Source: Candidatus Hydrogenedentota bacterium
GTDB taxonomy: Bacteria > Hydrogenedentota > Hydrogenedentia > Hydrogenedentales > JAEUWI01
Assembly: GCA_019637335.1 (NCBI GenBank)
Contig: JAHBVV010000011.1
Location: 124,001 to 188,000, forward strand
Direction: 5' to 3'
Length of the DNA stretch: 64,000 bases
Part shown: positions 1-64,000 of the stretch, one piece after another
Numbering within the stretch: position 1 is the stretch's first letter
How the letters are laid out: every line of letters begins with the position of its first letter
Program-made: the position numbers and the translations under genes
Notes under the pieces: generated by a model
What the model was told of the DNA's origin: nothing
Seen by the model: the letters and a program-made list of their open reading frames with translations, nothing else
Database searches by the model: none

Positions 1-425
1 CGGTTGGAAATGGGGCGGGGCGCATCATCTGGGGCAGGCTGTTCGACCAGTGGAACTACCGCTGTATTCCCCTGTCGCTGGGAAGCTTCGCCCTGGCGGC
101 GGGGCTGCTCCTCGTTCCGCTTCCCGCCCCGGCGCGCATGCTGACGGTCGTGCTGATCGGATTCTGTTTCGGGGCGAACTTCGTGCTCTACGCCTCCGCC
201 ATTTCACGCTACTTTGGAACGGGCGCCTTTCCACGCCTCTACCCGATCTGCTTCATGGCCTATGGCGTTGCGGGGGTGATCGGCCCGGGCCTGGGCGGAT
301 GGCTCGCCGATCAGACGGGGACCTACCACACCGCGATCTACATCTGCATCACCCTCGTAGCGCTGGCGAGCGTCTTCACGCTTATCAGACTGCCCGTTTT
401 TTACAGCAACCCAAGGCCTGAATAG
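1..425 (+). CDS. MFS transporter, C-terminal part (5' truncated by window edge)
   Basis: The open frame runs in from the left edge (first full codon at base 3) and stops at TAG 423-425, so only about 140 C-terminal residues are visible. They begin VGNGAGRIIWGRLFDQW, a G-rich loop followed by a charged R/D loop of the kind found between transmembrane helices of major facilitator transporters. About four hydrophobic helices follow, including one with GVAGVIGPGLGGWLADQTG, a second MFS-type loop. The closest style is the oxalate/formate antiporter (OFA) branch, but the substrate cannot be read from this fragment. It would sit in the inner membrane. The next gene starts 172 bp downstream on the same strand and could be served by this transporter; that link is inference. 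Confidence 0.8.
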   Translation, partial: VGNGAGRIIWGRLFDQWNYRCIPLSLGSFALAAGLLLVPLPAPARMLTVVLIGFCFGANFVLYASAISRYFGTGAFPRLYPICFMAYGVAGVIGPGLGGWLADQTGTYHTAIYICITLVALASVFTLIRLPVFYSNPRPE

Positions 426-597
426 CGGGGCCCCTCGGATTTGAACGCGCTGCCTTGCCATAGCCGATAATCTCTCTTCAATCGCAAGGGGCGTCTGGAG
501 TATCATTCAAAGGTGCGGCGTGCGGGGAGCGCCCGTACTCGGGGGAGTGTCGGCGCGAATACCCCGCAAGCCCCTAACCCGCCAGCGGAGGTGCGCA

Positions 598-2865
598 ATG
601 CTTTCTCTCTCCCTGCTTCTCGCCCAATTCACAAACGTTCTGTCGCTGGCGGCGCCACCCTTTCCCGGGGCGCTCGATCGGGCGGCGATTGCCGTGGAAA
701 CCCTCGACAATATCGTCGAACATGGCCTCCTCCTGGGCAATGGGGACATGAACGCTCTCGTACATGCCGAGGGCGATGACCTGATTGTGCGCCTCACGAA
801 AAACGACGTATGGGACGCCCGAATCCCCACCGAACTGGACCCGCCCCTGCCGCGCTTCGCCGAGATCCTGAAATTGGATGCGCCGGACGGTCCCGTCCGC
901 TCGGAAGGTGGGCCCAATTCCGGGTTTATCCTCCCGCGGGGCTATTCGTTTGAGGGGCCCGATTCCTACCACGCCAACGCCTATCCCTGTCCTCGCGCGT
1001 GTGCCGTCGTGCGCATTCCCGATGCCGCGCGGCCACCGCTCACGGCCACGCTCGACCTCCGCCGCGCCGTGCTGACCGTGGCCGCCGCCGGGGTACGAAC
1101 GACGCTGCACATAGACGCCCGCGCCAACCGGTTGATCGTGGAGACGACGTCCGCATCGCCCAGCCGACTGGAACCGGTTGTTTCGGATGATCTCGATCCG
1201 CCGGACACGGGCGCGCGCGACGATCTTTCCTGGGTCGCTCAGGACATTCCGGGCGATGCCGACTGGCCCGGGATGCGTTTCCGTGTGGTTCTGGCTCAGG
1301 AAGGGGGCCGCACCGCCGTTTCAATCGGCACGTCGCTGGATGGCGCGAATCCGGAAGATATCGTCCGCGCTGCCTTCCCGGCCACGGGCATGGAGGCGCA
1401 CGAGCGGGCCTGGTCGGAATTCTGGAGCCGGAGCGGGATCAAACTGGATGACGCCCTGCTGGAGCAAACCTGGTACCGCAATCTGTATTTTCTGCGCTGT
1501 GTCAGCCGCCCCGGGGTGCAGGCGCCCGGTCTCTTTGCTGGCCTCATCAACGATAAACCCGCCTGGCATGGCGACTACCACACGAACTACAACATCCAGC
1601 AGACCTTCTGGGGCGCGTACATCAGCAACCACGACGAACTCGCGGAGCCCTACGCGCGCCTCATCCGGGAGTACCTCCCCCGGGCGCAATGGCTCTGCAG
1701 GACGGTCTTCGAATGGGATGGCGCCTTCTTCCCGCACGTGCTCTACGCCTACGAGCCGCCCCACCCCGAACAGTGCAAGGCGCCCAATGGCCGCCAGTAC
1801 CTCCACCACGTATGGGGCTTCACCATGGGCGTCACGCCCTTTACGGTCCAACCGGTTTGGTGGCACTACCAGTACTACCCGGATCGCCGTTTTCTGGAGG
1901 AAACTGCGTATCCCCTCGTTCGAGAAGCGGCCAATTTCTGCGCGGGTTTCGTTGAACGCTGCGCAAGAAGTGCCGACGGCGCCATCGACTTCGGTCCCTC
2001 GGTATCGCCGGAACACTGGACAGGTTGGCCCGAGGGCTTCAGTCGAAACTACGACGGCGCCTTCGACATCGCGTTCTTCCACTTCATCTTCGACGCGGCG
2101 CTGGAAGGGGGGGGGATCCTGGACACCGACGGCGACCTCGCCGCGCGGTGGTGCGCCGCCCGGGACCAGCTTCCGGACTATCCCGTCACGGGCGGAAACG
2201 AGCCCATCGTCGTGGACGTGCGCGGTGCGCCGCCCATCGAATACAACATCCCCGTGCCGGCGACGCCGGTCTTTCCTGCGGGCGTCGTAGGCTGGCAATC
2301 GCCGGAATCACAGCGGCAACTGTTCGCGCGCACGATCGCCGCCATGCAAACCAACGGCAACAACAGCGCGGTCATGCTCGCGGCGGCCCGAGGGCGCTTG
2401 GACATGCCGGACAAGGTTCCGTTTCTGCGCGGCGTAATCCAGGAGCGGCTGCGCGCCAATGGCTCCATGAGCCTGAATGCCCTGAATCCCCCGCGGCGCT
2501 TTAACGACTACGGCCTCTACACGGAACAATTCGGCGTGGTGCTGCCCATCAGTGAACTGCTCCTCCAAAGCGCGGGCGGCGTGATCCGCGTCTTTCCCGC
2601 TTGGCCCCCGGACCAGGCCGCGTCCTTCGAGCAACTCCGCGCCGAAGGCGGTTTCCTGGTTTCCGCGAAACACGATGGCGAGGAAGTGACGGAGATTCGC
2701 GTACGCAGCACCGCCGGCGGGAACCTGCGCCTGCAGCCACCCTGGGCTGGGACCCCCGTGGTGCGCGGCGCCGATTCGATTGCCTCGGATGTCGCAGAAA
2801 ATGGCGCGATCCTGCTGCGGGTTATGACGGAACCCGGGCAGGAACTGATCTTCGCTCGACCCTGA
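598..2865 (+). CDS. Secreted glycoside hydrolase, GH95-like (alpha/alpha)6 barrel
   Basis: The 755-aa product starts at ATG 598, behind GGAGGT 6 nt upstream; an earlier in-frame start at 520 has no such site. A hydrophobic N-terminus (MLSLSLLLAQFTNVLSLA) acts as signal peptide. The LLGNGDMNALVHAE and NDVWDAR segments near the N-terminus match the N-terminal beta-sandwich of GH95/GH65-type enzymes. WHGDYHTNYNIQQTFW (from residue 323) matches the start of the (alpha/alpha)6 catalytic barrel. TNGNNSA lies near residue 585, and a C-terminal beta domain ends the protein. GH95 members act on alpha-L-fucosides or alpha-L-galactosides; the actual substrate is not evident. The last ~50 codons have a diverged fragmentary copy at 4763-4909. 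The gene is convergent with a pseudogene at 2892-3263. Confidence 0.78.
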   Translation: MLSLSLLLAQFTNVLSLAAPPFPGALDRAAIAVETLDNIVEHGLLLGNGDMNALVHAEGDDLIVRLTKNDVWDARIPTELDPPLPRFAEILKLDAPDGPVRSEGGPNSGFILPRGYSFEGPDSYHANAYPCPRACAVVRIPDAARPPLTATLDLRRAVLTVAAAGVRTTLHIDARANRLIVETTSASPSRLEPVVSDDLDPPDTGARDDLSWVAQDIPGDADWPGMRFRVVLAQEGGRTAVSIGTSLDGANPEDIVRAAFPATGMEAHERAWSEFWSRSGIKLDDALLEQTWYRNLYFLRCVSRPGVQAPGLFAGLINDKPAWHGDYHTNYNIQQTFWGAYISNHDELAEPYARLIREYLPRAQWLCRTVFEWDGAFFPHVLYAYEPPHPEQCKAPNGRQYLHHVWGFTMGVTPFTVQPVWWHYQYYPDRRFLEETAYPLVREAANFCAGFVERCARSADGAIDFGPSVSPEHWTGWPEGFSRNYDGAFDIAFFHFIFDAALEGGGILDTDGDLAARWCAARDQLPDYPVTGGNEPIVVDVRGAPPIEYNIPVPATPVFPAGVVGWQSPESQRQLFARTIAAMQTNGNNSAVMLAAARGRLDMPDKVPFLRGVIQERLRANGSMSLNALNPPRRFNDYGLYTEQFGVVLPISELLLQSAGGVIRVFPAWPPDQAASFEQLRAEGGFLVSAKHDGEEVTEIRVRSTAGGNLRLQPPWAGTPVVRGADSIASDVAENGAILLRVMTEPGQELIFARP

Positions 2866-2891
2866 TTGACTTGGGACAGGAGTGCGCGCCG

Positions 2892-3263
2892 TTATCGCGA
2901 TTCGCCTTCTCCCGCCGGATACACTCGCATTACCTGCGCGCCACTCCCGGAGATTTCGAAAGGACCGGGGAAGGGGCGCTCCGCATCGCGTGGCGCCCCG
3001 GCATAGTCCCGATCGATGCGCACCGGGGAGCGGTCCGGGTTCAGAAAGGGGAGTTGGGGAATCTTCGCCATTCCAAGCGACTCGGTCGTAACCAGCGCAC
3101 GCGTTCCCAGCCCGCTCCAGTCCTTTTCCAGCGCGATCGTCAGATGAAGGGATCCGCCATCTTCCGTCAGCGCGATGCCCGGGTCGAAATCCTCCAAGTC
3201 GACCGCGCCCGCTTCGCTGAAGTCGAGGTAGTTCGGTTTCAGGCGTATCTGGCATGGTGGCAC
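2892..3263 (-). pseudogene. Orphan C-terminal fragment of a beta-helix protein
   Basis: This frame of about 120 codons is nearly identical over its last ~98 codons to the C-terminus of the GH2/beta-helix protein at 4927-9423: in the stretch from FDPGIAL to PFPGPFEI I count five differences in about 78 residues. The DNA is also clearly alignable (2941 onward against 4981 onward). No signal peptide, catalytic domain or ribosome site lies ahead of it, and the frame simply begins inside the module, so it is a truncated gene end. It converges on the GH95-like gene with a 26-bp gap, the same geometry as at 4909/4927. Confidence 0.75.
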
Positions 3264-3286
3264 GCTCGGATCTCGAATCGAGGACA

Positions 3287-3304
3287 GCGTAGCTTCGGCT
3301 ACGC
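3287..3304. other. TTCG-loop hairpin
   Basis: A perfect 7-bp stem GCGTAGC / GCTACGC closes a TTCG tetraloop. It lies just beyond the truncated end of the beta-helix fragment and upstream of the PEP-CTERM promoter. There is no T-run, so it is more likely a repeat-type hairpin or boundary element than an intrinsic terminator. Confidence 0.5.
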
Positions 3305-3409
3305 CCCCGTACCACAGGTGATGGGAGCGGGAAGATCCCCGGTTACCCGTTCCGGGTTACAACGGGATTGTCCTGCTCTGGTTGGAGGTGCATGAGCCCG
3401 GGGAGGTAC

Positions 3410-3438
3410 TTGACATCGTATTGATAATGGTTTATCAT
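3410..3438 (+). promoter_or_regulatory. Sigma-70-type promoter with overlapping palindromic operator
   Basis: TTGACA at 3410-3415 and TATCAT at 3433-3438 are separated by exactly 17 bp, a near-consensus promoter for the PEP-CTERM gene whose ATG is at 3547. The spacer and -10 box contain the inverted repeat TGATAA-N4-TTATCA (3422-3437). This resembles one 7-1-7 Fur/PerR-type box with one extra base in the centre. A repressor bound there would cover the -10. The promoter is seen; the metal-regulator reading is inference. Confidence 0.65.
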
Positions 3439-3546
3439 CCGCATATGGGCGGCGCACGCCCTTGTAAAAAACGCGGCTGGCCTCTACGGCGTGCAGCCAC
3501 AAAGCCAAAACGACGTCTTAATCGGCGCAAGAAGGAGAATTGGTTC

Positions 3547-4368
3547 ATGAGAAGATGTTTGTTGGTTAAGGTGATTGCGGGACTTTTGTTGGCAACCGGG
3601 AGCGCTTCGGCCACCCTGATCCACTTCGAGGGTTTCGAGGATCCCAGTTGGGTGCAGGGCCAGCCGGGGAACTGGAAGCCCTTCTTCAGCACGGCGACCC
3701 GCGTGGTATCCGGCACGGACGGGATAACCTCCCGGAGCGGCGGAGCCCACGCCACATTGCAGTCATCGCTGAACGGTGCGGGGCCGGTCACCGATTTCGG
3801 CGGCTGGTCGAGCGATTTCGGGGCGGGCTTCGCCACTTCGCTCGACATTTACCTGGATCCCCTTTGGGATGCGGGACGGGCCTTTACCTACCGGGTGGGT
3901 GTGAACCGCCAAAATGGCGACCAACTGCGCTTTTTCGACTGGCGCTTCGACGCGGAGGGCTCGGAACTGCACATTAACGCCGCGCATACCGGCGACTCCG
4001 GGGCGACGGGCCCGAGTCCGGAATTCGTTGTATCACAAGTTGGCTGGTACACCTTTGAAAACGTATTCCGGAATAACGGGGGAAGCCTGCTGGTGGATTT
4101 TAATGTTTATGATGATAGTGATATGTTGCTCTATACGGCGTCCCGCGGCGAGCTTACCGACGATATAGCGAGCCTGGTGGGCGGCAACCGGAACGGCTGG
4201 CTCTTCAACAGGACGAATAATGCCGTCACCGGCCTCGCGATCGACAACACGAGGCTTACCGGCCTCGATCCCATTCCAGAGCCGGCCACGATGACCTTGC
4301 TGGGTATCGGGCTGGCGGGCCTGACGCTGCGCCAGCGCCGCAAGAGCAAAGAGGGCTCAAGCGCGTGA
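3547..4368 (+). CDS. PEP-CTERM sorting-domain protein, secreted
   Basis: The 273-aa exported protein starts at ATG 3547, nine bases after AAGGAG, with signal peptide MRRCLLVKVIAGLLLATGSASA. The body is a Gly/Asn/Asp-rich beta-sandwich-like domain (GFEDPSWVQGQPGNW and similar), possibly a concanavalin-like fold. The tail IPEPATMTLLGIGLAGL, followed by an Arg/Lys cluster (RQRRKSK), is a textbook PEP-CTERM signal: Pro-Glu-Pro, a transmembrane helix and basic residues. Exosortase would cleave it and the protein would be displayed or released in an exopolysaccharide context. No exosortase gene lies in the window. The gene has its own promoter and possible operator at 3410-3438. Its function beyond surface localisation is unknown. 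Confidence 0.85.
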   Translation: MRRCLLVKVIAGLLLATGSASATLIHFEGFEDPSWVQGQPGNWKPFFSTATRVVSGTDGITSRSGGAHATLQSSLNGAGPVTDFGGWSSDFGAGFATSLDIYLDPLWDAGRAFTYRVGVNRQNGDQLRFFDWRFDAEGSELHINAAHTGDSGATGPSPEFVVSQVGWYTFENVFRNNGGSLLVDFNVYDDSDMLLYTASRGELTDDIASLVGGNRNGWLFNRTNNAVTGLAIDNTRLTGLDPIPEPATMTLLGIGLAGLTLRQRRKSKEGSSA

Positions 4369-4762
4369 CGAACTGGCTTCCAAAGTGAATGCGCAATTCG
4401 GAAAGGCGGCGTGCCTATAGCTGGCAGCCGCCGGATGTGCGGTGGAGCCCCGACTCGCTGTCCGGGCTCCACCGATTTCGTGAATCGATGCTATGCGTCA
4501 GGCAACCGGGAGCACGGTGCAAGGAGTATCCGCCACGTTGTTGACAGGCAGTCACCCTCGTGGCGCATTAATCCATGCCCAGGCTTGCGCGCAACGTCGT
4601 GGCGGGGCATAGCGCGCAGCCCGGCAAAAATGGGGAGGGAGCACTCCCTTGTGGACGAGGACCGGCGTGCGTCGTATCGGTTCTTGCGCGAACACGCGGA
4701 GCGCCATGGCCTCAGCGTCCGCCGTGATCGCCGGGGAGCGAGCCGCATGCACTTTGGGCCGC
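4369..4762. other. Gene-free spacer with a 10-bp stem-loop
   Basis: The spacer separates the PEP-CTERM stop from the GH95 remnant. The one clear structure is GGTGGAGCCC (4441-4450) pairing perfectly with GGGCTCCACC (4464-4473) around a 13-nt loop, 73 bp past the stop. No T-run follows, so terminator function is only possible. I find no coding signal in the rest. Confidence 0.4.
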
Positions 4763-4909
4763 GCCGGCGGGAATCTGCGCGTGCAGTCGCCCTGGGCCGA
4801 CATACAGGCCTTTCACGACGCCGAACCCATCCCCGTGGGAAGCAGCGAGCAGGGCATATTGAACCTGGCCACGGAAGCCGGGAAGGAATTCCGCTTCGTC
4901 CGGCATTGA
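4763..4909 (+). pseudogene. Remnant of a GH95-like C-terminus
   Basis: About 49 codons, from AGGNLRVQSPW to the stop, parallel the C-terminal end of the GH95-like protein at 598-2865 (AGGNLRLQPPW). They also share the E-x-G-x-E-F/L ending and a TGATTGA-type stop context. Upstream of 4763 the similarity ends and the frame has no start or catalytic domain. The fragment faces the stop of the GH2/beta-helix gene 17 bp away, mirroring the 2865/2892 junction. It is a relic of a second GH95 copy, more diverged than the beta-helix copy. Confidence 0.6.
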
Positions 4910-4926
4910 TTGAGGCTGACTTTTCG

Positions 4927-7900
4927 TTACCGCCTGTCGCGGGCGATCACGGGATACACGGTAACCACCTTGGCGCCATTCCCGACTATCTCGAAGGGGC
5001 CGGGGAAGGGGCGCTCCGCATCGCGTGGCGTCCCGGCATAGTCCCGGTCGATGCGCATCGGTGACCGGTCTGGATTGAGATAGGGGAGTTGGGGAATCTT
5101 CGCCATTCCTAGCGACTCGGTCGTAATCAGCGCACGCGTTCCCAGCCCGCTCCAGTCCTTTTCCAGCGCGATCGTCAGATGAAGGGATCCGCCATCTTCC
5201 GACAGCGCGATGCCGGGGTCGAAGCCATCCAGAACCAACGCGTCCGGCTCGCTTGCGGGCGGCGTAGCGCCGTGCAGGTACACATTGCCCGAGGCCTGTA
5301 TCGGGTGCGCGGCGTTGTCGTAGACCGCAAGCCCTGCGGAACCGACGAACAGGTTGTTAAGAAACCGGTTGTCTCCGCCGTCCGTCCTGCTCAGCCCGGC
5401 CACTTCCGTGCCATGCGCCTCCAGGTGCGGAGTCTCGCGCGACAGCTCGGGGCGCGCCACGATTTCCCCCGCCATCAGATTGTGCGCGTAGGCGCCCCCC
5501 TGCGACATGTCGAGCAGCGCGCGCTTCGATAGGAAGATATTGTTGGCGACCAGAAAGGGACCGTGGTTCACCTCCATAAACAGGTCCTCGCTGGCGTTTT
5601 CATACAGAACGTTCTCCCGCACCGAAGCGCCCTGCGCCATCCAGTCCAGCCAGATCCCGCGGACCGTACGAAAGATCCGGTTGCGGCTGATTTCCGAGTC
5701 CACCGCGGCGTGGATCTTGACACCCGCCATTTCGGCGCCCGTGAACAAGCGCTGAACGTGGATGTCGTGAATCGTGTTGCCGGTGATCGTGCTCGCAATG
5801 GCGCCGAGGCTACCCGCGATGCCTGCCTGTTCGCAGTGGGCGATCGTGTTATTCCGCACCACATGGTGGCCGATCGTGTCCATGGACCATCCATTCTCCA
5901 GGGCGCGCTGGATCGTAAGGACGTAGCCCTCCGCGGTATCTTCCGAGGTGTTGTCCCAGGCGTCGCCGTATTTGCCGAGCGTCAGGCCCGTGCATCGGGA
6001 ATGGCTGATGACGTTATCCTCAATGATCCATCCCTTGCTCCAGTTTGTCCCCACGAGCCCCACCTGTTCCGCCGTCGGCGGGGCCCATTGCGTCGCCGCG
6101 TTGCGTAAAATGAAACCGCGCACGGTCAGGTAGTTGACGCCGGTCTTCTCCGGGTACAAGACCGTTGGGCGTACGTTAATCTCGACCTCGTGTTCGTTGG
6201 GATTCAGCCCGGGAAACTGCGCCCATATCGTCGTCGTGTCGGCGTCCACCCGCCCGAACCAGCGGGCTTCGCCTTCCACGGGCTTGAGCGCATCTTCCAG
6301 GGTGGCCGCTTCCAGGAGCCAGTTCCCGTTCAGGTAAACGGCCCCCGTGTGGTGGGACCGGTCCTTCGGATTAAACCAGTCGCCCTGAATCGGGTCCGCG
6401 TAGGGGTTGTAGTCTCCGAAAACCGAATTGGGAATGGCCACGGACCAGGTGTCGTCCTGGACCTTTGTCCACCCGCTGACCGGCTCGGAGCCGCGGATTT
6501 CGGCGCGCGCGCCAGGCGCCGCCTGGTACGTGATGCGAATGGTATCCGACGCGCCGCCACGCGGAGGGTTGACCCATTCCCTATAAACGCCTTCATGTAC
6601 TGTCACCGCATCCCCCGGCTGCGCCCGTTGCGCCGCGGCCGAGATGGTGCGCAAGGGTCGTTCCAGCGTTCCATCGTGCGCGTCGTCTCCACGCTCGGAC
6701 ACGTGATATTCCCGTCCCGTACTCACCGGTTCCTCCTTCGGCGCCGCCTCCGCCGAATTGGCGGCGGGCGGCGTGCTGACATTCCAACCATCCACGCGCA
6801 ACTCGGCCCTCGCGCCGTTCAGGTGTGCTGTGGTGATTCGTCCGTCAATACGGCGTTTTTCGCCCGGCAGCAGGCTGAAATAGTTGTCGGACCAGTAGGT
6901 GGGACCGACTTCGAGTCCGTCGGATCCCGCGTGCAGCGCCAGCTGGATTCCGAAGGCGAGATGGGGCGAAGGATTGCGGATTGTTACGGTTGCGACCGTT
7001 TCGTCCCCGTCTAAGCGCAGTTCGCTTGCGGCCTCCAGGGTAACGGGAGGGAGCGTATTGAGTTCGGTGTAGTCCGGAACGGACTTCGGATTCAACTGGA
7101 AGTCCGTCCAGCTGTCCTTCATATCGCCTGGTATTTCGGGCGTCGTGGACAGCCAGTAGAAGTTGTCGGAGAGCGTGACGCCCGACGTATCCGCCAGCGT
7201 CAGTTTCAGGAAGTAAAGGGTACTCAAATCGGACGGCATTTCGAGCACAAAGGCCTTCGTCTTGCCATCGGGGCCGACCTTCACCTTCGCCGTCTGCTCG
7301 CCCCGGACGGCCATGTGCTTGTCGTAGATTCGCGCGGTTACCACCAGGTCGCGGAATTCCTGACGCAATGAATTGACGACCCAGATGCTGTCGTCGTCAT
7401 AGGAATACTGCACATGCAAAGGCTCGCACGCCTTCTTCGCGCCGTAATAGGCCGCCGTCGCGTTGCTGTACCAGTCGATGTAGGCCCACGTCATCGCCGC
7501 CGGCCACGCGACGTTGTATTTCCATGTGGTAATGCCGGTCGCCGAATACTTCTCGCGCCCGTAGGCCTCGAACATGGCCCGCGCACATTCGTAGTTCAGC
7601 GCGCCCGCTTTGCGACAAAACGCCTCGATGCCATCGGCCGCGCCATAGCGCGCGTCCACCTGCTCCCGCACCGTCTCGAAGAAATCGAAACCCTGGATTA
7701 CCGTATGCAGCGACCACGTGGGATTCGTCGGCGGCCAAAGCGCTTCCGCAGGCATCATGCGCTTCATGCTCTCGTGCGAAACCACAATGCCGCCGATGCC
7801 GCCCGACTGCGCGAAGCCCCAGGCGCCGTCCTCCTTGCCTGTGTAATACTTCGTCGGATGCGCAAAGGTCCACAGTTCGCGCGTGCCCGTTCGTGTCCCG

Positions 7901-9423
7901 CCGGTCTCGAAACGCTCCTCGACGTCGAAGGCGCCGGAATGCGGCTGGTACGTGCGGTCCGGGATGTGTTTCGCGATGAGGTCCTTGTACGCCGCGTCCA
8001 GGGTGGGCGTTGGGAAAGTCTCGTCATGCCCCAGGAAGTGCGCCAGGCTCGGATGGTTGCGAATCCGCAGGATGGTGTCTTCCACGCACGCGACCGCCAG
8101 CGCTTCATCCGGAATGCTGCGTCCGAACAACTGCTGCGTGACCATAATTCCATATTCATCGCAGAGATCGTAAAACTCGTCGGTTTCGCGAATCGAGAAA
8201 CCCTCGGACCGCAGCATGTTCAGGTTCGCTTCCTTCGCGTAGCGCACCAGGGCTTCGGTTTGCCGCGGGTCGAAGCGCATCATCATATCCGCGGTCATCC
8301 AGGCGCCGCCGCGGATCAGGATCTCTTTACCATTCACCACGTAGGTCCGCCACCCTTCATCATTAATATAGGTCGTCAACTGCCGGACGCCAAAGCGGGT
8401 GCTCTTCGCGTCGGAGGGATGCCCATCCACGCTTGCCGTGAGTGTGCATTCGTACAATTCCTGTGGACCGAGCGGATTCGGCCACCAGACCCGCGGCTTC
8501 TCCAGGCGGAGTTGACTAAACTCCTCGGGTCGGAATCGCACCCACTTCGATTCCCCTGGTTCCAGGGTGACCGGTTGCGCGAATTGAATGCCCTCGATGA
8601 CGCCCGCCAACTCCAGCGCAACCGCCACGCCGGTCAGGTTAACCACCTGCGCCTCCACCGTCAGGTCAGCCCGGTCCAGCGACGGGACCGCCAGTTCCGG
8701 CATGACGTAGGGATGCCGCACCGTTACCGCGCCGGTGGCCTCCACGTACACATCCTCCCAGATACCCATGTTTGCATCGGGCGGTTGCGGGCAATGGTCG
8801 TCCCAGCCGGTGGTCGCCTCAATCTGCTTGGTCCTGTAGACCTTGTCCTCCCCCTGGGCCGGCGCAATGATCTCCACCGCCAGGTGGTTGGCGCCCTGGC
8901 CTACGAAGTTCGCGGTGACGGCAAACTGGAAGCGGCGAAACATCCCGATTACGTCGGTGCGATCGGCGATCTTCTTTCCATTCAACCAGATGTTGGCCTC
9001 GTAGTTGATTCCGTCGAAATGCAGCGTAATCTGCTTTCCCGCGTATTCGTTCGGCAGTTCAAACGACGTGCAATACCACCACGGGCTCCGATACGGGCTG
9101 TCCGGCGGCATCACCATCCACCGCCCCTCCCGGTACCCATCGATTCGCGTCAGATTATCGCCGTAATACGGATCCGGAAGCGCGTCCGCCTCTGCCAGCG
9201 CGGCCAGGACGGTGGAGGGAACCCGCACATCATGCCAGCCGGCGAAATCGTAGGCCCCGCCGGAAAGCGCCGCCCCATCCGCGGCGATAGAAGCAGCCGA
9301 CTGGAGTTTCCACCCGTCGGAGAGTGGGATCCGCGCCTGCGCACCGGCATCGTGGCTCCAGGCGGCGGCCGCCGCAATCGCAAGCGTGAACAAGGCGTTG
9401 GGAAGTCTGTGCTTGGTTTTCAT
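4927..9423 (-). CDS. Secreted GH2 (exo-beta-glucosaminidase-like) fused to a right-handed beta-helix domain
   Basis: The 1498-aa product starts at ATG 9423 (GGAGG 11 nt upstream), giving signal peptide MKTKHRLPNALFTLAIAAAAAW...; an upstream start at 9471 would bury this signal. Residues ~30-230 form a GH2 sugar-binding jelly roll (LHFDGINYEANIWLNGKK) and immunoglobulin-like sandwiches follow. The TIM barrel carries FLGHDETFP (D467, E468) and VVSHESM (E551), at positions comparable to the two catalytic acidic residues of CsxA-type exo-beta-D-glucosaminidases. From about residue 905 (EYHVSERGDDAHDG) a DUF1565/right-handed parallel beta-helix domain runs almost to the end, a fold used by pectin and alginate lyases and by epimerases. 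A ~100-aa tail module has a near-identical orphan copy at 2892-3263. The two enzyme-type folds in one chain suggest processing of a compound glycan; the substrate is unknown. Confidence 0.82.
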   Translation of the reverse strand: MKTKHRLPNALFTLAIAAAAAWSHDAGAQARIPLSDGWKLQSAASIAADGAALSGGAYDFAGWHDVRVPSTVLAALAEADALPDPYYGDNLTRIDGYREGRWMVMPPDSPYRSPWWYCTSFELPNEYAGKQITLHFDGINYEANIWLNGKKIADRTDVIGMFRRFQFAVTANFVGQGANHLAVEIIAPAQGEDKVYRTKQIEATTGWDDHCPQPPDANMGIWEDVYVEATGAVTVRHPYVMPELAVPSLDRADLTVEAQVVNLTGVAVALELAGVIEGIQFAQPVTLEPGESKWVRFRPEEFSQLRLEKPRVWWPNPLGPQELYECTLTASVDGHPSDAKSTRFGVRQLTTYINDEGWRTYVVNGKEILIRGGAWMTADMMMRFDPRQTEALVRYAKEANLNMLRSEGFSIRETDEFYDLCDEYGIMVTQQLFGRSIPDEALAVACVEDTILRIRNHPSLAHFLGHDETFPTPTLDAAYKDLIAKHIPDRTYQPHSGAFDVEERFETGGTRTGTRELWTFAHPTKYYTGKEDGAWGFAQSGGIGGIVVSHESMKRMMPAEALWPPTNPTWSLHTVIQGFDFFETVREQVDARYGAADGIEAFCRKAGALNYECARAMFEAYGREKYSATGITTWKYNVAWPAAMTWAYIDWYSNATAAYYGAKKACEPLHVQYSYDDDSIWVVNSLRQEFRDLVVTARIYDKHMAVRGEQTAKVKVGPDGKTKAFVLEMPSDLSTLYFLKLTLADTSGVTLSDNFYWLSTTPEIPGDMKDSWTDFQLNPKSVPDYTELNTLPPVTLEAASELRLDGDETVATVTIRNPSPHLAFGIQLALHAGSDGLEVGPTYWSDNYFSLLPGEKRRIDGRITTAHLNGARAELRVDGWNVSTPPAANSAEAAPKEEPVSTGREYHVSERGDDAHDGTLERPLRTISAAAQRAQPGDAVTVHEGVYREWVNPPRGGASDTIRITYQAAPGARAEIRGSEPVSGWTKVQDDTWSVAIPNSVFGDYNPYADPIQGDWFNPKDRSHHTGAVYLNGNWLLEAATLEDALKPVEGEARWFGRVDADTTTIWAQFPGLNPNEHEVEINVRPTVLYPEKTGVNYLTVRGFILRNAATQWAPPTAEQVGLVGTNWSKGWIIEDNVISHSRCTGLTLGKYGDAWDNTSEDTAEGYVLTIQRALENGWSMDTIGHHVVRNNTIAHCEQAGIAGSLGAIASTITGNTIHDIHVQRLFTGAEMAGVKIHAAVDSEISRNRIFRTVRGIWLDWMAQGASVRENVLYENASEDLFMEVNHGPFLVANNIFLSKRALLDMSQGGAYAHNLMAGEIVARPELSRETPHLEAHGTEVAGLSRTDGGDNRFLNNLFVGSAGLAVYDNAAHPIQASGNVYLHGATPPASEPDALVLDGFDPGIALSEDGGSLHLTIALEKDWSGLGTRALITTESLGMAKIPQLPYLNPDRSPMRIDRDYAGTPRDAERPFPGPFEIVGNGAKVVTVYPVIARDRR

Positions 9424-9628
9424 GGCGGGTGACGCCTCCGTAAAGTCGCTTTCCTGAAGGATTCTCCACAAAAAGGGGCGATTGCCTTTTTCTCCCAGAC
9501 CTTAGACTTCGCGGGTGATTCTTTCGTTACGCTTTGGGCATGAATTGATACGGCGCCCCCAGGGATTGTTCGCAATCGATATTCGGGGGAGCGGGGGCTT
9601 CAGCGGGCGGGCTCAGTTGGGCTCCGAA

Positions 9629-11998
9629 TCATCTTGCCTGGGACTGACCCGGCTCGCCCAGCACCCGAATGCTGTAAGGCGGCATTTCTTCGTCCAGCAA
9701 TCCATCCAGACGTACCCGCGCGGGTTCGTCGCGGTAGTTAAGAAGGACGATCTTGTTCGTCTCCAGGGCGCTCACGAAAACACGGTCGGGATGCTGCACC
9801 GCCAGCGCTCGTTTTGTAAGCGGATGGAGCGTTTCCAGGCCCCGCAGGATAGTCTCGATGAAGTCGCCGTAGAGCGTGATTGGTTCCATGTCGCCCTGGA
9901 ATCGATGGAAGCTGCCCTGGCCGGTGTCCCCGCGTTCCCAGGCGCTGAACAGGGTCGTGTCGCCGTCCGGCGTTTGTTGCGGACCGCGGGGAAACGTGGG
10001 GTAGATGGCGCAGCCGCCGTTGCGTATCCACTGGTCGATGTGTTGCTGTACGTCCGGCTCGACGATAGCGCCCCAACAGAAAACAAGGACCTTGTAGCGG
10101 TCCAGGTACCCCTCCCGGATGAGACGCTCGTCGAGAAAATCGTTGTCAATGCGGCGTCGCACTTCGGCTGCGCGGGTATTGAACCCCCAGGCATACAGAT
10201 GGCGGAAGGATCCGCTGTCCAATTGGTTCATGGTCTCGGGGTAATACACCGCCACGTCAATAATCGGGTTTGCCCGTTCGTCGAGCAGACAAAAATCGCG
10301 TCGCCACTGATCCACGGCATACGGCGGCTCGAAGAGGACGTTATGGCGGGTGTACAGGTTGTCGCCGTTGGTGGTGAGGGTGCTGAAAAAACGGCCCGCA
10401 ACGCCGCGCGCGCTATGGTAGCCGGCGGGTTCATAGCCAAGGCCGATTCCGTAGAGCCGCGCGGCCGTCGCCGCAAGCCGCGTGGCGTAGAAATTCTGTT
10501 CGAAGCTGTCGGTTTCGTTGGTGAGGCGAATGCCGCCGTTGCCGATGGCCCGCATCGAATCGGCCTGGCCGGAAAAGTCGGTACCCGCTTCGCGGAAGCC
10601 CCAGCCGCCGGAGGACTGGTAGATGGGCGTGTCGGGAAGGGCCGCCCGCGCGAGGTGCGCCCATTGATCGCACCACGCCGTCATGGAATCCGTGTACCAG
10701 CCGGTCATATCCAGCCGTCCCTGATTCGTACGGTATGTCTCGGGCAACTGTGGCGCGATCTCCTCGAATCGGGCATAATGCGTGTCCCACGCCCTGTTCA
10801 GTGCATCAATGGTTCCGTAGCGGGTGCGCAGCCATTTCTGAAACGCCGCGCGGGCAAAGTCATCGCCCGCCCACCAGCCGACATGGCCATGCATCCGCGC
10901 GCCGCGCACCCCGAGCGCGCTCCCGGCCCCGGCGGGATACTGGGCCTCTCCGAAATTGCCACTGGGACCCAGGCGCACCGCCTCCAGAACCCCCATCGGG
11001 CCGTAGTGCGCGCCAAACGCCCGAAGGACGCGCTCGACATGCGGAAGGTTGGCGGAGTTCCAGATCGTGGGAACGGCGTTCTCTTCGCCATGCTCCAGAC
11101 ATTCAAACCCGGCGGCCTCACCGGAAGCTAGATACCACTCGGGCAGTGCAAAGGCCGAGGTGATGACCAGGTTGGGAAACCACTGGAGACCGCGTTCCGT
11201 GATGGCCCGCACGATCGTGTCGTAGTGGGTGAAATCAAAGTGTCCCGGCGCCGGCTCGATAAGGTTCCAACGCACAAAGCATTCGGCGGAGGTAAAGCCC
11301 ATGAGGCGCGCAAGCGGCCCGAATTCGCGAATATTGTTCAGCGCGGTTTCGAGCGAAGGGGGATCGCCCGTGTCTGGGATGCCGATTGTGCAGGTGATCT
11401 GCATCGGGCGGTCGAGGGTAAGCATGGGCTCCACGCGTACGGGCACCGCATCCGCCAATTCCCGCCAGCGGTCTTCCTCAATGTGGTCATAAGCCCGAAC
11501 GGCGATGAGTCCCTGAAGCCCCGCAATCCTTAAATGCGGGTGCGTCGTTGTGGCGGGCATCCGTGGATTCGCAAACTCGAACAGGGCACGGCGCACCCGT
11601 TGCTGGTTCAGCCGCGTAAAGGACACCCCGCGCACGGGCGTGGCGTACGTCCCGTTAAAGGCGTCGTCCACCAGCATCGTGGGTTGGATGACGCCCGCGC
11701 CGTCATCGAAGTGCTCGATTTCCAGAAATATCGACGCGGAATCAGGAAAGGGCGTGTCGCTGAAGCGGAAGTCCCAGGTAACCTTCTGATAGGGGTCGGT
11801 GTCCGAAAAAATATGCAATGCCGTTGTCTCGCCGAATCCGGCTGACTGCGTCTCCGCGACGTTCTCGAGCCGCGCCCCGACCGCTTCGCCGCTGGATTGA
11901 AACAGGATTATCCCATCGGTCTCGGCCAGGGCGGCCAGCGGCTGGATCATACCAATGACAAAGGCCACGAGGCGCACCACGATGTGGCGAATACCCAT
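9629..11998 (-). CDS. Secreted GH42/GH14-like TIM-barrel glycosidase
   Basis: Start ATG 11998 follows AAGGAAG and gives a signal peptide (MGIRHIVVRLVAFVIGMIQPLAALA), for a 789-aa protein; longer in-frame starts add no signal. An N-terminal beta-sandwich of ~170 residues (LFQSSGEAVGARLENV) resembles a carbohydrate-binding module. The barrel has LGPSGNFGEAQYP with E351, the GH14/GH42-style acid/base loop, and GIGLGYEPAG with E523, a plausible nucleophile; their 172-residue spacing is like GH42. A C-terminal domain with an alpha/beta trimerisation-like segment (VLVFCWGAIVEPDVQQHIDQW) follows, again as in GH42. Beta-galactosidase-type activity is likely but the sugar is not fixed. It sits between the GH2/beta-helix and DUF1080 genes on the same strand, each with its own ribosome site. 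Confidence 0.72.
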   Translation of the reverse strand: MGIRHIVVRLVAFVIGMIQPLAALAETDGIILFQSSGEAVGARLENVAETQSAGFGETTALHIFSDTDPYQKVTWDFRFSDTPFPDSASIFLEIEHFDDGAGVIQPTMLVDDAFNGTYATPVRGVSFTRLNQQRVRRALFEFANPRMPATTTHPHLRIAGLQGLIAVRAYDHIEEDRWRELADAVPVRVEPMLTLDRPMQITCTIGIPDTGDPPSLETALNNIREFGPLARLMGFTSAECFVRWNLIEPAPGHFDFTHYDTIVRAITERGLQWFPNLVITSAFALPEWYLASGEAAGFECLEHGEENAVPTIWNSANLPHVERVLRAFGAHYGPMGVLEAVRLGPSGNFGEAQYPAGAGSALGVRGARMHGHVGWWAGDDFARAAFQKWLRTRYGTIDALNRAWDTHYARFEEIAPQLPETYRTNQGRLDMTGWYTDSMTAWCDQWAHLARAALPDTPIYQSSGGWGFREAGTDFSGQADSMRAIGNGGIRLTNETDSFEQNFYATRLAATAARLYGIGLGYEPAGYHSARGVAGRFFSTLTTNGDNLYTRHNVLFEPPYAVDQWRRDFCLLDERANPIIDVAVYYPETMNQLDSGSFRHLYAWGFNTRAAEVRRRIDNDFLDERLIREGYLDRYKVLVFCWGAIVEPDVQQHIDQWIRNGGCAIYPTFPRGPQQTPDGDTTLFSAWERGDTGQGSFHRFQGDMEPITLYGDFIETILRGLETLHPLTKRALAVQHPDRVFVSALETNKIVLLNYRDEPARVRLDGLLDEEMPPYSIRVLGEPGQSQAR

Positions 11999-12167
11999 GT
12001 TGGACTTCCTTTCGGCTTCTTGTTGTGCGATGGCGACCAAGACAGGACCCTCAACAGGCTGGCCGCGATTCCGGACGAGTTCACAGGCGGGACGGGAACC
12101 AATCACAAGGCTCCCCACGTCAGGTATCGATGCTACGATGCATTCGGCGGTATCATGGCGCGCGCCG

Positions 12168-13574
12168 CTATCGTGCGCCCGTCTCGGATAACGACGCAAC
12201 TTCTGCGTCGCTCAGCGCGCGGGACCACACCGCTACGTCTTCGAGTTCGCCCCGAAAATGCCGGGACACCGTATCCCCGTCCTTCTCCGCGGCGATGATT
12301 AGCGGAGCCTCGGTCGGTAGCAAAGCGCCGGCGTGGGGGAGAGCCGCCACGAGCGCGCCATCGCGGAACAACGCCACTTCACGGCCGTCGTACCGGCCCA
12401 CCAGGTCCCGCCACGCCGTGGCGTCTTCCCCCGACACGGGAAAATGCGCCCGCGCGACACCCCGGTCGGTCCGCACTTCAAACGCAATATCGCTCGCGCC
12501 ATCCCCGTCCCCGTCGCCGGCGAACAAGCGGAACTGCGAGTCAGGCCCCCCAATACCATGCCCCAGCAGCGCCGCATCCCACGCCCCGGCGGGATCCCGC
12601 AGGCGCAGATACACGGTAAGCGCTTCAGCCCCGGACACCATGCCTGGGCCCGCGTCGAAATAGGCCCCGTCCAGCACGGCGCACTTCGCGCCGGGAACCG
12701 CGCCGGGACCCGACGAAAGGACATTCAGCTCAAGCTGGTAGAACTGCGGCACACTCGTCAGCGGCCGGGCCGCGCCCCGTCCCGCCGAATCCAGCTCCCA
12801 CCAGGCCAACGCGCCCGAAAGCAGCGCACGCCGCCGCTCGGATTCCGCGTCCGAAGAAAGCGTCGTGCCCTCTTCCGCCGCGTTGAGCACCTTCAGCCGG
12901 ATATTCCGAAACTGAACCACCGTCGGCGGGCCGCTGTGCAATTGCAGCGCCAGGATCCCCTGCGGCTCCGCCCGCCGCGGATCCGAATCCTCGACCTCCG
13001 CCGCCAGACGCCCGTTGATGAATAGTCGGATCTGCCCGCCGATACATACCAGGCGGTATTCGTGCCACGCCTCAAGCGCGAACCAGGCTTCCCCCGCGCC
13101 TTCCTCCAGCGGCGTAACCGTGCGCTGCCCCGCCGCGTCGAAGGAAGCACGCTCGCCGCGTAACGCCAGATCATGCCGCCCGTACTCGTCATAAAGCCGC
13201 ACAAGCCAAGGCGTACCCAGATTGTTGTCCACCTGGTACCCGCAAACATCGCCATCCGGCAGTTGCCGGCTCCGAAACTGAAAGCCGTTGTTGATCATGC
13301 CGTCCCCGTTCAGGCGCGACTCCAGCGTTAGCTCAAAATCCGCCAGCTCGCCGCCCTCCCATACCAGGTACTGGTTCTCCGCGCACGGATGCGCCGGCGT
13401 GATGCGCCCCGTAATCGCCCCATCCTCCACCGACCAGTACGCCGGATCCGTCGCGCGCCATCCATCCAGACTGCGGCCATCAAAGAGAGAAACGAACGCC
13501 TTCGCGGCCGGAACAGGCTGAACCAGCGCCCCCGCCGCCACGGCAACGGACAGCACCACTAGTGTATGACGCAT
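12168..13574 (-). CDS. Secreted DUF1080 (3-keto-disaccharide hydrolase family) protein with LamG-like C-domain
   Basis: ATG 13574 sits six bases after GGAGGA and begins a signal peptide (MRHTLVVLSVAVAAGALVQP); the product has 468 aa. Residues ~25-230 are a DUF1080 jelly roll: FVSLFDGRSLDGWRA at the start, NNGFQFRSRQLPDGDVCGYQ in the middle, and a GILALQLH / VQFRNIRLK ending, all typical of that family. Residues ~300-468 form a concanavalin/LamG-like domain ending in a DVAVWSRALSDAEVASL motif. DUF1080 proteins are common and multi-copy in planctomycete-like bacteria and some hydrolyse 3-keto-glycosides. This one probably works with the neighbouring exported glycosidases. No catalytic assignment is made. 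Confidence 0.85.
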   Translation of the reverse strand: MRHTLVVLSVAVAAGALVQPVPAAKAFVSLFDGRSLDGWRATDPAYWSVEDGAITGRITPAHPCAENQYLVWEGGELADFELTLESRLNGDGMINNGFQFRSRQLPDGDVCGYQVDNNLGTPWLVRLYDEYGRHDLALRGERASFDAAGQRTVTPLEEGAGEAWFALEAWHEYRLVCIGGQIRLFINGRLAAEVEDSDPRRAEPQGILALQLHSGPPTVVQFRNIRLKVLNAAEEGTTLSSDAESERRRALLSGALAWWELDSAGRGAARPLTSVPQFYQLELNVLSSGPGAVPGAKCAVLDGAYFDAGPGMVSGAEALTVYLRLRDPAGAWDAALLGHGIGGPDSQFRLFAGDGDGDGASDIAFEVRTDRGVARAHFPVSGEDATAWRDLVGRYDGREVALFRDGALVAALPHAGALLPTEAPLIIAAEKDGDTVSRHFRGELEDVAVWSRALSDAEVASLSETGAR

Positions 13575-13880
13575 CAATATTCCTCCATGCTCCCCGGGCG
13601 CGCGCCTCTCCCTCGGACAGCCCGCACGAGCGCACTGTTGATCACCCAGGCATCTCTCCCGGAAGCCCATTGTACGCCCCGGCCCCTCAACGCCGCCACG
13701 CCACCTCACCCTCTGTTCCGTCCCAAGTCCCGTGCCACGCGATCACACCCCCTCAGGGACTGACACGTCACACCACCCCGCCTGGCACACCAAACATCGA
13801 AGCCTACACCAAACACCCCAATCGGGCGCACAAAGCGCAACCGGCGGGTCTGTCCCGTCGTACGCAGCCGCGCGCAGCGT
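13575..13880. repeat. Spacer carrying dispersed repeat (copy 1)
   Basis: From 13754 to about 13860 the sequence matches 16989-17095: both run from CAGGGACTGACACG through CACACCAAACATCGAAGC to GGCGGGTCTGTCCCGTC. At 13732 there is also a short stub (GTGCCACGCGATC) of the ~88-bp repeat seen at 17320, 17946 and 19548. I see no gene; open frames here are accidental. Confidence 0.65.
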
Positions 13881-16409
13881 CTACTCCCGTCCGCCGTGAC
13901 GCTCCAGTAGTGCAACGACCGCCTCATCCACCGCCCGGAATGCCGTGTTCCCCCCCGCATTCGTCACCGCGAAGAACGCCATATCCCGTTCCGACGCGAT
14001 CCAGACGGTCGCAAACCATAGCGTGTTGCTTCCACCGTGGGTAAGCGCCCGACCGCCGGCCCAGTCCCGTTCGGTTACGATCCATCCCATGGCGTAATCC
14101 CCGCCCTCCGCGGGCGTATGCAGCGTGCGGAAGGTTTCCGCCGTCACGATGCCGTCTTCCCCTTGCGCACCCTTCAGGTGGGCCGCGATAAACCTGGCAT
14201 AGTCCTCCAGCGTGGTATGCACAGTGCCCGCCGGGCCGAGGACGGGCGCGTTGTCGGCATTGCGCGCGGTCGGATTCTTCGGCTTCCACGCGAGCAGGCC
14301 GCTCTCATGACCCCAGGGCGCGCCGGGCTCTGTCGGCGCGCCGAAGCCGGTGGCGGTCATGCCGAGGGGTTCGAACAGCCGCTTCCGCATGAGGTCCTCC
14401 CATCGTTTGCCCGTCACCACCTCCATCATCGCTCCCGCGACCACATAGCCCCCGTTGCTGTAGGCGTAGCGGCCTTTCTTGGACGGCGGCTTTCCGAGGA
14501 GTTCCGCCGCGCATTTCAACCGGTCCTCCGGCGCGGCGAACCAGTTGATATTGGGCGTGATGCCGCCGGTGTGGTGGAGCAGCATGGCGAGGGTGGTGTC
14601 GCGGTGGGCCCCATTCATATCCGGCGCGGCTTCACCGAGCACCTCGCCGATGGTGGCGTCCCACCGGAGCAGGCCCTCCTCAACCAGCATGCCCGCCACC
14701 GTCGCGGTCATGGCCTTCGTGTTGGAGCCGAGATGCCATGGGGCGTCGGCCTTTACGGGCGTGTCGTCTTTCGCCGATCGCGTGCCCACGGTGGCTTGCT
14801 CGATGATGGCGCCGCCGCGCATCGCAAAGGCCGCCATGGCCGGCAGCTTGTAGGAAGCGCGGATGGCCTCCAACGTTTCTTCGAAAGGTGCGTTGGGGTC
14901 CGGCTTGCCGCGGTTCATGGTTTCATCCTTCATCGCTTCATCCGGTTGATCCAACCGCTCTTCCATTGCTTCCCGTCCCTCTGCGGCCCTCCGCACCGCC
15001 CGGCGGTTGGCCGCGGTCATGGCAACTACCTTCGTGGCCATCTCGGTCATCGAGACCCCGTCGAACTGAACGGTGTCGCCGGTCTCATGGCCCATCCCGG
15101 CGAGAATACCCAACAGGTCTTCCGCGAAGCGCTGTTGCCACGCGCCCGGATGGTTCTCCTCGCAATAGGTCCTGATCTCGATCACGGAAATACCGTTGAC
15201 GGCAAGAAGCAAGTACGGTTCGCCGTCAACCGCTATTATGGGTATCTCATTCACCCAACGCTCCACGGTGAAGGATGCGGTTGATTCCGATGTATTGTCT
15301 TCCGCCCGATCTTCCACGGGATCTCCCGCTTCGACCCCTTCCCGAATGCCACCGGGCTCCGCATCCCTAATGGCAACTTCAACCGCGGTTCGCCCAGGCT
15401 TTGAAATCAGGCCGAGCCGGACGGTGTCGCCGGTCTTATGGCCCATCCCGGCCAGGACTTCGACCAGGTCTTCCGAAAACCGTTTCTGCCACTTGTCCGG
15501 GTAGGTCAACTTACAGTAGCCGATGATTTCGTCCACAAAAATGTCGTCAATGGCATAGAGAAAATACGGCTTGCCATCAACGTCCACCTCGGGGAAGCTG
15601 TCTCCCCAGCGCACGTCGGTGAAGGGCGCAAGCTTCGGGAAGTCGTCTCCCCCGATCCCGACAGCGAAGTAGAGGATGGCCGGCACACCGATCACTAGAA
15701 TTAGCACGGCAAGGATATTTCCGATAAGTGTCCGGCGCGGCGAGCACGAATCGCGCCCGGCGCCCATGAGTATCGGGTATTCACCCTTTGCCGACTCCAC
15801 GGAATCACCGGCCAGGCTTTCGAGTAGCGCAAGGAGTTCCTGGCGGCGGGGTTCCAGTTGCCTTCGCACAGCGTATTGATTGAGCAGGTAGATGCCGAAG
15901 TAGACTACGAGGAGCGAGCCCACCATTAAGGTCGTGGCCCCGATCGCCTCCGTCCAATGCGACGCGGCCTGAAAGGAAACCTGGATGAAGAACGCCGAGA
16001 TCGAGACAATGAAGGGCAGCAGGTACCACCAGAAGACATTGCGCAGCAGCCAGATCTGGTGCGACACCTGGGTGAGGGAATCCCGGGCGCTTTGCAGCAA
16101 CGAGTCGCCCGGCGAGCCGGTGTTCTGCCTGTGGCGCATCCGGTCAATCCCCATGAACCCGATGACCCAGATCAACGCCGGAACGGTCAAGTACCAGGTC
16201 CAGGGCGCCGCTATCCGGGAACCCAGGTAGAACCACAACGGAATCATGACCACGGCTACACCCACCTCGCGAAAGTCCCGCCATAGAATCGTGGATCTGA
16301 AATCCTTGCCAGCCGCGCGCACGTGTTCATGCAATGCTTTGGCATCGATCGAGACACGCGTTCTCGATGATTCCGCGCGCCAGGCCGCTTGATAGTCGTC
16401 AGGGCTCAT
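13881..16409 (-). CDS. Membrane protein with duplicated domain and C-terminal serine beta-lactamase-like hydrolase
   Basis: The 842-aa product starts at ATG 16409, overlapping the end of the sigma-factor gene by 11 bp. Residues 1-~210 contain about four transmembrane helices and a cytoplasmic-type N-terminus (MSPDDYQAAWRAE). Another helix lies near 235-255. Two tandem copies of an ~80-residue unit follow: FPEVDVDGKPYFLYAIDDIF...DKWQKRFSEDL and IPIIAVDGEPYLLLAVNGIS...GAWQQRFAEDL, both with GMGHxTGDTV. After a Glu/Asp-rich linker comes a class-C-type penicillin-binding fold with S562-x-x-K565 (GSNTKAM), Y650-S-N and H791-G-G, the three active-site motifs with normal spacing. The partner sigma factor suggests the N-terminal part is an anti-sigma/sensor. 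Ligand and enzymatic role are unknown; it could be a peptidase/esterase rather than a beta-lactamase. Confidence 0.8.
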   Translation of the reverse strand: MSPDDYQAAWRAESSRTRVSIDAKALHEHVRAAGKDFRSTILWRDFREVGVAVVMIPLWFYLGSRIAAPWTWYLTVPALIWVIGFMGIDRMRHRQNTGSPGDSLLQSARDSLTQVSHQIWLLRNVFWWYLLPFIVSISAFFIQVSFQAASHWTEAIGATTLMVGSLLVVYFGIYLLNQYAVRRQLEPRRQELLALLESLAGDSVESAKGEYPILMGAGRDSCSPRRTLIGNILAVLILVIGVPAILYFAVGIGGDDFPKLAPFTDVRWGDSFPEVDVDGKPYFLYAIDDIFVDEIIGYCKLTYPDKWQKRFSEDLVEVLAGMGHKTGDTVRLGLISKPGRTAVEVAIRDAEPGGIREGVEAGDPVEDRAEDNTSESTASFTVERWVNEIPIIAVDGEPYLLLAVNGISVIEIRTYCEENHPGAWQQRFAEDLLGILAGMGHETGDTVQFDGVSMTEMATKVVAMTAANRRAVRRAAEGREAMEERLDQPDEAMKDETMNRGKPDPNAPFEETLEAIRASYKLPAMAAFAMRGGAIIEQATVGTRSAKDDTPVKADAPWHLGSNTKAMTATVAGMLVEEGLLRWDATIGEVLGEAAPDMNGAHRDTTLAMLLHHTGGITPNINWFAAPEDRLKCAAELLGKPPSKKGRYAYSNGGYVVAGAMMEVVTGKRWEDLMRKRLFEPLGMTATGFGAPTEPGAPWGHESGLLAWKPKNPTARNADNAPVLGPAGTVHTTLEDYARFIAAHLKGAQGEDGIVTAETFRTLHTPAEGGDYAMGWIVTERDWAGGRALTHGGSNTLWFATVWIASERDMAFFAVTNAGGNTAFRAVDEAVVALLERHGGRE

Positions 16410-16920
16410 TGGAGTCCGCTTTCATAAGTTCGCCCAGTTTTCTTTTCGCGCGATTCAATTTCACCCCCACGTTAGTCTCCGAGACGCCCAGCACCTCCGC
16501 CATCTCCCGATAGCTCAGTTCGTCCAGATAGAGCAGTACCAGGGCCGCGTCGGCCTTGGGCAGTTGCTGGATGGCGATATAGAGCCGCTCCACCGTCTCG
16601 CGCTGCTGGACCTGCGCCGCGCTGTCGGCCCCTCCCGGAGATTCCATGTGGACATCCAGCAGGGGTTGCTGCCGGGCGCGGCGGGGCTTGTCCTTGCGCT
16701 GCCAGTTCATCGCGGTCTGCAACGCTACCCGGTAGAACCACGTCGCCGCGCGCGCCCGCCCCTCGAAATTCGGGAGGGAGCGCCACGCCTGAAGCAGGAT
16801 CTCCTGCGCCAGGTCCTGGCACTCCTCATGCGTCAGTGTGTACGCCCGCGCCACCTTCCAAATGGAAGCGCCATGCGTGTCCGCCCAGCGGAGAAACTGC
16901 GCCTTTCTGTCGTCGTCCAC
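16399..16920 (-). CDS. ECF-type RNA polymerase sigma factor
   Basis: The 173-aa protein has region 2 (ECQDLAQEILLQAWRSLPNF, then RARAATWFYRVALQTAMNW) and region 4 (LPKADAALVLLYLDELSYRE, then VLGVSETNVGVKLNRAKRKL), the length and order of an extracytoplasmic-function sigma factor. There is no ATG in the right place; I choose GTG 16920 behind GGAAGG (9-nt gap), with TTG 16923 equally possible. The stop overlaps the start of the downstream membrane/beta-lactamase-like gene, so the pair is translationally coupled in the way sigma/anti-sigma pairs are. Target promoters are unknown. Confidence 0.85.
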   Translation of the reverse strand: MDDDRKAQFLRWADTHGASIWKVARAYTLTHEECQDLAQEILLQAWRSLPNFEGRARAATWFYRVALQTAMNWQRKDKPRRARQQPLLDVHMESPGGADSAAQVQQRETVERLYIAIQQLPKADAALVLLYLDELSYREMAEVLGVSETNVGVKLNRAKRKLGELMKADSNEP

Positions 16921-17117
16921 CAAGGTTAGCCTTCCGTTTATTCCTATTGGTAACGCAACCAGGACTTTTCTTACAGCATACACGTCCCCAGGGACTGACA
17001 CGCCAAACCACCCCACCCGGCACACCAAACATCGAAGCTCACACCAAACGCCCCAATCCGGCGCACAACGCCCAAGCAGGCGGGTCTGTCCCGTCACCCC
17101 CATCGCCTTCCCCGGGC

Positions 17118-17152
17118 GTGCCACGGACAAGCCCGCAAGGACTTGCCCGTGC
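17118..17152 (+). repeat. REP-like palindromic repeat, copy 1
   Basis: A 35-bp element, GTGCCACGGACAAGC to CTTGCCCGTGC, whose two halves are imperfect inverted copies (GCACGGGCAAG against CTTGTCCGTGGC). Copies lie at 17226-17260 and, inverted, at 19972-20006. Confidence 0.65.
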
Positions 17153-17225
17153 ACGTCTCCCCAGGGACTGTCACGCCAAACCCAACCGGCGGGTCTGTCC
17201 CGTCACTCCCAACGCTTCCTCAGGG

Positions 17226-17260
17226 GTGCCACGGACAAGCCCGCAAGGGCTTGCCCGTGC
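17226..17260 (+). repeat. REP-like palindromic repeat, copy 2
   Basis: Differs from the 17118 copy by a single base in its 35 bp (GGGC instead of GGAC in the centre). Same orientation, 108 bp apart. Confidence 0.65.
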
Positions 17261-17319
17261 AAGTCCCCCCAGGGAGCAACACGCCAACCCACCCCAACCG
17301 GCGCACCAAACACCAACCC

Positions 17320-17408
17320 GTGCCACGCGATCGCGCCCCAGCGCGTTCGTGTGCCTGGAGCAACACCAGCCCACCATTGCCAGTACCACCCTGCACGAGC
17401 GGCAAAAC
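17320..17408 (+). repeat. Dispersed ~88-bp repeat B, copy 1
   Basis: Runs from GTGCCACGCGATCGCGCC through TTCGTGTGCCTGGAGCAA to CACGAGCGGCAAAAC. It shares its ends and centre with 17946-18035 and, inverted, 19548-19637. Confidence 0.6.
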
Positions 17409-17945
17409 CGCCCCAGTTCCGACCCCCACGCCGCGTCTCCACCAGTCCCATTTTGGGACAAACCGCCCATATCGCGCGGGAGAATCCAGAAAAACCGGCT
17501 CTATATCGGCCCGTAACTATTCGCATGCCGCCCGAATTTTTTTCTTGACAAAACGTCCCGATGGATATAGCGTAACGATATCGCGGCAGTACAGCGCGTC
17601 AAGAAACGATTCCGAAACAGCAACCCACCTGAAGGGGCTACTCCGATGGACCTGTTCTCGCGCCACCAGCGGTTGTTCGACTCGCTCCCTGGCGCGAGCC
17701 CCATCCAGCAACGAAAGCGCAAACCACTGGGAGCGCGGGTCGTAGATGCGCCGTGGTGGACGGCGCGCCCGCCACGCGCCGAACGCGTAACGGATCGGGG
17801 ACATACCCGCAAGCGGCGGACCTCCGGCACGCCACCAGGCGATTGGCCACACGAGCGGCGCAACAGGAGGTTGGGTATCCCGCCCGACACGTGGCCCGTC
17901 CACGATCGCGCCAGGCCGTCCCTTCGTTCAATCGCCCCGATTCCT

Positions 17946-18035
17946 GTGCCACGCGATTCCGCCGCAGGCGGATTCGTGTGCCTGGAGCAGAAACAAGCCA
18001 ACGCTACCAGCGCCACCAGGAACGAGCGGCGCAAC
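17946..18035 (+). repeat. Dispersed ~88-bp repeat B, copy 2
   Basis: GTGCCACGCGATTCCGCC ... GATTCGTGTGCCTGGAGCA ... GAGCGGCGCAAC. An internal stem CCGCCGCAGGCGG can form near its start. Confidence 0.6.
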
Positions 18036-18205
18036 AGGAGGTTGGGCATCCTGCCCGGCGCAACATGCGCTCCCGATGCGGCAGTACCTGCAATTTCGTC
18101 GCATAACCGAGCGTTTCCACGTGGACACGCCAGGGGGGCCTGACCTGAAAGCCAGCCACCTACGAAATCGACGCGCGCGCCGCCGCAGACAGAAATGTCC
18201 GCGAT

Positions 18206-19278
18206 CCTACGACACCGGGAACCGACTGAGCCGCGTGGACATTCCGAACGGCATGCACACGGCGTATGCGTATGATACGTCCGGGCGGCTGGACGCCATC
18301 CACCACAAGGACGGGACTACGGTGGTCCAGGGCTTTGACTACACCTTCGACAATGGCGGCAACATCACCCGCATCGACCACGAGGATGGCAGCTATTGGG
18401 CCTACGATTACGATGGGCGGGACCGGCTCATCGAGGCCGAGCGCTACGACGACACGCCAACGCTCCTCCACCGCTACACCTACACCTATGACGATGCCGA
18501 CAACATGCTCACGAAAGCCGTCTACGATCCGAGTGGCCCGAGCACCGTCACCACCACCTTCACCTACAACGACGCCAACGAACAAACCAGCATGAGCGAC
18601 GGGACCACCACGACGAACATGACCTATGACGAATGGGGCCGTCTGGTGGAGAAGGACGACGGAACCTACACCGCCACCTACGTTTGGGGACTTGGTTCCG
18701 AACTACTGCAGTTTGATTCGAATTTCCCCGGACAGGGAACCGTCAGCTATCAGTATGGAGGTGATGGCAAGCGCCGTAGCGTGGACGACGGAACGAGTTT
18801 TGTGTGGTACAACTGGGCCAGAAACATTCCCATTAATGAAGAGGACCAAGGAGCAGGTGTCGGCGATGGGCCGTTAAGCAAGACTCTCATTGCCTTTCGA
18901 GCAGAAGTGGGAGGGAGCGATCCATCCTCGGGCACATATACCTATTTCGCGACGGACCACCTAGGTTCGATCCGTTCGACCTTTAACCAAGCGAAGAACA
19001 ATACGGGGAATGCCGAACTCGCTCCGTTTGGCACGCTTTATCAGGCTGCATTGCCAGGGGCAACGAGAGCACGATATAGCGCCCACACGCTTGATAACAA
19101 AACGGGACTGTACTATACCGAATATCGCTACTATGCGCCGGATAATGCACGATGGCTGAACCGGGATACCTTCGGCGCGATTGATGGACCGAACCTCTAT
19201 GCCTACGTGGGCAACAATCCGATATCGTACTGGGACCCCAATGGAGCAAGCCAGGTTCCAACGGAAGCTGGTGGATAA
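18206..19278 (+). pseudogene. RHS/YD-repeat core fragment
   Basis: About 350 codons encode YD repeats (YAYDTSGRLDAI, YAYDYDGRDRLIEAE, YTYDDADNML, YDEWGRLVEKD) and then the RHS core signature (YRYYAPDNARWLNRDTFGAI, LYAYVGNNPISYWDPNG). Full RHS proteins carry an N-terminal export domain and dozens more repeats, and the core is followed by a variable toxin-like tip. Here the repeats begin abruptly at SYDTGNRL, right after repeat-laden non-coding sequence, and the frame ends ~10 residues after the core. No ribosome site precedes it. I read it as the 3' remnant of an RHS gene, though a short in-frame start at 18076 exists. Confidence 0.7.
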
Positions 19279-19379
19279 ATAGGGGACAGGCATCTATTTT
19301 GCCTAACCACTCAAAAAGGATTCATAAGAGATGCGCATCGCCGTGTTTGCCCGCCACCGGCCTGAAACCGCTGGACATC

Positions 19380-19493
19380 GGGCGCTCGAAGCACCACGAC
19401 TACTACCTCGACGCGACGGCCTTCGAGCGCTGGGAGTACGTGTATGACGGGGACAACATGCTGGTCGAGCTCGTCGGGGCAGCTGACAGTTGA
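19380..19493 (+). pseudogene. Second RHS fragment
   Basis: The ~38 codons end in AFERWEYVYDGDNMLVEL, a YD-repeat segment, then stop in a run of CAGTTGACAGC-like sequence. It is not in register with the preceding RHS frame and cannot stand alone. It supports the idea that several RHS pieces have decayed here. Confidence 0.5.
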
Positions 19494-20092
19494 CAGCGGG
19501 GGCGTTGGATTAGATTGAGGGGAGTCAAGTTTTTCGGCTTCCTGGGAGTTGAACCGCTCGTGCGGGGTGGTTGTGGCGGCGGTCGGTTGGCGTTGCTCCA
19601 GGCACACGAATCCGCTTGGGGCGGAATCGCGTGGCATGCTTGAAAGGGAGGAGCAGACAGGATTTTCGCCCCTTGAGGCCGATGCATGCCGCGCGAACTG
19701 GCCCGACCCCGACCGGGACATACCCCCGCGCTGGGGCGTGACGTGTTGACGCTCCGGGCGCCAGTGGACGCGGGGGTGTTCGTTGCAGTGTCTGGCGCCT
19801 CTGCGGCGGTACGTCCCTTGAAGGGACGGGTGCGCGCTGGAAACCTCGAACCCGCGCACATAGACTGGCGTCCCGCGCAGGAGACCGCCGCCCTTCCCGA
19901 ACACCGCCGGTGCGCGCGCCTGTCCCGGTCGGGGTAGCGGCGGGAGGCGTGATTTGTGGTGGGGGGGACTGGCACGGGCAAGCCCTTGCAGGCTTGTCCG
20001 TGGCACACCCGGGGGGGCAGTTGTCAGTTGTCAGTTGAGTGTTGACAGCTGACTGTTAGAAGGGGCAGGGGCGGTATTGCGGGGTACGCCTT
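19494..20092. repeat. Repeat-rich spacer
   Basis: Contains an inverted copy of repeat B (19548-19637), an inverted copy of the palindromic repeat A (19972-20006), and AGTTGACAGC / CAGTTGTCAGTTGAGTG iterations at 19485-19500 and 20020-20056. No coding signal seen. Confidence 0.6.
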
Positions 20093-21271
20093 TTAATCCC
20101 CGCAGCGCGCGCGATACCCCGGTTCCCGGGCGCGCTCGACGGCTTCGGCGATGCGCGCGGCGACCTCGTGGATCTCCCCGGCGGTGGTCGGGCGTCCCAG
20201 GCTGAAGCGGATGCTGCATTCGATGGCCTCGCGGTCGCGGCCCATCGCGGCGAGAACGTAGCTGGACAGCCGCGTCGCGCTGCTGCACGCGGCCCCCGCC
20301 GACACCGCGACTTCGGGCGCCCCGGCCATGATCGCTTCCGCAGCCGCTCCGGCGAAGGTCAGGTTGGCGAAGCCGGCGAGGCGCGCGCCCGGCGCGCCAT
20401 TCCGGGTTACCCCGGCCAGGCGCCGCATCAACGCGCTTTCAAGCAGGTCGCGTAGTTCCGCGATCCGCGCCTGCTCCGTTTCCGGGTCGCGCCCCGCGAT
20501 CTCCGCCGCGAGGCCCAGCCCCACGATGCCCGGGACGTTCAGCGTGCCCGACCGGAGGCCCCCCTCGTGGCCGCCGCCGTGGATCAGCAGGGCACAGCGC
20601 ACGCGCGGGCCCTTCCGGCGAACATAGAGCGCACCCACGCCCTTCGGCCCATAAATCTTGTGCGCGCTCAGGCTCAGGAGGTCAATGTGATCGCGGTTGA
20701 CGTCTATCCGGAGCTTCCCGAAACTCTGCGTGGCGTCGGTGTGGAACAGGACGCCGCGTGCGCGGCACAACGCCCCGATCTCGCGAATCGGCTGGAGTAC
20801 ACCCGTCTCGTTGTTGGCGTGCATCACCGAGACCAGCCGGGTCTCCGGCGTGATCGCATCGGCAAGCCGTTCGAGGTCGATAAGCCCGTCGTCATCAACT
20901 GGCAGGCGCTTGACGTGGACCCCTTGCGACGCCAGATGCGCGCAGCAGTCGATCACGGCCTTGTGTTCCGTGGCGGCGGTGACGATGTGGTTGCCGCGTC
21001 CCGCGTAATACGGCGCAAACGTCACCCCCTGAAGCGCCAGGTTGTCGGATTCCGTCGCGCCGCTCGTCCAGACGATCTCGCGCGGGTCGGCCCCCAGCAC
21101 CGCCGCCACCTGTTCGCGCGCGTGTTCGACCGCGTCCCGCGCCGCCTTTCCCGCCGCGTGGCCCGTGCTTGCGGCATTGCCGAAGCGCTCGTTGAAATAC
21201 GGCAGCATCGCGTCCAGCACCCGCGGGTCAACCGGCGTCGTGGCCGCGTAATCCAGGTAGATCAGGCTCAT
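20093..21271 (-). CDS. Cysteine desulfurase (NifS/IscS-type, PLP)
   Basis: The 392-aa protein takes sulfur from L-cysteine as an enzyme persulfide for Fe-S or thio-cofactor assembly. It has the YLDYAATTPVDPRVLDAM start, TSGATESDNLAL, the TEHKAVID cofactor histidine, the PLP lysine K205 in LSAHKIYGPKG, and a C-terminal loop GAACSSATR with C329 as candidate persulfide residue. That short loop puts it in the NifS/IscS group rather than SufS. Its ATG overlaps the stop of the cyclase gene by 4 bp (ATGA), so it is the last gene of the nine-gene operon. This implies sulfur supply to the Fe-S, radical SAM or lipoyl proteins encoded upstream; no IscU or SufE-like partner is nearby. Confidence 0.9.
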   Translation of the reverse strand: MSLIYLDYAATTPVDPRVLDAMLPYFNERFGNAASTGHAAGKAARDAVEHAREQVAAVLGADPREIVWTSGATESDNLALQGVTFAPYYAGRGNHIVTAATEHKAVIDCCAHLASQGVHVKRLPVDDDGLIDLERLADAITPETRLVSVMHANNETGVLQPIREIGALCRARGVLFHTDATQSFGKLRIDVNRDHIDLLSLSAHKIYGPKGVGALYVRRKGPRVRCALLIHGGGHEGGLRSGTLNVPGIVGLGLAAEIAGRDPETEQARIAELRDLLESALMRRLAGVTRNGAPGARLAGFANLTFAGAAAEAIMAGAPEVAVSAGAACSSATRLSSYVLAAMGRDREAIECSIRFSLGRPTTAGEIHEVAARIAEAVERAREPGYRARCGD

Positions 21272-23142
21272 GGCGCGGGCGCATCCTCGGCCAGGCAGGC
21301 CGCGGCGCCCGCAAGCGCGGATACGGTGAAGACAAGCGGATACATCGCCTCATGATACCAGAGCTGGGCGAAATAGAGCCCGATCGGCGTCGCAGGGAAC
21401 TGGACGCCGCTCGCCGTAGCGACTTCAAGCCATGCGCAACCCTGGAGCATGGCCTCGCGTTGCCTTCCGACATCCCCGGCGTAGCACAGATTCCGCGCCA
21501 GCGCGTCCACAGCCAGCGCGGTCTCCTCGATACTCGGGACAACGCCCGGCGCCCCGCCCCAGCCGCCATCCGGGCCCTGCGCCACCAGCAGCCAGTTTAC
21601 GGCCCGCGCGCGCGCCGCTGTCCACGCGTCCCGTACGCCCGCGAAGGCCGCCACCCCGGGCAATTCCGGAACGCCCAGCGTGACCGCCGTGCCATACACC
21701 GGATTGGTCTGCCCCGGCGCCGCCTGATTCCCAAACCAGAGCGGCGTCCACGATCCATCCTCGGCCTGCTCCCGCAGGAGAAACGTGATCGCGCGCGCGG
21801 CGGCGGTGTCCACCTCCACACCCAGCGCCGGCGACACAAGATTCCGCCACGCGAGCCACGCGCGCAGACTGTGGGCCGTCAGATCGGGACAGCTCTTGTC
21901 GAAGGGCAATTTGCCCCAACCCCGGCAGAAGGTCGGAATCCCGCCGTCCTTGTTCTGGAGGTCCATAAGCCAGCGGATGCCCGCTTCGGCGCATTCCAGG
22001 ATCGTGGCGTCCACGAGCCGTCCCTCCGCCGCCGCCAGGCCGTACACCGCAAGCAAGGCCCCCGGCGTATCGTCCGCGTCCGGAACCCCGCCCGAAAGAT
22101 CGGTCCAGGCCCAGCCGCCCGGCGCCGCCAGCGTGTAAGGGTGGGGGACCCGCCCCTGCCGCGCCAGGATCCATTCCAGGAGCCGGCCCCGCTCCGCCCC
22201 CGGAAGGTGTTCGCCTGGCGATCCGCCTCGCGCCAGCGCCTTTACCGCCAGCGTCGTGACCCACGTCCGCAGGTTCGTGTCAATCGGCCAGCTGCCGTCC
22301 GGGCGCACCGTATCGGCCAGAAAGTCCAGACAACGCGCCGTCACGGGATGGCTGGCCTCCCCGGCGCCGATGAGGCTCATCGCCACAAAACTGGTCAGGG
22401 GCGCGGCCTCCAGAAAGCCGCCCGACGCCGGTTGAATGGCCTCGAGGGTGCGCAGGGTGGGCTTGCGGGCCAGCGCGCGAAGGCAACGGAGGACCGGATT
22501 GCGGCTCGGGCGCTGGCGGTGCTGCGCCTGGCCCACCGCGATGAGCGCCGGCAGCGCGTAGCTCACCACGGGCAGCCCCAGGCGGTTGAACCAGCGGCGG
22601 GGGAAGGCCCCCAGCTCGAAGGGCAGCGCCGGGATCCCGCGCCAGGCCGCCCGCCCCGCGCCGAAGCGGCCCGACAGGGCGCACATCGTCAGAATCGGTA
22701 CCGAAAAGGTCCGGTCAAGCCCGTAGCGCGCGCAGATCGTGCGGGCGATCGCGTCCGCGGTCAGCTCGCCCGTTTCGCGCACAAGCCACGTCTCCGCGCG
22801 ATGCGCGGCGGGGGAGGGGACGCCGTCTTCGTGTTGGGCCGCGCCCAGCGCCGCCCAGCACAGCGTCGTCGTGCTGATGTTCGTCGGGCTGTCCACCGTG
22901 TCGCCCCACCCGCCATCCGCATTCTGGCGCCTTTCCAGCCACGACCGCGCGCCTCCGATGAGCGCGCCGATATCACCGCCGCCCGCCGGTACCCCCGCGC
23001 GCCGCGCCAGGGTCAAGGCGCAGAGCGCCGTCGCCGTGGATAGCGCGCTCGACGAAAGTTCGCCGTCCCAGCACCCAGCCTCGTTTCGCGCGTCCAGGAG
23101 CCGCGCGCGCGCGGTTTCAAGCGTCTTCAAGAGCGCATCCAT
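21268..23142 (-). CDS. shc: Squalene-hopene-type cyclase (class II triterpene cyclase)
   Basis: The 624-aa protein is close to the usual length of squalene-hopene cyclases. The protonating motif is D355-A-D357-D358-T (family DxDDT). QW-type repeats are spread over both domains: QNADGGWGDT, QNKDGGI, EQAEDGSW and AQGPDGGWGG. The end YHEAMYPLVFTVSAL parallels the YRHxFP-type terminus of the family. Known members cyclise squalene to hopene at the inner membrane. It lies 13 bp after the terpene-cyclase-repeat gene and overlaps the cysteine desulfurase start. Sequence between motifs is diverged, so another linear isoprenoid could be the substrate. No squalene synthase genes (hpnC/D/E) are in the window. 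Confidence 0.82.
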   Translation of the reverse strand: MDALLKTLETARARLLDARNEAGCWDGELSSSALSTATALCALTLARRAGVPAGGGDIGALIGGARSWLERRQNADGGWGDTVDSPTNISTTTLCWAALGAAQHEDGVPSPAAHRAETWLVRETGELTADAIARTICARYGLDRTFSVPILTMCALSGRFGAGRAAWRGIPALPFELGAFPRRWFNRLGLPVVSYALPALIAVGQAQHRQRPSRNPVLRCLRALARKPTLRTLEAIQPASGGFLEAAPLTSFVAMSLIGAGEASHPVTARCLDFLADTVRPDGSWPIDTNLRTWVTTLAVKALARGGSPGEHLPGAERGRLLEWILARQGRVPHPYTLAAPGGWAWTDLSGGVPDADDTPGALLAVYGLAAAEGRLVDATILECAEAGIRWLMDLQNKDGGIPTFCRGWGKLPFDKSCPDLTAHSLRAWLAWRNLVSPALGVEVDTAAARAITFLLREQAEDGSWTPLWFGNQAAPGQTNPVYGTAVTLGVPELPGVAAFAGVRDAWTAARARAVNWLLVAQGPDGGWGGAPGVVPSIEETALAVDALARNLCYAGDVGRQREAMLQGCAWLEVATASGVQFPATPIGLYFAQLWYHEAMYPLVFTVSALAGAAACLAEDAPAP

Positions 23143-23155
23143 AATCCGTCCAATG

Positions 23156-24019
23156 TCAAAGGCTCAAGTGCCCCAGCGCCAGCAGCGCGTAATATGTATA
23201 CTCGCAATCCTCCGCGTCGTCCGCCCAGCTCCCGCAGAACGCCTTGCCCGTCCAGAGGCTGTCCAGGAAGTCGAGGCACGGCTCCTTCACGTGTTCAAAG
23301 GACATGTGCATGCCCGATAGCGCGTGCAGCGCCGTGGCGGTGGAGAGCAGGTCCGGAAAGTCGATCAGGCCCGTCGCGGTGAAGCCGCCGTCCGCGTGGC
23401 AGCGGGCAAGCAACCACGCCCCCGCTTCCGGCGGCGGCGGCTCCCCAAGATGCCGGAGCAGCGTTAGCGCCGCCGCCGTGGCGGGCGTCGTGCCCACGGG
23501 CATCGCCGGCTCGTTTGCGTAGGCGCCATCCTCCGTGCGCAGGCCGGCCAGGCACCCGATCATGCGCGCCGGATCCGGCATCGGGAGTCCCAGGTCTTGA
23601 TACAGCCCCATCGCCAGAAAGCTGTGGTAGACCGTGCCCCGGCCCGCCCCGGAATGAGCCGCGTAGCCGCCGTCCGGCGTCCGACAGGCCTCGATTTGCG
23701 CCGCAAGCGCCCGTTTCGCCCCGGCGTCCAGGCCCTGGCCCGGCATCGTGGCCCAGCAGCGCGCCAGACACGCCGCGTGCACAAAATCGAGGGACTCCGG
23801 ATCACCGAGGTTGTTGAGGAACGCGCGCGTCTCCTCCAGCGGGAGTTCGGCGCGCAACGCCAGGAGGCCCTCCAGCCCGAACACAGTGTAATAGAGATCG
23901 GGATTGCCGGCGCGATCCGCCACGCCCCCCGCGGCAAGAAACTGCCCGCGCAAGAACTCAGCGACCGGCCGCGACGCTTCCTGGAGCAGATTCGGGGCCA
24001 GCCGCGCGACTTGTAGCAT
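23156..24019 (-). CDS. Prenyltransferase/squalene-oxidase-repeat protein (half-cyclase)
   Basis: The 287-aa protein consists of alpha/alpha-barrel repeats as in protein prenyltransferase beta subunits and one domain of triterpene cyclases: CRTPDGGYAAHSGAGRGTVY, LRTEDGAYANEPAMPVGTT, CHADGGFTATGLIDFPDLLS. There is no DxDD motif, so it cannot be a class II cyclase alone. A full set of zinc ligands for a prenyltransferase is not obvious. I prefer ATG 24019, six bases after GAGG, to the GTG at 24037. Either start overlaps the synthase gene by 60-80 bp, implying coupling. It may be an accessory domain for the cyclase or bind the polyprenyl product; function unknown. Confidence 0.75.
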   Translation of the reverse strand: MLQVARLAPNLLQEASRPVAEFLRGQFLAAGGVADRAGNPDLYYTVFGLEGLLALRAELPLEETRAFLNNLGDPESLDFVHAACLARCWATMPGQGLDAGAKRALAAQIEACRTPDGGYAAHSGAGRGTVYHSFLAMGLYQDLGLPMPDPARMIGCLAGLRTEDGAYANEPAMPVGTTPATAAALTLLRHLGEPPPPEAGAWLLARCHADGGFTATGLIDFPDLLSTATALHALSGMHMSFEHVKEPCLDFLDSLWTGKAFCGSWADDAEDCEYTYYALLALGHLSL

Positions 24020-25778
24020 TTCGAGCCTCAAACTCACTGCAATAGCCCTCGATAAGCTGCTCGCTGAACATTTTTCCGACCACCCGGCGCAGGAGCCCCT
24101 TCAGGGTCGCGTTGGGGATGAACCGGAGCGACCGGATCGCCTCCTCCTTGTACGCCGCGAGCAGGTCGTCGGCCTTCTCCAGCACGCCGCGATCCTCAAG
24201 AATTTCACGGACCTCCTCGCGCACGTCGGCATAAGGGATTTCACCCCGCCAGAGACGCGCAATCAGATCCTGCTGCGCACCTTCCACCGCCCGCTTGTGC
24301 GCGATCGCCAGAATGAGCGACGGCCGAATCGCGTCCAAATCGTGGGAATCGCCCTCGTCGGAATGGTCCTCGATATCGTCGTTGATCTGGTAGGCGATGC
24401 CCAGGGCCTCGCTGTATTTCTGGAGCACCTCGTGCGTTTCCTCATCCGCCCCGCCCAGGCACGCGCCCAGCCGCAGCGCCACCTCAAAGGCCGGCGCCGT
24501 CTTCATCCGGAAGATATCCAGGATCTCCAGCGACGTAAGAACCCGCCGGTTTTCGGCCCAGCAAAGCTCCGTGCCCTGGCCGCGGCTCAGCGTCTCGTGC
24601 GAGCAGGCCGCCAGCCGCAACATTTCCACCTTGCGAACCGGATCCACGTCCGCCTCGGCGAGCAGCCGGTAGCCCAGGCCGAGCAGGAAGTCACCCACGT
24701 TCAGCGCGATCGGCACGCCCCGCTCCGTGTGCAGGGTCGCCATGCCGTAGCGCTGGGTGTCCGCGTCCTCGATGTCGTCGTGGATGAGCGAGGCCTTGTG
24801 GAAACACTCAATCGCCACGGCGGTCTGGCGCAATGCGCGCGAGGGCGGCGGGGGCGTTTCATGGCGCGACGCCTCCAGCGCGAGCGCGGTGCACGCCGCG
24901 AGATACGGGCGCCAGCGCTTGCCATCGCGCGCGAGCCAGTCCCGGGCAATCTCGTCCGTCTCCGTGGCGCACGGCCCGAGCAGTTCGTCCAGCGCGTCGC
25001 GGGTAAACCACGCGCGCACGTCGGCCTTCAGCGCTTCCAGGTCGAGCCGGTACGTCTTGTCGTCCGCGGTGAGGTGAATTACATCCCAGACCCAGTCCAG
25101 GTCGACCGTGGTGTTGATGCAGTCGTCCTGCAAAAGGGGAATGGCGATACTCGGTATGGCCGCGGCTTCCATATGCGGGAAGCACTTCTCCAGCACGTTC
25201 AGACAACTCACCCCGACCACCGCCTCGATCTTTCCAGTCTCGATCATCTTGCGGACTATCGCCGACCCTTCCGCCACGAGCACCGCGTAGCCCAGGCGCT
25301 CCGCCTCGACGCTCAAATCCTGGATCGAGCAGAGACCGCATTCCTTGCACAGCAGGCCGAATTCATCGAAGGGCGCGGGACATTTGTCTTCCACGCGGAG
25401 GCACTTCGGCAGCAGGAGCAGGCGCCGATCGAAGGGAACCTGGGCCAGCGCATCCGCCCACGCGGCGTTGCTCAACAGCACGGCCGCGTAATCTTTGTAA
25501 ACCGGGTCCAGGCCGACGCGCTTCAGGACAGTGGCCGTGTGTTCCCGGAGTTCGTCCATCGTCAGCGGCGGCGTCAGTCCCTCCAGGCGCGTGTAAATTC
25601 GAATTGCCTCCTTCAGCCGGGCGCGAACCGTCTTTTCATCCGGAATGTCCGATTGGGCCGGGCGGTACGCCTGCCGGGGGACCCGGGGGGGCAGCACCAC
25701 CTGCGGAACCGGGCCAACGGCGGCGGGGGAGAGGGGGGCCGTTGCGGTTGCATGGCCATTGGATCGTACTTCGCTCAT
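23958..25778 (-). CDS. DUF116 domain fused to trans-polyprenyl diphosphate synthase
   Basis: The 606-aa product has two parts. Residues ~60-230 are DUF116-like, with cysteines in PKCLRVEDKCPAPF and GLLCKECGLCSIQDL that could bind metal or an Fe-S cluster. Residues ~270-560 are an IspA/IspB-type synthase with both aspartate-rich motifs: D334-D-I-E-D338 after LIH, and D467-D-I-E-D471 after QIN, plus GKRWRPYL for diphosphate binding. Such enzymes condense isopentenyl diphosphate onto an allylic primer; chain length cannot be told. A Pro/Ala-rich N-terminal ~45 residues looks disordered. It is the first lipid gene of the operon, just after the radical SAM gene (64-bp gap). The fusion ties a redox-type domain directly to prenyl chain synthesis. 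Confidence 0.85.
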   Translation of the reverse strand: MSEVRSNGHATATAPLSPAAVGPVPQVVLPPRVPRQAYRPAQSDIPDEKTVRARLKEAIRIYTRLEGLTPPLTMDELREHTATVLKRVGLDPVYKDYAAVLLSNAAWADALAQVPFDRRLLLLPKCLRVEDKCPAPFDEFGLLCKECGLCSIQDLSVEAERLGYAVLVAEGSAIVRKMIETGKIEAVVGVSCLNVLEKCFPHMEAAAIPSIAIPLLQDDCINTTVDLDWVWDVIHLTADDKTYRLDLEALKADVRAWFTRDALDELLGPCATETDEIARDWLARDGKRWRPYLAACTALALEASRHETPPPPSRALRQTAVAIECFHKASLIHDDIEDADTQRYGMATLHTERGVPIALNVGDFLLGLGYRLLAEADVDPVRKVEMLRLAACSHETLSRGQGTELCWAENRRVLTSLEILDIFRMKTAPAFEVALRLGACLGGADEETHEVLQKYSEALGIAYQINDDIEDHSDEGDSHDLDAIRPSLILAIAHKRAVEGAQQDLIARLWRGEIPYADVREEVREILEDRGVLEKADDLLAAYKEEAIRSLRFIPNATLKGLLRRVVGKMFSEQLIEGYCSEFEARNATSRAAGPESAPGSVAAGR

Positions 25779-25842
25779 GTCGCCACCACGTTCCTTTCGA
25801 CTCGTTCGCTGCGTGCGGGGCGCGGCGCCACAACATACCGTA

Positions 25843-27039
25843 TCACGTGTAGGCGCCGAACCCGAAAAACCAATACTTCTTGGCGAAACGATAGAGCCAA
25901 TGTTTCTCCGGGATCTCGTTGCCCGGGTTGTACTGGCTGTTACGCGACGCCATCGCCTCCAGTTCCGCCAGGGCCCGCTTGCGCGCGGTGGTATCGCGCG
26001 AGCCGTTCCGCGTCACGATGTCCTTCAGGAGATCGGGACGCTCCAGCACAATGCAGCCCCGCGTGGCCTGGGCCGCCGTCTTGCGGAAGTCCGCCAGCAA
26101 GGTAGACTCCGTCATGGTGCGGTAAATATCGCCGCCGTTGTCCCCGATCGACTCGTTCGCGAATTGGATGATCGGGCAGGGCTCGATATCGCCCCAGGGG
26201 CTGATGTGGTGGCTGATGCCCACGGCGGCGGGGCATAGCGCATTGCCCTGGTCGTCCCAGTACGCATCCACGAAACCGATGGGCTTGCGGTTGCGCATCT
26301 CCACGCCGAAGCGCCGCACCGCGAGCACCTGCTCGGGCGTGAGCGCCAGTTCCGGCTTCGGATCCGGGCCCACCGGGCGGTAGGTGTGAAACCAGGCGTA
26401 GTGCACGCCGCGCTTTACGAGTTCGTCGACCCATTCCTCGCGGACCAGTTCGTCAAAGTTGCTCTGGCACACGCTGGTGGCGACGCCCGTAATCAGCCGG
26501 TTGCGAATGCAGGCGTCGATGCCCGCCAGGGTATGGTTCAGCACATTCTTCCGCCCGCGCCGCTCGTCGCTGACGATTTCTCGGCCCTCGACGCTGATGA
26601 GGGGCGTGGCGTTGCCGGCGCGCCGGAGTTCGGCGGCCACCTTGTCCGTGATGAACTGCCCGTTGGTGAATATCTGGAAATAGCAGTCCGGATGCGCCTC
26701 CAGCAGCCGGATCAGGTCCGGGTGCATGAAGGGCTCGCCGCCGAGAATCCCGAAAAAGCTGTTGCCGTGCTTCTTTGCGTTGGTGACCAGGCGATCGAGG
26801 TCCTCAAACGATATCATGGACTCCGGCGCGGCCACGTCCACCCAGCAGCCCTGGCAGCGCAGGTTACAGCTGTTGATAATCGAAATATACAGAAACGGCG
26901 GGAATACCTTGCCCTTTTTCAGTTCGCGCTTGAAGCGCTGGACGGACAGCATGCCCTTGAACCCGAAGTTGTAGGAAAATTTCCACAGCAACCGGGCGTC
27001 GACCGTGCGAACCATGCGGTAGGCAATTGCGGGAACCAT
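25843..27039 (-). CDS. Radical SAM protein with SPASM-like C-terminus
   Basis: The 398-aa protein starts at ATG 27039, 2 bp after the ferredoxin stop; a longer upstream reading of the frame lies inside that gene and is not used. The radical SAM cluster motif is C58-N-L-R-C62-Q-G-C65, followed by GILGGEPFMHPDL (SAM-binding GGE) and IFTNGQFI. Additional cysteines late in the chain (ALCPAAVGISHHISPWGDIEPCP and RGCIVL) suggest an auxiliary cluster of SPASM type. Related proteins modify peptides, tRNA or lipids by hydrogen-atom abstraction. Next to the polyprenyl synthase and cyclase, a lipid target is the obvious guess. It lacks the N-terminal pattern of the adenosyl-hopanoid synthase HpnH, so I do not assign that role. 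Confidence 0.85.
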   Translation of the reverse strand: MVPAIAYRMVRTVDARLLWKFSYNFGFKGMLSVQRFKRELKKGKVFPPFLYISIINSCNLRCQGCWVDVAAPESMISFEDLDRLVTNAKKHGNSFFGILGGEPFMHPDLIRLLEAHPDCYFQIFTNGQFITDKVAAELRRAGNATPLISVEGREIVSDERRGRKNVLNHTLAGIDACIRNRLITGVATSVCQSNFDELVREEWVDELVKRGVHYAWFHTYRPVGPDPKPELALTPEQVLAVRRFGVEMRNRKPIGFVDAYWDDQGNALCPAAVGISHHISPWGDIEPCPIIQFANESIGDNGGDIYRTMTESTLLADFRKTAAQATRGCIVLERPDLLKDIVTRNGSRDTTARKRALAELEAMASRNSQYNPGNEIPEKHWLYRFAKKYWFFGFGAYT

Positions 27040-27041
27040 CG

Positions 27042-27920
27042 TTAAATACCCCAATCTTCCTGGGTTGGCGCAGGGCGCTCGGCGTCCCGGGCGCTCTTGG
27101 ATCGCTCCAGGCGCTTCTTCAGTTTTTCGCGCGCGCGCTCTGCCCGCTCTTCGATATCCCCGGCGGACGGAAGGCTCATGAGCACTTCTTCCGGGATGTC
27201 CAGATCTTTCTTCAGCTTCTTCAGGCACCGCTTCCGCTCCAGCAGCGCCTTCGACTCGTCGCGCTCCGTGGAAAACCGCTTTCGCGCGTCGGACTGGCGC
27301 GAACGAAGCGCCGAATAGATGTCCCCGCCAAGCAGGGCGGACACATCCACCTTCATTGCCTCCCGCTGCACATCCTCCGGACGCACCACATCGCCGTTGA
27401 TGGGGCCCTTCCGGTACTTGGGAAAGAGGATTGCCACCTCCGGGCACACCCGCGAGCAGGCCGGGCAGTCCGTCTTACAATTACTTTCATTCTGGACGCT
27501 GATCTTGTCGTGTTCATCCACCGCGTAGACGTCGAACAGGCAGAAACTGAGGCACTGCATGCAGTTCGTGCAGCGGTCGTAATCGATCACGGGAAACCAC
27601 GGCTTCCACGCCTCCAGCGCGCGCGCGCCGGACGCCTTACGCACGGTTCGGGCCAGATCCACGACCGCCTCGGGCGTCTGGCCGGCGATATCATGGTATT
27701 GAACGCCCTCGGACGCGGCCAGCGTGTCGGGCGCGGGGCCGAGCACCAGCATCGGGGAGCCAGCGGCGTCGTGCGCTTCGCCGTGCATCGGGCGGCTTAC
27801 CTCGAAACCGGCTTCCAACAGCGCGCACAGGGTCTCCGCGCGCATCTCGGGAGCCAGGCCCTCCCCGTGGAACACGACCCGCAGATTCAGCCCGTCGGTT
27901 TTGCTCGCCTGCGTCCTCAT
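27042..27920 (-). CDS. 2x[4Fe-4S] ferredoxin-domain protein
   Basis: The 292-aa protein has a Rossmann-like N-terminal ~105 residues and then cluster motifs C117-x2-C120-x2-C123-x3-C127 (RCTNCMQCLSFC) and C-x3-C-x2-C-x3-CP (CKTDCPACSRVCP), typical of 8Fe ferredoxins. A long charged coiled-coil-like tail follows (KALLERKRCLKKLKKDL, AERAREKLKKRLERS). ATG 27920 overlaps the preceding stop as ATGA. It is likely the electron conduit for the radical SAM protein or for the HdrA-N-like/lipoyl partners upstream; the tail may mediate docking. Cytoplasmic: no signal peptide or membrane segment. Confidence 0.82.
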   Translation of the reverse strand: MRTQASKTDGLNLRVVFHGEGLAPEMRAETLCALLEAGFEVSRPMHGEAHDAAGSPMLVLGPAPDTLAASEGVQYHDIAGQTPEAVVDLARTVRKASGARALEAWKPWFPVIDYDRCTNCMQCLSFCLFDVYAVDEHDKISVQNESNCKTDCPACSRVCPEVAILFPKYRKGPINGDVVRPEDVQREAMKVDVSALLGGDIYSALRSRQSDARKRFSTERDESKALLERKRCLKKLKKDLDIPEEVLMSLPSAGDIEERAERAREKLKKRLERSKSARDAERPAPTQEDWGI

Positions 27921-28297
27921 GTCCGTTCTCCGCAATGCGCGCACGGCGCCAGCAATCCATCCAGCACGTCTTCCGCGGAGTCGACCCGCATGTTGTGCAC
28001 CTCCGCCCCCTCGGCGGGCAGGGGCGCGCCCGCACCGTGAAACAGCCACCGCACCGCGCGTTCGTAACAGGCCGCAATCCGTATGTGCGGCGTGTCGGCC
28101 AGCCGCTTCAACGACGGATCCTGCCGGGCAGCCAGATCGCAAAGATCGGGAACAGCCTCAAACGGAACGCCGGAATCGGTCAGGCCCGCCAGGACAGCCC
28201 GCTTGACCTCGCGCGGCACGACATTCGCATACGTGCAATTGCAGAAAAGGATGCGCGGCGGCGCGGCGCTGGTTTCGGGGGCGTGTTCGTTGCTCAT
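27917..28297 (-). CDS. Small cysteine protein resembling the HdrA N-terminal domain
   Basis: The 126-aa protein has C19-N-C21 after a beta-strand (RILFCNCTYAN), C53 (PDLCDLA), C77 (IRIAACYERAVRWLF) and a terminal C119-A-H-C122. The order CxC ... LC ... V/IAAC-x3-(R)-x4-LF follows the N-terminal domain of heterodisulfide-reductase subunit A, which starts VCxCG and has a CS and an A(A/S)CSPRTHEPLF segment. The correspondence was made by eye and needs a profile search. Its ATG overlaps the GTPase stop and its stop overlaps the ferredoxin start, both by 4 bp, so all three are made together. A free-standing HdrA-N module with a ferredoxin and a lipoyl carrier suggests thiol/disulfide electron transfer. 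Confidence 0.6.
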   Translation of the reverse strand: MSNEHAPETSAAPPRILFCNCTYANVVPREVKRAVLAGLTDSGVPFEAVPDLCDLAARQDPSLKRLADTPHIRIAACYERAVRWLFHGAGAPLPAEGAEVHNMRVDSAEDVLDGLLAPCAHCGERT

Positions 28298-29436
28298 GCG
28301 CCGCTGCTCCCGCTGGCGATGCCGGCCGCGTCCCGGTGCACCGGCGTTGGCATGCCAGGCCGGAAACTCTCCAGGTGTTCGATAGACAGGGTCGCCTTGC
28401 TTGATGCCGACAGAGAAATCAGGGTGTCTTCCACGATTGCCCGAAGGGCATCCGGATCCATCTCCGCCCGAAGATTGAGAATCAGCGACCCCGAGGAGAC
28501 TGTTTCGTCCAGCGCCTCACGGAGTTCCGGCGCGGCATCCCCCCGCACCGCGCTCACCACCGAAAGCCGCCCGGCGATGTCGCCCGCGTCGAGCGTCATC
28601 TTCAAATGCGCGACCTCGCCGTCCGCGGCCAGCACGCGTTCCTGTATTGCGCGTGCAAGCTCCAGCAGAAGGCCGTCCGCCGGCACGCTTCGCTCCGCGC
28701 GTACCTGAACCGTGGCGTTCAACCAGCCCAGGAGCGCCTCGCCCGCGCCATACGTATCGTAATCCAGCTCCATCGCGGGGCGGCTGCCGCACTCCTCCGA
28801 GAGCACCTGTTCGAACCACGGCTCGAGGCCCATACCATCACGCGCCGCGCAGCAATGCACGGTCGCGTGGGGAAAACGCCGCCGGAATTCATCGGCCAGC
28901 CGCTCGCGCAGTTCGTCCGCCACGCTGTCGCACTTGTTAATGACGATAATATCGGCTTCTTCCAGCTGCTTCGTGTAAATGTACACGACCTTCTCGGAAA
29001 ACGCCCGCCCGGGCTCCAGCCCGAAAATCCGCGCCGCCCGCGACGGGTCCACCAACACGCTCAGCGGCGCAATGGTGAAGCGCTCGCCGTAGATGCGGCG
29101 CAGGGGATACGAAACCGTGGCGACCAGGTCGGTGCAGCTCCCCACCGGCTCCGCCAGAAACACATCCGGCGCCGCCGCGCGCGCCAGCTTCTCCGAGGCC
29201 TCCATCAGCGAATCAAAACGGCAGCAGAAGCATCCGCCCGCAATCTCCTCCACCGTGAAGCCGCGCGAACGCAACAGCGCCGTGTCCACCAGGCCCGTGC
29301 TCTGATCGTTGCTGATCAGCCCAACGCGCGCGCCGCGATCGGTGAGATAGCGCGCGAACGCCGCTATCGCCGTCGTCTTGCCCGCGCCGAGAAAGCCGCC
29401 GATCATGATGTAGCGTGGTTTTTCGGATTCCGGCAT
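28294..29436 (-). CDS. CobW/G3E-family GTPase metallochaperone
   Basis: The 380-aa protein has Walker A GGFLGAGKTT (residues 13-22), the family metal motif C69-F-C71-C72 in GGCFCC, a switch-type LAEPVGSCTDL, and NKCD for guanine recognition, i.e. a complete G3E core. A C-terminal ~130-residue domain is less conserved. I choose ATG 29436, which has GAGGAG ten bases upstream; ATG 29445 is too close to that site and TTG 29454 precedes it. G3E GTPases insert or deliver Zn, Co or Ni to target enzymes. Here the client may be one of the cysteine-rich operon partners. It overlaps the small HdrA-N-like gene by 4 bp. Confidence 0.88.
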   Translation of the reverse strand: MPESEKPRYIMIGGFLGAGKTTAIAAFARYLTDRGARVGLISNDQSTGLVDTALLRSRGFTVEEIAGGCFCCRFDSLMEASEKLARAAAPDVFLAEPVGSCTDLVATVSYPLRRIYGERFTIAPLSVLVDPSRAARIFGLEPGRAFSEKVVYIYTKQLEEADIIVINKCDSVADELRERLADEFRRRFPHATVHCCAARDGMGLEPWFEQVLSEECGSRPAMELDYDTYGAGEALLGWLNATVQVRAERSVPADGLLLELARAIQERVLAADGEVAHLKMTLDAGDIAGRLSVVSAVRGDAAPELREALDETVSSGSLILNLRAEMDPDALRAIVEDTLISLSASSKATLSIEHLESFRPGMPTPVHRDAAGIASGSSGA

Positions 29437-29496
29437 GGATGCCATGCTCCTCAATAACAGCCCCGGCCGGCGCGCGGCCGGCCGGTGGGTAATGGG

Positions 29497-29973
29497 TCAC
29501 TTGAGCGCGTCGTCGCCCATCATTGTGTCGATTGACGTATCGAGAACGGCCATGTAGGCGGCGCGATCCAGGCAGTCGGGTCCCGGCGCGCCTTCCACGC
29601 GGTAAAGCCACCCGGCCTGGTGCGGATCGCGCCCCAGCAGGTCGATCCGGTCCAGCAGCGCGGGGTTGACCCCACGGAAGACGCCGTCCATCGGGGTGTA
29701 GATATCGCTCACCGCCTTGAAGCCCTCGAGCCAGCCAATGCCCTGGCCGCGCGCTATCACGTCGCCCGGTTGCGCCTCAAATTCCAGCTCCACCGGCTCG
29801 CCCAGCATGCGCATGGCGAACTGGGTATAGCCGATGTGCCAGATCTCGCCTTCCTCATGCCGTAGCCAGGCGTGCGCCGGCGTATAAAGGCAGTCGTCAT
29901 ACAAACGCGTCGAAAAACGCGCGCGTCGGTAGCGGATCGGCCCGGAGCCGGCTGTGGGTACTACGTGTGCCAT
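29497..29973 (-). CDS. GcvH-like lipoyl carrier protein
   Basis: The 158-aa protein has the fold signature of glycine-cleavage H protein: YTPAHAWLRHEEGEIWHIGYT at residues 30-50, GEPVELEFEAQPGDVI, and the lipoylation site WLEGFK86AVSDIYTPMDG, where the family normally has ES-x-K-A-x-SDIY. N- and C-termini are longer than in normal GcvH (~125-130 aa). No gcvT, gcvP or lipoamide dehydrogenase gene is near. Instead it heads the operon with CobW, HdrA-N-like, ferredoxin and radical SAM genes. That resembles the lipoate-binding proteins (LbpA) of sHdr systems more than glycine cleavage. I infer a dedicated dithiol carrier. Confidence 0.8.
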   Translation of the reverse strand: MAHVVPTAGSGPIRYRRARFSTRLYDDCLYTPAHAWLRHEEGEIWHIGYTQFAMRMLGEPVELEFEAQPGDVIARGQGIGWLEGFKAVSDIYTPMDGVFRGVNPALLDRIDLLGRDPHQAGWLYRVEGAPGPDCLDRAAYMAVLDTSIDTMMGDDALK

Positions 29974-30326
29974 GTTACTCGCGTGTGGACTGCGCGGAAT
30001 GGGCCCGTACAGTGTCGGATACGCCGCCGGCGCGCCGCGCCGAAAAACGTATAGCGCTATCGCGCCGTCCGGTTCGTTGCTGCCAGCTGCGGCGCGGCGC
30101 GTACCGCCAGTAAATCAGAAACCGAAAGCCGGATCAAGTCCCCATCAAACGGGAAACAGACATTCGTGTCTGTGATTCTGCACTCAAAGTTCATTCCTGC
30201 CGGGACAGCCTCACGCGTTGAGCCCACGCCGGCTCTCCCAAACCGCAATCCGCCACATACCGGACCCGCCCCGCAATATGCTATTATCGCGCTTTCACGA
30301 TGACCCCCGCGTTCACTGGAGATCCC
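29974..30326. other. Divergent intergenic region between the GcvH-operon and gltX
   Basis: Contains a perfect hairpin ACAGACA-TTCG-TGTCTGT (30156-30173) and a TATTAT hexamer at 30281-30286 that could be a -10 for gltX, without a convincing -35. No obvious promoter for the minus-strand operon could be picked out. No coding frame is credible. Confidence 0.45.
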
Positions 30327-31805
30327 ATGAGTACCGTTCGCTGCCGCATTGCGCCCTCGCCCTCCGGCTTCCTGCACATTGGCACCGCCAAAATGGCCCT
30401 GTTCAACTGGCTCTTCGCCCGCAAGACCGGCGGCGCGTTCATCCTGCGCCTCGAAGACACCGACGCGGAGCGCACCGACGAAGCCTTCGTTCAGGCCATG
30501 TGCGAGGGCTTTAAATGGCTCGGCATTCACTGGGACGAGGGGCCCCCGTTCGGCGATGAACCCGCCCGTGGCGAATTCGGCCCCTACCGCCAGTCCGAGC
30601 GCAAGGCCCAGCACCAGGAAATGGGCCACAAACTGCTCGCCAGCGGCGCGGCCTACCGCTGCTTCTGCACAAAAGAGGCCCTCGACGCCGAGCGCGAAGC
30701 CGCCCTGGCCGAAAAACGACCGCGCCGCAAGTGCCCCTGCCGCGATCTGGACCCCGCCGCCGCCGAGGCCCGCCAATCCGAGCCGCACACGGTCCGTTTC
30801 AAAGTGCCCGAAGGCCAGACGGTGGTGGAGGATCTCGTTCAGGGAACCGTGCGCACCGATAACCGCGAACTGGACGATTTTGTCATTCTGAAGCCCAACG
30901 GCGACCCGATCTTCCACCTGGCGGTCGTCGCGGACGACATCCTCATGGGCATTACCCACGTGATCCGCGGCGATGACCACCTGACGAACACGGCCCGCCA
31001 CGTCCTGCTTTTCGACGCCCTCGGCGCGAAACGTCCGACCTTTGCCCACCTGCCCATGGTGCTCGACGAGGCCGGCAAGAAGTTCAGCAAGCGCCTCCAC
31101 GGAGCCAACGTGCTCGACTGGCGTGACGACGGCTACCTCCCCGAGGCGCTCATCAATTACGTCGCGCTCCTCGGCTGGACGCCCGCCGAGGAGAACCGCG
31201 AGCTCTTCACCATCGCGGAACTCACCGATGCCTTTGACCCGGCGCGCTGGAGCAAGTCCGCCGCGCGCTTTGACCGGAAGAAGCTGGACTGGCTCAACGG
31301 CCAGCACATCCGCGCGCTCCCCCTGCCGGTCCTGAAGGAACGCCTGGTGGCTGTCCTTACCGCCGCCGGATTCGAGGTCGCCGTGCGGGATGACGCCTGG
31401 CTGCTGTCACTCGCGGAAATTACGCGCGAAAAACTGGCCACGCTCAACCAAATCGTCGAGCAAGCCGATTTCTTTTTCCAGGAAATCGCGGAATACGAGG
31501 AAAAGCCGGTAAAGAAACTCTGGCAGGTAGACGGCGCCGCCGATCTCATGGACCAGCTCATCGCCTGCATGGAGGGCGTGACCGGCTGGGACCGCGAGGC
31601 ATTGAAGGCCGCCTACCACGATCTTGCCGAGGCCAGCGGGGCCGGGCTGGGCAAACTCGTTCACCCCACCCGCCTGGCGCTCACCGGCAAGTCGATAGGC
31701 CCGGGGCTCTTCGAACTGGCGGAACTGCTTGGGCGGGAAGCGTGTATCGCCCGTTTGCGGCAAGCGCGGGCCTACATCGAGACCATCCCGCCGCCCGGCG
31801 CTTGA
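30327..31805 (+). CDS. gltX: Glutamyl-tRNA synthetase
   Basis: The 492-aa protein charges tRNA with glutamate. The class I signatures are PSPSGFLHIGTAK (H17-I-G-T) near the N-terminus and GKKFSKR near residue 254, corresponding to KMSKS. RLEDTDAERT and a zinc-type CFC...CPC pair are as in bacterial GluRS. The C-terminal anticodon-binding helical domain is complete. I use ATG 30327; the in-frame ATG at 30300 would add nine residues ahead of the conserved start. The gene stands alone, divergent from the GcvH-led operon. With no glnS in view, it may be discriminating or non-discriminating. Confidence 0.95.
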   Translation: MSTVRCRIAPSPSGFLHIGTAKMALFNWLFARKTGGAFILRLEDTDAERTDEAFVQAMCEGFKWLGIHWDEGPPFGDEPARGEFGPYRQSERKAQHQEMGHKLLASGAAYRCFCTKEALDAEREAALAEKRPRRKCPCRDLDPAAAEARQSEPHTVRFKVPEGQTVVEDLVQGTVRTDNRELDDFVILKPNGDPIFHLAVVADDILMGITHVIRGDDHLTNTARHVLLFDALGAKRPTFAHLPMVLDEAGKKFSKRLHGANVLDWRDDGYLPEALINYVALLGWTPAEENRELFTIAELTDAFDPARWSKSAARFDRKKLDWLNGQHIRALPLPVLKERLVAVLTAAGFEVAVRDDAWLLSLAEITREKLATLNQIVEQADFFFQEIAEYEEKPVKKLWQVDGAADLMDQLIACMEGVTGWDREALKAAYHDLAEASGAGLGKLVHPTRLALTGKSIGPGLFELAELLGREACIARLRQARAYIETIPPPGA

Positions 31806-31965
31806 CCTGAACGGGCGGCCGGCTGAATTCATGAAAGGGATTGGACACGCGCCATTTCGCGACACCAACATTGGCTCCGGGCGGTCTGTAACGTAATACC
31901 CGGGGGAGCGCCGGCCCGGACGGCCATCGTATTGGCGCCATCACGTGCAAGGAGAGAATGGGAGT

Positions 31966-32943
31966 ATGACCAACAGTGTAATTGTCGGCGTCGATCTCGG
32001 CGGAACCAACGTAAAGACCGCGATGGTCTCCTGGGACAAGCAGGTCCTCGCGAAGGACTCCCGCCCGACCAACGCCAACGAGGGCCCGGAAGCGGTTTTT
32101 GACGCGATTGAATCGAGCGTGCGCGACCTGCTCGGCCAGTCCGACCTGCGCCCGGAAGAGGTCATGGCCGTTGGTATCGGCGCGCCCGGCCCCATGGACT
32201 GGCGCACGGGAGTGGTCTACAGCCCCCCCAACCTTCCCGGCTGGGAGAACGTGCCCCTGGCGGAGATCATGCGCGAACGCCTCGGCGTGCCCTGCTATGT
32301 CGAGAACGACGCCAACGTCGCCTGTTACGGCGAGTTCTGGCTGGGCGCGGGCCAGGGCACCCAGAACATGGCCCTGCTCACGCTCGGTACCGGCGTGGGC
32401 GGCGGCGTGGTCGTATTCGGTATGCTCCTGCGGGGCGAGGACGGGACCGCCGCGGAGCTCGGCCATCTGAAGATCCAGCGCGACGGGCGCCCCTGTGGCT
32501 GCGGAAGCCGGGGCTGCCTCGAGCAGTACGGCTCCGTTACCGGCATGGTCCTCACCGCCCGGGAAGGCCTCGAAAGCGGTCGCGAATCCGCGCTGCGCGA
32601 AATGTGCGGCGGCGACTTCGACGCCATTACGGGCAAGATGATCAGCGACGCCGCCGCCCGCGGCGACGCGTTCGCCCGCTGGGTCGTCGAAGAGACGGCC
32701 ACCTGGATCGGCCTCGGCATCTCCAGCATCATCAACTATCAGAATCCCGAGAAAGTCGTGCTCTGCGGCGGCATGATCGCGGCGGGCGATTTGCTGCTCG
32801 AACCGGTTCGCCGGGTCGCCCGCGAAAACGCCTTCCCCGTTCCCGCAAAGCGCTGCCAGATCGTTCTGGCCGGTCTGGGTTCCGATTCCGGCGTGCTGGG
32901 CGCCGCGGGCTGCGCGCTTTCCCGATTCGAAAGCAATTTCTGA
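31966..32943 (+). CDS. ROK-family sugar kinase (glucokinase-like)
   Basis: The 325-aa product starts at ATG 31966, ten bases after AAGGAGAG. It has the phosphate-1 motif VGVDLGGTNVKTA, the sugar-binding segment VENDANVACYGE, GTGVGGG, the zinc motif GHxxxxxxGRPCGCGSRGCLEQ and a closing ATP site (VLCGGMI). ROK kinases with this CGCGxxGC zinc set phosphorylate glucose, N-acetylglucosamine or allose. The PfkB kinase follows 39 bp later on the same strand, so they probably form one transcript feeding glycolysis from sugars freed by the exported hydrolases. Confidence 0.9.
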   Translation: MTNSVIVGVDLGGTNVKTAMVSWDKQVLAKDSRPTNANEGPEAVFDAIESSVRDLLGQSDLRPEEVMAVGIGAPGPMDWRTGVVYSPPNLPGWENVPLAEIMRERLGVPCYVENDANVACYGEFWLGAGQGTQNMALLTLGTGVGGGVVVFGMLLRGEDGTAAELGHLKIQRDGRPCGCGSRGCLEQYGSVTGMVLTAREGLESGRESALREMCGGDFDAITGKMISDAAARGDAFARWVVEETATWIGLGISSIINYQNPEKVVLCGGMIAAGDLLLEPVRRVARENAFPVPAKRCQIVLAGLGSDSGVLGAAGCALSRFESNF

Positions 32944-32982
32944 CGCCGTGAAGCAGCGCTGCGAAACCCAATCGAAGAAGCC

Positions 32983-33915
32983 ATGATTTTATCGGTTACG
33001 CCCAACCCTTGCGTGGATAAGACGGTTTTTCTGGACGAAATGGCTGTGGGCAAGAAGAATGTCGCCCGCCGCGTCACCTGTATCCCCGGCGGCAAGGGCA
33101 ACAACGTCGCCCGGGTCGTCAAGGCCCTCGGCGGGCAGAGCGCGGCCCTGGTTCTCGTCGGCGGAGCCCCCGGCCAGCACGTGGTCGACATGATAGAGCG
33201 CGACGATGGCGTGACCTGCCATCCGGTATGGGTGGCCGAGCAAACGCGCACGATCACGACCGTCCTCGAAGAGACCCCCCACCGCCAGACGCCCCTGTTT
33301 GAGCCCGGTCCCCGGGTGACGCCCGCGGAGCGCGACGCCTTCGTGGCGGCAGTTCTGGATCGCCTGCCGGACATCGACGTGCTCACACTCAACGGCACGG
33401 TGCCCGACCCGATCCTGGCGGACGCCTACGCCGAAATCATCCCGGAGGCCAACGCGGCCGGCATCTACACCATCCTCGACACCCACGGCCCGGAACTGGC
33501 CCTCGGCGTGGCCGCGCGCCCGTTCATGGTCAAGCCCAATGAAAGCGAGGCCGCCGAACTTGTGGGATTTCCGCTGGACAGCGACGAGGCCCGCTGGCGC
33601 GCCGTGGCGTACTTTCACGATCACGGGATCCGGCTGGTCGCGCTCTCACTGGGCGCCGAAGGCCTGCTGCTTTCGGATGGACGCGAACGGTTGCGCGTCA
33701 CGCCGCCCCTGATTGACGAAGTGAACGCCGTGGGCTCCGGCGATGCGCTTGTTGGCGCCATGGCCCTGGGGCTGCTCGAAATGTGGCCGCTTGACCGCCT
33801 CGCAACCTGGGGCGCGAGCGCCGGCGCCGTGAACGCCATGCAGTGGGACATCGGCCGCGTCACACGCCCCGAAGTCGAGGCCCTGGCCGGGCGCGTGACC
33901 GTAAAGCGCTGCTGA
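32983..33915 (+). CDS. PfkB-family kinase (1-phosphofructokinase/tagatose-6-phosphate kinase type)
   Basis: The 310-aa protein has ILSVTPNPCVDKTVFL at the N-terminus, the substrate loop PGGKGNNVARV (signature 1), KPNESEAAEL, and the ATP/anion-hole signature NAVGSGDALVGA with its catalytic Asp. The TPNP start and GGKGxNVAR point to the FruK/LacC subgroup acting on phosphorylated ketohexoses. It lacks a PTS partner here, so tagatose-6-phosphate or fructose-6-phosphate are as likely as fructose-1-phosphate. It ends convergent with the His-rich membrane protein gene. Confidence 0.88.
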   Translation: MILSVTPNPCVDKTVFLDEMAVGKKNVARRVTCIPGGKGNNVARVVKALGGQSAALVLVGGAPGQHVVDMIERDDGVTCHPVWVAEQTRTITTVLEETPHRQTPLFEPGPRVTPAERDAFVAAVLDRLPDIDVLTLNGTVPDPILADAYAEIIPEANAAGIYTILDTHGPELALGVAARPFMVKPNESEAAELVGFPLDSDEARWRAVAYFHDHGIRLVALSLGAEGLLLSDGRERLRVTPPLIDEVNAVGSGDALVGAMALGLLEMWPLDRLATWGASAGAVNAMQWDIGRVTRPEVEALAGRVTVKRC

Positions 33916-33926
33916 TCCGACCCACC

Positions 33927-34478
33927 TTACGGCGCGGGGGGCGCCTCTTCCGCCGCCTCTTCCGCCGGCGCTTCCGATGGCGTCTCCGCGGCCGTGGGCT
34001 CCGATGGCGCGTCCGGCGTTTCGGGTGTCGCAGTCCCCACGGACGCGGCACGGTCCGCGGGCGGCGGGCCGGCGTGCCAGTGGTTGTGGTCCGGATTGAA
34101 ATGCTGGTTCGTCAACGGATCGTATTGCCACGGCTCGGGGTTGGGGATGTCCGGCGCGGATACCGGAGCCATCCCTTCATGCCCTTCCGCGGGCGGGCGG
34201 CCCGAGTGCCAGTGCCGGTGATTCGGGTCCCAGTGCCGGTTCGTCTCCGGATCGTACTGCCACGCGGTCGGCGCGGCTTTTACCGGCTCGGGAGCGAGCC
34301 GGATCGGCTCGCTCGGGCGCTGGCGAAGGGCCACCACCGCGGCAAAGCCGCCCACAACCAACACAATAGAAGCGACCCCGGCCAGGATCCAGCGGGTAAA
34401 CGGATCGCCAGAAGGCGCGGGAGACTCGGCGGGCCCCGGGTTCTCCGGAGCGATAATCTGCTTCTTCTTGCGGGACAT
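33927..34478 (-). CDS. Membrane-anchored protein with His/Trp-rich WQYDP repeats
   Basis: The 183-aa protein starts at ATG 34478 and is not a recognised family. Residues 1-~25 are basic (MSRKKK), ~27-50 are one transmembrane helix (WILAGVASIVLVVGGFAAVVAL), and the exported part has two copies of a ~24-residue unit: WQYDPETNRHWDPNHRHWHS and WQYDPLTNQHFNPDHNHWHA, each followed by a GRPP/GPPP turn. The tail is an Ala/Glu/Pro-rich low-complexity stretch. The regular H-x-H-W-H spacing suggests a metal-binding or cell-wall-associated role, which is inference. It converges on the PfkB gene with 11 bp between the stops. Confidence 0.75.
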   Translation of the reverse strand: MSRKKKQIIAPENPGPAESPAPSGDPFTRWILAGVASIVLVVGGFAAVVALRQRPSEPIRLAPEPVKAAPTAWQYDPETNRHWDPNHRHWHSGRPPAEGHEGMAPVSAPDIPNPEPWQYDPLTNQHFNPDHNHWHAGPPPADRAASVGTATPETPDAPSEPTAAETPSEAPAEEAAEEAPPAP

Positions 34479-34676
34479 GGGTATTCCTGACTCCTGATTC
34501 ATGTGTGTTTGGCATGGATCCTGTCTGAATTTGCGCGAAAAACCCGTGGTTCTCGCGCCGTCTTGACCGCCGCTCGGAAGTCCATTCAAAACCCGAATAC
34601 CTTCTCCATGCGCCTCCAAATGCGCGATCAAGCCTCGCTAGCGTATCGATTTCAGGCTCCAGTTGCAAGGAAACGA

Positions 34677-34706
34677 TTCACCTCCATCGGAATTACAGGG
34701 TATAAT
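34677..34706 (+). promoter_or_regulatory. Promoter of the PilZ gene
   Basis: A perfect TATAAT at 34701-34706 has TTCACC 18 bp upstream (34677-34682, four of six matches). It lies 65 bp before the PilZ start codon. Confidence 0.5.
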
Positions 34707-34770
34707 CCAGGTGAGTCGAGCGTTTTTCGCCACCCTCATCCTCTGAAGTCGGAACTTAGAAGGAGTACCC

Positions 34771-35148
34771 ATGCCCCCAGGCTACAACCAGCGCAACTAC
34801 ACCCGAATTCTGGCCGATATGCCCGTCACCTTTGTGGCGCACGGTTCGGTCGAAACCGATGGCGTGCTCGCGGACATTTCCGCCGGCGGGCTTCGCATTG
34901 AATCCACCCACCCGCTTCCCGTTGGAACGCTGGTCACATGCAGCTTCTATGGAAGCAACCACACCCTTATCGACGTTCGCGGCGAGGTGTGCGCCGTGGA
35001 TGGCGTCGGATTCGGCGTCCGGTTGACCGGCTACGACGTGGTATCCTACAGCCATCTCAAGTCCCTGCTCATCAGTCTTGCGGACGACCCGCACGCCGTC
35101 GAAAACGAGATCCTGCTGAATCTCGACGTCCTGCCGGAGCCCGACTGA
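34771..35148 (+). CDS. PilZ-domain protein (c-di-GMP receptor type)
   Basis: The 125-aa protein starts at ATG 34771, seven bases after AAGGAG. It is essentially one PilZ domain: YTRILADMPVTFVAHG with the leading Arg, then DGVLADISAGGLRIES, equivalent to the conserved DxSxGG, and closing beta strands (VGFGVRLTGYDVVSYSHL). The N-terminal motif has a single Arg rather than the RxxxR pair, so cyclic-di-GMP binding may be weak. It stands alone with its own promoter. Confidence 0.82.
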   Translation: MPPGYNQRNYTRILADMPVTFVAHGSVETDGVLADISAGGLRIESTHPLPVGTLVTCSFYGSNHTLIDVRGEVCAVDGVGFGVRLTGYDVVSYSHLKSLLISLADDPHAVENEILLNLDVLPEPD

Positions 35149-35381
35149 TCCGTCCCGTCTTGCTAACCTCGCGCTAACGCGCGGTTTAGCGGCCACGCCG
35201 CGCCGTCAAAACTTGCCTTTCTGGCCCGCCAGCCGGTACAATTCCGCGTCCCGTCGTGTTTCCTCCCGCGCCTTTGCCGCCGCCTGATCCCTGCCCCGTG
35301 CCGGCCTGGGTCGGGGGAGGAGGGCGGCACGCTACCGAAATCAGGGTTCCGCCAGCGGCGGCCCAGGAGAATACCCCCCGC

Positions 35382-37277
35382 ATGCATTCCATCGACAAGA
35401 TCCGCAATGTGGCCATCATTGCCCACATCGACCACGGCAAGACCACGCTGATCGACAGTATTTTCGCCGCCACGCACCTGTTCCGCAGCAACGAAGCGGT
35501 CGCCGAGCGCGTCATGGATAACAACGAGCTGGAGCGGGAGCGGGGCATCACCATTCGTGCAAAGCACTGCACCGTGACCTGGAAAGACTACCTGATCAAC
35601 ATCGTCGACACGCCCGGCCACGCCGATTTCTCCGGCGAGGTGGAACGCACGCTTTCCATGGTCGATTCCGTGCTCCTCCTCGTGGACGCGAACGAAGGCC
35701 CCATGCCGCAGACGCGCTACGTCCTCACCCGCGCACTACGCATGGGGTACCGCCCGGTCGTCATCGTCAACAAGGTCGATCGGCCCCAGGCACAGCCCGA
35801 CAAGGCCCTCGACAAGACCTTCGATCTCTTCGTGGAACTTGGCGCCACCGATGAACAGTGCGACTTCCCGGTCCTCTACGGCTCCGGCCTGAACGGCTGG
35901 CTCGTTCGCGATCTCGAGGACGACGCCCACGAGGGCATGGAAGCGCTTTTCGAGACGATTATCAACGAAGTGCCCGCGCCCAAGGGCGATCCCGAGGGCC
36001 CCTTCCTGATGCAGGTGAGTTCCATCGGCTGGAAAGACCACATCGGCCGCACCGGCATGGGGCGCGTGCTCCAGGGCAGCCTGAAGAAGGGCCAGAAGTT
36101 ACGCCGCGTATCCACCCGCTGGCTGGGCGAAAAACTCGCCCACCACGATGAATTCCACCACCAGCGCGAGTGGGACATCATCGAGGACCAGGTCGAAAAG
36201 TGCACCTACCTCTGGGTGACGCGCGGCCTCGAAAGCGAACTGGTCAACACCGTCAGCGCGGGCGATATCGTCACCATCGCCGGCCCGGATGATATCAACA
36301 TCGGCGACACTCTCTCCGATGTCGACCTGGACCAGGTCCTGCACCCCCTCGAAATCGAAGAACCCACCGTTTCCATGAATTTCATGATGAACAACGGCCC
36401 CTTCGCCGGTAAAGACGGCGCCGCGGTCACGCTGCGCCAGATTGCCGCCCGCCTCGAAAAGGAAATGCGCACCAACGTCGCCCTGCGCGTGGAGGAGACC
36501 GAGCGCGGCGACGCGCTCAAGGTTTCCGGACGCGGCGAACTCCACCTGGCCATCCTCCTCGAAGAGATGCGCCGCGAGGGAATGGAGCTCTGCGTCTCCC
36601 CGCCCGAGGTCATCATTCACCGCGACGAAAACGGCAAGCGCCTCGAACCGATGGAATCCCTGACCGTGGACGTGCCCGGCGAGTTTCAGGGGACCGTTAT
36701 CGAGAAGTTGGCCCAGCGCAAGGGCGAGCTGATGCACATGCACGTAGAGCCGACCGGCATGGTCCGCCTCGAGTTTAACATCCCCACCCGCGGCCTCATC
36801 GGTTACCGCGGCGAGTTCCTGACCGACACCCGCGGCCTCGGCATCATGGCCTCTCGCTTCGAGGGCTACGGCCCCTGGTGCGGCGATGTCGTCACCCGCA
36901 AGCGCGGCTCCATGGTCAGTATGGAGACCGGCCAGAGCACGACCTACAGCCTGGAGAACCTCCAGCAGCGCGGCGCCCTCTTCATCGGGCCCATGGAACC
37001 GGTTTACGAAGGCATGATCATCGGCGAATACTCGCGCCCCGGCGATATGCCCTGCAAGCCCACCAAGCGCAAGGCCCTCACCAACCACCGCGCCGCCGGC
37101 AAGGACCACACGGCCGGTCTCGACGTGCCGAGGGTTCTTACGCTGGACACCGCCCTCGAATGGATCGCGCCCGACGAACTCGCGGAGATTACGCCGAAGT
37201 TCGTTCGCGTGCGCAAGGCGGTGCTTAACGAGGAAGAGCGGAAGCGCGATGAGAAACGCCGCCTCGCCTCGGCCTAG
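35382..37277 (+). CDS. typA: Translational GTPase TypA/BipA
   Basis: The 631-aa protein starts at ATG 35382; the frame is open further upstream but conservation starts at [21 protein letters not shown]1 is AHIDHGKT (14-21), followed by [11 protein letters not shown] (G2), DTPGHADF (G3) and NKVDRPQA (G4). The EF-G-like domains and the TypA-specific C-terminal domain follow, including [20 protein letters not shown] and [11 protein letters not shown]. It binds ribosomes and helps assembly and stress adaptation. An intrinsic terminator follows 25 bp after the stop. Confidence 0.95.
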
Positions 37278-37301
37278 CGCGATATAGATTCCCAATGCCA
37301 G

Positions 37302-37328
37302 ACGGCGCCTCTGCGGAGGCGCCGTTTT
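37302..37328 (+). terminator. Rho-independent terminator of typA
   Basis: A perfect 10-bp stem ACGGCGCCTC / GAGGCGCCGT with a TGCG loop is followed by TTTT, 25 bp past the typA stop. Confidence 0.9.
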
Positions 37329-37448
37329 CCATGCCCGCCCGGCGCTTCCTCATTTCCAGGCGGTCCGGTTTTCGTTTGGCCTCTCGCCCTCGAACACCCT
37401 GAACCCACTGGGGTCCTATGAGTCCTATCGGGCCCTGTTGGCCCCGCC

Positions 37449-37617
37449 GTCTCTGTAGTCTCTGTAGTCTCTGTAGTCCCTGAAGTCCCTATAGTCCCTA
37501 TAGTCTCTGTAGTCTCTGTAGTCTCTGTAGTCTCTGTAGTCTCTGTAGTCTCTGTAGTCTCTGTAGTCCCTGTAGTCCCTGTAGTCCCTGTAGTCCCTGA
37601 AGTCCCTGAAGTCCCTG
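37449..37617. repeat. 9-bp tandem repeat tract, about 19 units
   Basis: The unit is GTCTCTGTA, with variants GTCCCTGTA, GTCCCTGAA and GTCCCTATA. It fills the space between the typA terminator and the stop of the convergent glycosyltransferase gene. Because the period is three codons, every frame reads as a tripeptide repeat, but no start or gene context supports translation. A degenerate relative is at 52533-52603. Confidence 0.9.
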
Positions 37618-37635
37618 TGCGCTCTCTCGCCGCGC

Positions 37636-38844
37636 TCACCCACCATACCGTTCCCGCAACATCCCCTCCATCGCCTCCAGCCGATGCCGGTACGTATGCT
37701 CGCCGAGAATCCGACGCCGGGCCGATTCCAGGATTTCCCGCCGCGACGCAGGGTGCGCCATGAACCACTGCAACTGCTCCCGCGCCTCGCCGATCGTGCG
37801 GTACGTCGCCACCTCGCGCGCCACATCAAAAAGTTCCGCGAGCGAGGCCTGATCGTCCGTCAGCAGGAAACCGCCCGCACCGGGGCAGTCGAAAACACGC
37901 TGGTTCACCGCCGACGCCATCTGGATGCTCGTCGTATTCAGGTTCACCGGACATTCCCGGTAGAACGCGGCGAGTTCCGGCCCATACGCAATGCCCGGCC
38001 CGCACTGCGCGGTTACCTTCCGCCAACCCTCGTCCCCGCGCGCCACCAGACCCTCCGGGGCCAGCGTCTCGACAAGCGCGTGGCGCAGGCGGCGCGTGCC
38101 CTCGATGAAAAAGACCAGTTCCGCGCGCCGCAGCGCCTCGGCATCGAGACCGGCGGCCTCCTCGCCGAGAATGGCCTCCACGCCCCGGGCAAAACCCGCG
38201 CGCGTGACCCGCCCCTGGTCGAGCGCCCGGCCAACCCGGGCCGCCAGCACGGGGTCCTGCGCCAGCGCGGCATATTCCCGCGCGCTGTAATCGCGCATCG
38301 AATTCCCCACAAAGGCCGGCGCTCCGTCCGGCGCGTCCGCCGGCGGGTGCGAAAACAGCGCGTCATCCAGCGCCAGCGGCAGCACGTGCGCCGCGCCAAA
38401 GCCGCAGCGCCTCAGGTAGTCCGCGTACGCCGGCTCCCACGTCAGCGCCACGGCATAGTCCGATCCATAAGTTGTGCGCCCCATGAGGATCGTGCGCGGA
38501 TCGTCCACGAACCACGTCGCGTGGGGGAGTTCCAGATCCGCCAGAAAGCGCGCCAGCAACCCCTCGGTGTCCATCCCGCTCAAATTCACCGAGAGCACAA
38601 AATCCGGCCGCAGATCCACCAGCGCCTGAAAGAAGCCCTGGATCAGCTCGCGCGACATCACGCCCTGCATCGCAACCCGCGCCTTCGCCACCCGCCACCC
38701 CAGCCGCGCCGCCGCCGAAGCGCACGCCTGATCCACCCAGTAGTGGCTCTCCAGAATCAGCACCCGAACGGGACGGCGCGCAAACTTCTGATAGCCCATG
38801 TGTTCGCGGAGATAGGGGGAGATAGTCAGGCGCGGCGCTTCCAT
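37636..38844 (-). CDS. CgeB-like glycosyltransferase
   Basis: The 402-aa protein matches the CgeB/spore-maturation type of GT-B glycosyltransferases. It has an N-terminal Rossmann half (VLILESHYWVDQACASAAAR), a WFVDDPRTIL segment, and the C-terminal Glycos_transf_1_2 block: NLNTTSIQMASAVNQRVFDC, then PGAGGFLLTDDQASLAELFD, and a LGEHTYRHRLEAM ending. Cytoplasmic, no signal. Such enzymes use nucleotide sugars for surface glycans or glycoproteins. It is monocistronic, convergent with typA across a 9-bp repeat tract and divergent from the DUF1569-type gene. Confidence 0.82.
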   Translation of the reverse strand: MEAPRLTISPYLREHMGYQKFARRPVRVLILESHYWVDQACASAAARLGWRVAKARVAMQGVMSRELIQGFFQALVDLRPDFVLSVNLSGMDTEGLLARFLADLELPHATWFVDDPRTILMGRTTYGSDYAVALTWEPAYADYLRRCGFGAAHVLPLALDDALFSHPPADAPDGAPAFVGNSMRDYSAREYAALAQDPVLAARVGRALDQGRVTRAGFARGVEAILGEEAAGLDAEALRRAELVFFIEGTRRLRHALVETLAPEGLVARGDEGWRKVTAQCGPGIAYGPELAAFYRECPVNLNTTSIQMASAVNQRVFDCPGAGGFLLTDDQASLAELFDVAREVATYRTIGEAREQLQWFMAHPASRREILESARRRILGEHTYRHRLEAMEGMLRERYGG

Positions 38845-38976
38845 GCGCGCTATCGTAGCAGTAGAACCCGTCGCGCGACAACGGACCCCGCTCTGGCTCT
38901 GTGGAATCGCAACCCGCGCCGCCTACCTGCTACAATGCCGCCCGGTCAGCTTCCCTAGGGCAGAGGAGATCCGCGT

Positions 38977-39444
38977 ATGAAAACTTTTGACGAAGACTTT
39001 GGTCAGGTCGTCCTGCGGCGGCTGGGCGACGTCCCGGAAAACGCTGCCCCGGCCTGGGGCAAGATGACGCGCGGTCAGGCCATTGGCCATCTCAAAAAAG
39101 TCCTCCGCTACACCCTCGGCGGCGGGCCGGATGTCCCCTTCAAGGGCAACGCAAAGACCCGTTACATCTTCAAGCACGTCATCCTGCTCGGCCTCCGCGA
39201 AATCCCGCACAACGTCCGCGCCGCCGCCCCCAAAGGCGTCTCGCAGGAGCAGATGTTCGCCGAAACCCCGCTCGAAGACCTCGAAGCCGCCATTCAGGAG
39301 TACCTCGCGCGCGCAAAAACCGGCGACCTGCCCCCGCGCATGCACCCCTATTTCGGCATCCTCACCGGGCCCCAGTGGCAGCGATTCCACCGCCTCCACA
39401 CCATCCATCACCTGAAACAATTCGGCGTCGGCGACGGGCTGTAG
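38977..39444 (+). CDS. DUF1569/DinB-like four-helix protein
   Basis: The 155-aa protein starts at ATG 38977, eight bases after GAGGAG. The motif HPYFGILTGPQWQRFHRLHT with a further IHH near the C-terminus is typical of DUF1569 members of the DinB/YfiT-like metal-binding helical superfamily. Another family feature is the TRGQAIGHL helix near residue 31, carrying a possible metal-ligand histidine. Function unknown. serB starts 62 bp downstream on the same strand. Confidence 0.75.
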   Translation: MKTFDEDFGQVVLRRLGDVPENAAPAWGKMTRGQAIGHLKKVLRYTLGGGPDVPFKGNAKTRYIFKHVILLGLREIPHNVRAAAPKGVSQEQMFAETPLEDLEAAIQEYLARAKTGDLPPRMHPYFGILTGPQWQRFHRLHTIHHLKQFGVGDGL

Positions 39445-39505
39445 GCCGCATTTCTCGTCCTTGTCCCGTCTCCGTTTCCATCCTCCGCTCCTTTCGAGAC
39501 CAACC

Positions 39506-40759
39506 ATGCACGAAATCTTCCTCATCAGCGTCACCGGCGAGGACCGCCCCGGCCTTACGCACTCCCTCACGAGCGTACTCGCCGCCTACGACGTCACCAT
39601 CCTCGACATCGGCCAGGCCGTCATCCACAAGATGCTGTCCCTCGGCATGCTCGTGCGTGTGCCGGATTCCGCCGAATCGGCGCCGGTGCTCAAGGAACTG
39701 CTCTTCAAGGCCCACGAGATGGGCATCCACGTGCAGTTTGACCCCATTGCGCCGGATGACTATGCGCAATGGGTCGCGCAGCAGGGCAAGCCCCGCCACA
39801 TCATCACCCTGCTCGGCAACCGCCTCGAAGCTTCGCACATCGCCGCCGTCACGGAATTGCTTGCGGCCCACGGCTTCAATATCGACATCATCCACCGCCT
39901 CTCCGGCCGTATTCCACTCGATCCGGACGCCCGCGCCCCCTACGCCTGCGTCGAGCTATCGGTCCGCGGCATCGCGGACGACGCAACCGCCCTGCGTGGT
40001 CGCTTTCTCGACCTCGCGCATGAAACGGGCATCGATATCGCCTTCCAGGCGGACGATCTCTACCGCCGCCACCGGCGCCTGGTTGCCTTCGACATGGACT
40101 CCACGCTCATTCAGACCGAGGTTATCGACGAACTCGCCCGCGCCGCCGGCGTGGGGGAGGCCGTTTCCGCCATCACCGAGGCCGCCATGCGCGGGGAGCT
40201 CGACTTCAAGGAAAGCCTGCGCCAGCGCCTCGCGCTCCTCAAGGGCCTCGACGTCTCCGTCATGGCGGGCATCGCCGAAAGCCTCCCCCTGACCGACGGC
40301 GCCGAACGCCTGTTGCGCACCCTGAGACAACTGGGCTACAAAACCGCCATCATTTCCGGCGGCTTCACCTACTTCGGCGAGTATCTCAAGGCGAAGCTCG
40401 GCGCGGACTATGTGATCGCAAACGAACTCGAAATTGCGGACGGAAAGCTCACCGGCGGCGTTGTGGGCGATATCGTCGACGGCGAGAAGAAGGCCGAGTG
40501 CCTCGCCGCGCTTGCCTCGCGCGAAGGCATCCGCCTGGAGCAGGTGGTCGCCGTAGGCGACGGCGCCAATGACCTGCCCATGCTCCGCCGCGCCGGCCTC
40601 GGCATTGCCTTCCGGGCCAAGCCCGTCGTCAAGCAGAGCGCCCGCAACGCCCTCAGCACCGTCGGACTCGACGGCATCCTCTACCTCATCGGCGTGCGCG
40701 ACCGCGAAGCCACCGCCATCCAGACGAACGACGACGCCATCCCACTGCCCGCGCGCTGA
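39506..40759 (+). CDS. serB: Phosphoserine phosphatase with N-terminal ACT domains
   Basis: The 417-aa protein dephosphorylates phosphoserine in the last step of serine synthesis. Residues 1-~170 hold two ACT-type regulatory domains (LISVTGEDRPGLTHSLTSVL and ITLLGNRLEASHIAAV). The HAD core has D196-M-D198-S-T, IISGGFTYFGEYLK with the motif II Ser, and the motif III/IV GDGANDLPMLRRAGLGIAF. ATG 39506 gives a start directly at the ACT domain; a start at 39461 lacks support. The ACT pair suggests serine feedback. Confidence 0.93.
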   Translation: MHEIFLISVTGEDRPGLTHSLTSVLAAYDVTILDIGQAVIHKMLSLGMLVRVPDSAESAPVLKELLFKAHEMGIHVQFDPIAPDDYAQWVAQQGKPRHIITLLGNRLEASHIAAVTELLAAHGFNIDIIHRLSGRIPLDPDARAPYACVELSVRGIADDATALRGRFLDLAHETGIDIAFQADDLYRRHRRLVAFDMDSTLIQTEVIDELARAAGVGEAVSAITEAAMRGELDFKESLRQRLALLKGLDVSVMAGIAESLPLTDGAERLLRTLRQLGYKTAIISGGFTYFGEYLKAKLGADYVIANELEIADGKLTGGVVGDIVDGEKKAECLAALASREGIRLEQVVAVGDGANDLPMLRRAGLGIAFRAKPVVKQSARNALSTVGLDGILYLIGVRDREATAIQTNDDAIPLPAR

Positions 40760-40860
40760 CAACCGATCCAATAATCAGCACGCGCGCCATTCCTCCCCGA
40801 GAATGCGCCCCGCGCACGCCGGAATAGATTTTCCCGCCCGCCATTCTCCATCATACCCCC

Positions 40861-41700
40861 ATGAACGAATTGCCCTACATTCTGTCCGCCGCGACCGCCC
40901 TGGCCGCGGCTTTCGTCGGCCGCGCCTACGGCCGCCGCCTGCACGCGCGCGGATTCACGTTGTCCGCCCATATCAGCGTAAACGAGTGCCCCCTCATTCC
41001 GCTCTCCCTGCTGCTGTTCGTACTGCTGCAAGTCTGCGCCAGCACCCTCCTGCGCAACCCCCAGATCGGCTGGATCCTGCCGCTGCCCGTCGAATACTAC
41101 ATCACCCCCGCCATGTGGGCCCTCAAGCTCTTCTTCGTCGTGTTCGCGATGGCCTCCGTGGCCGCTGTCGCCGTACTCCAGGCCTATCCGCGCCGCGCCG
41201 CAATCCTACTATTCACCATCGCGGCGGCCCTCGCGGTCGAGGGCCTCAACCGCTGGGCGGTACAGCCCGGCCTGGGCCAAATCGAGGAGCGATGGCGCGA
41301 CGGCGTGATCATCCAGACCAACCCCTCCACCTGCGCCGCGGCCTCGGCGGCGAACATCGCCCGCCAGTTCGGCATCGAAAAGACCGAAGCGGAAATGGTA
41401 GATCTACTGAACACCACCTGGGCCGGCACCTCCCCCGCGCAGATCGTATACGGCCTGCGAAGCCTCGGATTAATGGCGGAAAAAGTGCAACACCCCGACC
41501 GCGACCTGTCGAAAGTACGCGCGCCCGCCATCTTGCTCGTGGATGCCGGTGGGGAACCCGACGCACACGCCGTGGCCTACATGGGGCGCCGGGGGCCGCT
41601 CTATGAGATCTGGGACCCCAATCCGGGGCGCACCATATTGCCCCTGGCCGCCATACAGGAGCGCTGGCGGGGCCGCGCTATCGAAGTGCGCGCGGAATAG
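40861..41700 (+). CDS. Polytopic membrane protein with C39-like cysteine peptidase domain
   Basis: The 279-aa protein has about four hydrophobic helices (residues ~3-20, 44-62, 80-107, 112-130) followed by a C39-like papain-fold domain. C158 lies in QTNPSTCAAASAANIARQ, where the family has a Cys after a conserved Gln. H236 is in DAHAVAYMG and D252 in YEIWDPNPG, 16 residues later, as in bacteriocin-processing peptidases. No ABC transporter is fused or adjacent, unlike classical C39 exporters. The peptidase seems tethered to the membrane alone; its substrate is unknown. No ribosome site is evident before ATG 40861. Confidence 0.75.
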   Translation: MNELPYILSAATALAAAFVGRAYGRRLHARGFTLSAHISVNECPLIPLSLLLFVLLQVCASTLLRNPQIGWILPLPVEYYITPAMWALKLFFVVFAMASVAAVAVLQAYPRRAAILLFTIAAALAVEGLNRWAVQPGLGQIEERWRDGVIIQTNPSTCAAASAANIARQFGIEKTEAEMVDLLNTTWAGTSPAQIVYGLRSLGLMAEKVQHPDRDLSKVRAPAILLVDAGGEPDAHAVAYMGRRGPLYEIWDPNPGRTILPLAAIQERWRGRAIEVRAE

Positions 41701-41707
41701 CTTCCCC

Positions 41708-42577
41708 CTATTCGGGCGACATGCTCGCATCCCGCGCGAGCGGATTCGGGCCGAAAATCGGCGTCAGAAACGACTCCCAACCGCGCCGGTACACCGCCTC
41801 GGACAGCACGAAGCCAATATTGTGACCGCCCGCGATCTCCAGAAACGTTTTGGGTTCATTCGCTCGGGCGAACAGCTCCCGCCCGTGCGCATACGGAATG
41901 ACCTCGTCTTCCGGGCTGTGAATGATCAGCAGCGGCGCCGAAATACGGTCGACCTTGTCCTTGTTCTCGAAGCGGTGGCGGATCAGCCAGGTCACCGGGC
42001 GAAAAAGCAGCGTGGATCGCGCGATGTCCGGGGTCGAAAGAAATGCGCTCTCCAGGATTACCGCGCCCGGGCGCACCGAGGTGGCCAGTTCGGCGGTCGG
42101 CGCCGACCCCAGCGATCGGCCAAACAGAAGGATCTCCTCCGCCGGAATGCCGCGCTCCTCCCGGAGGTAGTCCCACATCGAATGGATATCCGCGTAGCAG
42201 CGCGTCTCCGACGGCGATCCCGTACTGTGCCCGTACCCGCCGTAGTCATACGCCAGCACCGAAAACCCGAAGGAGCGCAGCAGCTGGATCGACTCGATGC
42301 GCCCCGAGAGGTTGCCCGCGTTCCCGTGGGAAAACAGCACCACGCCCCGGTGGTTCTCCAGGGGGACATACCACCCGTGCGTCGTGTGCCCCAGAACCTC
42401 CCGCGTCACCTCCTCAAACGGCAGGCCCGCCGAGGCCGGCGTGCGGTCCATGTGGCGCGACGCGGGGAAGATCAGGTAGCCTTGGAGGAAGTACAGCGCG
42501 GCGCAGAACAGGACGTAGGCCCCGCCGCACAGCGCCACCATGCGAATCGACTTAATGAGCAGCGAGGGGGTGTCCAT
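41708..42577 (-). CDS. Membrane-anchored alpha/beta hydrolase (Bem46/ABHD type)
   Basis: The 289-aa protein starts at ATG 42577, 8 bp after the dihydrouridine synthase stop; a longer upstream frame lies inside that gene. An N-terminal helix (VALCGGAYVLFCAALYFLQG) anchors it. LFSHGNAGNLSGR is the oxyanion-hole segment of this family. The nucleophile is S155 in LFGRSLGSAP, and HSPEDEVIPYAHG and IAGGHNIGF supply acid and histidine. Members are acyl-thioesterase or peptidase-like. It is co-transcribed with the dihydrouridine synthase gene, which is probably accidental. Confidence 0.83.
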   Translation of the reverse strand: MDTPSLLIKSIRMVALCGGAYVLFCAALYFLQGYLIFPASRHMDRTPASAGLPFEEVTREVLGHTTHGWYVPLENHRGVVLFSHGNAGNLSGRIESIQLLRSFGFSVLAYDYGGYGHSTGSPSETRCYADIHSMWDYLREERGIPAEEILLFGRSLGSAPTAELATSVRPGAVILESAFLSTPDIARSTLLFRPVTWLIRHRFENKDKVDRISAPLLIIHSPEDEVIPYAHGRELFARANEPKTFLEIAGGHNIGFVLSEAVYRRGWESFLTPIFGPNPLARDASMSPE

Positions 42578-42585
42578 CCGTTGAA

Positions 42586-43563
42586 TCAGGCGGCCTGCCC
42601 GGCCTTGTATTCGTTCAGAAAGCGCAGCAGGCGTTCCACAATTGGCTCGACTTCCATATGCTCCATCAGATCCTTCCGGAGGTTCGCAATGTTGTGCACG
42701 CCCTTCAGGTAGCCCGCGTAATGCCGCCGGAACGCCGGAACGCCCCGCCGCGCGCCCCGGTAGTCCACCGAGTCGCGGAGGTGCCGGATGCACATCTGAA
42801 TCCGCTCTTCCAGCGATGGCTCCGGGAGCAGCTCGCCCGTGTTCAGGTAATGCCGCATATGCCGGAAGATCCACGGGCTGTGGATCGCGCCCCGCCCGAT
42901 CATGACGCCGTCACAGCCCAGATCGAAGCAGGCCTTCGCGTCTTCCGGCGTCGCGATGTCGCCGTTCGCAATCAGCTGGATGCCGCTCGCCGCCTTGATG
43001 CGCGGCAGCCAGCTCCAGTCCGCCCGGCCCGTGTAGCCCTGCTTCCGCGTGCGGCAATGCACCGTCAGCGCCTGCACGCCCAGCGACTCCAGCATCCGGG
43101 CGACTTCCTCGATCACGAAGCTGTTCTCATCCCAGCCGAGCCGGGTCTTCACCGTCACCGCCAGGTCGGTGCCCCGCATGACCGACTCCACCACCGCGCG
43201 GAATTTGTCCAGATCCCGCAACAGCCCGGCGCCATCCCCGCGGCAGGCAATCTTCTTCACCCAGCAGCCGCAGTTGATGTCGACAAAGTCCGCGCCCGCC
43301 TCCTGCGCAATGGCCGCCGCGCGCTCCAGCGATTCCTCGCCGCTGCCATAGAGTTGAATCGCCACCGGGCGCTCCGTGTCGAGCACCTGGATCTTCTTCA
43401 TCGTCTGCGTCACATTGCGGACAATCGCCTCGCAGTTCGCGAACTCCGTATACACCAGATCCGCGCCCTGCTCCTTGCAGATATGCCGGAACGGCACGTC
43501 CGAAACATCCTCCATGGGCGCGAGGCAAAGCGGCTTGTCAATATCGATGGAACCAATTTTCAT
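42586..43563 (-). CDS. dusB: tRNA-dihydrouridine synthase (DusB-like)
   Basis: The 325-aa FMN-dependent TIM barrel reduces uridine in tRNA D-loops. It begins with IDKPLCLAPMEDVSDVPFR. DINCGCWVKKIACRGDGAGLL contains the catalytic-Cys loop, although the usual NCGCP has Trp instead of Pro. HCRTRKQGYTGRADW and NGDIATPEDA...DGVMIGRG are the substrate and FMN sites. ATG 43563 matches the conserved start. The family also contains NifR3-type members, but tRNA modification is by far the likeliest role. Confidence 0.9.
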   Translation of the reverse strand: MKIGSIDIDKPLCLAPMEDVSDVPFRHICKEQGADLVYTEFANCEAIVRNVTQTMKKIQVLDTERPVAIQLYGSGEESLERAAAIAQEAGADFVDINCGCWVKKIACRGDGAGLLRDLDKFRAVVESVMRGTDLAVTVKTRLGWDENSFVIEEVARMLESLGVQALTVHCRTRKQGYTGRADWSWLPRIKAASGIQLIANGDIATPEDAKACFDLGCDGVMIGRGAIHSPWIFRHMRHYLNTGELLPEPSLEERIQMCIRHLRDSVDYRGARRGVPAFRRHYAGYLKGVHNIANLRKDLMEHMEVEPIVERLLRFLNEYKAGQAA

Positions 43564-43658
43564 GATGGAAACGTCGGGGGTTGGCCCAAAGGGCGGCTGC
43601 TGCGGCAATTTACGCAAGTATAACAGACTTTCCCCCAACAATGCCGCCCCCAATCGAG

Positions 43659-43751
43659 CGAAAAGAACGTGGAACAGGCGTCTCGCCTGTTCTCAGCGCC
43701 GCCAGGCGCGCAAGGCGCTCAACCATCCCTCCCGGGAAACCTCACCCCCCC
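43659..43751 (+). repeat. ~93-bp direct repeat D, copy 1
   Basis: Starts CGAAAAGAACGTGG, contains the perfect hairpin GAACAGGCG-TCT-CGCCTGTTC (43672-43692), then CAGCGCCGCCAGGCGCG and a C-rich end. A second copy in the same orientation lies at 44272. The two flank the inverted 97-bp module pair. Confidence 0.8.
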
Positions 43752-43930
43752 AGGACAACCTCAAAAAGGATCATCCGGTTTGAAGGTGCATCAGTAACGA
43801 TGACCTCAAATTTGAGTTGATTGCTCGGTTCTCATTTCCGGGCGGCGACGCTATGACCGGATACGTGATTCCCTGGACCTTGTCTGTAGTGCAGACGGTA
43901 TATTCGGCGGCAGAACCGGGTGCCAATGCA

Positions 43931-44154
43931 CTCTTTCGGCCCGAAGGGCCAACGCAGTTTTCAGCCCTGGGCAACGCCCAGGGATTGAGCGGTGGGTTTC
44001 TTGTGCGCCCTGAAAGGGCAGCGCAGTTTAACTTCGGAAACGCTGGACTGGCATAGCACTGCGCTGCCCTTTCAGGGCGGGGAAGGTGGCGTCCCCGTAT
44101 TCCCCGGGCGTTGCCCGGGGCTGGGAGCTGCACTGGCCCTTCGGGCCGAAAGAG
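43931..44154. repeat. Pair of inverted 97-bp modules, each with three hairpins
   Basis: Left arm 43931-44027 and right arm 44058-44154 are inverted copies of equal length. The outer ~21 bp and the innermost ~21 bp are identical and the middle has diverged. Each arm contains GGCCC-GAA-GGGCC, then an 8-bp stem around AAC, then GCCCT-GAA-AGGGC. In the middle stem one arm has CCCTGGGC/GCCCAGGG and the other CCCCGGGC/GCCCGGGG, a compensatory pair change. A fragment of the first hairpin also occurs near 46203. Confidence 0.8.
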
Positions 44155-44271
44155 CAGTCGATACGATTTCACCAACAGAGGCCTAAACCGGCATACATTG
44201 GCGGTTCCGGATAATTGGGACACGGAGAAACGGCTATGAAAAATCCCGTACGCTCCAACCGGATGAGCCTT

Positions 44272-44363
44272 CGAAAAGAACGTGGAACAGGCGTCTCGCC
44301 TGTTCTCAGCGCCGCCAGGCGCGCCAGGGACTCAAACATCCCCGCCGGAGAACCTCCCCCCCC
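44272..44363 (+). repeat. ~92-bp direct repeat D, copy 2
   Basis: Same order as the 43659 copy, including the identical GAACAGGCG-TCT-CGCCTGTTC hairpin. It ends in a C-run that abuts the terminator of the acyltransferase gene. Confidence 0.8.
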
Positions 44364-44399
44364 AAAAAAACAACCGGCGGCGCCACGTGGACGCCGCCG
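44363..44399 (-). terminator. Rho-independent terminator of the DUF5009 gene
   Basis: On the minus strand CGGCGGCG pairs with CGCCGCCG (44392-44399 with 44375-44382). The loop contains a further CCA/TGG pairing, and the stem is followed by GTTG and a run of seven T (44364-44370). It begins about 30 bp past the stop codon. Confidence 0.85.
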
Positions 44400-44427
44400 A
44401 TTCGGAAAAACAATCTCCCCGACACAC

Positions 44428-45774
44428 TCAGATCTTGATGATGATCTTCCGGTCGTAGAAATACTTCGCCAACGCGTAAATCAGGCCCCAGTACACCACA
44501 AACGAGCCCAGCACCAGCGTGCCGCTCGTCGTGACTTTGTAATTCCAGTGCTGATTCAGGTTGCTGGCCATGTCCAGCGTGAGCGCCTGGAAAATGTAGA
44601 TGAAGAGCGGGTTCATCCCGACCACCGCCATGCCGGGGACATTCCACTTCAGAACGTCGCAGATCACATAAAAGCCCAGCATGTGGAACAGGCACAACGC
44701 GGTGGCCCAGAAGGTAAACGGCATCGTCTGGTAGTTCTTCGAGAAGACCCAGGCATTACCGGCGCGCGGAGCCGTTTCCGGGGCCCGCGCCGCGAGATCC
44801 TCCAGCTGCGGCCGGAGAACTTCCGCAAAGCGCTCCATGTTCCGCGCCGCGAGCGCCGCCGCCGCCTCTTCGTTGTACTTCGCCAGCGAATCGTAGAACA
44901 TGCCCGGGCTCTTCGACACCATCCGAGCCGCCGTCTGGTGGTCGCCGTCCAGCATCGCCTTCGCCGCCCACGGCTCCGCCTTGCTGTAATACGCGTTCGT
45001 GCCGATCGCGCGCGCGCCGAAGCCCGCAATCGTCAGCACCACGCCAAACCCGATCAGCCCGCCCAGAATCGTGTTCCGGTCGCGCGTCGCCATGATGTCA
45101 TACGCGATCGTGCCGAAGATCAGCATGAACGCCCACGACCAGTGCCCGATCAGGCCGCCATTGATCTGCACGTCAAGCAGCTGGCCGCGCAGCGGGATGA
45201 AGATCGTGATCCAGGGCCACTCCAGCTCCCGGCCATACTTGCCCATACGAAGCAGCCACTCGCCATAGCTCGTGTAGAAGAAGATCAGCTGGAACGCCAG
45301 CACAAGCCCAAGCGCGTACGCAATGCGCACGGTCCACTTCTTATCCACAATCAAGAGCGCCACCAGGCCCGCCAGGCCGATGTTCATCAGCGCGTCCCAG
45401 AGCCAGCCCGCATAGATCGCAAACGCGATCAACACCAGCGTGAAATACCGCCCCGCCATCGATTTCCGCGCTACAGACGGCTCCACCTTGTTCACGCGGT
45501 TCAGCCACGAAAGCCGCATCCCAATCCCCACCACGAACATGAAGATCGGCGCGATCGTGTCCGCGTACGTCATAAACTCATTGTGGTGGTGCAACTGCTC
45601 ACCGAAAATGAACATCAGCGCCGACTTCAAGCCGGAATCGTTCAGCTCCTGGATCCACTTCGTGTCGTAGTGGCCAAAAAAATTGACGAGTAGCATGCCG
45701 AAAATGGCGTAGCCGCGGTACTGGTCCAGCGACGCAATACGGCCCGCGGACGGACTGGGGGCGGTAGAAGTCAT
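44428..45774 (-). CDS. DUF5009/HGSNAT-like membrane acyltransferase
   Basis: The 448-aa polytopic protein starts at ATG 45774 (GGAG nine bases upstream). The start RIASLDQYRGYAIFGMLLVN and HHHNEFMTYADTIAPIFMFV match the first helices of the heparan-alpha-glucosaminide N-acetyltransferase/NagX superfamily, including the His-containing loop before a D/A-TI-P-FMFVVG helix. About ten helices are interrupted by an extramembrane insert around residues 270-330 (EPWAAKAMLDGDHQTAARMV), which is unusual. Family enzymes move acetyl groups from cytoplasmic acetyl-CoA to sugars across the membrane. Surface-glycan or amino-sugar acetylation is likely. Confidence 0.75.
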   Translation of the reverse strand: MTSTAPSPSAGRIASLDQYRGYAIFGMLLVNFFGHYDTKWIQELNDSGLKSALMFIFGEQLHHHNEFMTYADTIAPIFMFVVGIGMRLSWLNRVNKVEPSVARKSMAGRYFTLVLIAFAIYAGWLWDALMNIGLAGLVALLIVDKKWTVRIAYALGLVLAFQLIFFYTSYGEWLLRMGKYGRELEWPWITIFIPLRGQLLDVQINGGLIGHWSWAFMLIFGTIAYDIMATRDRNTILGGLIGFGVVLTIAGFGARAIGTNAYYSKAEPWAAKAMLDGDHQTAARMVSKSPGMFYDSLAKYNEEAAAALAARNMERFAEVLRPQLEDLAARAPETAPRAGNAWVFSKNYQTMPFTFWATALCLFHMLGFYVICDVLKWNVPGMAVVGMNPLFIYIFQALTLDMASNLNQHWNYKVTTSGTLVLGSFVVYWGLIYALAKYFYDRKIIIKI

Positions 45775-46611
45775 GAGAGAATACTCCAGAGTTAACCGAT
45801 TGGACGCCCATATGCTAGCACGCAAGTTTCTGGCCGGGCAAGTTGGATCGGGCTTTCACCGTGTAGTGAGCCTCGAAGGTAATCCCGGTTCGGGCGGTAC
45901 CGATCCCACTGAATTCAACAGCGGCCACGGAACGGCGAAATGCGGGTAAGCCGTGTCAAAGACCTGTTTTCCAGGCAATTGCCCCAGGACTCATTACGGC
46001 AGCCGTCGTGCCCGTTACCATCACCACGACCATTCAAGATCGGCCAACGTGGCTTAGCCTTCCAGGCTGAGGCAACGCGAGCGTCGAGTCCGAAGTGCCC
46101 ATCAACGCCACAGCACAAGTCATTGATGGAAAATTGTTTGTCGGCATGATAGCCAGGACGCTGTATTCGGTCTTTACACTCGCGACCACACCAGGCTGCG
46201 CTGGTCCTTCGGGCCGAAGATGCCCCATCATGCCAGTTGCCGTCACTGAATTTCTTTGCGTTCTTTGCGATCTTTGTGGCTCCAAATCCATCCCCACGCC
46301 CGCCCTAACCGCGCGTCCTCGCCCCGCACTGGATCGTCTCCTTTGCGTCTTTGCGCCTTCGCGTGAATATCAATCCTTCCCCAGCTTCTTTCCTTCGTGC
46401 TCTTCGTGCCCTTCGTGGTGATCTTTTCTTTGGTCGCGGCCAAGGCTGCCCTGCGTTCATTCGTGGTTCACTCCTTCCTGCACGGCGGCCTTGCGCCCCA
46501 GCGTGACCTCTCCCATAATCGTGCAAACCCGACCCGATTCGTGGTTCACTTATTCCGGTGGCCGCAGCCCGGCGCCGCGTCAAATCTCAAAACCGCGAGA
46601 GACAAAGCAAC
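45775..46611. repeat. Long spacer with hairpin and 9-bp repeats
   Basis: I see no gene in 837 bp. It contains the 36-bp repeat at 46043-46078, a fragment of the 97-bp module (CCTTCGGGCCGAAG near 46203), and 9-bp-period tracts with TTTGCGTTC / TTTGCGATC (46248-46283), CTTTGCGTCTTTGCGCC (46340-46366) and TTCGTGCTCTTCGTGCCC (46388-46425). These read as short Cys/Ser-rich frames but have no start signal. Confidence 0.65.
46043..46078 (+). repeat. 36-bp dispersed repeat E, copy 1
   Basis: GCCAACGTGGCTTAGCC to GAGGCAACGC, identical to 55134-55169. The core AGCCT-TCC-AGGCT forms a hairpin. Confidence 0.8.
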
Positions 46612-48033
46612 ATGCGTTACCTTTTTGTGACCCTGCTCCTACTGATCGCATCCGCCGCCGCCACGGCCCAATCCCGCCCCAACATCATCCTCATGATGGC
46701 CGACGATCTCGGCTGGGGCGATGTCGGCTTCAATGGCGGCGGAATAATCCAGACACCGCACCTGGACGCCATGGCCGACGCGGGCCTCACCTTCAACCGC
46801 TTCTACGCCGCCGCGCCCGTGTGCAGTCCCACGCGCGGTAGCTGCCTCACCGGACGCCACCCCTACCGCTACGGCATCCACTTCGCCAACGACGGCCACC
46901 TCCGTGAAGGCGAATGGACGCTCGCCGAGGTCCTCAAAACCGCGGGCTACCGCACCGGCCACTTCGGCAAGTGGCACCTGGGAACGCTGTCGCCGGACTA
47001 CTCGGGCAAGAAAGATCGCAAGCCGGAGGAGAATTACGCGACGCCGGGCATGAATGGCTTTGACGAATGGTTCAGCACGGAATTCGCCGTGGCCACCTGG
47101 GACCCTTACGACCCGGCGAATTCCCACCTGGGCAAGAACGCGCCGCCCGATACCCGCGCGCTCTACTGGCAAAACGGCGTCAATGTCACCGGCGGCCTGG
47201 AGGGAGACGATTCCCGCATCATCATGGACCAGGCCATCCCCTTCATCGAACGCGCCGCGGCGGCCGGCGATCCCTTCCTCAGCGTCATCTGGTTCCACAC
47301 CCCCCATGCGCCGGTCGTCGGGGGACCGGAATACCGCGCGCGCTACGCCGACCACGATCCCGAGGCCCAACATTACTACGCCTGCATCGCCGCGATGGAC
47401 GAACAGATCGGTCGCCTGCGCAACACCCTCCGGGAACTGGGCGTCGCCGAGAATACGCTGATCTTCTTCTGCTCGGACAACGGCCCCGAGGGCGACGCCG
47501 CCGGGAGGCGCACCGCCGGCAGCGCCGGGCCCTTCAAAGGACGGAAGCGCTCACTCTTCGAGGGCGGCATCCGCGTGCCCGCGGTCATAGAATGGCCCGC
47601 CGTCGTAAGACCGGGCGTCAGAACCGACGCCCCCGCCGTCACCAGCGACTACCTGCCCACCGTGCTCGACGCGCTCGGCCTCGCCATGCCCGACACGCGC
47701 CCGCTGGATGGCCTCAGCCTGATGCCGGTCCTGCGCGGCGAGCGGTCCGAGCGGTCCGCCCCGATCTTCTTCGAGACCCGCGGCGGCGCCGGGACCACCC
47801 TCTCTCGCCAATCCCCCCGCATGGCGGTGATGGACGGGCCGTGGAAACTGCTCACCGACCTGAGCGAAAGCGGGGAAGAGGATCTGCTGCACGACCTTAC
47901 GGCCGACCCCGCCGAATCCCAAAACCTCGCCCAAGCCCAGCCGGAACGCGTCCGGGCGATGAAGTCGGCTCTCGAAGCGTGGCGCGCAAGCTGCGCGGCC
48001 AGCTCGGCGGGGGAAGACTATTCAGACCGATAG
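46612..48033 (+). CDS. Exported sulfatase (formylglycine type)
   Basis: The 473-aa protein starts at ATG 46612 with signal peptide MRYLFVTLLLLIASAAATAQ. The sulfatase N-terminus SRPNIILMMADDLGWGDVG carries the calcium-binding Asp pair. C71-S-P-T-R-G-S-C-L-T-G-R is the C-x-P-x-R motif whose Cys becomes formylglycine, and GKWHLG and FFCSDNGPEG follow. Cys-type maturation needs an FGE or anSME enzyme, not seen here. It would remove sulfate from polysaccharides outside the cytoplasm, fitting the rest of the secretome. The substrate subgroup is not determined. Confidence 0.92.
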   Translation: MRYLFVTLLLLIASAAATAQSRPNIILMMADDLGWGDVGFNGGGIIQTPHLDAMADAGLTFNRFYAAAPVCSPTRGSCLTGRHPYRYGIHFANDGHLREGEWTLAEVLKTAGYRTGHFGKWHLGTLSPDYSGKKDRKPEENYATPGMNGFDEWFSTEFAVATWDPYDPANSHLGKNAPPDTRALYWQNGVNVTGGLEGDDSRIIMDQAIPFIERAAAAGDPFLSVIWFHTPHAPVVGGPEYRARYADHDPEAQHYYACIAAMDEQIGRLRNTLRELGVAENTLIFFCSDNGPEGDAAGRRTAGSAGPFKGRKRSLFEGGIRVPAVIEWPAVVRPGVRTDAPAVTSDYLPTVLDALGLAMPDTRPLDGLSLMPVLRGERSERSAPIFFETRGGAGTTLSRQSPRMAVMDGPWKLLTDLSESGEEDLLHDLTADPAESQNLAQAQPERVRAMKSALEAWRASCAASSAGEDYSDR

Positions 48034-48384
48034 CACCTCAGCCGGCTTAAGCGGCAAGGCGTCCGAGGGACGCGGAGATTCCCGGGGGAACGCTTCTGGC
48101 GCTCCCGGCAGTGCCCGTACAATGTGCCGCGCGATCCTGACTTTCGCCGGGGCGAAGCCCCGGAAAGTCGAGTTCGTGCGCAAGGCGCTCGATCAACGCG
48201 CCGCGAGAAGAACGGCATAGCCCCCATCGGTTGGCGTCAACAGAACGCTCATAGCGCGATTTGCATGAAAAATTTGTATAGAATAAAACTGTTGCAGATC
48301 TAACAAAAACGTGCTATCATTTTCATAGAGATCGTCCGAAAGCAACCGCGCTATCCTGATCCCGGGGGCAAAGGAGACCGTCCT
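48034..48384. promoter_or_regulatory. Intergenic region with hairpin and promoter for DUF2157 gene
   Basis: A bulged 13-bp stem-loop (48139-48169: GACTTT..CCGGGGC-GAA-GCCCCGG-AAAGTC) lies about 105 bp after the sulfatase stop and may end its transcript, though without T-run. Further on an AT-rich island carries TTGCAG (48292-48297) and TATCAT (48315-48320) with 17-bp spacing, a good promoter ~65 bp before ATG 48385. Confidence 0.65.
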
Positions 48385-49710
48385 ATGAAACATCGACACG
48401 TGCAGTGGCTCTACGGGGAACTCCCCGGCCTCGTGGCGGCCGGGGTGCTTCCCGAAGTGGGGGCGGAAAGCCTGCGGGCCCACTATGGGCCCGTGAAATC
48501 CATTTCAGCGGCCCGGCTGGCCGTCGTGCTCTTGAGCGTGCTCGGCGCCATGCTCATCGGGTCGGGGATAATCCTCCTCCTGGCGCACAATTGGGAGGAT
48601 CTTGGCCGTCCCGTGCGCGCGGTATTGAGCTTCGCGCCCCTCGTCGCCGGCCAGATGCTCGTCGCCTGGACCCTTTACCGCAAGCAGGACTCCGTCGCCT
48701 GGCGCGAGGGGAGCGGCGCCTTCCTGGCGATGGGCATCGGGGCAAGCATCGCCCTCATCGCGCAAACCTACCACATCCCCGGCGATCCCGAAAAATTCCT
48801 GCTTACCTGGGCGCTGCTGGGTCTGCCGATTCTTTACCTCCTGCGCAGCAGCATGGCCGCCGCGCTCTATTTCATCGGCGTCACCGCCTGGGCCGGTGAA
48901 GCGCAACAATCAATGGGCCACGCCATCGGCTACTGGCCGCTGATGGCCGCCGCCATCCCCGCCGTGTGGATGCAATTCCGCGACGGCCCGCGCCGGCCCG
49001 GAACCGCCTTCGTCGGATGGGCGCTCTGCCTCAGCCTCTGTGTCGGCCTGGCCATCGTGCTCGAAAAAGTGCTTCCGGGCCTGTGGACCGTCATCTACGC
49101 CGCCATGCTGGCGTGCTTCTTCCTCGCCGGCCGCACCTGGTACACAGACACCCCCGCCCAACCCTTCACCCCCGTGGGCCTTACCGGCACGGTGATTCTC
49201 GCGCTGGTCTTCACCTTCGAGGATATCTGGCTCCGCGTGGGTTTCAACCACTACCGGGGCGGCTCCACGCGCTACCTGGAGCTCTTCGGCATACAGGACT
49301 ACGTGCTGGCCTTCGGGTTACTCGCCGCCGCCGTCATCCTCACGGTGCGCCTGGTGAAACGGCGTGACTTCGCCGTGCTTCCGTGGGCCGCTTCACCCGC
49401 CCTGGCCGTGGTGGGATTTGCCGCCGCGAGTATCGACGGCCTGAAAGCCTTCCCGCCGATGCTGTTCAACGTCTACCTGCTGGCCCTCGGCGTGCTCGTG
49501 CTCCGGCAGGGCATTCTCGACGGGCGGCTTGGCGGCGCCAATGCCGGCATGGGCATTCTCGCGCTTCTCTTCACCATCCGATTCTTCGACAGCAACATGA
49601 GCATACTGGCGCGGGGCGTGGCCTTTATTCTGATTGGCGCGGCCTTCCTCGGGGCCAATCTCTGGTTCGCCCGCCGGCTTTCCGCGCAGACCACGGAGAC
49701 GCAGTCATGA
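48385..49710 (+). CDS. DUF2157 polytopic membrane protein
   Basis: The 441-aa protein starts at ATG 48385 (AAAGGAGA ten bases upstream). The short soluble N-terminal helix pair (WLYGELPGLVAAGVLPEVGA) followed by LLSVLGAMLIGSGIILLLAH and NWEDL is diagnostic of DUF2157. About twelve hydrophobic helices follow. The family is often paired with a GDYXXLXY protein, as here: the stop overlaps the next start (ATGA). Function is unknown; energy-coupling or stress roles have been guessed for relatives but nothing in this sequence decides it. Confidence 0.85.
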   Translation: MKHRHVQWLYGELPGLVAAGVLPEVGAESLRAHYGPVKSISAARLAVVLLSVLGAMLIGSGIILLLAHNWEDLGRPVRAVLSFAPLVAGQMLVAWTLYRKQDSVAWREGSGAFLAMGIGASIALIAQTYHIPGDPEKFLLTWALLGLPILYLLRSSMAAALYFIGVTAWAGEAQQSMGHAIGYWPLMAAAIPAVWMQFRDGPRRPGTAFVGWALCLSLCVGLAIVLEKVLPGLWTVIYAAMLACFFLAGRTWYTDTPAQPFTPVGLTGTVILALVFTFEDIWLRVGFNHYRGGSTRYLELFGIQDYVLAFGLLAAAVILTVRLVKRRDFAVLPWAASPALAVVGFAAASIDGLKAFPPMLFNVYLLALGVLVLRQGILDGRLGGANAGMGILALLFTIRFFDSNMSILARGVAFILIGAAFLGANLWFARRLSAQTTETQS

Positions 49711-50270
49711 AAACCGCACACTGGATACTTTTCGGGATGATGGTCCTGGCGCAACTGGCCGTGCCCCTGCGCATGATCGGCGGGCAGGAAACCATCCTCC
49801 GGGAGGGCGCGCCCTACAAATTCCGCTGCGGGCCCGTGGACCCCTACGACTTCCTGCGGGGCCGTTACGTCGCGCTGAGCTTTCCGGACATGGTCATCGA
49901 GGATTGGCAAGGGCCGCATTTCCGCGCGGGCGAACCGGCCTACGCACGGCTGGGCGTGGGGGAGGACGGCTTCGCTACGGTTGAGGACGTAACCGCCAGC
50001 CCGCCCGTGTCCGGCGATTATCTCAAGGTTTCCGCCTACACCAGCGGGACGGGCTCGCGGCTCTGGATACAGTTGCCCTTCGACAAATACTTCATGAACG
50101 AGCACGATGCGCCCGCCGCGGAAATCGCCTATCGGGAGCAGAGCCGGACGGACGATCCCGCCTGGGTGATGGTGCGTGTGCAACAGGGCCAGGGCGTGAT
50201 CGAAGGGCTCTACATCGGCGATGTGCCCATCGAAGAGTTCATTAAACGACAGGCGGCCCGTACCCAATAG
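49707..50270 (+). CDS. GDYXXLXY-domain membrane protein
   Basis: The 187-aa protein starts at ATG 49707, overlapping the DUF2157 stop by 4 bp. One N-terminal helix (WILFGMMVLAQLAVPLRMI) anchors an exported domain. LRGRYVALSF is the family signature in the form GxYVxLxF, and a second GDY occurs in SGDYLKVSAY. The invariant pairing with DUF2157 suggests a two-component membrane complex. A 10-bp stem follows its stop. Confidence 0.85.
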   Translation: MKTAHWILFGMMVLAQLAVPLRMIGGQETILREGAPYKFRCGPVDPYDFLRGRYVALSFPDMVIEDWQGPHFRAGEPAYARLGVGEDGFATVEDVTASPPVSGDYLKVSAYTSGTGSRLWIQLPFDKYFMNEHDAPAAEIAYREQSRTDDPAWVMVRVQQGQGVIEGLYIGDVPIEEFIKRQAARTQ

Positions 50271-50297
50271 GCCAGCCGCACGATTCCGCGGCGCCCA

Positions 50298-50327
50298 GGC
50301 GGATCGGACCCCTCGGCCCGATCCGCC
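50298..50327. terminator. Bidirectional stem-loop between convergent genes
   Basis: GGCGGATCGG pairs perfectly with CCGATCCGCC around a 10-nt loop, in the 72-bp gap between the GDYXXLXY and DegT stops. There is no T-run on either side, so termination strength is uncertain. Confidence 0.55.
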
Positions 50328-50342
50328 CGCACCGCCCAATTT

Positions 50343-51659
50343 CTACGCCCGGTACTGCGCCGCCACCTTGCGGATCGCCGCGCCATACTGCCGGATCTGT
50401 TCCTCGGTATTGCTCTCGTGGATAACGACCCGCATACCGGTCTGCAAAATCGCCTCGGCCTCCGGAGTTTCCCACTTCGTGTAGTCCATGTCCGTCATCC
50501 CCGCTTCCTTGATGGTCCAGTGACCATTAAAGAAGGCGTGGTTCTGGAACACCTCCGTCCGGTGAACGGGGTGGGGGATGTACCCCGGACTGCACGCAAC
50601 CCCCTCGGCGGCCAGCGCCTTGTAAATCTGCGCGCGATCAACCCGGAACGCCGCTGGGTCGATGCGGAACATGTTGAACCAGTACACGCACCGATCCTCC
50701 GGATGCACCTCATGCGGCAGAATCCCCGGAATCCCCGCGATCTCCGCGTTGAGCAGGTTGCCCAGCTTCGCGCGCGACGATGCGATGCTTTCGAGGCGCG
50801 TCATCTGGCCCGCCAGCACGGCGGCCTGCGGCTCGCTCATGCGGTAGTTCGTCGAAAAGCTCTGCCACGCGCCCTCGGCCCGGTTGAAGCCCTTGTCCCC
50901 GTATTGCTGGAGCTTCGGCCCGAACACCGGATGGCTCGACGCCACCACGCCGCCATCGCCGGTCGTGATGTGCTTGGAGTTCTGCAAGGACCAGCACGAG
51001 ATATCGCCCAGCGTGCCGATCGGCGCGCCACGGTATTTCGCGCCCCAGGCCTGGCAGGAATCCTCAATGAGCACGAGACTGTGCTTGTCCGCAATCGCAC
51101 GCAATTCCTGCATCTTGCAGGGGTTGCCCGCAAGGTGCACCGCGATGATAGCCTTCGTGCGCGGCGTGATGCAGGCTTCGACGCTCGCCGGATCGAGGTT
51201 CAGCGTCGATGCGCCCAGATCCGCGAATACCGGCACGCCCTGCTGGTAGATCACGCCGATCACCGTGCCGATATCCGTGATGGGCGACGTGATCACCTCA
51301 TCCCCGGGAACCAGCCCCATCGCGCCCACGGCGATATGCAATGCCGCCGTGCCGGAGGAACACGTCATGACATGCTCCAGCGGGCAGATCTGCTGGAATC
51401 GCTCCGTGAATATGCCAGTCTGCTGCCCTTTCCAGTAGAACAGGGCGTCATTCTGGAGCATCTGTTCCAGCCGCTCCCGTTCCGGCGCCCCGAATCGCGG
51501 CGGGGCCGTGCTCGTCGCGGTCACCGCTTTCGGCCCGCCGTCCACGGCCAGCTTCTCAACCGATGCGCCCGCCGCGCGGCCGGACGAAAGGCCCGCCAGC
51601 GTCATTCCGGCGGCCGCGCCCAGAAACGCGCGCCGCCGCATGGTTCCATGCGTCTTCAT
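50343..51659 (-). CDS. Tat-exported DegT/DnrJ/EryC1/StrS-family aminotransferase-like protein
   Basis: The 438-aa product starts at ATG 51659 with GGAGG just upstream. The N-terminus MKTHGTMRRRAFLGAAAGMTLAGLSSGRAAGA is split here as a basic twin-arginine part (RRRAFLG) and a hydrophobic stretch, a Tat signal. The mature part is a fold-type I PLP enzyme: CSSGTAALHIAVGA, SPITDIGTVIG, IEDSCQAWGAKYRG, and K229 in LQNSKHITTGDGG as Schiff-base lysine. DegT enzymes normally make amino sugars in the cytoplasm; Tat export would carry the folded holoenzyme out with its cofactor. The two amidohydrolases and the nitrilase upstream on the same strand may form one transcript with it. Confidence 0.85.
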   Translation of the reverse strand: MKTHGTMRRRAFLGAAAGMTLAGLSSGRAAGASVEKLAVDGGPKAVTATSTAPPRFGAPERERLEQMLQNDALFYWKGQQTGIFTERFQQICPLEHVMTCSSGTAALHIAVGAMGLVPGDEVITSPITDIGTVIGVIYQQGVPVFADLGASTLNLDPASVEACITPRTKAIIAVHLAGNPCKMQELRAIADKHSLVLIEDSCQAWGAKYRGAPIGTLGDISCWSLQNSKHITTGDGGVVASSHPVFGPKLQQYGDKGFNRAEGAWQSFSTNYRMSEPQAAVLAGQMTRLESIASSRAKLGNLLNAEIAGIPGILPHEVHPEDRCVYWFNMFRIDPAAFRVDRAQIYKALAAEGVACSPGYIPHPVHRTEVFQNHAFFNGHWTIKEAGMTDMDYTKWETPEAEAILQTGMRVVIHESNTEEQIRQYGAAIRKVAAQYRA

Positions 51660-51712
51660 GCTGCCTCCTCCTCTCAATCGGCGAAGCCGGGGCTCCACGG
51701 TTTCACGTGTAA

Positions 51713-52480
51713 TCAAAACAGCGCCTGCTGCGCATTCTCCCCCTGAATCTGGGCCAGGGCCACATCCTCCAGCCCCGCCTCCTTCAGTTTCAACAGGGAA
51801 GAGTCAAAGTAAAACACCGGCGCGTACGAACCGAACACCAGTTTTTCGAACGGAACGCCGGGCTGTATCGTGTTAACGCCCTCAATCCCTTCCAGCCACG
51901 CAATATCAAACCACACCCGGCCCGTAGCCACGAGCGGCTCCAGCAGCTTGCCCCGCACCGCCCGGAACGCGTTCAGCAGCATCACCCGCGCATTCGGAAC
52001 CGCCTCCATAATACCCGCCAGCGGCGCCACATCCACATGTTCCACCCGCGCCAGCGGGTGCATCATCCGCTCGTCCTCCATCGTCACCGCGATTTGGACC
52101 AGCAGCCGCCGCGCCGCCGCCGCCTCCAGCAATGCCCGAAACCGCGGCTCATCCAGCGCGTAACCGTGGTACGCCGGGTGCAGCCGGATCCCCTTCATGC
52201 CGTACTCCTCCGCACACCGCCGGAGGTCCTCCTCCCAGCGCGGCAGCATCGGGTTCACCGTGCCAAAGGGCTGCAAAATGCCGTTGGCGTACACCGCGCA
52301 ACCGTCGGCGAGGCGCGCATTCACGCCCGCAATATCTTTGTGCAGAAGCCCGTCCAGGCTCCCGGCCCACGCCTGCGAAACGCCGTAGTGGCTGAACGTC
52401 GCCAGCAGCGCATCCGCGCCCGCCCCCGGAAGGCTCCGAAACGGCCAGCGGCCAAGATAGGTGTTGGTGTCAATAAACAT
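51713..52480 (-). CDS. Amidohydrolase-2-like protein, metal ligands partly lost
   Basis: The 255-aa protein has the TIM-barrel layout of amidohydrolase family 2: MFIDTNTYLGRWPFRSL at the start, GMKGIRLHPAYHGYALDEP, and KLVFGSYAPVFYFDSSLLKL near the end. Its N-terminus has D-T-N in place of the usual D-x-H-x-H, and GSYAP replaces GSDxP, so canonical metal ligands appear to be missing. RLHPAYHG retains histidines. It may be non-catalytic or use another metal site. It lies 53 bp upstream of the DegT gene. No signal peptide. Confidence 0.7.
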   Translation of the reverse strand: MFIDTNTYLGRWPFRSLPGAGADALLATFSHYGVSQAWAGSLDGLLHKDIAGVNARLADGCAVYANGILQPFGTVNPMLPRWEEDLRRCAEEYGMKGIRLHPAYHGYALDEPRFRALLEAAAARRLLVQIAVTMEDERMMHPLARVEHVDVAPLAGIMEAVPNARVMLLNAFRAVRGKLLEPLVATGRVWFDIAWLEGIEGVNTIQPGVPFEKLVFGSYAPVFYFDSSLLKLKEAGLEDVALAQIQGENAQQALF

Positions 52481-52532
52481 TCGGAATTCCCGTGCCAGTG
52501 CGGCTGGGTACGTAAATCACCGTGGTCCCCGC

Positions 52533-52603
52533 CGTCTCTGCTAATCCTGTAGTCCCTGCTGTCCCTGCGGTCTCTGTAGTCCCTTAGGTCCTTTACGTCC
52601 CTT
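52533..52603. repeat. Degenerate 9-bp repeat tract
   Basis: About eight units related to GTCTCTGTA / GTCCCTGCT / GTCCCTTAG fill the gap between the two amidohydrolase genes, the same unit family as at 37449-37617. Confidence 0.75.
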
Positions 52604-52620
52604 CGCTTCAAACCTGCCCA

Positions 52621-53397
52621 TCACGCCCCCTTCATCGCCAGTATCGGCCCCAGTATCCGCTTCAGGTTCCCGCTCAATATCAACGCCTTCTCCGCATCGC
52701 TGATCCGCGCGCCCGTCACCTTCGCCAGTTGCGACGCAAAGCTCCGCCCCGGGACGTCGCTTCCGTAGAGCACCCGCTCCGCGCCCAGCTCGCGCACCGC
52801 CATCTCCGTGAAACCCGCCGTCGGATCGCCGCCCGCCAGATCGGCGTACACATTCGGGAAGGGCTTGATCGCGCGGATGCCCTGCTCCCAGTCGCCGCCG
52901 GTATGGCCGCAGATGATCATGGCGTCCGGATGCCGTTCCGCGAGGCGCGCAAGGTCCACCGCGGACGACTCGCCCGGCAGATTCCCCGTGATCTTTTCCC
53001 ACGTATGCTGGAAGACCGGCGCCTTCAACTCCCGTGCGCGCTTTACGATCGCGTCCACCTCGAAGGAATCGCAGTTCTGCGCGACCCAAAGCTTAATGGC
53101 GACCATGGGGCCCTGCGCAACGCAGCGCTCCAACTCGGCCAAACTCACTTCGAGCAATTTCGGGTTCAGATACACCCACCCGAAAAGCCGGTCCGGCCAC
53201 GCCGCCACCGCCTCGAGCACCTCGTCGTTCGCCTTCCGCAGCTGCTCCGCGTCGGGCTCGTAGTGAAACGCCGTGCCCATGTAGATGCACAGCTTACTCA
53301 CACCCATCCGATCCGCCACCGCAAGCATTTTTCCCATACGCTCGGCGGGCGTGCCGCCGTAGGCGTTGATGTGGCAGTGTCCGTCCCAGATTTCCAT
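52621..53397 (-). CDS. Metal-dependent amidohydrolase (family 2)
   Basis: The 258-aa TIM-barrel hydrolase has H7-C-H9 in IWDGHCHINAYGG, VAIKLWVAQNCDSFE, VFQHTWEKITG, IICGHTGGDWEQG and RVLYGSDVPGRSF, giving the full set of metal-binding His/Asp residues. Its start shares one base with the nitrilase stop (TGATG), so the two are co-translated. Related enzymes are decarboxylases or lactone/amide hydrolases. Pairing with a nitrilase-type amidase suggests stepwise breakdown of an amide-containing compound. Confidence 0.83.
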   Translation of the reverse strand: MEIWDGHCHINAYGGTPAERMGKMLAVADRMGVSKLCIYMGTAFHYEPDAEQLRKANDEVLEAVAAWPDRLFGWVYLNPKLLEVSLAELERCVAQGPMVAIKLWVAQNCDSFEVDAIVKRARELKAPVFQHTWEKITGNLPGESSAVDLARLAERHPDAMIICGHTGGDWEQGIRAIKPFPNVYADLAGGDPTAGFTEMAVRELGAERVLYGSDVPGRSFASQLAKVTGARISDAEKALILSGNLKRILGPILAMKGA

Positions 53398-54752
53398 CAG
53401 TTGCCCTTCGAAAGGAGCGGGCGGTTATGCGGGATCTCGGCCCCAAAATCGCCCAGGCTCGTCCAGTACAGGCGCCGGTTCAAGTCCACCTCCGCCACCG
53501 CGATCGTGCCCCATTCCTTCGCCTGGGCGATCACGTCGCCCTCGCGGTCGTAAACGCCGGTAATCATCCAGTTGCTTGAGACATCGGAGTAGGAACTGCT
53601 CACCACGTATACATGGTTCTCGCAGGCGCGCGCCGCCGCCAGCAGCGGGTTGCAGCCCGCCACCGGAAACGCGATTACTTCCGCGCCGTTGTTCGCAAGC
53701 TGCCGCGCCACCTCCGGAAAAAAGCCGTCGTAGCAAATCATCATCCCCACCTTCCCGAAGCTTGTCTCGAACACCGGGTATTCGTCGCCCGGCACGATCC
53801 CCATGTCGATCTCCGTGCGCGGCAACGTCACCTTCCGGTACTTGCCGATCACCTCGCCCCGCGGGTTAATCAGCACGGACACATTGTAAATCAGGTGCTC
53901 CTCGCGCTCCACCAGCCCAACCACCAGGTAAAGGCCGTGCTCCTTCGCCAGACCGCCGAAATACTCGGTCGAAGGCCCGGGAATGGGCTCGCCCACGTCA
54001 AAATAGCTCAGCCCGTTGCCCATGCACGTCAGGGTTTCGGGAAGCACCATCAACGTGGCCTGCTGCTTCGCGGCCTCGGCGATGAACGGGGCAAACTGCC
54101 TGCAGTTGTCCATCGCGGTCTTCCCGCCGCGCGGCACGTGGTGCACCGTCGCCAGCCGGACAATTCGCGGCTCGGGCGGGCCGCTTTTCTCGAAGGAAAC
54201 CCCGCCCCATTCCGCGCGGGCATTGGCGGCCCAGCGAAAGTGGAGCTCCACGATGGCCCTGGTCGCGCCAGGCGGCGCCTGGAGCACATCGCTCACTTCG
54301 GTCCAGCCCCCGGCGTCGGTGTCGCGGTCCAGGGGATATTCAGCCTCCGCCACGGGCGGCATATCGCCCGCGTAGGACTTGGCGCCCTTGAAGGCGTGGC
54401 GCACGGCCTGATCCTGGTCATTGCGCCAGAAAATGCGGGCCAGCGCCGAACGACGCGGCGATTCCACGTTGGTGAGCTTGCGCAGCGCGTGAAACCGGTA
54501 ATGCTGGCCGCCTTCCACCGCGAAAGTCTTCACCCAGCGCCCGTCGAGCCCCTCGCGGGCATCGGTCTCAATGATGAATGCCCCCTGGCCATCGGGGCCG
54601 CCCGCGGGATCATACGCGAACGCTGGACGCGTCCCCTCCCGCACATCCGCCGGCGCCCAGCCCGCCGGCGTGGCCGAAGCATCCGCGTTCGCGGCGGAGG
54701 CCGACAGAAGTCCAGCCACACACAGCAAAAGCAGGAAACATCTACGAATCAT
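53397..54752 (-). CDS. Exported carbon-nitrogen hydrolase (nitrilase superfamily) with N-terminal beta-sandwich
   Basis: The 451-aa protein starts at ATG 54752, eight bases after GAGG, with signal [20 protein letters not shown]. Residues ~30-185 form a beta-sandwich like a carbohydrate-binding module ([36 protein letters not shown]). The nitrilase fold has the complete triad E239 (MVLPETLTC), K307 ([10 protein letters not shown]) and C340 ([11 protein letters not shown]). Most nitrilase-family enzymes are cytoplasmic; export plus a sugar-binding-like domain suggests action on an amide group of an extracellular glycan or glycopeptide. First gene of the run ending in the Tat-DegT gene. Confidence 0.85.
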
Positions 54753-55397
54753 GGGTCTTACCTCAATTCCAGAACGCAACGCCACTATACACACAGCGCG
54801 GCGGGCTCGCAACCAGCACGCGGCCAGGGCAATCGCATTTAAACTTCCAACTCGAACCGAGCGCCACATGAACCACCTTCAATGTTGATAAGGGCGCGTG
54901 TTGGAGCGCTGGCATTTCGCCTACGGCGAATCTCTGACCTTGCCGGCACAGATGCCGGCGCTCCGAAACGCTCACTATCGTCGATTCAAGGTTCCAAATC
55001 GACTTAAGTTTACGCCCATATACCGGGATCGAGATTAAATGCGATTGCCCTGAGCACCCGGCCTTTTCGGAGGCCACCCGGCCAATCCCGTCAACCGTCC
55101 TGTATCCAAAACCACCCCACACATTCAACGCCCGCCAACGTGGCTTAGCCTTCCAGGCTGAGGCAACGCAAGCGCCGCCTTCGAAGGGCCCATGGAAGTC
55201 AGGAATCGCACCCTCGGAATCCCACCTCGAACCCATCATTTCTTCATTCGTGTCCATTCGCGTCCATTCGCGGTTCAAATTCACTTCTCCGGCGCACCAC
55301 GCATTTCCCTCCAGGCGCACGGAATGCTACCATCAGAATTCCCGCGCCACCGACGATTTAATGCTCCGCGGACGCGCTTCGACACAAGGAACTCCCC
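54753..55397. repeat. Spacer with large stem-loop and dispersed repeat E (copy 2)
   Basis: No gene. A long stem-loop at 54903-54964 pairs GGAGCGCTGGCAT with ATGCCGGCGCTCC (12 of 13 bp) and holds an inner hairpin TTCGCC-TAC-GGCGAA. The 36-bp repeat E (55134-55169) is identical to 46043-46078. At 55243-55276 there is TCGTGTCCATTCGCGTCCA-type 9-bp iteration. Confidence 0.65.
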
Positions 55398-58259
55398 ATG
55401 CCGCCTTTCCACCGGGCCACCCGTTTCACGTTCTCCGCCGCCATCGTCCTCGCCGCCCACGCCTTCGCACAGTACCCCGATCCCCCGGTCAGCCCGGGAC
55501 CCGAGGAATGGGCCTTCGTCGATCACCTCGCCGCGCCGGTCCAGTGGCGCTTTCACTGGACGCGCGAGACACCCGGACCGGGCGAAGTCGCATTGCGCGG
55601 CGGCGTACAGGTGGACGCCCGCTTCCCCGATCCCGAAGGCCTCCTGCAAACCGCCTATGACGATCTCAACACATTCCTGGCGGCCGCGAACATTCCCAGC
55701 GCCGGCGCGTACCGGATCATAACGGAGCAGGCCCCCACGAAAACCTTCGAGGCCTTCCGGATCGACGTGGGGGAGAGCGAATGCCGCATTCATGCGAACG
55801 ATACCGAGGGGATCCGCCGCGCCATCTATTTTCTGGAGGATGAACTCCAGCGCGCGGAAGGTCCCTTCCTGCGAAGCGGCGTAATAGAACGTTCCCCCTT
55901 CGTCCGAAGCCGGATCTCGCGCTGTTTCTTCGGTCCGATCAAGCGCCCGCCCAAAAACAAGGACGAATTGATGGACGAGGTCGACTACTACCCGGGCGAC
56001 TACCTGAACAAGCTCGCGCACGACGGCGTAAACGGGCTCTGGCTCACCATCGAGTTCAAGGACATCGTCCAGACGTCCCTGACGCCGGTCGTGGACCCGA
56101 ATCGCGAAAGGCGCCTCGCGAAACTCCGCGAAACCGTCGCCAAATGCCGGCGATACGGGATCAATGTCTTCGTTTTCTGCATCGAACCGCGCGTGATGGA
56201 CCCGGATCATCCCCTGCTCGTGGCGCATCCGGAAATCGGCAGCAAGACCCGCGGCACCGGGCAGCTCTTCTGCCCCTTCTCGGAACCGGCCCAGCGCTAT
56301 CTGTATGAAGCCGTGAACGACCTCTTCACCCAGGTTCCCGATCTCGGCGGCCTGATCAACATCAGCTTCGGCGAGCGCTCCACCACCTGCCTTAGCGGCG
56401 CGGACGAGGAGTGGAACCTCACCTGCCCGATCTGTGCGGAGAAACAGCCGGGCGAGATCCTCCACGCCTCCCTCTCCGCCATGGAGCGGGGGATGCACGA
56501 CGCCGCCCCCGAGGCGAAGTTCATCTCGTGGCTCTATGTCCCCGAAAACGGCACCGGCCCGCAGCGCGACCTGACGCCGCTGCGCGGGATCGCCGCGCAT
56601 ACCCCGCCGGGCGTCATCTGCCAGATCAATTTCGAATCCGGCGGCGTGCGCGATCAACTCGGCAAGCCGCGCCACGCCGGCGACTACTGGCTCTCCTACA
56701 TCGGCCCGAGCGACGTCTATCTGGACGTGGCGGCCGGCGTGGGGGAGAGCCCGGGCGAACTGGGCGCCAAGCTCCAGGCCTGCAATTCCTTTGAGGCCTC
56801 CACCATCCCCTATGTACCCGTGCCCGGCAACCTCTACCGGAAATACGCCGCCATGCGCGATCTCGGCGTCACTTCCGTGATGCAGTGCTGGTACATCGGC
56901 AGCCTTCCCTCCGTCATGAACCGCGCCGCCGCCAGCGCTTTGCCCTTCATGCCGCCGGGCCAGTCCGAAGCGGACTTCCTGCGCGATCTCGCGCGGCGTG
57001 ACTGGGGCGCGCAACACGCCCCGGATGTCGTGCGCGCCTGGAACCACTTCTCGGAGGCCTACAGCCACTACCCGCTCACCAACGCCTTCCAGTACTACGG
57101 CCCCATGCACGACGGCATCGCCTGGCCGCTTCACCTGAAACCCGCGCACCTGAACCTCTCGCCTGTGTGGAAACTGGAATACCCGCCCAGCGGCGATCGC
57201 ATCGGCGAGTGCTTCTCCGGCTCGCACACGCTGGAGGAGATGCTGGAGCTCTGCAAACGCCTCTCCGACGGCTGGCGGCGGGGCCTGGAAATCCTGCGCG
57301 CGCTTGCGCCCGAATTCGCCGGCGATCCCAACCGCCTGCTGGACATCACCAACGCCGAAGCCCTCGACATCCATTTTCGGACCGGCTTCAACATCCTGCG
57401 CTTCTACGACACGCGTGAGCGGCTGCTCTACGGCGATCCGGCGGACGCGCCGGCGCGCCTCGCCGAACTCCGCGCCATTGTCGAGGAGGAAATCGAAAAC
57501 ACGCGAAAAATGGCCGCGCTGTGTGCAGAGAATCCGTTTCTCGGCTTCCAGGCCGAAGCCGAGGGGTACAAGTACTTCCCCGAACGCCTCCGCTGGCGCG
57601 AGGCCCAGCTCCTATCCATCCTCGCCACGGAATTCGAAGAGGCGGCCCGGGCCATCGCAACGGGCGCTCACCCCTTCCGGGAAGCGGCCGGCCTCGCGGA
57701 CACCGGGCTCCGTTACGTCGCCGAGGAGGCCGAGTCCTGGTCCGGCGAAACCTGGCGCACGGCGGACGCCTGGGCGAAGGTGGAGAACGTGGCGCACGGA
57801 CCGCACGAGCCCGCGTGGTCCTGGAAGGCCACCCACGACGCAACCGCCCTCTACATGGCCGTCCAGGCCGAATCCGTCCCCGACTGGCGGCCCGTCACCG
57901 CCGTGGTTCACGTCGAACCCACGCACATCCACCCCCGCCGGACCTTCCGCGCCGACCCCCACGGCAAGCGCGATCTCCGCACCGTCTGGCTCGGCCCCGA
58001 TTCCGATTGGGAGGCCGCCTGCGAGATCATCGAAAGCGCGCAGCACTTCCGCTTCCGCATTCCCATGGAAGCGTTCGAAGGCGAGGCCAGCATCGATCGC
58101 CCCATGCGCATCAATGTCGAAGTAACCTTCCTCTCCGCCGACCAGAAGCAGCAAATGATCCGCACCTGGGCTCCACCCGCCGAACCCAGGCTCCTCCACC
58201 GCCTCGGCTACGGCAACGCCAACCCCGCGGAGATGGGCTGGCTGCTGAGGGACGAGTGA
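55398..58259 (+). CDS. Large exported glycosidase-like protein (hexosaminidase/alpha-glucuronidase N-domain, barrel, CBM9-like end)
   Basis: The 953-aa protein starts at ATG 55398 (AAGGA seven bases upstream), with signal ATRFTFSAAIVLAAHAFAQ. Residues ~30-150 fit the small alpha/beta domain that precedes the barrel in GH20/GH67-type enzymes: AFRIDVGESECRIHANDTEG then IRRAIYFLEDEL. The barrel region (~155-600) includes DGVNGLWLTIEF, GINVFVFCIEPR and LGGLINISFGE. A helical region follows, and the last ~190 residues (TWRTADAWAKVE, TALYMAVQAES, FRFRIPMEAFEGE) resemble CBM9/DOMON-type sugar-binding domains. Catalytic residues were not assigned: the DE pair of GH20 is not evident, but LINISFGE and FISWLY place acidic residues in strand ends. 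The substrate is unknown. Confidence 0.7.
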   Translation: MPPFHRATRFTFSAAIVLAAHAFAQYPDPPVSPGPEEWAFVDHLAAPVQWRFHWTRETPGPGEVALRGGVQVDARFPDPEGLLQTAYDDLNTFLAAANIPSAGAYRIITEQAPTKTFEAFRIDVGESECRIHANDTEGIRRAIYFLEDELQRAEGPFLRSGVIERSPFVRSRISRCFFGPIKRPPKNKDELMDEVDYYPGDYLNKLAHDGVNGLWLTIEFKDIVQTSLTPVVDPNRERRLAKLRETVAKCRRYGINVFVFCIEPRVMDPDHPLLVAHPEIGSKTRGTGQLFCPFSEPAQRYLYEAVNDLFTQVPDLGGLINISFGERSTTCLSGADEEWNLTCPICAEKQPGEILHASLSAMERGMHDAAPEAKFISWLYVPENGTGPQRDLTPLRGIAAHTPPGVICQINFESGGVRDQLGKPRHAGDYWLSYIGPSDVYLDVAAGVGESPGELGAKLQACNSFEASTIPYVPVPGNLYRKYAAMRDLGVTSVMQCWYIGSLPSVMNRAAASALPFMPPGQSEADFLRDLARRDWGAQHAPDVVRAWNHFSEAYSHYPLTNAFQYYGPMHDGIAWPLHLKPAHLNLSPVWKLEYPPSGDRIGECFSGSHTLEEMLELCKRLSDGWRRGLEILRALAPEFAGDPNRLLDITNAEALDIHFRTGFNILRFYDTRERLLYGDPADAPARLAELRAIVEEEIENTRKMAALCAENPFLGFQAEAEGYKYFPERLRWREAQLLSILATEFEEAARAIATGAHPFREAAGLADTGLRYVAEEAESWSGETWRTADAWAKVENVAHGPHEPAWSWKATHDATALYMAVQAESVPDWRPVTAVVHVEPTHIHPRRTFRADPHGKRDLRTVWLGPDSDWEAACEIIESAQHFRFRIPMEAFEGEASIDRPMRINVEVTFLSADQKQQMIRTWAPPAEPRLLHRLGYGNANPAEMGWLLRDE

Positions 58260-58302
58260 GGCCCAAGCCGCAAGCCGTCAAACCCGTCCATCCGCCGCAG
58301 CG

Positions 58303-58416
58303 AATCCACCCTGTCCACTTCGTCCACCCTGTCCACTTCGTCCACCCTGTCCACTTCGTCCACTCCGTCCACTTCGTCCACTCTGTCCACTTCGTCCACT
58401 CTGTCCACTTCGTCCA
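58303..58416. repeat. 9-bp tandem repeat with 18-bp super-period
   Basis: About twelve units alternate GTCCACTTC with GTCCACCCT, GTCCACTCT or GTCCACTCC. Both edges carry a related GCCGC-GCGAATCCA sequence (58294 and 58431 regions). It occupies the space after the large glycosidase gene. Confidence 0.88.
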
Positions 58417-58564
58417 TTCGCCGCGGCGAATCCATTTCGTCCCCGCCGCGCCTACTGAATCACACTCATTACCACGGTCCTCCGTGGTAACACCTACCGC
58501 GCCACTCCTGCGGCGCAATCTGCCGGAATTCGATCGGGCGCCCTCACCCTCCAAAAATCTCCTC

Positions 58565-58603
58565 TTGACATCTCGCGCAAATTGTATCAGTATAAGGGTA
58601 CAA
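58565..58603 (+). promoter_or_regulatory. Promoter and candidate operator of the gntR-ABC operon
   Basis: TTGACA at 58565-58570 is followed by TATAAG at 58591-58596; the 20-bp spacing is longer than ideal. An inverted repeat TTGTA-N12-TACAA (58582-58603) covers the -10. YtrA-type GntR repressors commonly bind such symmetric sites at their own promoters, so autorepression is expected. Confidence 0.55.
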
Positions 58604-58621
58604 AGTAACACGGCGAGACCC

Positions 58622-59026
58622 ATGTACTTCCAGATTTCACTCAAAGACGGCGTGCCCATCTACCGCCAGATTGTCAACCAGGTGAAGTATATGGTCGCCT
58701 CCGGCCAGCTGACGCCCGGCGCGGAACTGCCCCCCATCCGCACCCTCGCGGAACAACTCCTGGTCACCCCCAATACCATCGTCAAGGCCTACGGCCAGCT
58801 CGAAACCGAGGGAGTCGTCTATAAGCGGCGCGGCGCCGGCACCTACATCGCCGAGAACGGCTCCCCCCTCAAGATGGCCGAGCAGCGGCGCATCCTGGCG
58901 GAGCGCGCGGACACCCTCCTCTCGGAGGCGCGCCAGATGGGCTACAACCTCAATGAGGTGTTGAGAATAATCCATGATCGGGCCACGGCGCTCGAAAAAC
59001 AACCCGGCGGAAATCGGAAAGGGTAG
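58622..59026 (+). CDS. GntR-family (YtrA subfamily) transcriptional regulator
   Basis: The 134-aa protein starts at ATG 58622. Its winged helix is typical GntR: PIYRQIVNQVKYMVASGQLT, PGAELPPIRTLAEQL, VTPNTIVKAYGQLETEGVVY and RRGAGTYI. The short C-terminal helical tail with no ligand domain defines the YtrA type, which controls adjacent ABC transporter genes. The ATPase gene begins 7 bp later. The operator candidate is at 58582-58603. Confidence 0.9.
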   Translation: MYFQISLKDGVPIYRQIVNQVKYMVASGQLTPGAELPPIRTLAEQLLVTPNTIVKAYGQLETEGVVYKRRGAGTYIAENGSPLKMAEQRRILAERADTLLSEARQMGYNLNEVLRIIHDRATALEKQPGGNRKG

Positions 59027-59033
59027 GGACGCA

Positions 59034-59939
59034 ATGGAGACGAACGTGGTGGAAATTCAAGGGGTCACCCGGGCTTTCGGCGGCCTCAAAGCCCTGGATA
59101 ACATCGATTTCACGGTGCAGCCGGGCTGTGTGCACGGTCTGGTGGGCGCAAACGGCGCGGGAAAGACCACGCTCATCAAGCACATCCTCGGCCTGCTCAA
59201 GGCGAAGAACGGGAGCGTCCGCGTGTTCGGGCTCGACCCGGTGCGCAACCCCGTGGAGGTCCTCGTGCGCATTGGTTATCTCTCCGAGGAGCGCGATCTG
59301 CCGGAGTGGATGCGCATCCACGAGCTCATGCGCTACACCCAGGCCTACCATCCCAAATGGGACATGGACTACGCCGACGCGCTCATCAGAACCTTCGAAC
59401 TCGACCCGCGCCAGAAAATCAAGACGCTCTCCCGCGGGCAGCGCGCGCAGACGGGACTCATCGCCGCCGTCGCGCACCGGCCCGACCTGCTGCTCCTCGA
59501 CGAGCCCTCCTCCGGCCTAGACGCCGTGGTGCGGAAGGACATACTGAAAGAGGTCGTCCGCGCCGTGGCCGACGAAGGGCGCACCGCCCTGTTCTCGTCC
59601 CACCTGCTCGACGAGGTCGAGCGCATGTCCGACGTGGTGACCATGATCCACAAGGGCAAGATCGTGCTCCACGGCGAGTTGGACGCCATCAAGGAGGCCC
59701 ACTGGCGTCTGAGCATTCGATTTCCCGAAGCGCCGACATCGCGACCGGAGATTCCCGGCGTGCTGTCGCTCGATGGCATTGGCCGCGATTACCAGGCGGT
59801 GTGCGACGGCGGGCTGGACGAGGCGAAGGCGGCACTGCACGCGTTGGGCGCGGAAATCACCGAAGCGCGGAATGCCTCGCTGGAAGAGATTTTCGTAGCG
59901 CGCGTGGGTCGCGGGGCGCTGGCTCGCGAAGAGGGATGA
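59034..59939 (+). CDS. ABC transporter ATP-binding protein
   Basis: The 301-aa protein starts at ATG 59034. Walker A is GANGAGKTT (38-46), the signature is LSRGQRAQ (LSGGQ with Arg), Walker B LLLLDEPSSGLDA, and the H-loop SSHLLDE. A ~90-residue C-terminal extension (LSIRFPEAPTSRPEIPGVLS) is common in YtrB/drug-efflux ATPases of this type. It is cotranscribed with gntR and the permease and is likely an exporter induced by envelope-active compounds. Confidence 0.92.
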   Translation: METNVVEIQGVTRAFGGLKALDNIDFTVQPGCVHGLVGANGAGKTTLIKHILGLLKAKNGSVRVFGLDPVRNPVEVLVRIGYLSEERDLPEWMRIHELMRYTQAYHPKWDMDYADALIRTFELDPRQKIKTLSRGQRAQTGLIAAVAHRPDLLLLDEPSSGLDAVVRKDILKEVVRAVADEGRTALFSSHLLDEVERMSDVVTMIHKGKIVLHGELDAIKEAHWRLSIRFPEAPTSRPEIPGVLSLDGIGRDYQAVCDGGLDEAKAALHALGAEITEARNASLEEIFVARVGRGALAREEG

Positions 59940-59943
59940 TGTG

Positions 59944-61602
59944 ATGACGTGGACGATACTCAAAGCCCAACTATGGGAGCTCTGTCGGCTGACGTGGCTG
60001 GAGTTCCCCGTGCGCGTCTTCATTCCACTGGCCATGATGTGGGCCTTTACACTGATCCTGGGCAGTGCCGGCATCTTCATAGCGAATTTCGTCTTTGAAA
60101 TCGCGCTTTTGTCGTCGCTCGTCTCCGTGCTTTGGGTAAACGCCTTTCGCCAGCAAGGCGGGAAGGGGTTTCCCTTTGCCCTTTGGTTCTCGCGTCCCGT
60201 GTCCGCCATCTGGCTTGTATCGGTGCCTCTTGCCTGGCTGGTTCTCGCCAACGCCCTGGTGTATCTCGCGATTGCAATCGGGATGGGCGTCCTGTTCGAT
60301 ATCCAATTTCCCGGACTGCCGTTCCTGCCGGTGGTGGTGACCGCTACGCTTGGTATCGCGTTGATCAGTTGGGGGGGCAGGGGCCTGCCGGAGCGGGCAA
60401 TTGCGGCAGCGGGCTTCGGCGGTGTCGGCCTGTGGTGGCTTGTTCCGCGCATCGCCTCGGTGGAGATACTGTCCGTGGTGGAGCCGGAGCGATTGGTGGA
60501 CAACCTGAGCCTTAGCCCCGCGGAATACGGGGTACTCGGGCTTGTTGCAACGGTCTGTCCCATACTTATTCTGTTACTTGTCCGGCAACAACGAATTGGT
60601 GTGGCCGGAGGCCTGTTGGAGGATACCGGTGTTTCAGGGGCGGTTGACCGGCCAATGTCGAGCGGCGTACGCGCCTTTCGCTCGCCCGAGGACGCCCAAT
60701 CCTGGTTCGAGTACCGGCGCACTGCCCGGCGCTCTCTGTTCGTGCTTGCCGTGGGCCTCGGTGTAATGGTGTTATCCGCACTCTCAATTTTAACGGGCGG
60801 ACTGATGTTGCCGGTGGTCGTGATATGGTCAACCTCGCTGTGCCTCACCCCCCTCGCGCTGTTGTTTTGCACGGTAGAAGCGGTCCTGGGTGTGCGGTAC
60901 CGGGGTCACGTCGCGCGGCTCTCAGTCTTTGACGCGACGCAGCCTGTCGCCATACGCGATGCCGTGCGATTGAAGTTGGGTGTCATCGTCCGGGTCATGC
61001 TGGGGAGCTGCGCGGTGCTTATGCTTGGAGCAGTCTGCTGCGTCGTCGTACTCATGGAAGACGGGGACGGCATAGGGCCGTTGATTGCAGAGATAGAGGA
61101 CGCGAACGGCCTGCTGGTCGCCTTGTGGTCTATATGTGCCCTCATCCTGGTCCTTCCCGTCGTGGCAATGGCGGCCCTGCTCACCATGAGCCTTGGCTAC
61201 GGCGGCGATTATCTCCGGGAGAAGCAGGGACCCGTCCTGGTGTTCCTGTTGGTCCTGATTGCACCCATGAAGACCCACATGGTTGAGAACCTTACCGGCT
61301 GGAATCTTCAGGTGTTGAGCGTGCTGTGCCTGTATGCCGCGGGGCTTTCGCTGGTCGGCGTCACGATGCTCAGCGTTCGTCGCGCCGAACGCGCGGGCCA
61401 CTGCGGTCCGTGGCAACTGATCGGCATCGCGGTCGGCTGGGCTCTTTTGCTCGCCTTCGTGTTCCGGCTCGCTATCATGTCTGGCGTCGAAATTCCACAA
61501 CTGCCGTTGCCGTGGCTTGTTTTTCTTGCAGGGCTGCTCTGCATCCCCATCGCCAGCGTGGCGCTGGCGCCGTTGTCGCTGGCGGCGGCGCGGCATCAAT
61601 GA
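59944..61602 (+). CDS. ABC transporter permease
   Basis: The 552-aa polytopic protein has about twelve hydrophobic helices in two sets, separated by a soluble stretch around residues 225-265 (VSGAVDRPMSSGVRAFRSPE). I take ATG 59944, nine bases after GAAGAGGG; GTG 59941 is an alternative. There is no recognisable ligand-binding domain. It follows the ATPase by 4 bp and completes the YtrA-type module; the substrate is unknown. Confidence 0.8.
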   Translation: MTWTILKAQLWELCRLTWLEFPVRVFIPLAMMWAFTLILGSAGIFIANFVFEIALLSSLVSVLWVNAFRQQGGKGFPFALWFSRPVSAIWLVSVPLAWLVLANALVYLAIAIGMGVLFDIQFPGLPFLPVVVTATLGIALISWGGRGLPERAIAAAGFGGVGLWWLVPRIASVEILSVVEPERLVDNLSLSPAEYGVLGLVATVCPILILLLVRQQRIGVAGGLLEDTGVSGAVDRPMSSGVRAFRSPEDAQSWFEYRRTARRSLFVLAVGLGVMVLSALSILTGGLMLPVVVIWSTSLCLTPLALLFCTVEAVLGVRYRGHVARLSVFDATQPVAIRDAVRLKLGVIVRVMLGSCAVLMLGAVCCVVVLMEDGDGIGPLIAEIEDANGLLVALWSICALILVLPVVAMAALLTMSLGYGGDYLREKQGPVLVFLLVLIAPMKTHMVENLTGWNLQVLSVLCLYAAGLSLVGVTMLSVRRAERAGHCGPWQLIGIAVGWALLLAFVFRLAIMSGVEIPQLPLPWLVFLAGLLCIPIASVALAPLSLAAARHQ

Positions 61603-61670
61603 GAACCTGACCGACAGGTGACCAGCGCACGGGTCTGCTGCTCTTAAATTTCAAAGGGAGCTACGGGTGC

Positions 61671-61712
61671 CACGTTCAAGGTCCGCGGCTCCGCCGCGAA
61701 GGCTTGAGCGTG
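61671..61712. other. Nested stem-loop after the ABC operon
   Basis: An inner stem CGCGGC-TCC-GCCGCG sits within an outer arm CACGTTCAAG / CTTGAGCGTG (9 of 10 bp). It lies about 70 bp past the permease stop; no T-run, so possibly a repeat element as well as a transcript end. Confidence 0.5.
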
Positions 61713-61810
61713 CGAGACTCCAGAAGAGCGCCAACAGTCAGGAGCAGTATTTCATCCTTAACGGGTGACGCAGCGCGTCATGAAAGGCTGTACCATAACT
61801 CCCGCCGCGA

Positions 61811-62293
61811 CTACTGAATCTGGTCCGACTTCATCCGGTTGCACCGCTCGCACAGCAGCTGTAGATTCCGCACCGTATTCGCACCGCCCTTCGACACCGG
61901 GATGATGTGGTCAAACTCCAGCAGCTCCCGCGACCCGCATTCCACGCAGGCGCCACCGTCGCGACGCCAGACCTCGCGCTTCACCTGCGCCGGAATCGGC
62001 TCGCGGCGCGGGGCGGCGTCCGGCGCCGGGGCGTCCGCGCCGTCCTCGCGCTCCGCGAAAAACGCGTCGAAGCGCTCCGCCGCAATCTTGTTCTCCAGCT
62101 TCTTGTTGCATCGCGGGCACAGCGTGGCCCACTGCCCGTCGATCTCCCAGCGGTACTTCTCCTCCTCCGGCGCGAAGGCGAACTCGCAAATGTCGCAGTG
62201 CGTCTTTACGAAGGCCCCGCGAAGCGCGCGCCACGCCCGGACCAGCAGGTACAGCAGAAACAGCGCAATGGGGATATACACATACCAGGACAC
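61811..62293 (-). CDS. Membrane-anchored HNH endonuclease-like protein with zinc ribbon
   Basis: The 160-aa protein starts at GTG 62293. Residues 4-21 form a transmembrane helix (YVYIPIALFLLYLLVRAW), then a zinc-ribbon-like pair H32-C33-x2-C36 and C59-x2-C62. A charged linker leads to an HNH domain: REVWRRDGGACVECGSREL, LEFDHIIPVSKGG, NTVRNLQLLCERCNRMKS, with all HNH residues present. HNH proteins of this McrA-like type are usually soluble; membrane tethering is odd. No methylase or defence partner is nearby. Target unknown. Confidence 0.82.
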   Translation of the reverse strand: MSWYVYIPIALFLLYLLVRAWRALRGAFVKTHCDICEFAFAPEEEKYRWEIDGQWATLCPRCNKKLENKIAAERFDAFFAEREDGADAPAPDAAPRREPIPAQVKREVWRRDGGACVECGSRELLEFDHIIPVSKGGANTVRNLQLLCERCNRMKSDQIQ

Positions 62294-62350
62294 GGCGCGT
62301 CAGGCCCCAGGTCCGCGGCGGATAGAAATCATTCGCAACATTCGCCCCCG

Positions 62351-64000
62351 TCAGCCCGCCATCGCCCGAAGTTCGGCGAAGTCCACGCGCTGGAGAAACC
62401 CAAAGTTATACACGCTCGGCGTGCTGGAGTATTTGCCGCGCGATTCCATGACGTCTATCAGCGATTCGGGGATGTCCGCCGTCTCCACGGCGTCGATCAG
62501 GCCCGGATGCAGCGCCGCGGCCACGAGCGCGATCAGCCCGCTTTCCACGCCGCGCGCGTGCACCGTGACCGTGGCCGCGCCCCGCGCCATCTTGAACCAG
62601 TCGACCACCGCCGCCACCTGCGCGGCCTGCGCCGCCAGCGCGCGCTCACCCGTTGCGTTCAGCAGCATGGCGTACTGCCACGAACTGCCGCTCCGCGGGG
62701 AATTCCCATCCTGGAACAGGGGCGCCACGCCAACGGCCAGCTTGCCCTCGCCCGCGATCGCCGCGATCCGCTCCTTCGCGCCCGGCAATCCGCCATCGTC
62801 AAGCACCAGGTGCGCGTCGCGAAAGCCCGCGCCCGCCGGCTGGATAGCCATCGCAGGAATCGTCCAGTCGGCGCCGTGGAAACGATACGCCGCGCTCAGC
62901 CCGCCCTGATCCGACGCCAGGTCGCAGGCGACCGTGTGCACCCGGATCGGCGCGTAGCGCAGCAGTTCCGCCAGCGCCGCGCGCTTCTCCCGGGCCCAAG
63001 GTGCGAACTCCGCGCTGCCCGCCGCGGGGATCGGCCCGCGCTCGATGGCGCGCGCCAGTTCCAGCGCCAGCGAGACGATGCTCTTGTTGTCCGCCGGCAG
63101 TTCGGCGTTCGTGTGCTCCACCGGCAGGATTTCCTCCTCCGCCACCGGCAGCTCCCCGCCATCCCACTCGGCGTCCGGCACGAGGTATTCGTCCACGAAG
63201 TTGTAGAACTGAATTCGGTTGTCCGCCTCGTAGTTGTGCGTGCCGGGATCGTGGTTCACGTGGTAGCGGAAGCTGTTCTCCGCGCCGTACAGCGAATACA
63301 CCGGAACCACGGGATCGAAGATGGCCGGCAGCGTGCGCGGAGCCGCGAAACAGCACTCATCCTTCTCGTTGTAAATCAGCAGCGCCGGACGGGGCGCGAA
63401 AAGCGCCGTCAGGTGCGTGTAATCCGCCACCGTCAGCATGTCCAGCGGGAGTTGCTCATAATCCCCGATGTCCGCGCCATGATCGATGCGCACGCCCACC
63501 GCACCGTGCCCGGCGACGGGCACGATGACCGACACCCGCTCGTCCAGCGCGCTGTACACCGCCGTCTGCCAGCCGCCGCCGGAGAGGCCGCTCATCGCCA
63601 GGCGCGCCGGATCCACCCGCGGGTGCGTGTCCAGGATGTCCAGCGCGCGCTTCAGGCTCAGGTAGAAGAGCGACATTCCGCGTACGCCCGCCGCGTCCAG
63701 GTACACGCTGCGCCCGTGATCGAAATCCGGGCCGCTCAGCTGCCCCATCCCGATCCACTCCGGGTGAATGTCAATCACCCCGCGCTTCGCGAAGTTGATG
63801 CAACGGATCTGTTCCTCGGGCCGCACTTTCCCCTCGCCGTAATGCCCGTTCACATTCAGCACGCCCGGCAGGTTTGTCGCGTCCCCGTCCGGCTCATACA
63901 ACAGCGCCGGTATCCACATCCCCGGAACCGCCTCGTAGCGCAGCTTGCGGATGCGGTAGCCCTGCCCGTTCTCCAGATCTTCCAGATATTCTACCTTCAC
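62351..64000 (-). CDS. Alpha/beta hydrolase, acetyl xylan esterase-like (N-terminus beyond window)
   Basis: The visible 550 codons continue past the right edge, so the start is missing. They hold an acetyl-xylan-esterase/Abhydrolase_7-type fold: PGVLNVNGHYGEGKVRPEEQ for the oxyanion strand, the nucleophile elbow LAMSGLSGGGWQ, PALLIYNEKDECCF with the acid, and HDPGTHNYEADNR with the likely histidine. A second, less typical ~250-residue alpha/beta half follows (VLDDGGLPGAKERIAAIAG, ARGVESGLIALVAAALHPG), resembling a degenerate duplicate hydrolase domain. Such proteins remove acetyl or methyl esters from plant or algal polysaccharides. No partner gene is visible downstream except the HNH gene. 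Confidence 0.8.
   Translation of the reverse strand: MKVEYLEDLENGQGYRIRKLRYEAVPGMWIPALLYEPDGDATNLPGVLNVNGHYGEGKVRPEEQIRCINFAKRGVIDIHPEWIGMGQLSGPDFDHGRSVYLDAAGVRGMSLFYLSLKRALDILDTHPRVDPARLAMSGLSGGGWQTAVYSALDERVSVIVPVAGHGAVGVRIDHGADIGDYEQLPLDMLTVADYTHLTALFAPRPALLIYNEKDECCFAAPRTLPAIFDPVVPVYSLYGAENSFRYHVNHDPGTHNYEADNRIQFYNFVDEYLVPDAEWDGGELPVAEEEILPVEHTNAELPADNKSIVSLALELARAIERGPIPAAGSAEFAPWAREKRAALAELLRYAPIRVHTVACDLASDQGGLSAAYRFHGADWTIPAMAIQPAGAGFRDAHLVLDDGGLPGAKERIAAIAGEGKLAVGVAPLFQDGNSPRSGSSWQYAMLLNATGERALAAQAAQVAAVVDWFKMARGAATVTVHARGVESGLIALVAAALHPGLIDAVETADIPESLIDVMESRGKYSSTPSVYNFGFLQRVDFAELRAMAG

Follow-up and report, generated by a model that had tools for sequence, protein, structure and literature searches.

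The window, the 64,000-nucleotide stretch of DNA analysed here, carries on its minus strand what we read, with a probability of roughly 55%, as a self-contained ECF operon, in which an anti-sigma-like membrane protein bearing an exchangeable outer sensor module is joined to a sigma factor whose output is directed at the operon itself. The membrane protein is most likely an anti-sigma factor with several helices, and its S12 serine hydrolase domain an exchangeable ligand sensor which may double as output enzyme; the role taken here as sensory could equally be that of an effector. The evidence comes from the conservation of the pair in two phyla, from a promoter-like site found in front of it, and from the variety of domains, several of them catalytically dead, attached to one conserved membrane core.

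The sigma gene and its membrane partner

The sigma gene (16399-16920, minus strand) has a GTG start, a TTG at 16923 being an alternative start. The product is an ECF factor made of sigma2 and sigma4 regions without sigma3, and matches Pfam Sigma70_r2 (PF04542, 2e-12), Sigma70_r4_2 (PF08281, 7e-14) and, above its curated cut-off, TIGR02937. The gene downstream (13881-16409, minus, ATG start) encodes a membrane protein of 842 aa, the putative anti-sigma factor. The two genes overlap by 11 bp (16399-16409), as reported in an earlier reading of the sequence alone, which gave no strand for either. No repressor-like ORF was noticed next to the pair when the window ORF list was inspected by eye, and no Rfam match was found in 13400-18200.

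The membrane protein starts with a cytoplasmic tail (residues 1-46; 16272-16409, minus) which fits the pattern M..D..Q.AW....DA..L...V....RD. In 52 relatives the tail is as conserved as the best-conserved helices, D4, W10, L26 and D45 being nearly invariant, and because of these residues we infer that it is the candidate sigma-binding segment. Residues 1-46 contain no cysteine; the HxxxCxxC zinc motif is thus absent, and the protein does not group with zinc-binding anti-sigma (ZAS) factors. Class I anti-sigma factors (ASDI) carry a four-helix N-terminal domain, usually of 50 residues or more, which is detected by family models. Neither feature is found here, the cytoplasmic tail being just 46 residues long, and no Pfam or NCBIfam anti-sigma model being among the matches of the membrane protein.

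Residues 47-250 (15660-16271, minus) make up five transmembrane helices and their cytoplasmic loops. The helices, placed by hydropathy at about residues 49-67, 70-88, 130-148, 158-176 and 232-250, agree with the four or more counted in the sequence-only reading; the first four make up the family's conserved core. The cytoplasmic loops are conserved among relatives (52 sequences), and a topology with the N-terminus inside and the C-terminus outside is predicted from the basic loops, which fall on the cytoplasmic side. No match was obtained when PDB sequences were searched with the membrane domain, or a plasmid collection with the N-terminal half of the protein.

Two copies of a domain named after its GMGH motif follow, at residues 257-344 (15378-15641, minus) and 374-480 (14970-15290, minus). 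They score 128 and 137 bits, respectively, against a profile whose seed included both window copies. The two tandem units, already seen in the letters, are true repeats, their mutual alignment scoring 229, whereas 300 shuffles reached 50 at most. The tandem duplication was seen only in the window; every other inspected relative with a GMGH domain has it singly in this protein. The domain matched no Pfam family. Its AlphaFold model, obtained with the two window copies as input, is weak (pLDDT 55), and Foldseek returned non-significant matches only, several of them to PDZ domains (best E 0.34); a PDZ-like fold is a lead only.

Towards the end of the protein, residues 509-834 (13908-14885, minus) make up a serine hydrolase domain of the S12, or class C beta-lactamase-like, type (PF00144 E=6.5e-50), which is the only Pfam match above cut-off in the whole 842-aa chain. 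The catalytic set noted earlier is complete and stands in the PF00144/S12 fold, with SxxK at 14715-14726 (S562 at 14724-14726, K565 at 14715-14717), YSN at 14454-14462 (Y650-S651-N652) and HGG at 14031-14039 (H791-G792-G793), all on the minus strand. The score against the class C beta-lactamase model NF033085 is 38.7 bits, far from the cut-off of 415. The nearest solved relatives are ClbP and other S12 peptidases, and PF00144 takes in many esterases and peptidases which are not targeted by beta-lactams.

The membrane domain was found in 9 of the 68 genomes, all from one order, by which the phylum of the window was sampled, once in each genome. An overlapping sigma gene lies directly upstream of the membrane gene at all nine loci, and the sigmas of the eight other orthologues are 71-77% identical to that of the window. 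In Planctomycetota a profile of the membrane domain detected it in 18 of 392 genomes, and in 42 of 170 genomes of one order. Six weak matches were obtained in 398 genomes of Pseudomonadota; the five examined are short membrane proteins beside ECF sigma genes. Sigma is directly upstream in 51 of the 52 membrane genes inspected in context, and the overlap is of the same 11 bp in 33, in genomes which are mostly drafts and with locus counts which are not independent; neighbour genes were identified by ORF inspection and local profiles. The coupling to a sigma factor proposed in the sequence-only reading, which orthologues lacking the sigma gene would have contradicted, therefore stands, and the ECF neighbours of similar architecture which that reading suggested looking for exist in both phyla. 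No account of this architecture was found in the literature covered, most subscription journals lying outside the search.

In the tree of the sigma/membrane pair, the window copy groups with the Planctomycetota copy G176 and with G063, and not with copies of its own genus (support is moderate, 90/73 and 84/89); therefore cassettes and modules have probably moved. A single ORF fusing sigma and membrane protein in G872 (L201, 6495-7571, minus) was considered as evidence of an interaction and rejected, because, to judge by its relatives, one base seems to have been lost where the genes overlap, and the frame meets a TGA later; it is likely a damaged gene or an assembly error. The window operon is bracketed by two 96-bp direct repeats (13745-13840 and 16980-17075) which share 86% identity. 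They were discarded as evidence of a mobile element, a few further copies being found elsewhere in the genome.

Dense short repeats of 76-, 68-, 45- and 36-bp families fill the interval from the sigma gene to the next gene (17107-18057). Just past them is an ORF (18076-19278) in which YD repeats of the RHS type and the conserved end of an RHS core were recognised by eye. The next gene downstream of the operon (12168-13709, minus) looks by eye like one for a DUF1080/LamG-type secreted protein. Genes of similar appearance occur close to the operon in G063 and G208 as well, which probably reflects how common they are. In one genome, G878 (L191), genes which by eye resemble those for an M56 protein of the BlaR1 type and a repressor of the BlaI type stand beside the pair, downstream of the membrane gene and on the other strand.

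A promoter-like site in front of the operon

A putative promoter for the sigma factor, TGTAAG-N18-ACCAAT, is located at 16946-16975 (minus), and the site TGTAAG-N18-AC[CT]AAT lies upstream of sigma in 38 of 51 operons of the two phyla, mostly 567 bp before the start of the membrane gene. The site at 16946-16975 is the only exact one in the window and in the genome to which the window belongs. Among 29 genomes bearing the system, 23 have one exact copy, at the operon, and six have none; only one of 23 genomes without the system (G870) has the pattern. When one mismatch was allowed, the site was found at the operon in all 23 system-bearing genomes rescanned. One-mismatch matches elsewhere are few, and show no excess over a control with the reversed pattern; one of the extra matches, in G981, immediately precedes another sigma/membrane pair. 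Read most simply, the distribution of the pattern points to an autoregulatory promoter with essentially one target. As the site is found at the operon without excess elsewhere, the sigma factor probably drives its own operon only, within scans which would miss weaker promoters with diverged sites.

Outer modules and the fate of the S12 domain

The same core is followed by different C-termini in different relatives. Some proteins, of about 200 residues, have no outer module; others carry extra helices, the GMGH domain, TPR repeats or an S12 domain. The commonest module is the GMGH domain, which is more frequent than the hydrolase. TPR repeats replace hydrolase or GMGH at the end of the sigma/membrane core in L122 and L123 (G981 and G971). 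S12 domains of two types are found in eight of the nine orthologues of the phylum; the ninth, from G052, ends just after GMGH, with no hydrolase behind. Planctomycetota members are mostly devoid of a fused S12. The position of S12 in the fused proteins also varies, GMGH being located before it, after it (G989), or missing altogether (G921). Because relatives carry no outer module, GMGH alone, TPRs or extra helices, the comparison indicates that the hydrolase is not the core of the system, and that the outer end is exchangeable.

S12 proteins are also encoded next to the pair as separate genes. In G370, G460 and G921 such a gene separates sigma from the conserved site; in other genomes they lie downstream, as in G921's relatives in layout G989 (two genes), G872, G981c (48 bp away) and G981b (524 bp away). 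In G370 (L197, 3856-5446, plus) a decayed fragment of the sigma N-terminus is found between the conserved site and the inserted S12 gene, which suggests a duplication or an insertion inside the operon. The S12s of these operons fall in at least five separate lineages of the S12 tree; on this tree, S12 hydrolases have been recruited to the operons at least five times, in fused, upstream or downstream position. Such repeated recruitment lends support to the early suggestion that the hydrolase is a sensor or an effector of the system. Stand-alone S12 relatives in the phylum of the window have no related sigma adjoining.

Fused and unfused S12 proteins differ in their catalytic residues. SxxK, YxN and HxG are intact in 7 of 13 fused domains, the window included, and all seven belong to the phylum of the window. 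Catalytic residues are lost in the other six, which represent three lineages. Serine is replaced by glycine at the nucleophile in four relatives, as the result of a single ancestral event; both serine and lysine are lost in G378, to which G872 is related; lysine is replaced by glutamine in G063, a single draft-genome sequence. By contrast, serine and lysine are kept in all 27 unfused S12 proteins of the same alignment. A Fisher test of the fused losses vs. 22 unfused proteins gives p=0.001, a value which ignores relatedness, the losses being three events on the tree. An intact S12 gene is found in the same operon as a dead fused, or formerly fused, copy in G921, G989 and G872. The dead fused copies are presumably ligand-binding versions.

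These data can be read in other ways. The S12 domain could simply be the output enzyme, tethered to the anti-sigma protein so as to be co-expressed and localised with it, the signal being sensed by the core or by the GMGH domain. Bare four-helix versions associated with sigma, two of which (G981b and G981c) are followed by a separate S12 gene, agree with this possibility, as do the prevalence of GMGH over the hydrolase, the intact catalytic set of the window protein, and the restriction of the site to the operon, which makes the enzyme the evident product. Nevertheless, fused copies have been kept at full length after loss of catalysis in three lineages, a fate odd for an enzyme tether, and we hold this explanation unlikely, albeit deserving attention.

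Far less credit can be given to a beta-lactam or muropeptide receptor, in which acylation of S562 would free sigma, as in BlaR1 or as proposed for PbpP/sigma-P. The glycine found in place of serine in four relatives, the loss of lysine in two lineages, and the many relatives without hydrolase all argue against it, and so do the many members of PF00144 which are not beta-lactam targets and the ClbP-like peptidases nearest to the domain among solved chains. On its side are the intact SxxK/YSN/HGG set of the window protein, the confinement of all seven intact fused copies to one phylum, and the precedent of a penicillin-binding protein encoded beside sigP-rsiP, whose catalytic serine is needed at native level (PMC8092216). 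Given the catalytic losses and the relatives lacking the hydrolase, the alignments indicate that acylation of S562 cannot be the general signalling mechanism of the family, and cell-wall or beta-lactam sensing, as inferred in the sequence-only reading, finds no support in this general form; beta-lactam acylation is possible in the intact protein of the window. Equally improbable is an incidental fusion, by which a mobile sigma/membrane cassette acquires, without function, neighbours as common as S12 genes: cassettes do cross species lines, the window copy being nearer to a Planctomycetota copy than to those of its own genus, and the window genome has six PF00144 places, but at least five S12 lineages are involved, several of which are joined in frame with their motifs preserved, or lodged between the putative promoter and sigma, S12 recruitment seems far above the expectation for random genes as neighbours, and no other enzyme class recurs likewise in neighbour lists checked by eye.

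Proposed mechanism and relation to known systems

In the self-contained operon that we favour, sigma would be held at the membrane by the 46-residue cytoplasmic tail and the four-helix core. The C-terminus is predicted to lie outside the cytoplasmic membrane, and the sensory module would consist of the fifth helix, the two GMGH domains and S12. The ligand of S12 might be, as a guess, a cell-envelope compound containing D-amino acids or esters. Upon meeting the ligand, the membrane protein would be reshaped or degraded, and the sigma factor set free to transcribe from TGTAAG-N18-AC[CT]AAT. Since the site is essentially confined to the operon, the response would consist in further synthesis of sigma and sensor, together with the hydrolase of the operon. 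S12 would have begun as an active enzyme, repeatedly recruited; the fused copies of several relatives, now dead, would bind the ligand, some of these relatives having an intact S12 enzyme elsewhere in the operon. In the species of the window one intact protein may serve both as sensor and enzyme.

The nearest functional analogue, to judge by comparison, is PbpP. In Bacillus thuringiensis the gene for this penicillin-binding protein adjoins those for sigma-P and RsiP; the sensing of beta-lactams depends on the protein and, at native level, on its catalytic serine (PMC8092216). Both systems encode together an ECF sigma, a membrane anti-sigma factor (putative here) and a protein of the penicilloyl-serine type, in both cases proposed as sensor. 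However, PbpP is a separate protein, and site-1 cleavage leads to the degradation of RsiP. The hydrolase of the present system belongs to PF00144/S12 and is either fused to a five-helix protein or encoded in the same operon; relatives can dispense with it, and in several of them the fused copy is catalytically dead. The operon is accordingly not regarded as a sigma-P/RsiP/PbpP system.

The membrane protein resembles BlaR1/MecR1, in which several helices are also followed by an extracellular domain of the penicilloyl-serine type, a possible ligand sensor. BlaR1 additionally contains a protease domain in the cytoplasm, and its target is a repressor which binds DNA, whereas no M56 metallopeptidase was found in the Pfam scan of the window protein, the hydrolase is of the PF00144 type, and the partner is a sigma factor. 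As no protease domain was found by Pfam and no repressor among the ORFs inspected by eye, the BlaR1/MecR1-BlaI/MecI system is excluded, and the distinction drawn in the sequence-only reading is upheld. CnrY is a class II anti-sigma factor with a short cytoplasmic tail (PMC7406223); the 46-residue tail is similar to it in size, rather than to the four-helix class I domain, a likeness which implies no claim of homology. It differs in that four or five transmembrane helices follow, and modules which can be exchanged. Fold family, catalytic motifs and extracytoplasmic location are shared with ClbP and the D-amino-acid peptidases of S12. Unlike those peptidases and esterases, the domain is here fused to a putative sigma regulator, and has lost catalytic residues in several relatives.

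More tentatively, and at somewhat less than even odds, the operons may represent an undescribed ECF family, featuring a multi-helix anti-sigma factor with an exchangeable module, in which captured S12 enzymes became dead ligand sensors and the sole strong target of sigma is its own operon. If this were true, an enzyme would have turned into a receptor regulating its own replacement enzyme. As many as 102 of 157 ECF groups have been called unstudied (PMC8103513). The signal is not known for most ECF groups, and in this family nature has already swapped domains on a single conserved sigma/membrane core, and provides dead and living versions of one sensor-enzyme. With a promoter-like site that apparently has a single target in each genome, sensing module, signal and output become accessible to simple reporter assays, and the conversion of an enzyme into a receptor can be traced in a bacterial signalling protein.

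Follow-up and report, generated by a model that had tools for sequence, protein, structure and literature searches.

A nine-gene locus of Hydrogenedentota, Planctomycetota and Acidobacteriota that may join radical SAM, lipoyl and iron-sulfur proteins to isoprenoid cyclisation

What kind of pathway would place a lipoyl carrier, iron-sulfur proteins and a radical SAM enzyme beside a polyprenyl synthase and a terpene cyclase? The question is raised by a nine-gene locus in the window, by which we mean the whole 64,000-nucleotide stretch of contig JAHBVV010000011.1 (Candidatus Hydrogenedentota bacterium) that was analysed, and the locus matters because no described pathway found in the literature searched combines such parts with isoprenoid cyclisation. 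That search (most subscription papers and all of bioRxiv lay outside its scope) found a single feature of the locus described, the fusion of a DUF116 domain to a polyprenyl synthase (PMC5898192).

Organization of the locus

Nine open reading frames, all on the minus strand, occupy positions 20093–29973 of the window, exactly where a first-pass annotation had placed them. Gene g1 (29497–29973; Pfam GCV_H, E 2.8e-18) encodes a GcvH-like single lipoyl-domain protein with lipoyl lysine K86, a paralogue of the canonical GcvH encoded elsewhere in the same genome, and g2 (28294–29454; Pfam cobW, E 1.3e-24) a CobW/HypB/UreG-type P-loop GTPase whose start may lie a few codons further in. They are followed by g3 (27917–28297), a 126-aa protein resembling the HdrA N-terminal domain by its CxC-C-C-NxR signature (Cys19/21/53/77); g4 (27042–27920; Fer4 matches, 4Fe-4S dicluster), a 2[4Fe-4S] ferredoxin with a long C-terminal extension; and g5 (25843–27054; Pfam Radical_SAM, 1.2e-14), a radical SAM enzyme with C-terminal cysteines that starts at 27054 or 27039. 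The isoprenoid genes are g6 (23958–25778), a Cys-rich DUF116 domain (PF01976, 1.4e-35) fused to a polyprenyl diphosphate synthase (PF00348 polyprenyl_synt, 3.2e-39); g7 (23156–24037; PF00432 Prenyltrans repeats, 4.6e-9), an alpha/alpha-toroid protein, weakly RabGGTase-beta-like and without a conserved DxDD; and g8 (21268–23142; SQHop_cyclase C 1.7e-28, N 2.7e-17), a class II (DxDD) cyclase of the squalene-hopene cyclase superfamily. An accessory IscS/NifS-family cysteine desulfurase, g9 (20093–21271; Aminotran_5/IscS-NifS, 2e-80), completes the set.

By ORF coordinates, g1/g2, g5/g6 and g7/g8 are separated by 42, 64 and 13 bp, and g4/g5 overlap by 13 bp if g5 starts at the ATG at 27054 or lie 2 bp apart if it starts at the following ATG. 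The short overlaps reported earlier hold at g2/g3, g3/g4 and g8/g9 (4 bp each), but g6 and g7 probably overlap by 80 bp, a correction that follows from conservation of the g7 start MSLRLEML, seen also in loci where g7 begins after the end of g6. A promoter and terminator scan gave no more sites than in shuffled sequence.

Conservation, co-occurrence and replacement

Going by record titles, loci with the same genes occur in three phyla, namely Acidobacteriota, Planctomycetota and Hydrogenedentota, and because there are many such loci the grouping is not a matter of chance. A census counted 41 of 42 loci (L051, its g6 cut, was skipped; L011, L013 and L023, repeats of L008, L004 and L009, were left out), using profiles built from the same loci on which they were run. 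Wherever the contig reaches, g3 (33/33), g4 (33/33), g5 (36/36) and g7 (34/34) were present; at loci with enough flank we found g1 in 26 of 28, g2 in 29 of 31, g8 in 29 of 30 and g9, the least conserved member, in 20 of 28. All nine genes are found at 19 loci, all 299 genes at the 41 loci keep to one shared strand, and g3 and g4 form a single ORF in four loci. PQQ_2 beta-propeller proteins (Pfam was run on six of them) cluster beside 12 loci and were not counted as members because the linkage is loose; downstream of g9, six loci share an ORF of 109 aa.

Among 392 Planctomycetota genomes, counted without regard to kinship, 98 have any of g4, g5 and g6 and 80 have all three; g5 and g6 occur together in 83, g5 only in 1, g6 only in 12 and neither in 296, and the corresponding counts for g4 and g6 are 90, 3, 5 and 294. 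Here g5-positive means above 390 bits; of 122 genomes in which g5 had some match, 84 pass this limit. Three genomes have g4 or g5 without g6: in G187 and G437 part of g6 is present at the end of a contig, and the G103 locus is cut short within g8. When distance was counted, in the 22 genomes with both g5 and g6 on contig C1, the two genes lay more than 50 kb apart (73 kb to 3.2 Mb) in 14. Carriers make up 84/392 of the sampled Planctomycetota by g5 and 95/392 by g6, roughly a fifth to a quarter, and include genomes that are nearly one contig.

A survey of 80 genomes (all 12 g6-only, both g4-only, 30 of the 84 g5-positive and 36 of about 290 negatives) revealed a second, unrelated radical SAM gene, situated at the g5 position, in eight of the 12 genomes with g6 but without g5 and in both g4-only genomes; it was seen in none of the 30 with g5 and in none of the 36 with none of g4, g5 and g6. 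The other four of the 12 have neither radical SAM. CxxxCxxC is present in eight aligned copies of the alternative enzyme. Taken together, the locus census, the co-occurrence in Planctomycetota and this replacement bear out the first-pass view of the genes as one system, which is co-conserved in other genomes, and nothing seen of g4 and g5 in Planctomycetota or of g5 in Acidobacteriota attaches the redox genes to other pathways. Weaker g5 homologues (109–213 bits) were considered as pathway members and set aside as another family; the 11 of their loci that were inspected (L102–L112) are all without g2, g3, g4, g6 and g8. At one of these, L102, a GcvH-family gene lies at a distance of 3.6 kb.

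Motifs of the isoprenoid and redox proteins

The DDxxD motif of polyprenyl diphosphate synthases is kept in 81 of 81 g6 copies and the DUF116 Cys motif in 79 of 82, where, as in all motif counts given here, copies and not independent lineages are counted, some loci overlap (L086/L126) or are near-identical, and copies under fixed score and length limits are excluded. An alanine five residues before DDxxD suggests, by a general chain-length rule, a product longer than C20. That DUF116 is a B12-binding domain is not claimed, since MetH and CarH ranked top in Foldseek but with E of at least 0.02 and TM of about 0.2, and VIA Z did not exceed 5.5; neither structure search gave a significant match. 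Psta_0175 of Pirellula staleyi, already in print as a DUF116-polyprenyl synthetase fusion, has the same domain arrangement as g6, and DUF116 was there proposed to be a metal-binding, flavodoxin-fold electron-transfer domain; the accessible text of that paper mentions neither the other genes of the locus and how well they are conserved nor the cyclases, the radical SAM enzyme or the co-occurrence (PMC5898192).

In g8 the DxDD acid motif of class II terpene cyclases, D355-x-D357-D358, aligns with that of squalene-hopene cyclase (SHC), is invariant in 20/20 aligned sequences and is kept in 64/64 copies, and a D-[LIV]-[TS]-A-H motif is found in 61 of the 64. The DxDD pattern occurs in only 3 of 62 g7 copies. 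All eight Cys of g4 are invariant (15/15), with the ferredoxin motif in 70 of 70 copies, and g5 carries CxxxCxxC, the radical SAM superfamily motif, in 67 of 67 copies and invariant C274, C293 and C334 (30/30). In g1, K86 is invariant (17/17) within a lipoyl-lysine context seen in 52/52 copies; the protein scores 64.6 bits against the gcvH equivalog TIGR00527 (cut-off 115.85), and two or more matches to the GcvH family occur in 34 of 36 carriers.

The likeness of g3 to the HdrA N-terminal domain, also claimed in the first-pass annotation, is supported by a fixed-spacing signature but not by profile-profile alignment, in which hhalign gave E 0.077, worse than the control (0.003). The protein has no Pfam or NCBIfam match, its Cys19/21/53/77 are invariant (17/17), and a scan of 7,766 ORFs for CxC-C-C-NxR at matching spacing gave 81, some from overlapping loci and every one at the position of g3 or of HdrA. 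HdrA shared first place among the structural matches (VIA Z 7.2) with a designed protein; Foldseek gave no match below 1e-3, and a search of PDB sequences returned designed repeat proteins as best matches and no HdrA. Since fused copies of the HdrA-N-like region with 0 or 1 Cys occur in seven planctomycete genomes (eight loci, two overlapping), an Fe-S wire at this region cannot be universal and the redox site is dispensable. A catalytic-Cys pattern for g9 matched 15 of 33 and is too crude to use. Sulfur delivery by the desulfurase and a thiolated product, as proposed earlier, were not supported or stay conjectural, g9 being the least conserved gene.

A proposed pathway and its rivals

From the gene content, the motif conservation, the unlinked co-occurrence and the radical SAM replacement we infer a chemistry, a step order and a product, and we lean towards the view that the locus is one dedicated pathway, in which a polyprenyl diphosphate made by the pathway itself becomes a cyclic isoprenoid modified by a radical SAM enzyme, with an electron chain and a lipoyl carrier reserved for this purpose. 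In this view the synthase half of g6 would make a regular polyprenyl diphosphate, and g8, aided by g7, would cyclise it or a derived hydrocarbon through DxDD protonation. Next g5, or the unrelated radical SAM enzyme of other lineages, would modify the isoprenoid at an unactivated carbon or couple two units. Low-potential electrons would come from the DUF116 domain, ferredoxin g4 and the HdrA-N-like g3, the lipoyl arm of g1 may carry substrate, a sulfur atom or electrons, and CobW g2 and desulfurase g9 may help assemble the metal clusters. A more specific form, which we offer tentatively as possible, is a squalene-independent route to polycyclic isoprenoids in which the DUF116-fused synthase, the lipoyl carrier and interchangeable radical SAM enzymes reductively couple, thiolate or cross-link polyprenyl chains that the DxDD cyclase folds, giving a new class of either membrane lipid or redox cofactor.

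The Bacillus sesquarterpene pathway, which runs through heptaprenyl diphosphate and tetraprenyl-beta-curcumene to an SHC-type cyclase, applies an SHC-superfamily cyclase to a long regular polyprenyl product and not to squalene, as would be the case for g8; it is not known to include genes for Fe-S, radical SAM, lipoyl or CobW proteins, and no curcumene-synthase gene was recognised at the nine-gene locus. GrsA/B are archaeal radical SAM enzymes that act on tetraether lipids. Archaeal tetraether radical SAM enzymes (7TOL, matched weakly by g5, E 8.9e-7) work on isoprenoid lipids, as g5 may, but their families differ from that of g5, and to our knowledge they have no cyclase, lipoyl or DUF116 partners.

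Hopanoid loci (shc, hpnH) also bring together a squalene-cyclase-superfamily enzyme and a radical SAM enzyme, and g8 might cyclise squalene in a variant hopanoid or triterpene pathway, with the radical SAM enzyme adding a side chain like HpnH. The nearest PDB match of g8 is indeed squalene-hopene cyclase (E 4.4e-35) and its motifs are conserved; against the hopene cyclase equivalog TIGR01507, however, this "SHC-type" enzyme scores 69.5 bits (cut-off 431.1), and g5 scores 34 against the HpnH equivalog TIGR03470 (cut-off 225.05). As read from its sequence, g8 is not a canonical SHC, and where a canonical SHC is present (in 10 of the 11 long-contig planctomycete carriers and in 4 of the first 31 carriers) it is a separate gene. 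Squalene/phytoene synthase (SQS_PSY) was found in 20 of 31 carriers, which fits a squalene substrate, but not in the other 11, one of them 99% complete, with completeness stated for only 5 of the 31. Part of these absences may be assembly gaps: SQS_PSY is missing from G036 yet present in its three genus mates, and missing from G092 yet present in G083 and G085, whose g5 is almost identical. The operon also has its own polyprenyl synthase, and we think this explanation unlikely.

Three further explanations start from other parts of the locus. An unlikely one makes the product a quinone-like or metal-binding redox cofactor, bearing an isoprenoid tail, on whose headgroup the CobW and lipoyl proteins act; cofactor synthesis typically involves CobW and Cys-rich proteins, a lipoyl carrier and radical SAM enzymes, but no headgroup-forming or UbiA-type prenyltransferase gene was recognised by eye among the recurrent neighbours. 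RabGGTase beta is the best match of g7 (E 5e-9) and g5 matches SPASM-type families, albeit far below their cut-offs, as would suit protein or peptide prenylation or a RiPP system with g6 as source of the prenyl donor, g7 as prenyltransferase and g5 as maturase. The zinc ligands of protein prenyltransferase beta subunits are Asp, Cys and His, yet no Cys is invariant among 22 g7 sequences, and Leu and Tyr stand opposite the Cys and His (in weak alignment pieces of 4.7 and 7.2 bits); with no small ORF recurrent inside the operon among clustered ORFs of at least 70 aa, and g8 a full DxDD cyclase, this is very unlikely. Least credible to us is an sHdr-like sulfur-oxidising electron module with the isoprenoid genes as hitch-hikers, although GcvH-like protein, HdrA-N signature, ferredoxin, radical SAM enzyme and desulfurase are all present, and the available text on sHdr clusters likewise records lipoate-binding proteins, HdrA-related sequence and radical SAM proteins (PMC6067878). 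The nine-gene locus has a polyprenyl synthase and a cyclase instead, its isoprenoid genes are conserved as well as its redox genes, and three marks of sHdr systems were looked for and not seen: a double CCG (HdrB-type) motif, as would be carried by hdrB/hdrC genes beside hdrA, occurs in none of 4,136 neighbourhood ORFs of at least 120 aa (a pattern without positive control), HdrA is absent from the window's genome at E 1e-30, and 17 g1 sequences share no invariant Cys, whereas LbpA proteins, some archaeal ones excepted, are described as having two strictly conserved cysteines (PMC6067878). No lipoate-protein ligase, a dedicated copy of which belongs to sHdr clusters or their surroundings, was recognised by eye among recurrent neighbours.

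If the dedicated-pathway reading is right, a conserved route to a lipid or cofactor has escaped description although between about one in five and one in four of the Planctomycetota sampled carry it, and lipoyl and HdrA-like redox chemistry would be tied to terpenoid cyclisation. The pathway would also put DUF116, a domain without tested function in the literature searched, into a biochemical setting that can be tested. A candidate cultured host is Pirellula staleyi, for which the text available reports the same fusion (PMC5898192). Should the squalene-independent route hold, its products would occur in many Planctomycetota and, more sporadically, in Acidobacteriota and Hydrogenedentota. Polycyclic isoprenoids serve as molecular fossils, and a new bacterial source of them would therefore be relevant to geobiology.

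Organization and conservation of the gene set

The nine genes lie on the minus strand of the window and are numbered g1 to g9 in the order of transcription: g1 (29497..29973) encodes a GcvH-like protein, g2 (28294..29454) a CobW GTPase, g3 (27917..28297) a 126-aa protein, g4 (27042..27920) a two-cluster ferredoxin, g5 (25843..27054) a radical SAM enzyme, g6 (23958..25778) DUF116 fused to a polyprenyl diphosphate synthase, g7 (23156..24037) a PF00432 alpha-toroid protein, g8 (21268..23142) a squalene-cyclase-superfamily enzyme and g9 (20093..21271) a cysteine desulfurase. The tight junctions reported in the first-pass annotation are borne out, with gaps of at most 64 bp and several 4-bp overlaps; because the start of g7 is conserved, the g6/g7 junction is probably an overlap of 80 bp. 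Judged by eye, an ORF just 3' of the operon (18076-19278) is RHS/YD-repeat-like.

In the phylum of the window DUF116 was found only as this synthase fusion, in 5 of 68 genomes, and four of these five, the window's own included, belong to one genus. A scan of genome contigs with the DUF116-synthase protein as query gave 41 loci, with record titles of Hydrogenedentota, Acidobacteriota (Acidobacteria, Terriglobia, Vicinamibacteria), Planctomycetota and unassigned bins, and at nearly every locus the remaining operon genes flank the fusion. In a profile census of 41 loci, in which presence was scored only where the contig extends far enough, the upstream genes were found in 26/28 (g1), 29/31 (g2), 33/33 (g3), 33/33 (g4) and 36/36 (g5) loci and the downstream genes in 34/34 (g7), 29/30 (g8) and 20/28 (g9), the last of these counts making the desulfurase an accessory member. 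Every gene scored (299/299) shares the strand of g6, and 19 loci hold complete nine-gene sets. Four loci place g9 upstream of g1, and four have g3 and g4 merged into a single ORF.

Some genes outside the nine recur as neighbors. PQQ_2 beta-propeller proteins stand beside 12 loci (including L032, L035, L036, L040 and L048) and at L040 flank a displaced g6 on both sides. An OsmC-like protein, assigned by Pfam on the L012 copy, lies upstream of a displaced g9 in Acidobacteriota loci L012, L014, L019 and L051. In six other Acidobacteriota loci (L020, L025, L028, L042, L043, L050) a 109-aa ORF recurs 3' of g9 together with several further genes, probably as shared chromosomal context.

Among 392 Planctomycetota genomes, g5 (scored positive at matches above 390 bits) is present in 84, g6 in 95 and g4 in 93. 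Both g5 and g6 occur in 83 genomes, g5 alone in 1, g6 alone in 12 and neither in 296; the corresponding counts for g4 and g6 are 90, 3 (g4 alone), 5 (g6 alone) and 294, and all three genes are found together in 80 of the 98 genomes having any of them. The co-occurrence is significant (Fisher p <1e-65, with genomes taken as independent and kinship ignored), and in 14 of the 22 genomes carrying both genes on contig C1 the g5-g6 distance exceeds 50 kb, reaching 3.2 Mb. In three genomes g4 or g5 occurs in the absence of g6: G187 and G437 have a piece of g6 at the edge of a contig, and the contig of G103 stops inside g8. Of the planctomycete genomes examined, seven keep g1 and g4 together, mostly next to g8 and g6, and in some others (G116, G368, G376, G404) this pair occupies a separate site. 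The census and the co-occurrence together uphold the proposed co-conservation of redox and isoprenoid genes, and the genomics shows that the redox half is tied to the isoprenoid half. Acidobacteriota are rarer carriers (6/297 genomes by g5). In a g5 tree of 35 rows Planctomycetota and Acidobacteriota are intermingled and supported branches force at least two label changes, which suggests, but does not prove, transfer.

The redox proteins and the radical SAM position

The lipoyl lysine is kept in all 52 g1 copies, the eight cluster ligands in all 70 g4 copies and CxxxCxxC in all 67 g5 copies. Since 34 of 36 carriers have at least two GcvH-family matches, g1 is a second paralogue of that family; it scores 64.6 bits against the GcvH model (cut-off 115.85).

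The HdrA-N likeness claimed for the 126-aa g3 protein is supported by a sequence signature. Its CxC, Cys, Cys and NxR elements are spaced nearly as in HdrA proteins of the same phylum, and this signature occurs in 81 of 7,766 ORFs (from partly overlapping loci), all of them g3 copies or HdrA loci by position. HdrA N-terminal domains are also the top structural matches of the g3 model (Z 7.2; five HdrA entries in the best 10 rows), but a designed protein ties with them at Z 7.2, a Foldseek search with the model returned no match below 1e-3 and an hhalign comparison of g3 with HdrA was not significant. We consider the likeness good. The Fe-S cluster predicted for g3 is not universal, since the region that precedes the ferredoxin, matched to g3 by eye, has 0 or 1 cysteine in seven planctomycete genomes. 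These regions, fused to the ferredoxin at L122, L123, L126, L129, L130, L134, L141 and L086 (L086 and L126 overlap), look like degenerate Fe-S sites.

Of the 12 Planctomycetota genomes with g6 and without g5, eight have a different radical SAM protein (~500-515 aa) at the g5 position. It adjoins g4 in seven of the eight; in the remaining genome (L138) it stands directly before g6, and g4 is on another contig. This alternative enzyme takes the place of g5 at L137 (7048-8583), L138 (6670-8244), L140, L198-L202, L213 and L214, and its nearest models, TIGR04013 B12-type and MiaB-like, score far below their cut-offs. Among 80 genomes searched, it was present in 8/12 g6-only, 2/2 g4-only, 0/30 g5-positive and 0/36 negative genomes. 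The two enzymes are thus mutually exclusive in this sample, which points to a single required radical step that either can perform. Neither was found in the g6-only genomes G119, G126, G164 and G176.

In two related genomes a protein that by eye looks like a glycosyltransferase is encoded directly upstream of g4 (L213:3446-4792, L214:7021-8316), and a glycosylated product is possible there. Weaker g5 homologues occur at L102-L112, loci without g2, g3, g4, g6 or g8; a GcvH-family gene lies near the one at L102.

The synthase and cyclase proteins

DDxxD is present in the synthase half of all 81 g6 copies, and the conserved cysteine set of the DUF116 half is present by pattern in 79 of 82. The predicted model of the DUF116 half (pLDDT 87.5) comprises a helical bundle and an alpha/beta domain, for which structure searches gave no significant match. 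In PMC5898192, DUF116 is proposed as an electron-transfer domain and a Pirellula staleyi fusion with polyprenyl synthetase is already named.

The DxDD of g8, kept in all 64 copies, aligns with that of squalene-hopene cyclase (SHC), and 61 of the 64 also carry a D-[LIV]-[TS]-A-H stretch. Where canonical SHC (E <1e-90) was found, it is a gene other than g8; 4 of the first 31 carriers have it, as do 10 of the 11 planctomycete carriers whose contigs are long. No match to PF00494 (squalene/phytoene synthase) was detected in 11 of 31 carriers, one of them G025 (99% completeness). This absence is weaker than it appears. Only 5 of the 31 come with a completeness value; the family is missing from G036 yet present in three members of its genus, and missing from G092 yet present in G083 and G085, whose g5 is almost identical to that of G092. 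The g7 protein resembles RabGGTase beta (E 5e-9); an invariant Cys is absent from the aligned copies, and DxDD, a pattern present in 3 of 62 copies, is not conserved.

Relation to described systems and a proposed pathway

The gene set differs from the sulfur-oxidizing sHdr system in the features tested. The conserved LbpA cysteines, an sHdr feature according to PMC6067878, are not found in g1; HdrB-type motifs are absent from 4,136 neighborhood ORFs in a pattern search run without a positive control; and the window's genome has no HdrA at E 1e-30. It differs from hopanoid biosynthesis in both equivalogs tested, g8 reaching 69.5 bits against the hopene cyclase model (cut-off 431) and g5 34 bits against the HpnH model (cut-off 225). 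Our literature search, with most subscription papers outside its scope, turned up the fusion but no account of the locus. Each of the enzyme families is already known; as a whole the system matches no described kind that we found, and the pathway we assign to it is a proposal.

We infer each chemical step of this pathway from the proteins encoded. The g6 synthase would make a regular polyprenyl diphosphate, which g8 together with g7 would fold and a radical SAM enzyme would modify. Electrons would be supplied by DUF116, g4 and g3, and CobW and the desulfurase would serve the metal clusters, while the lipoyl arm of g1 may act as the carrier of substrate, sulfur or electrons.
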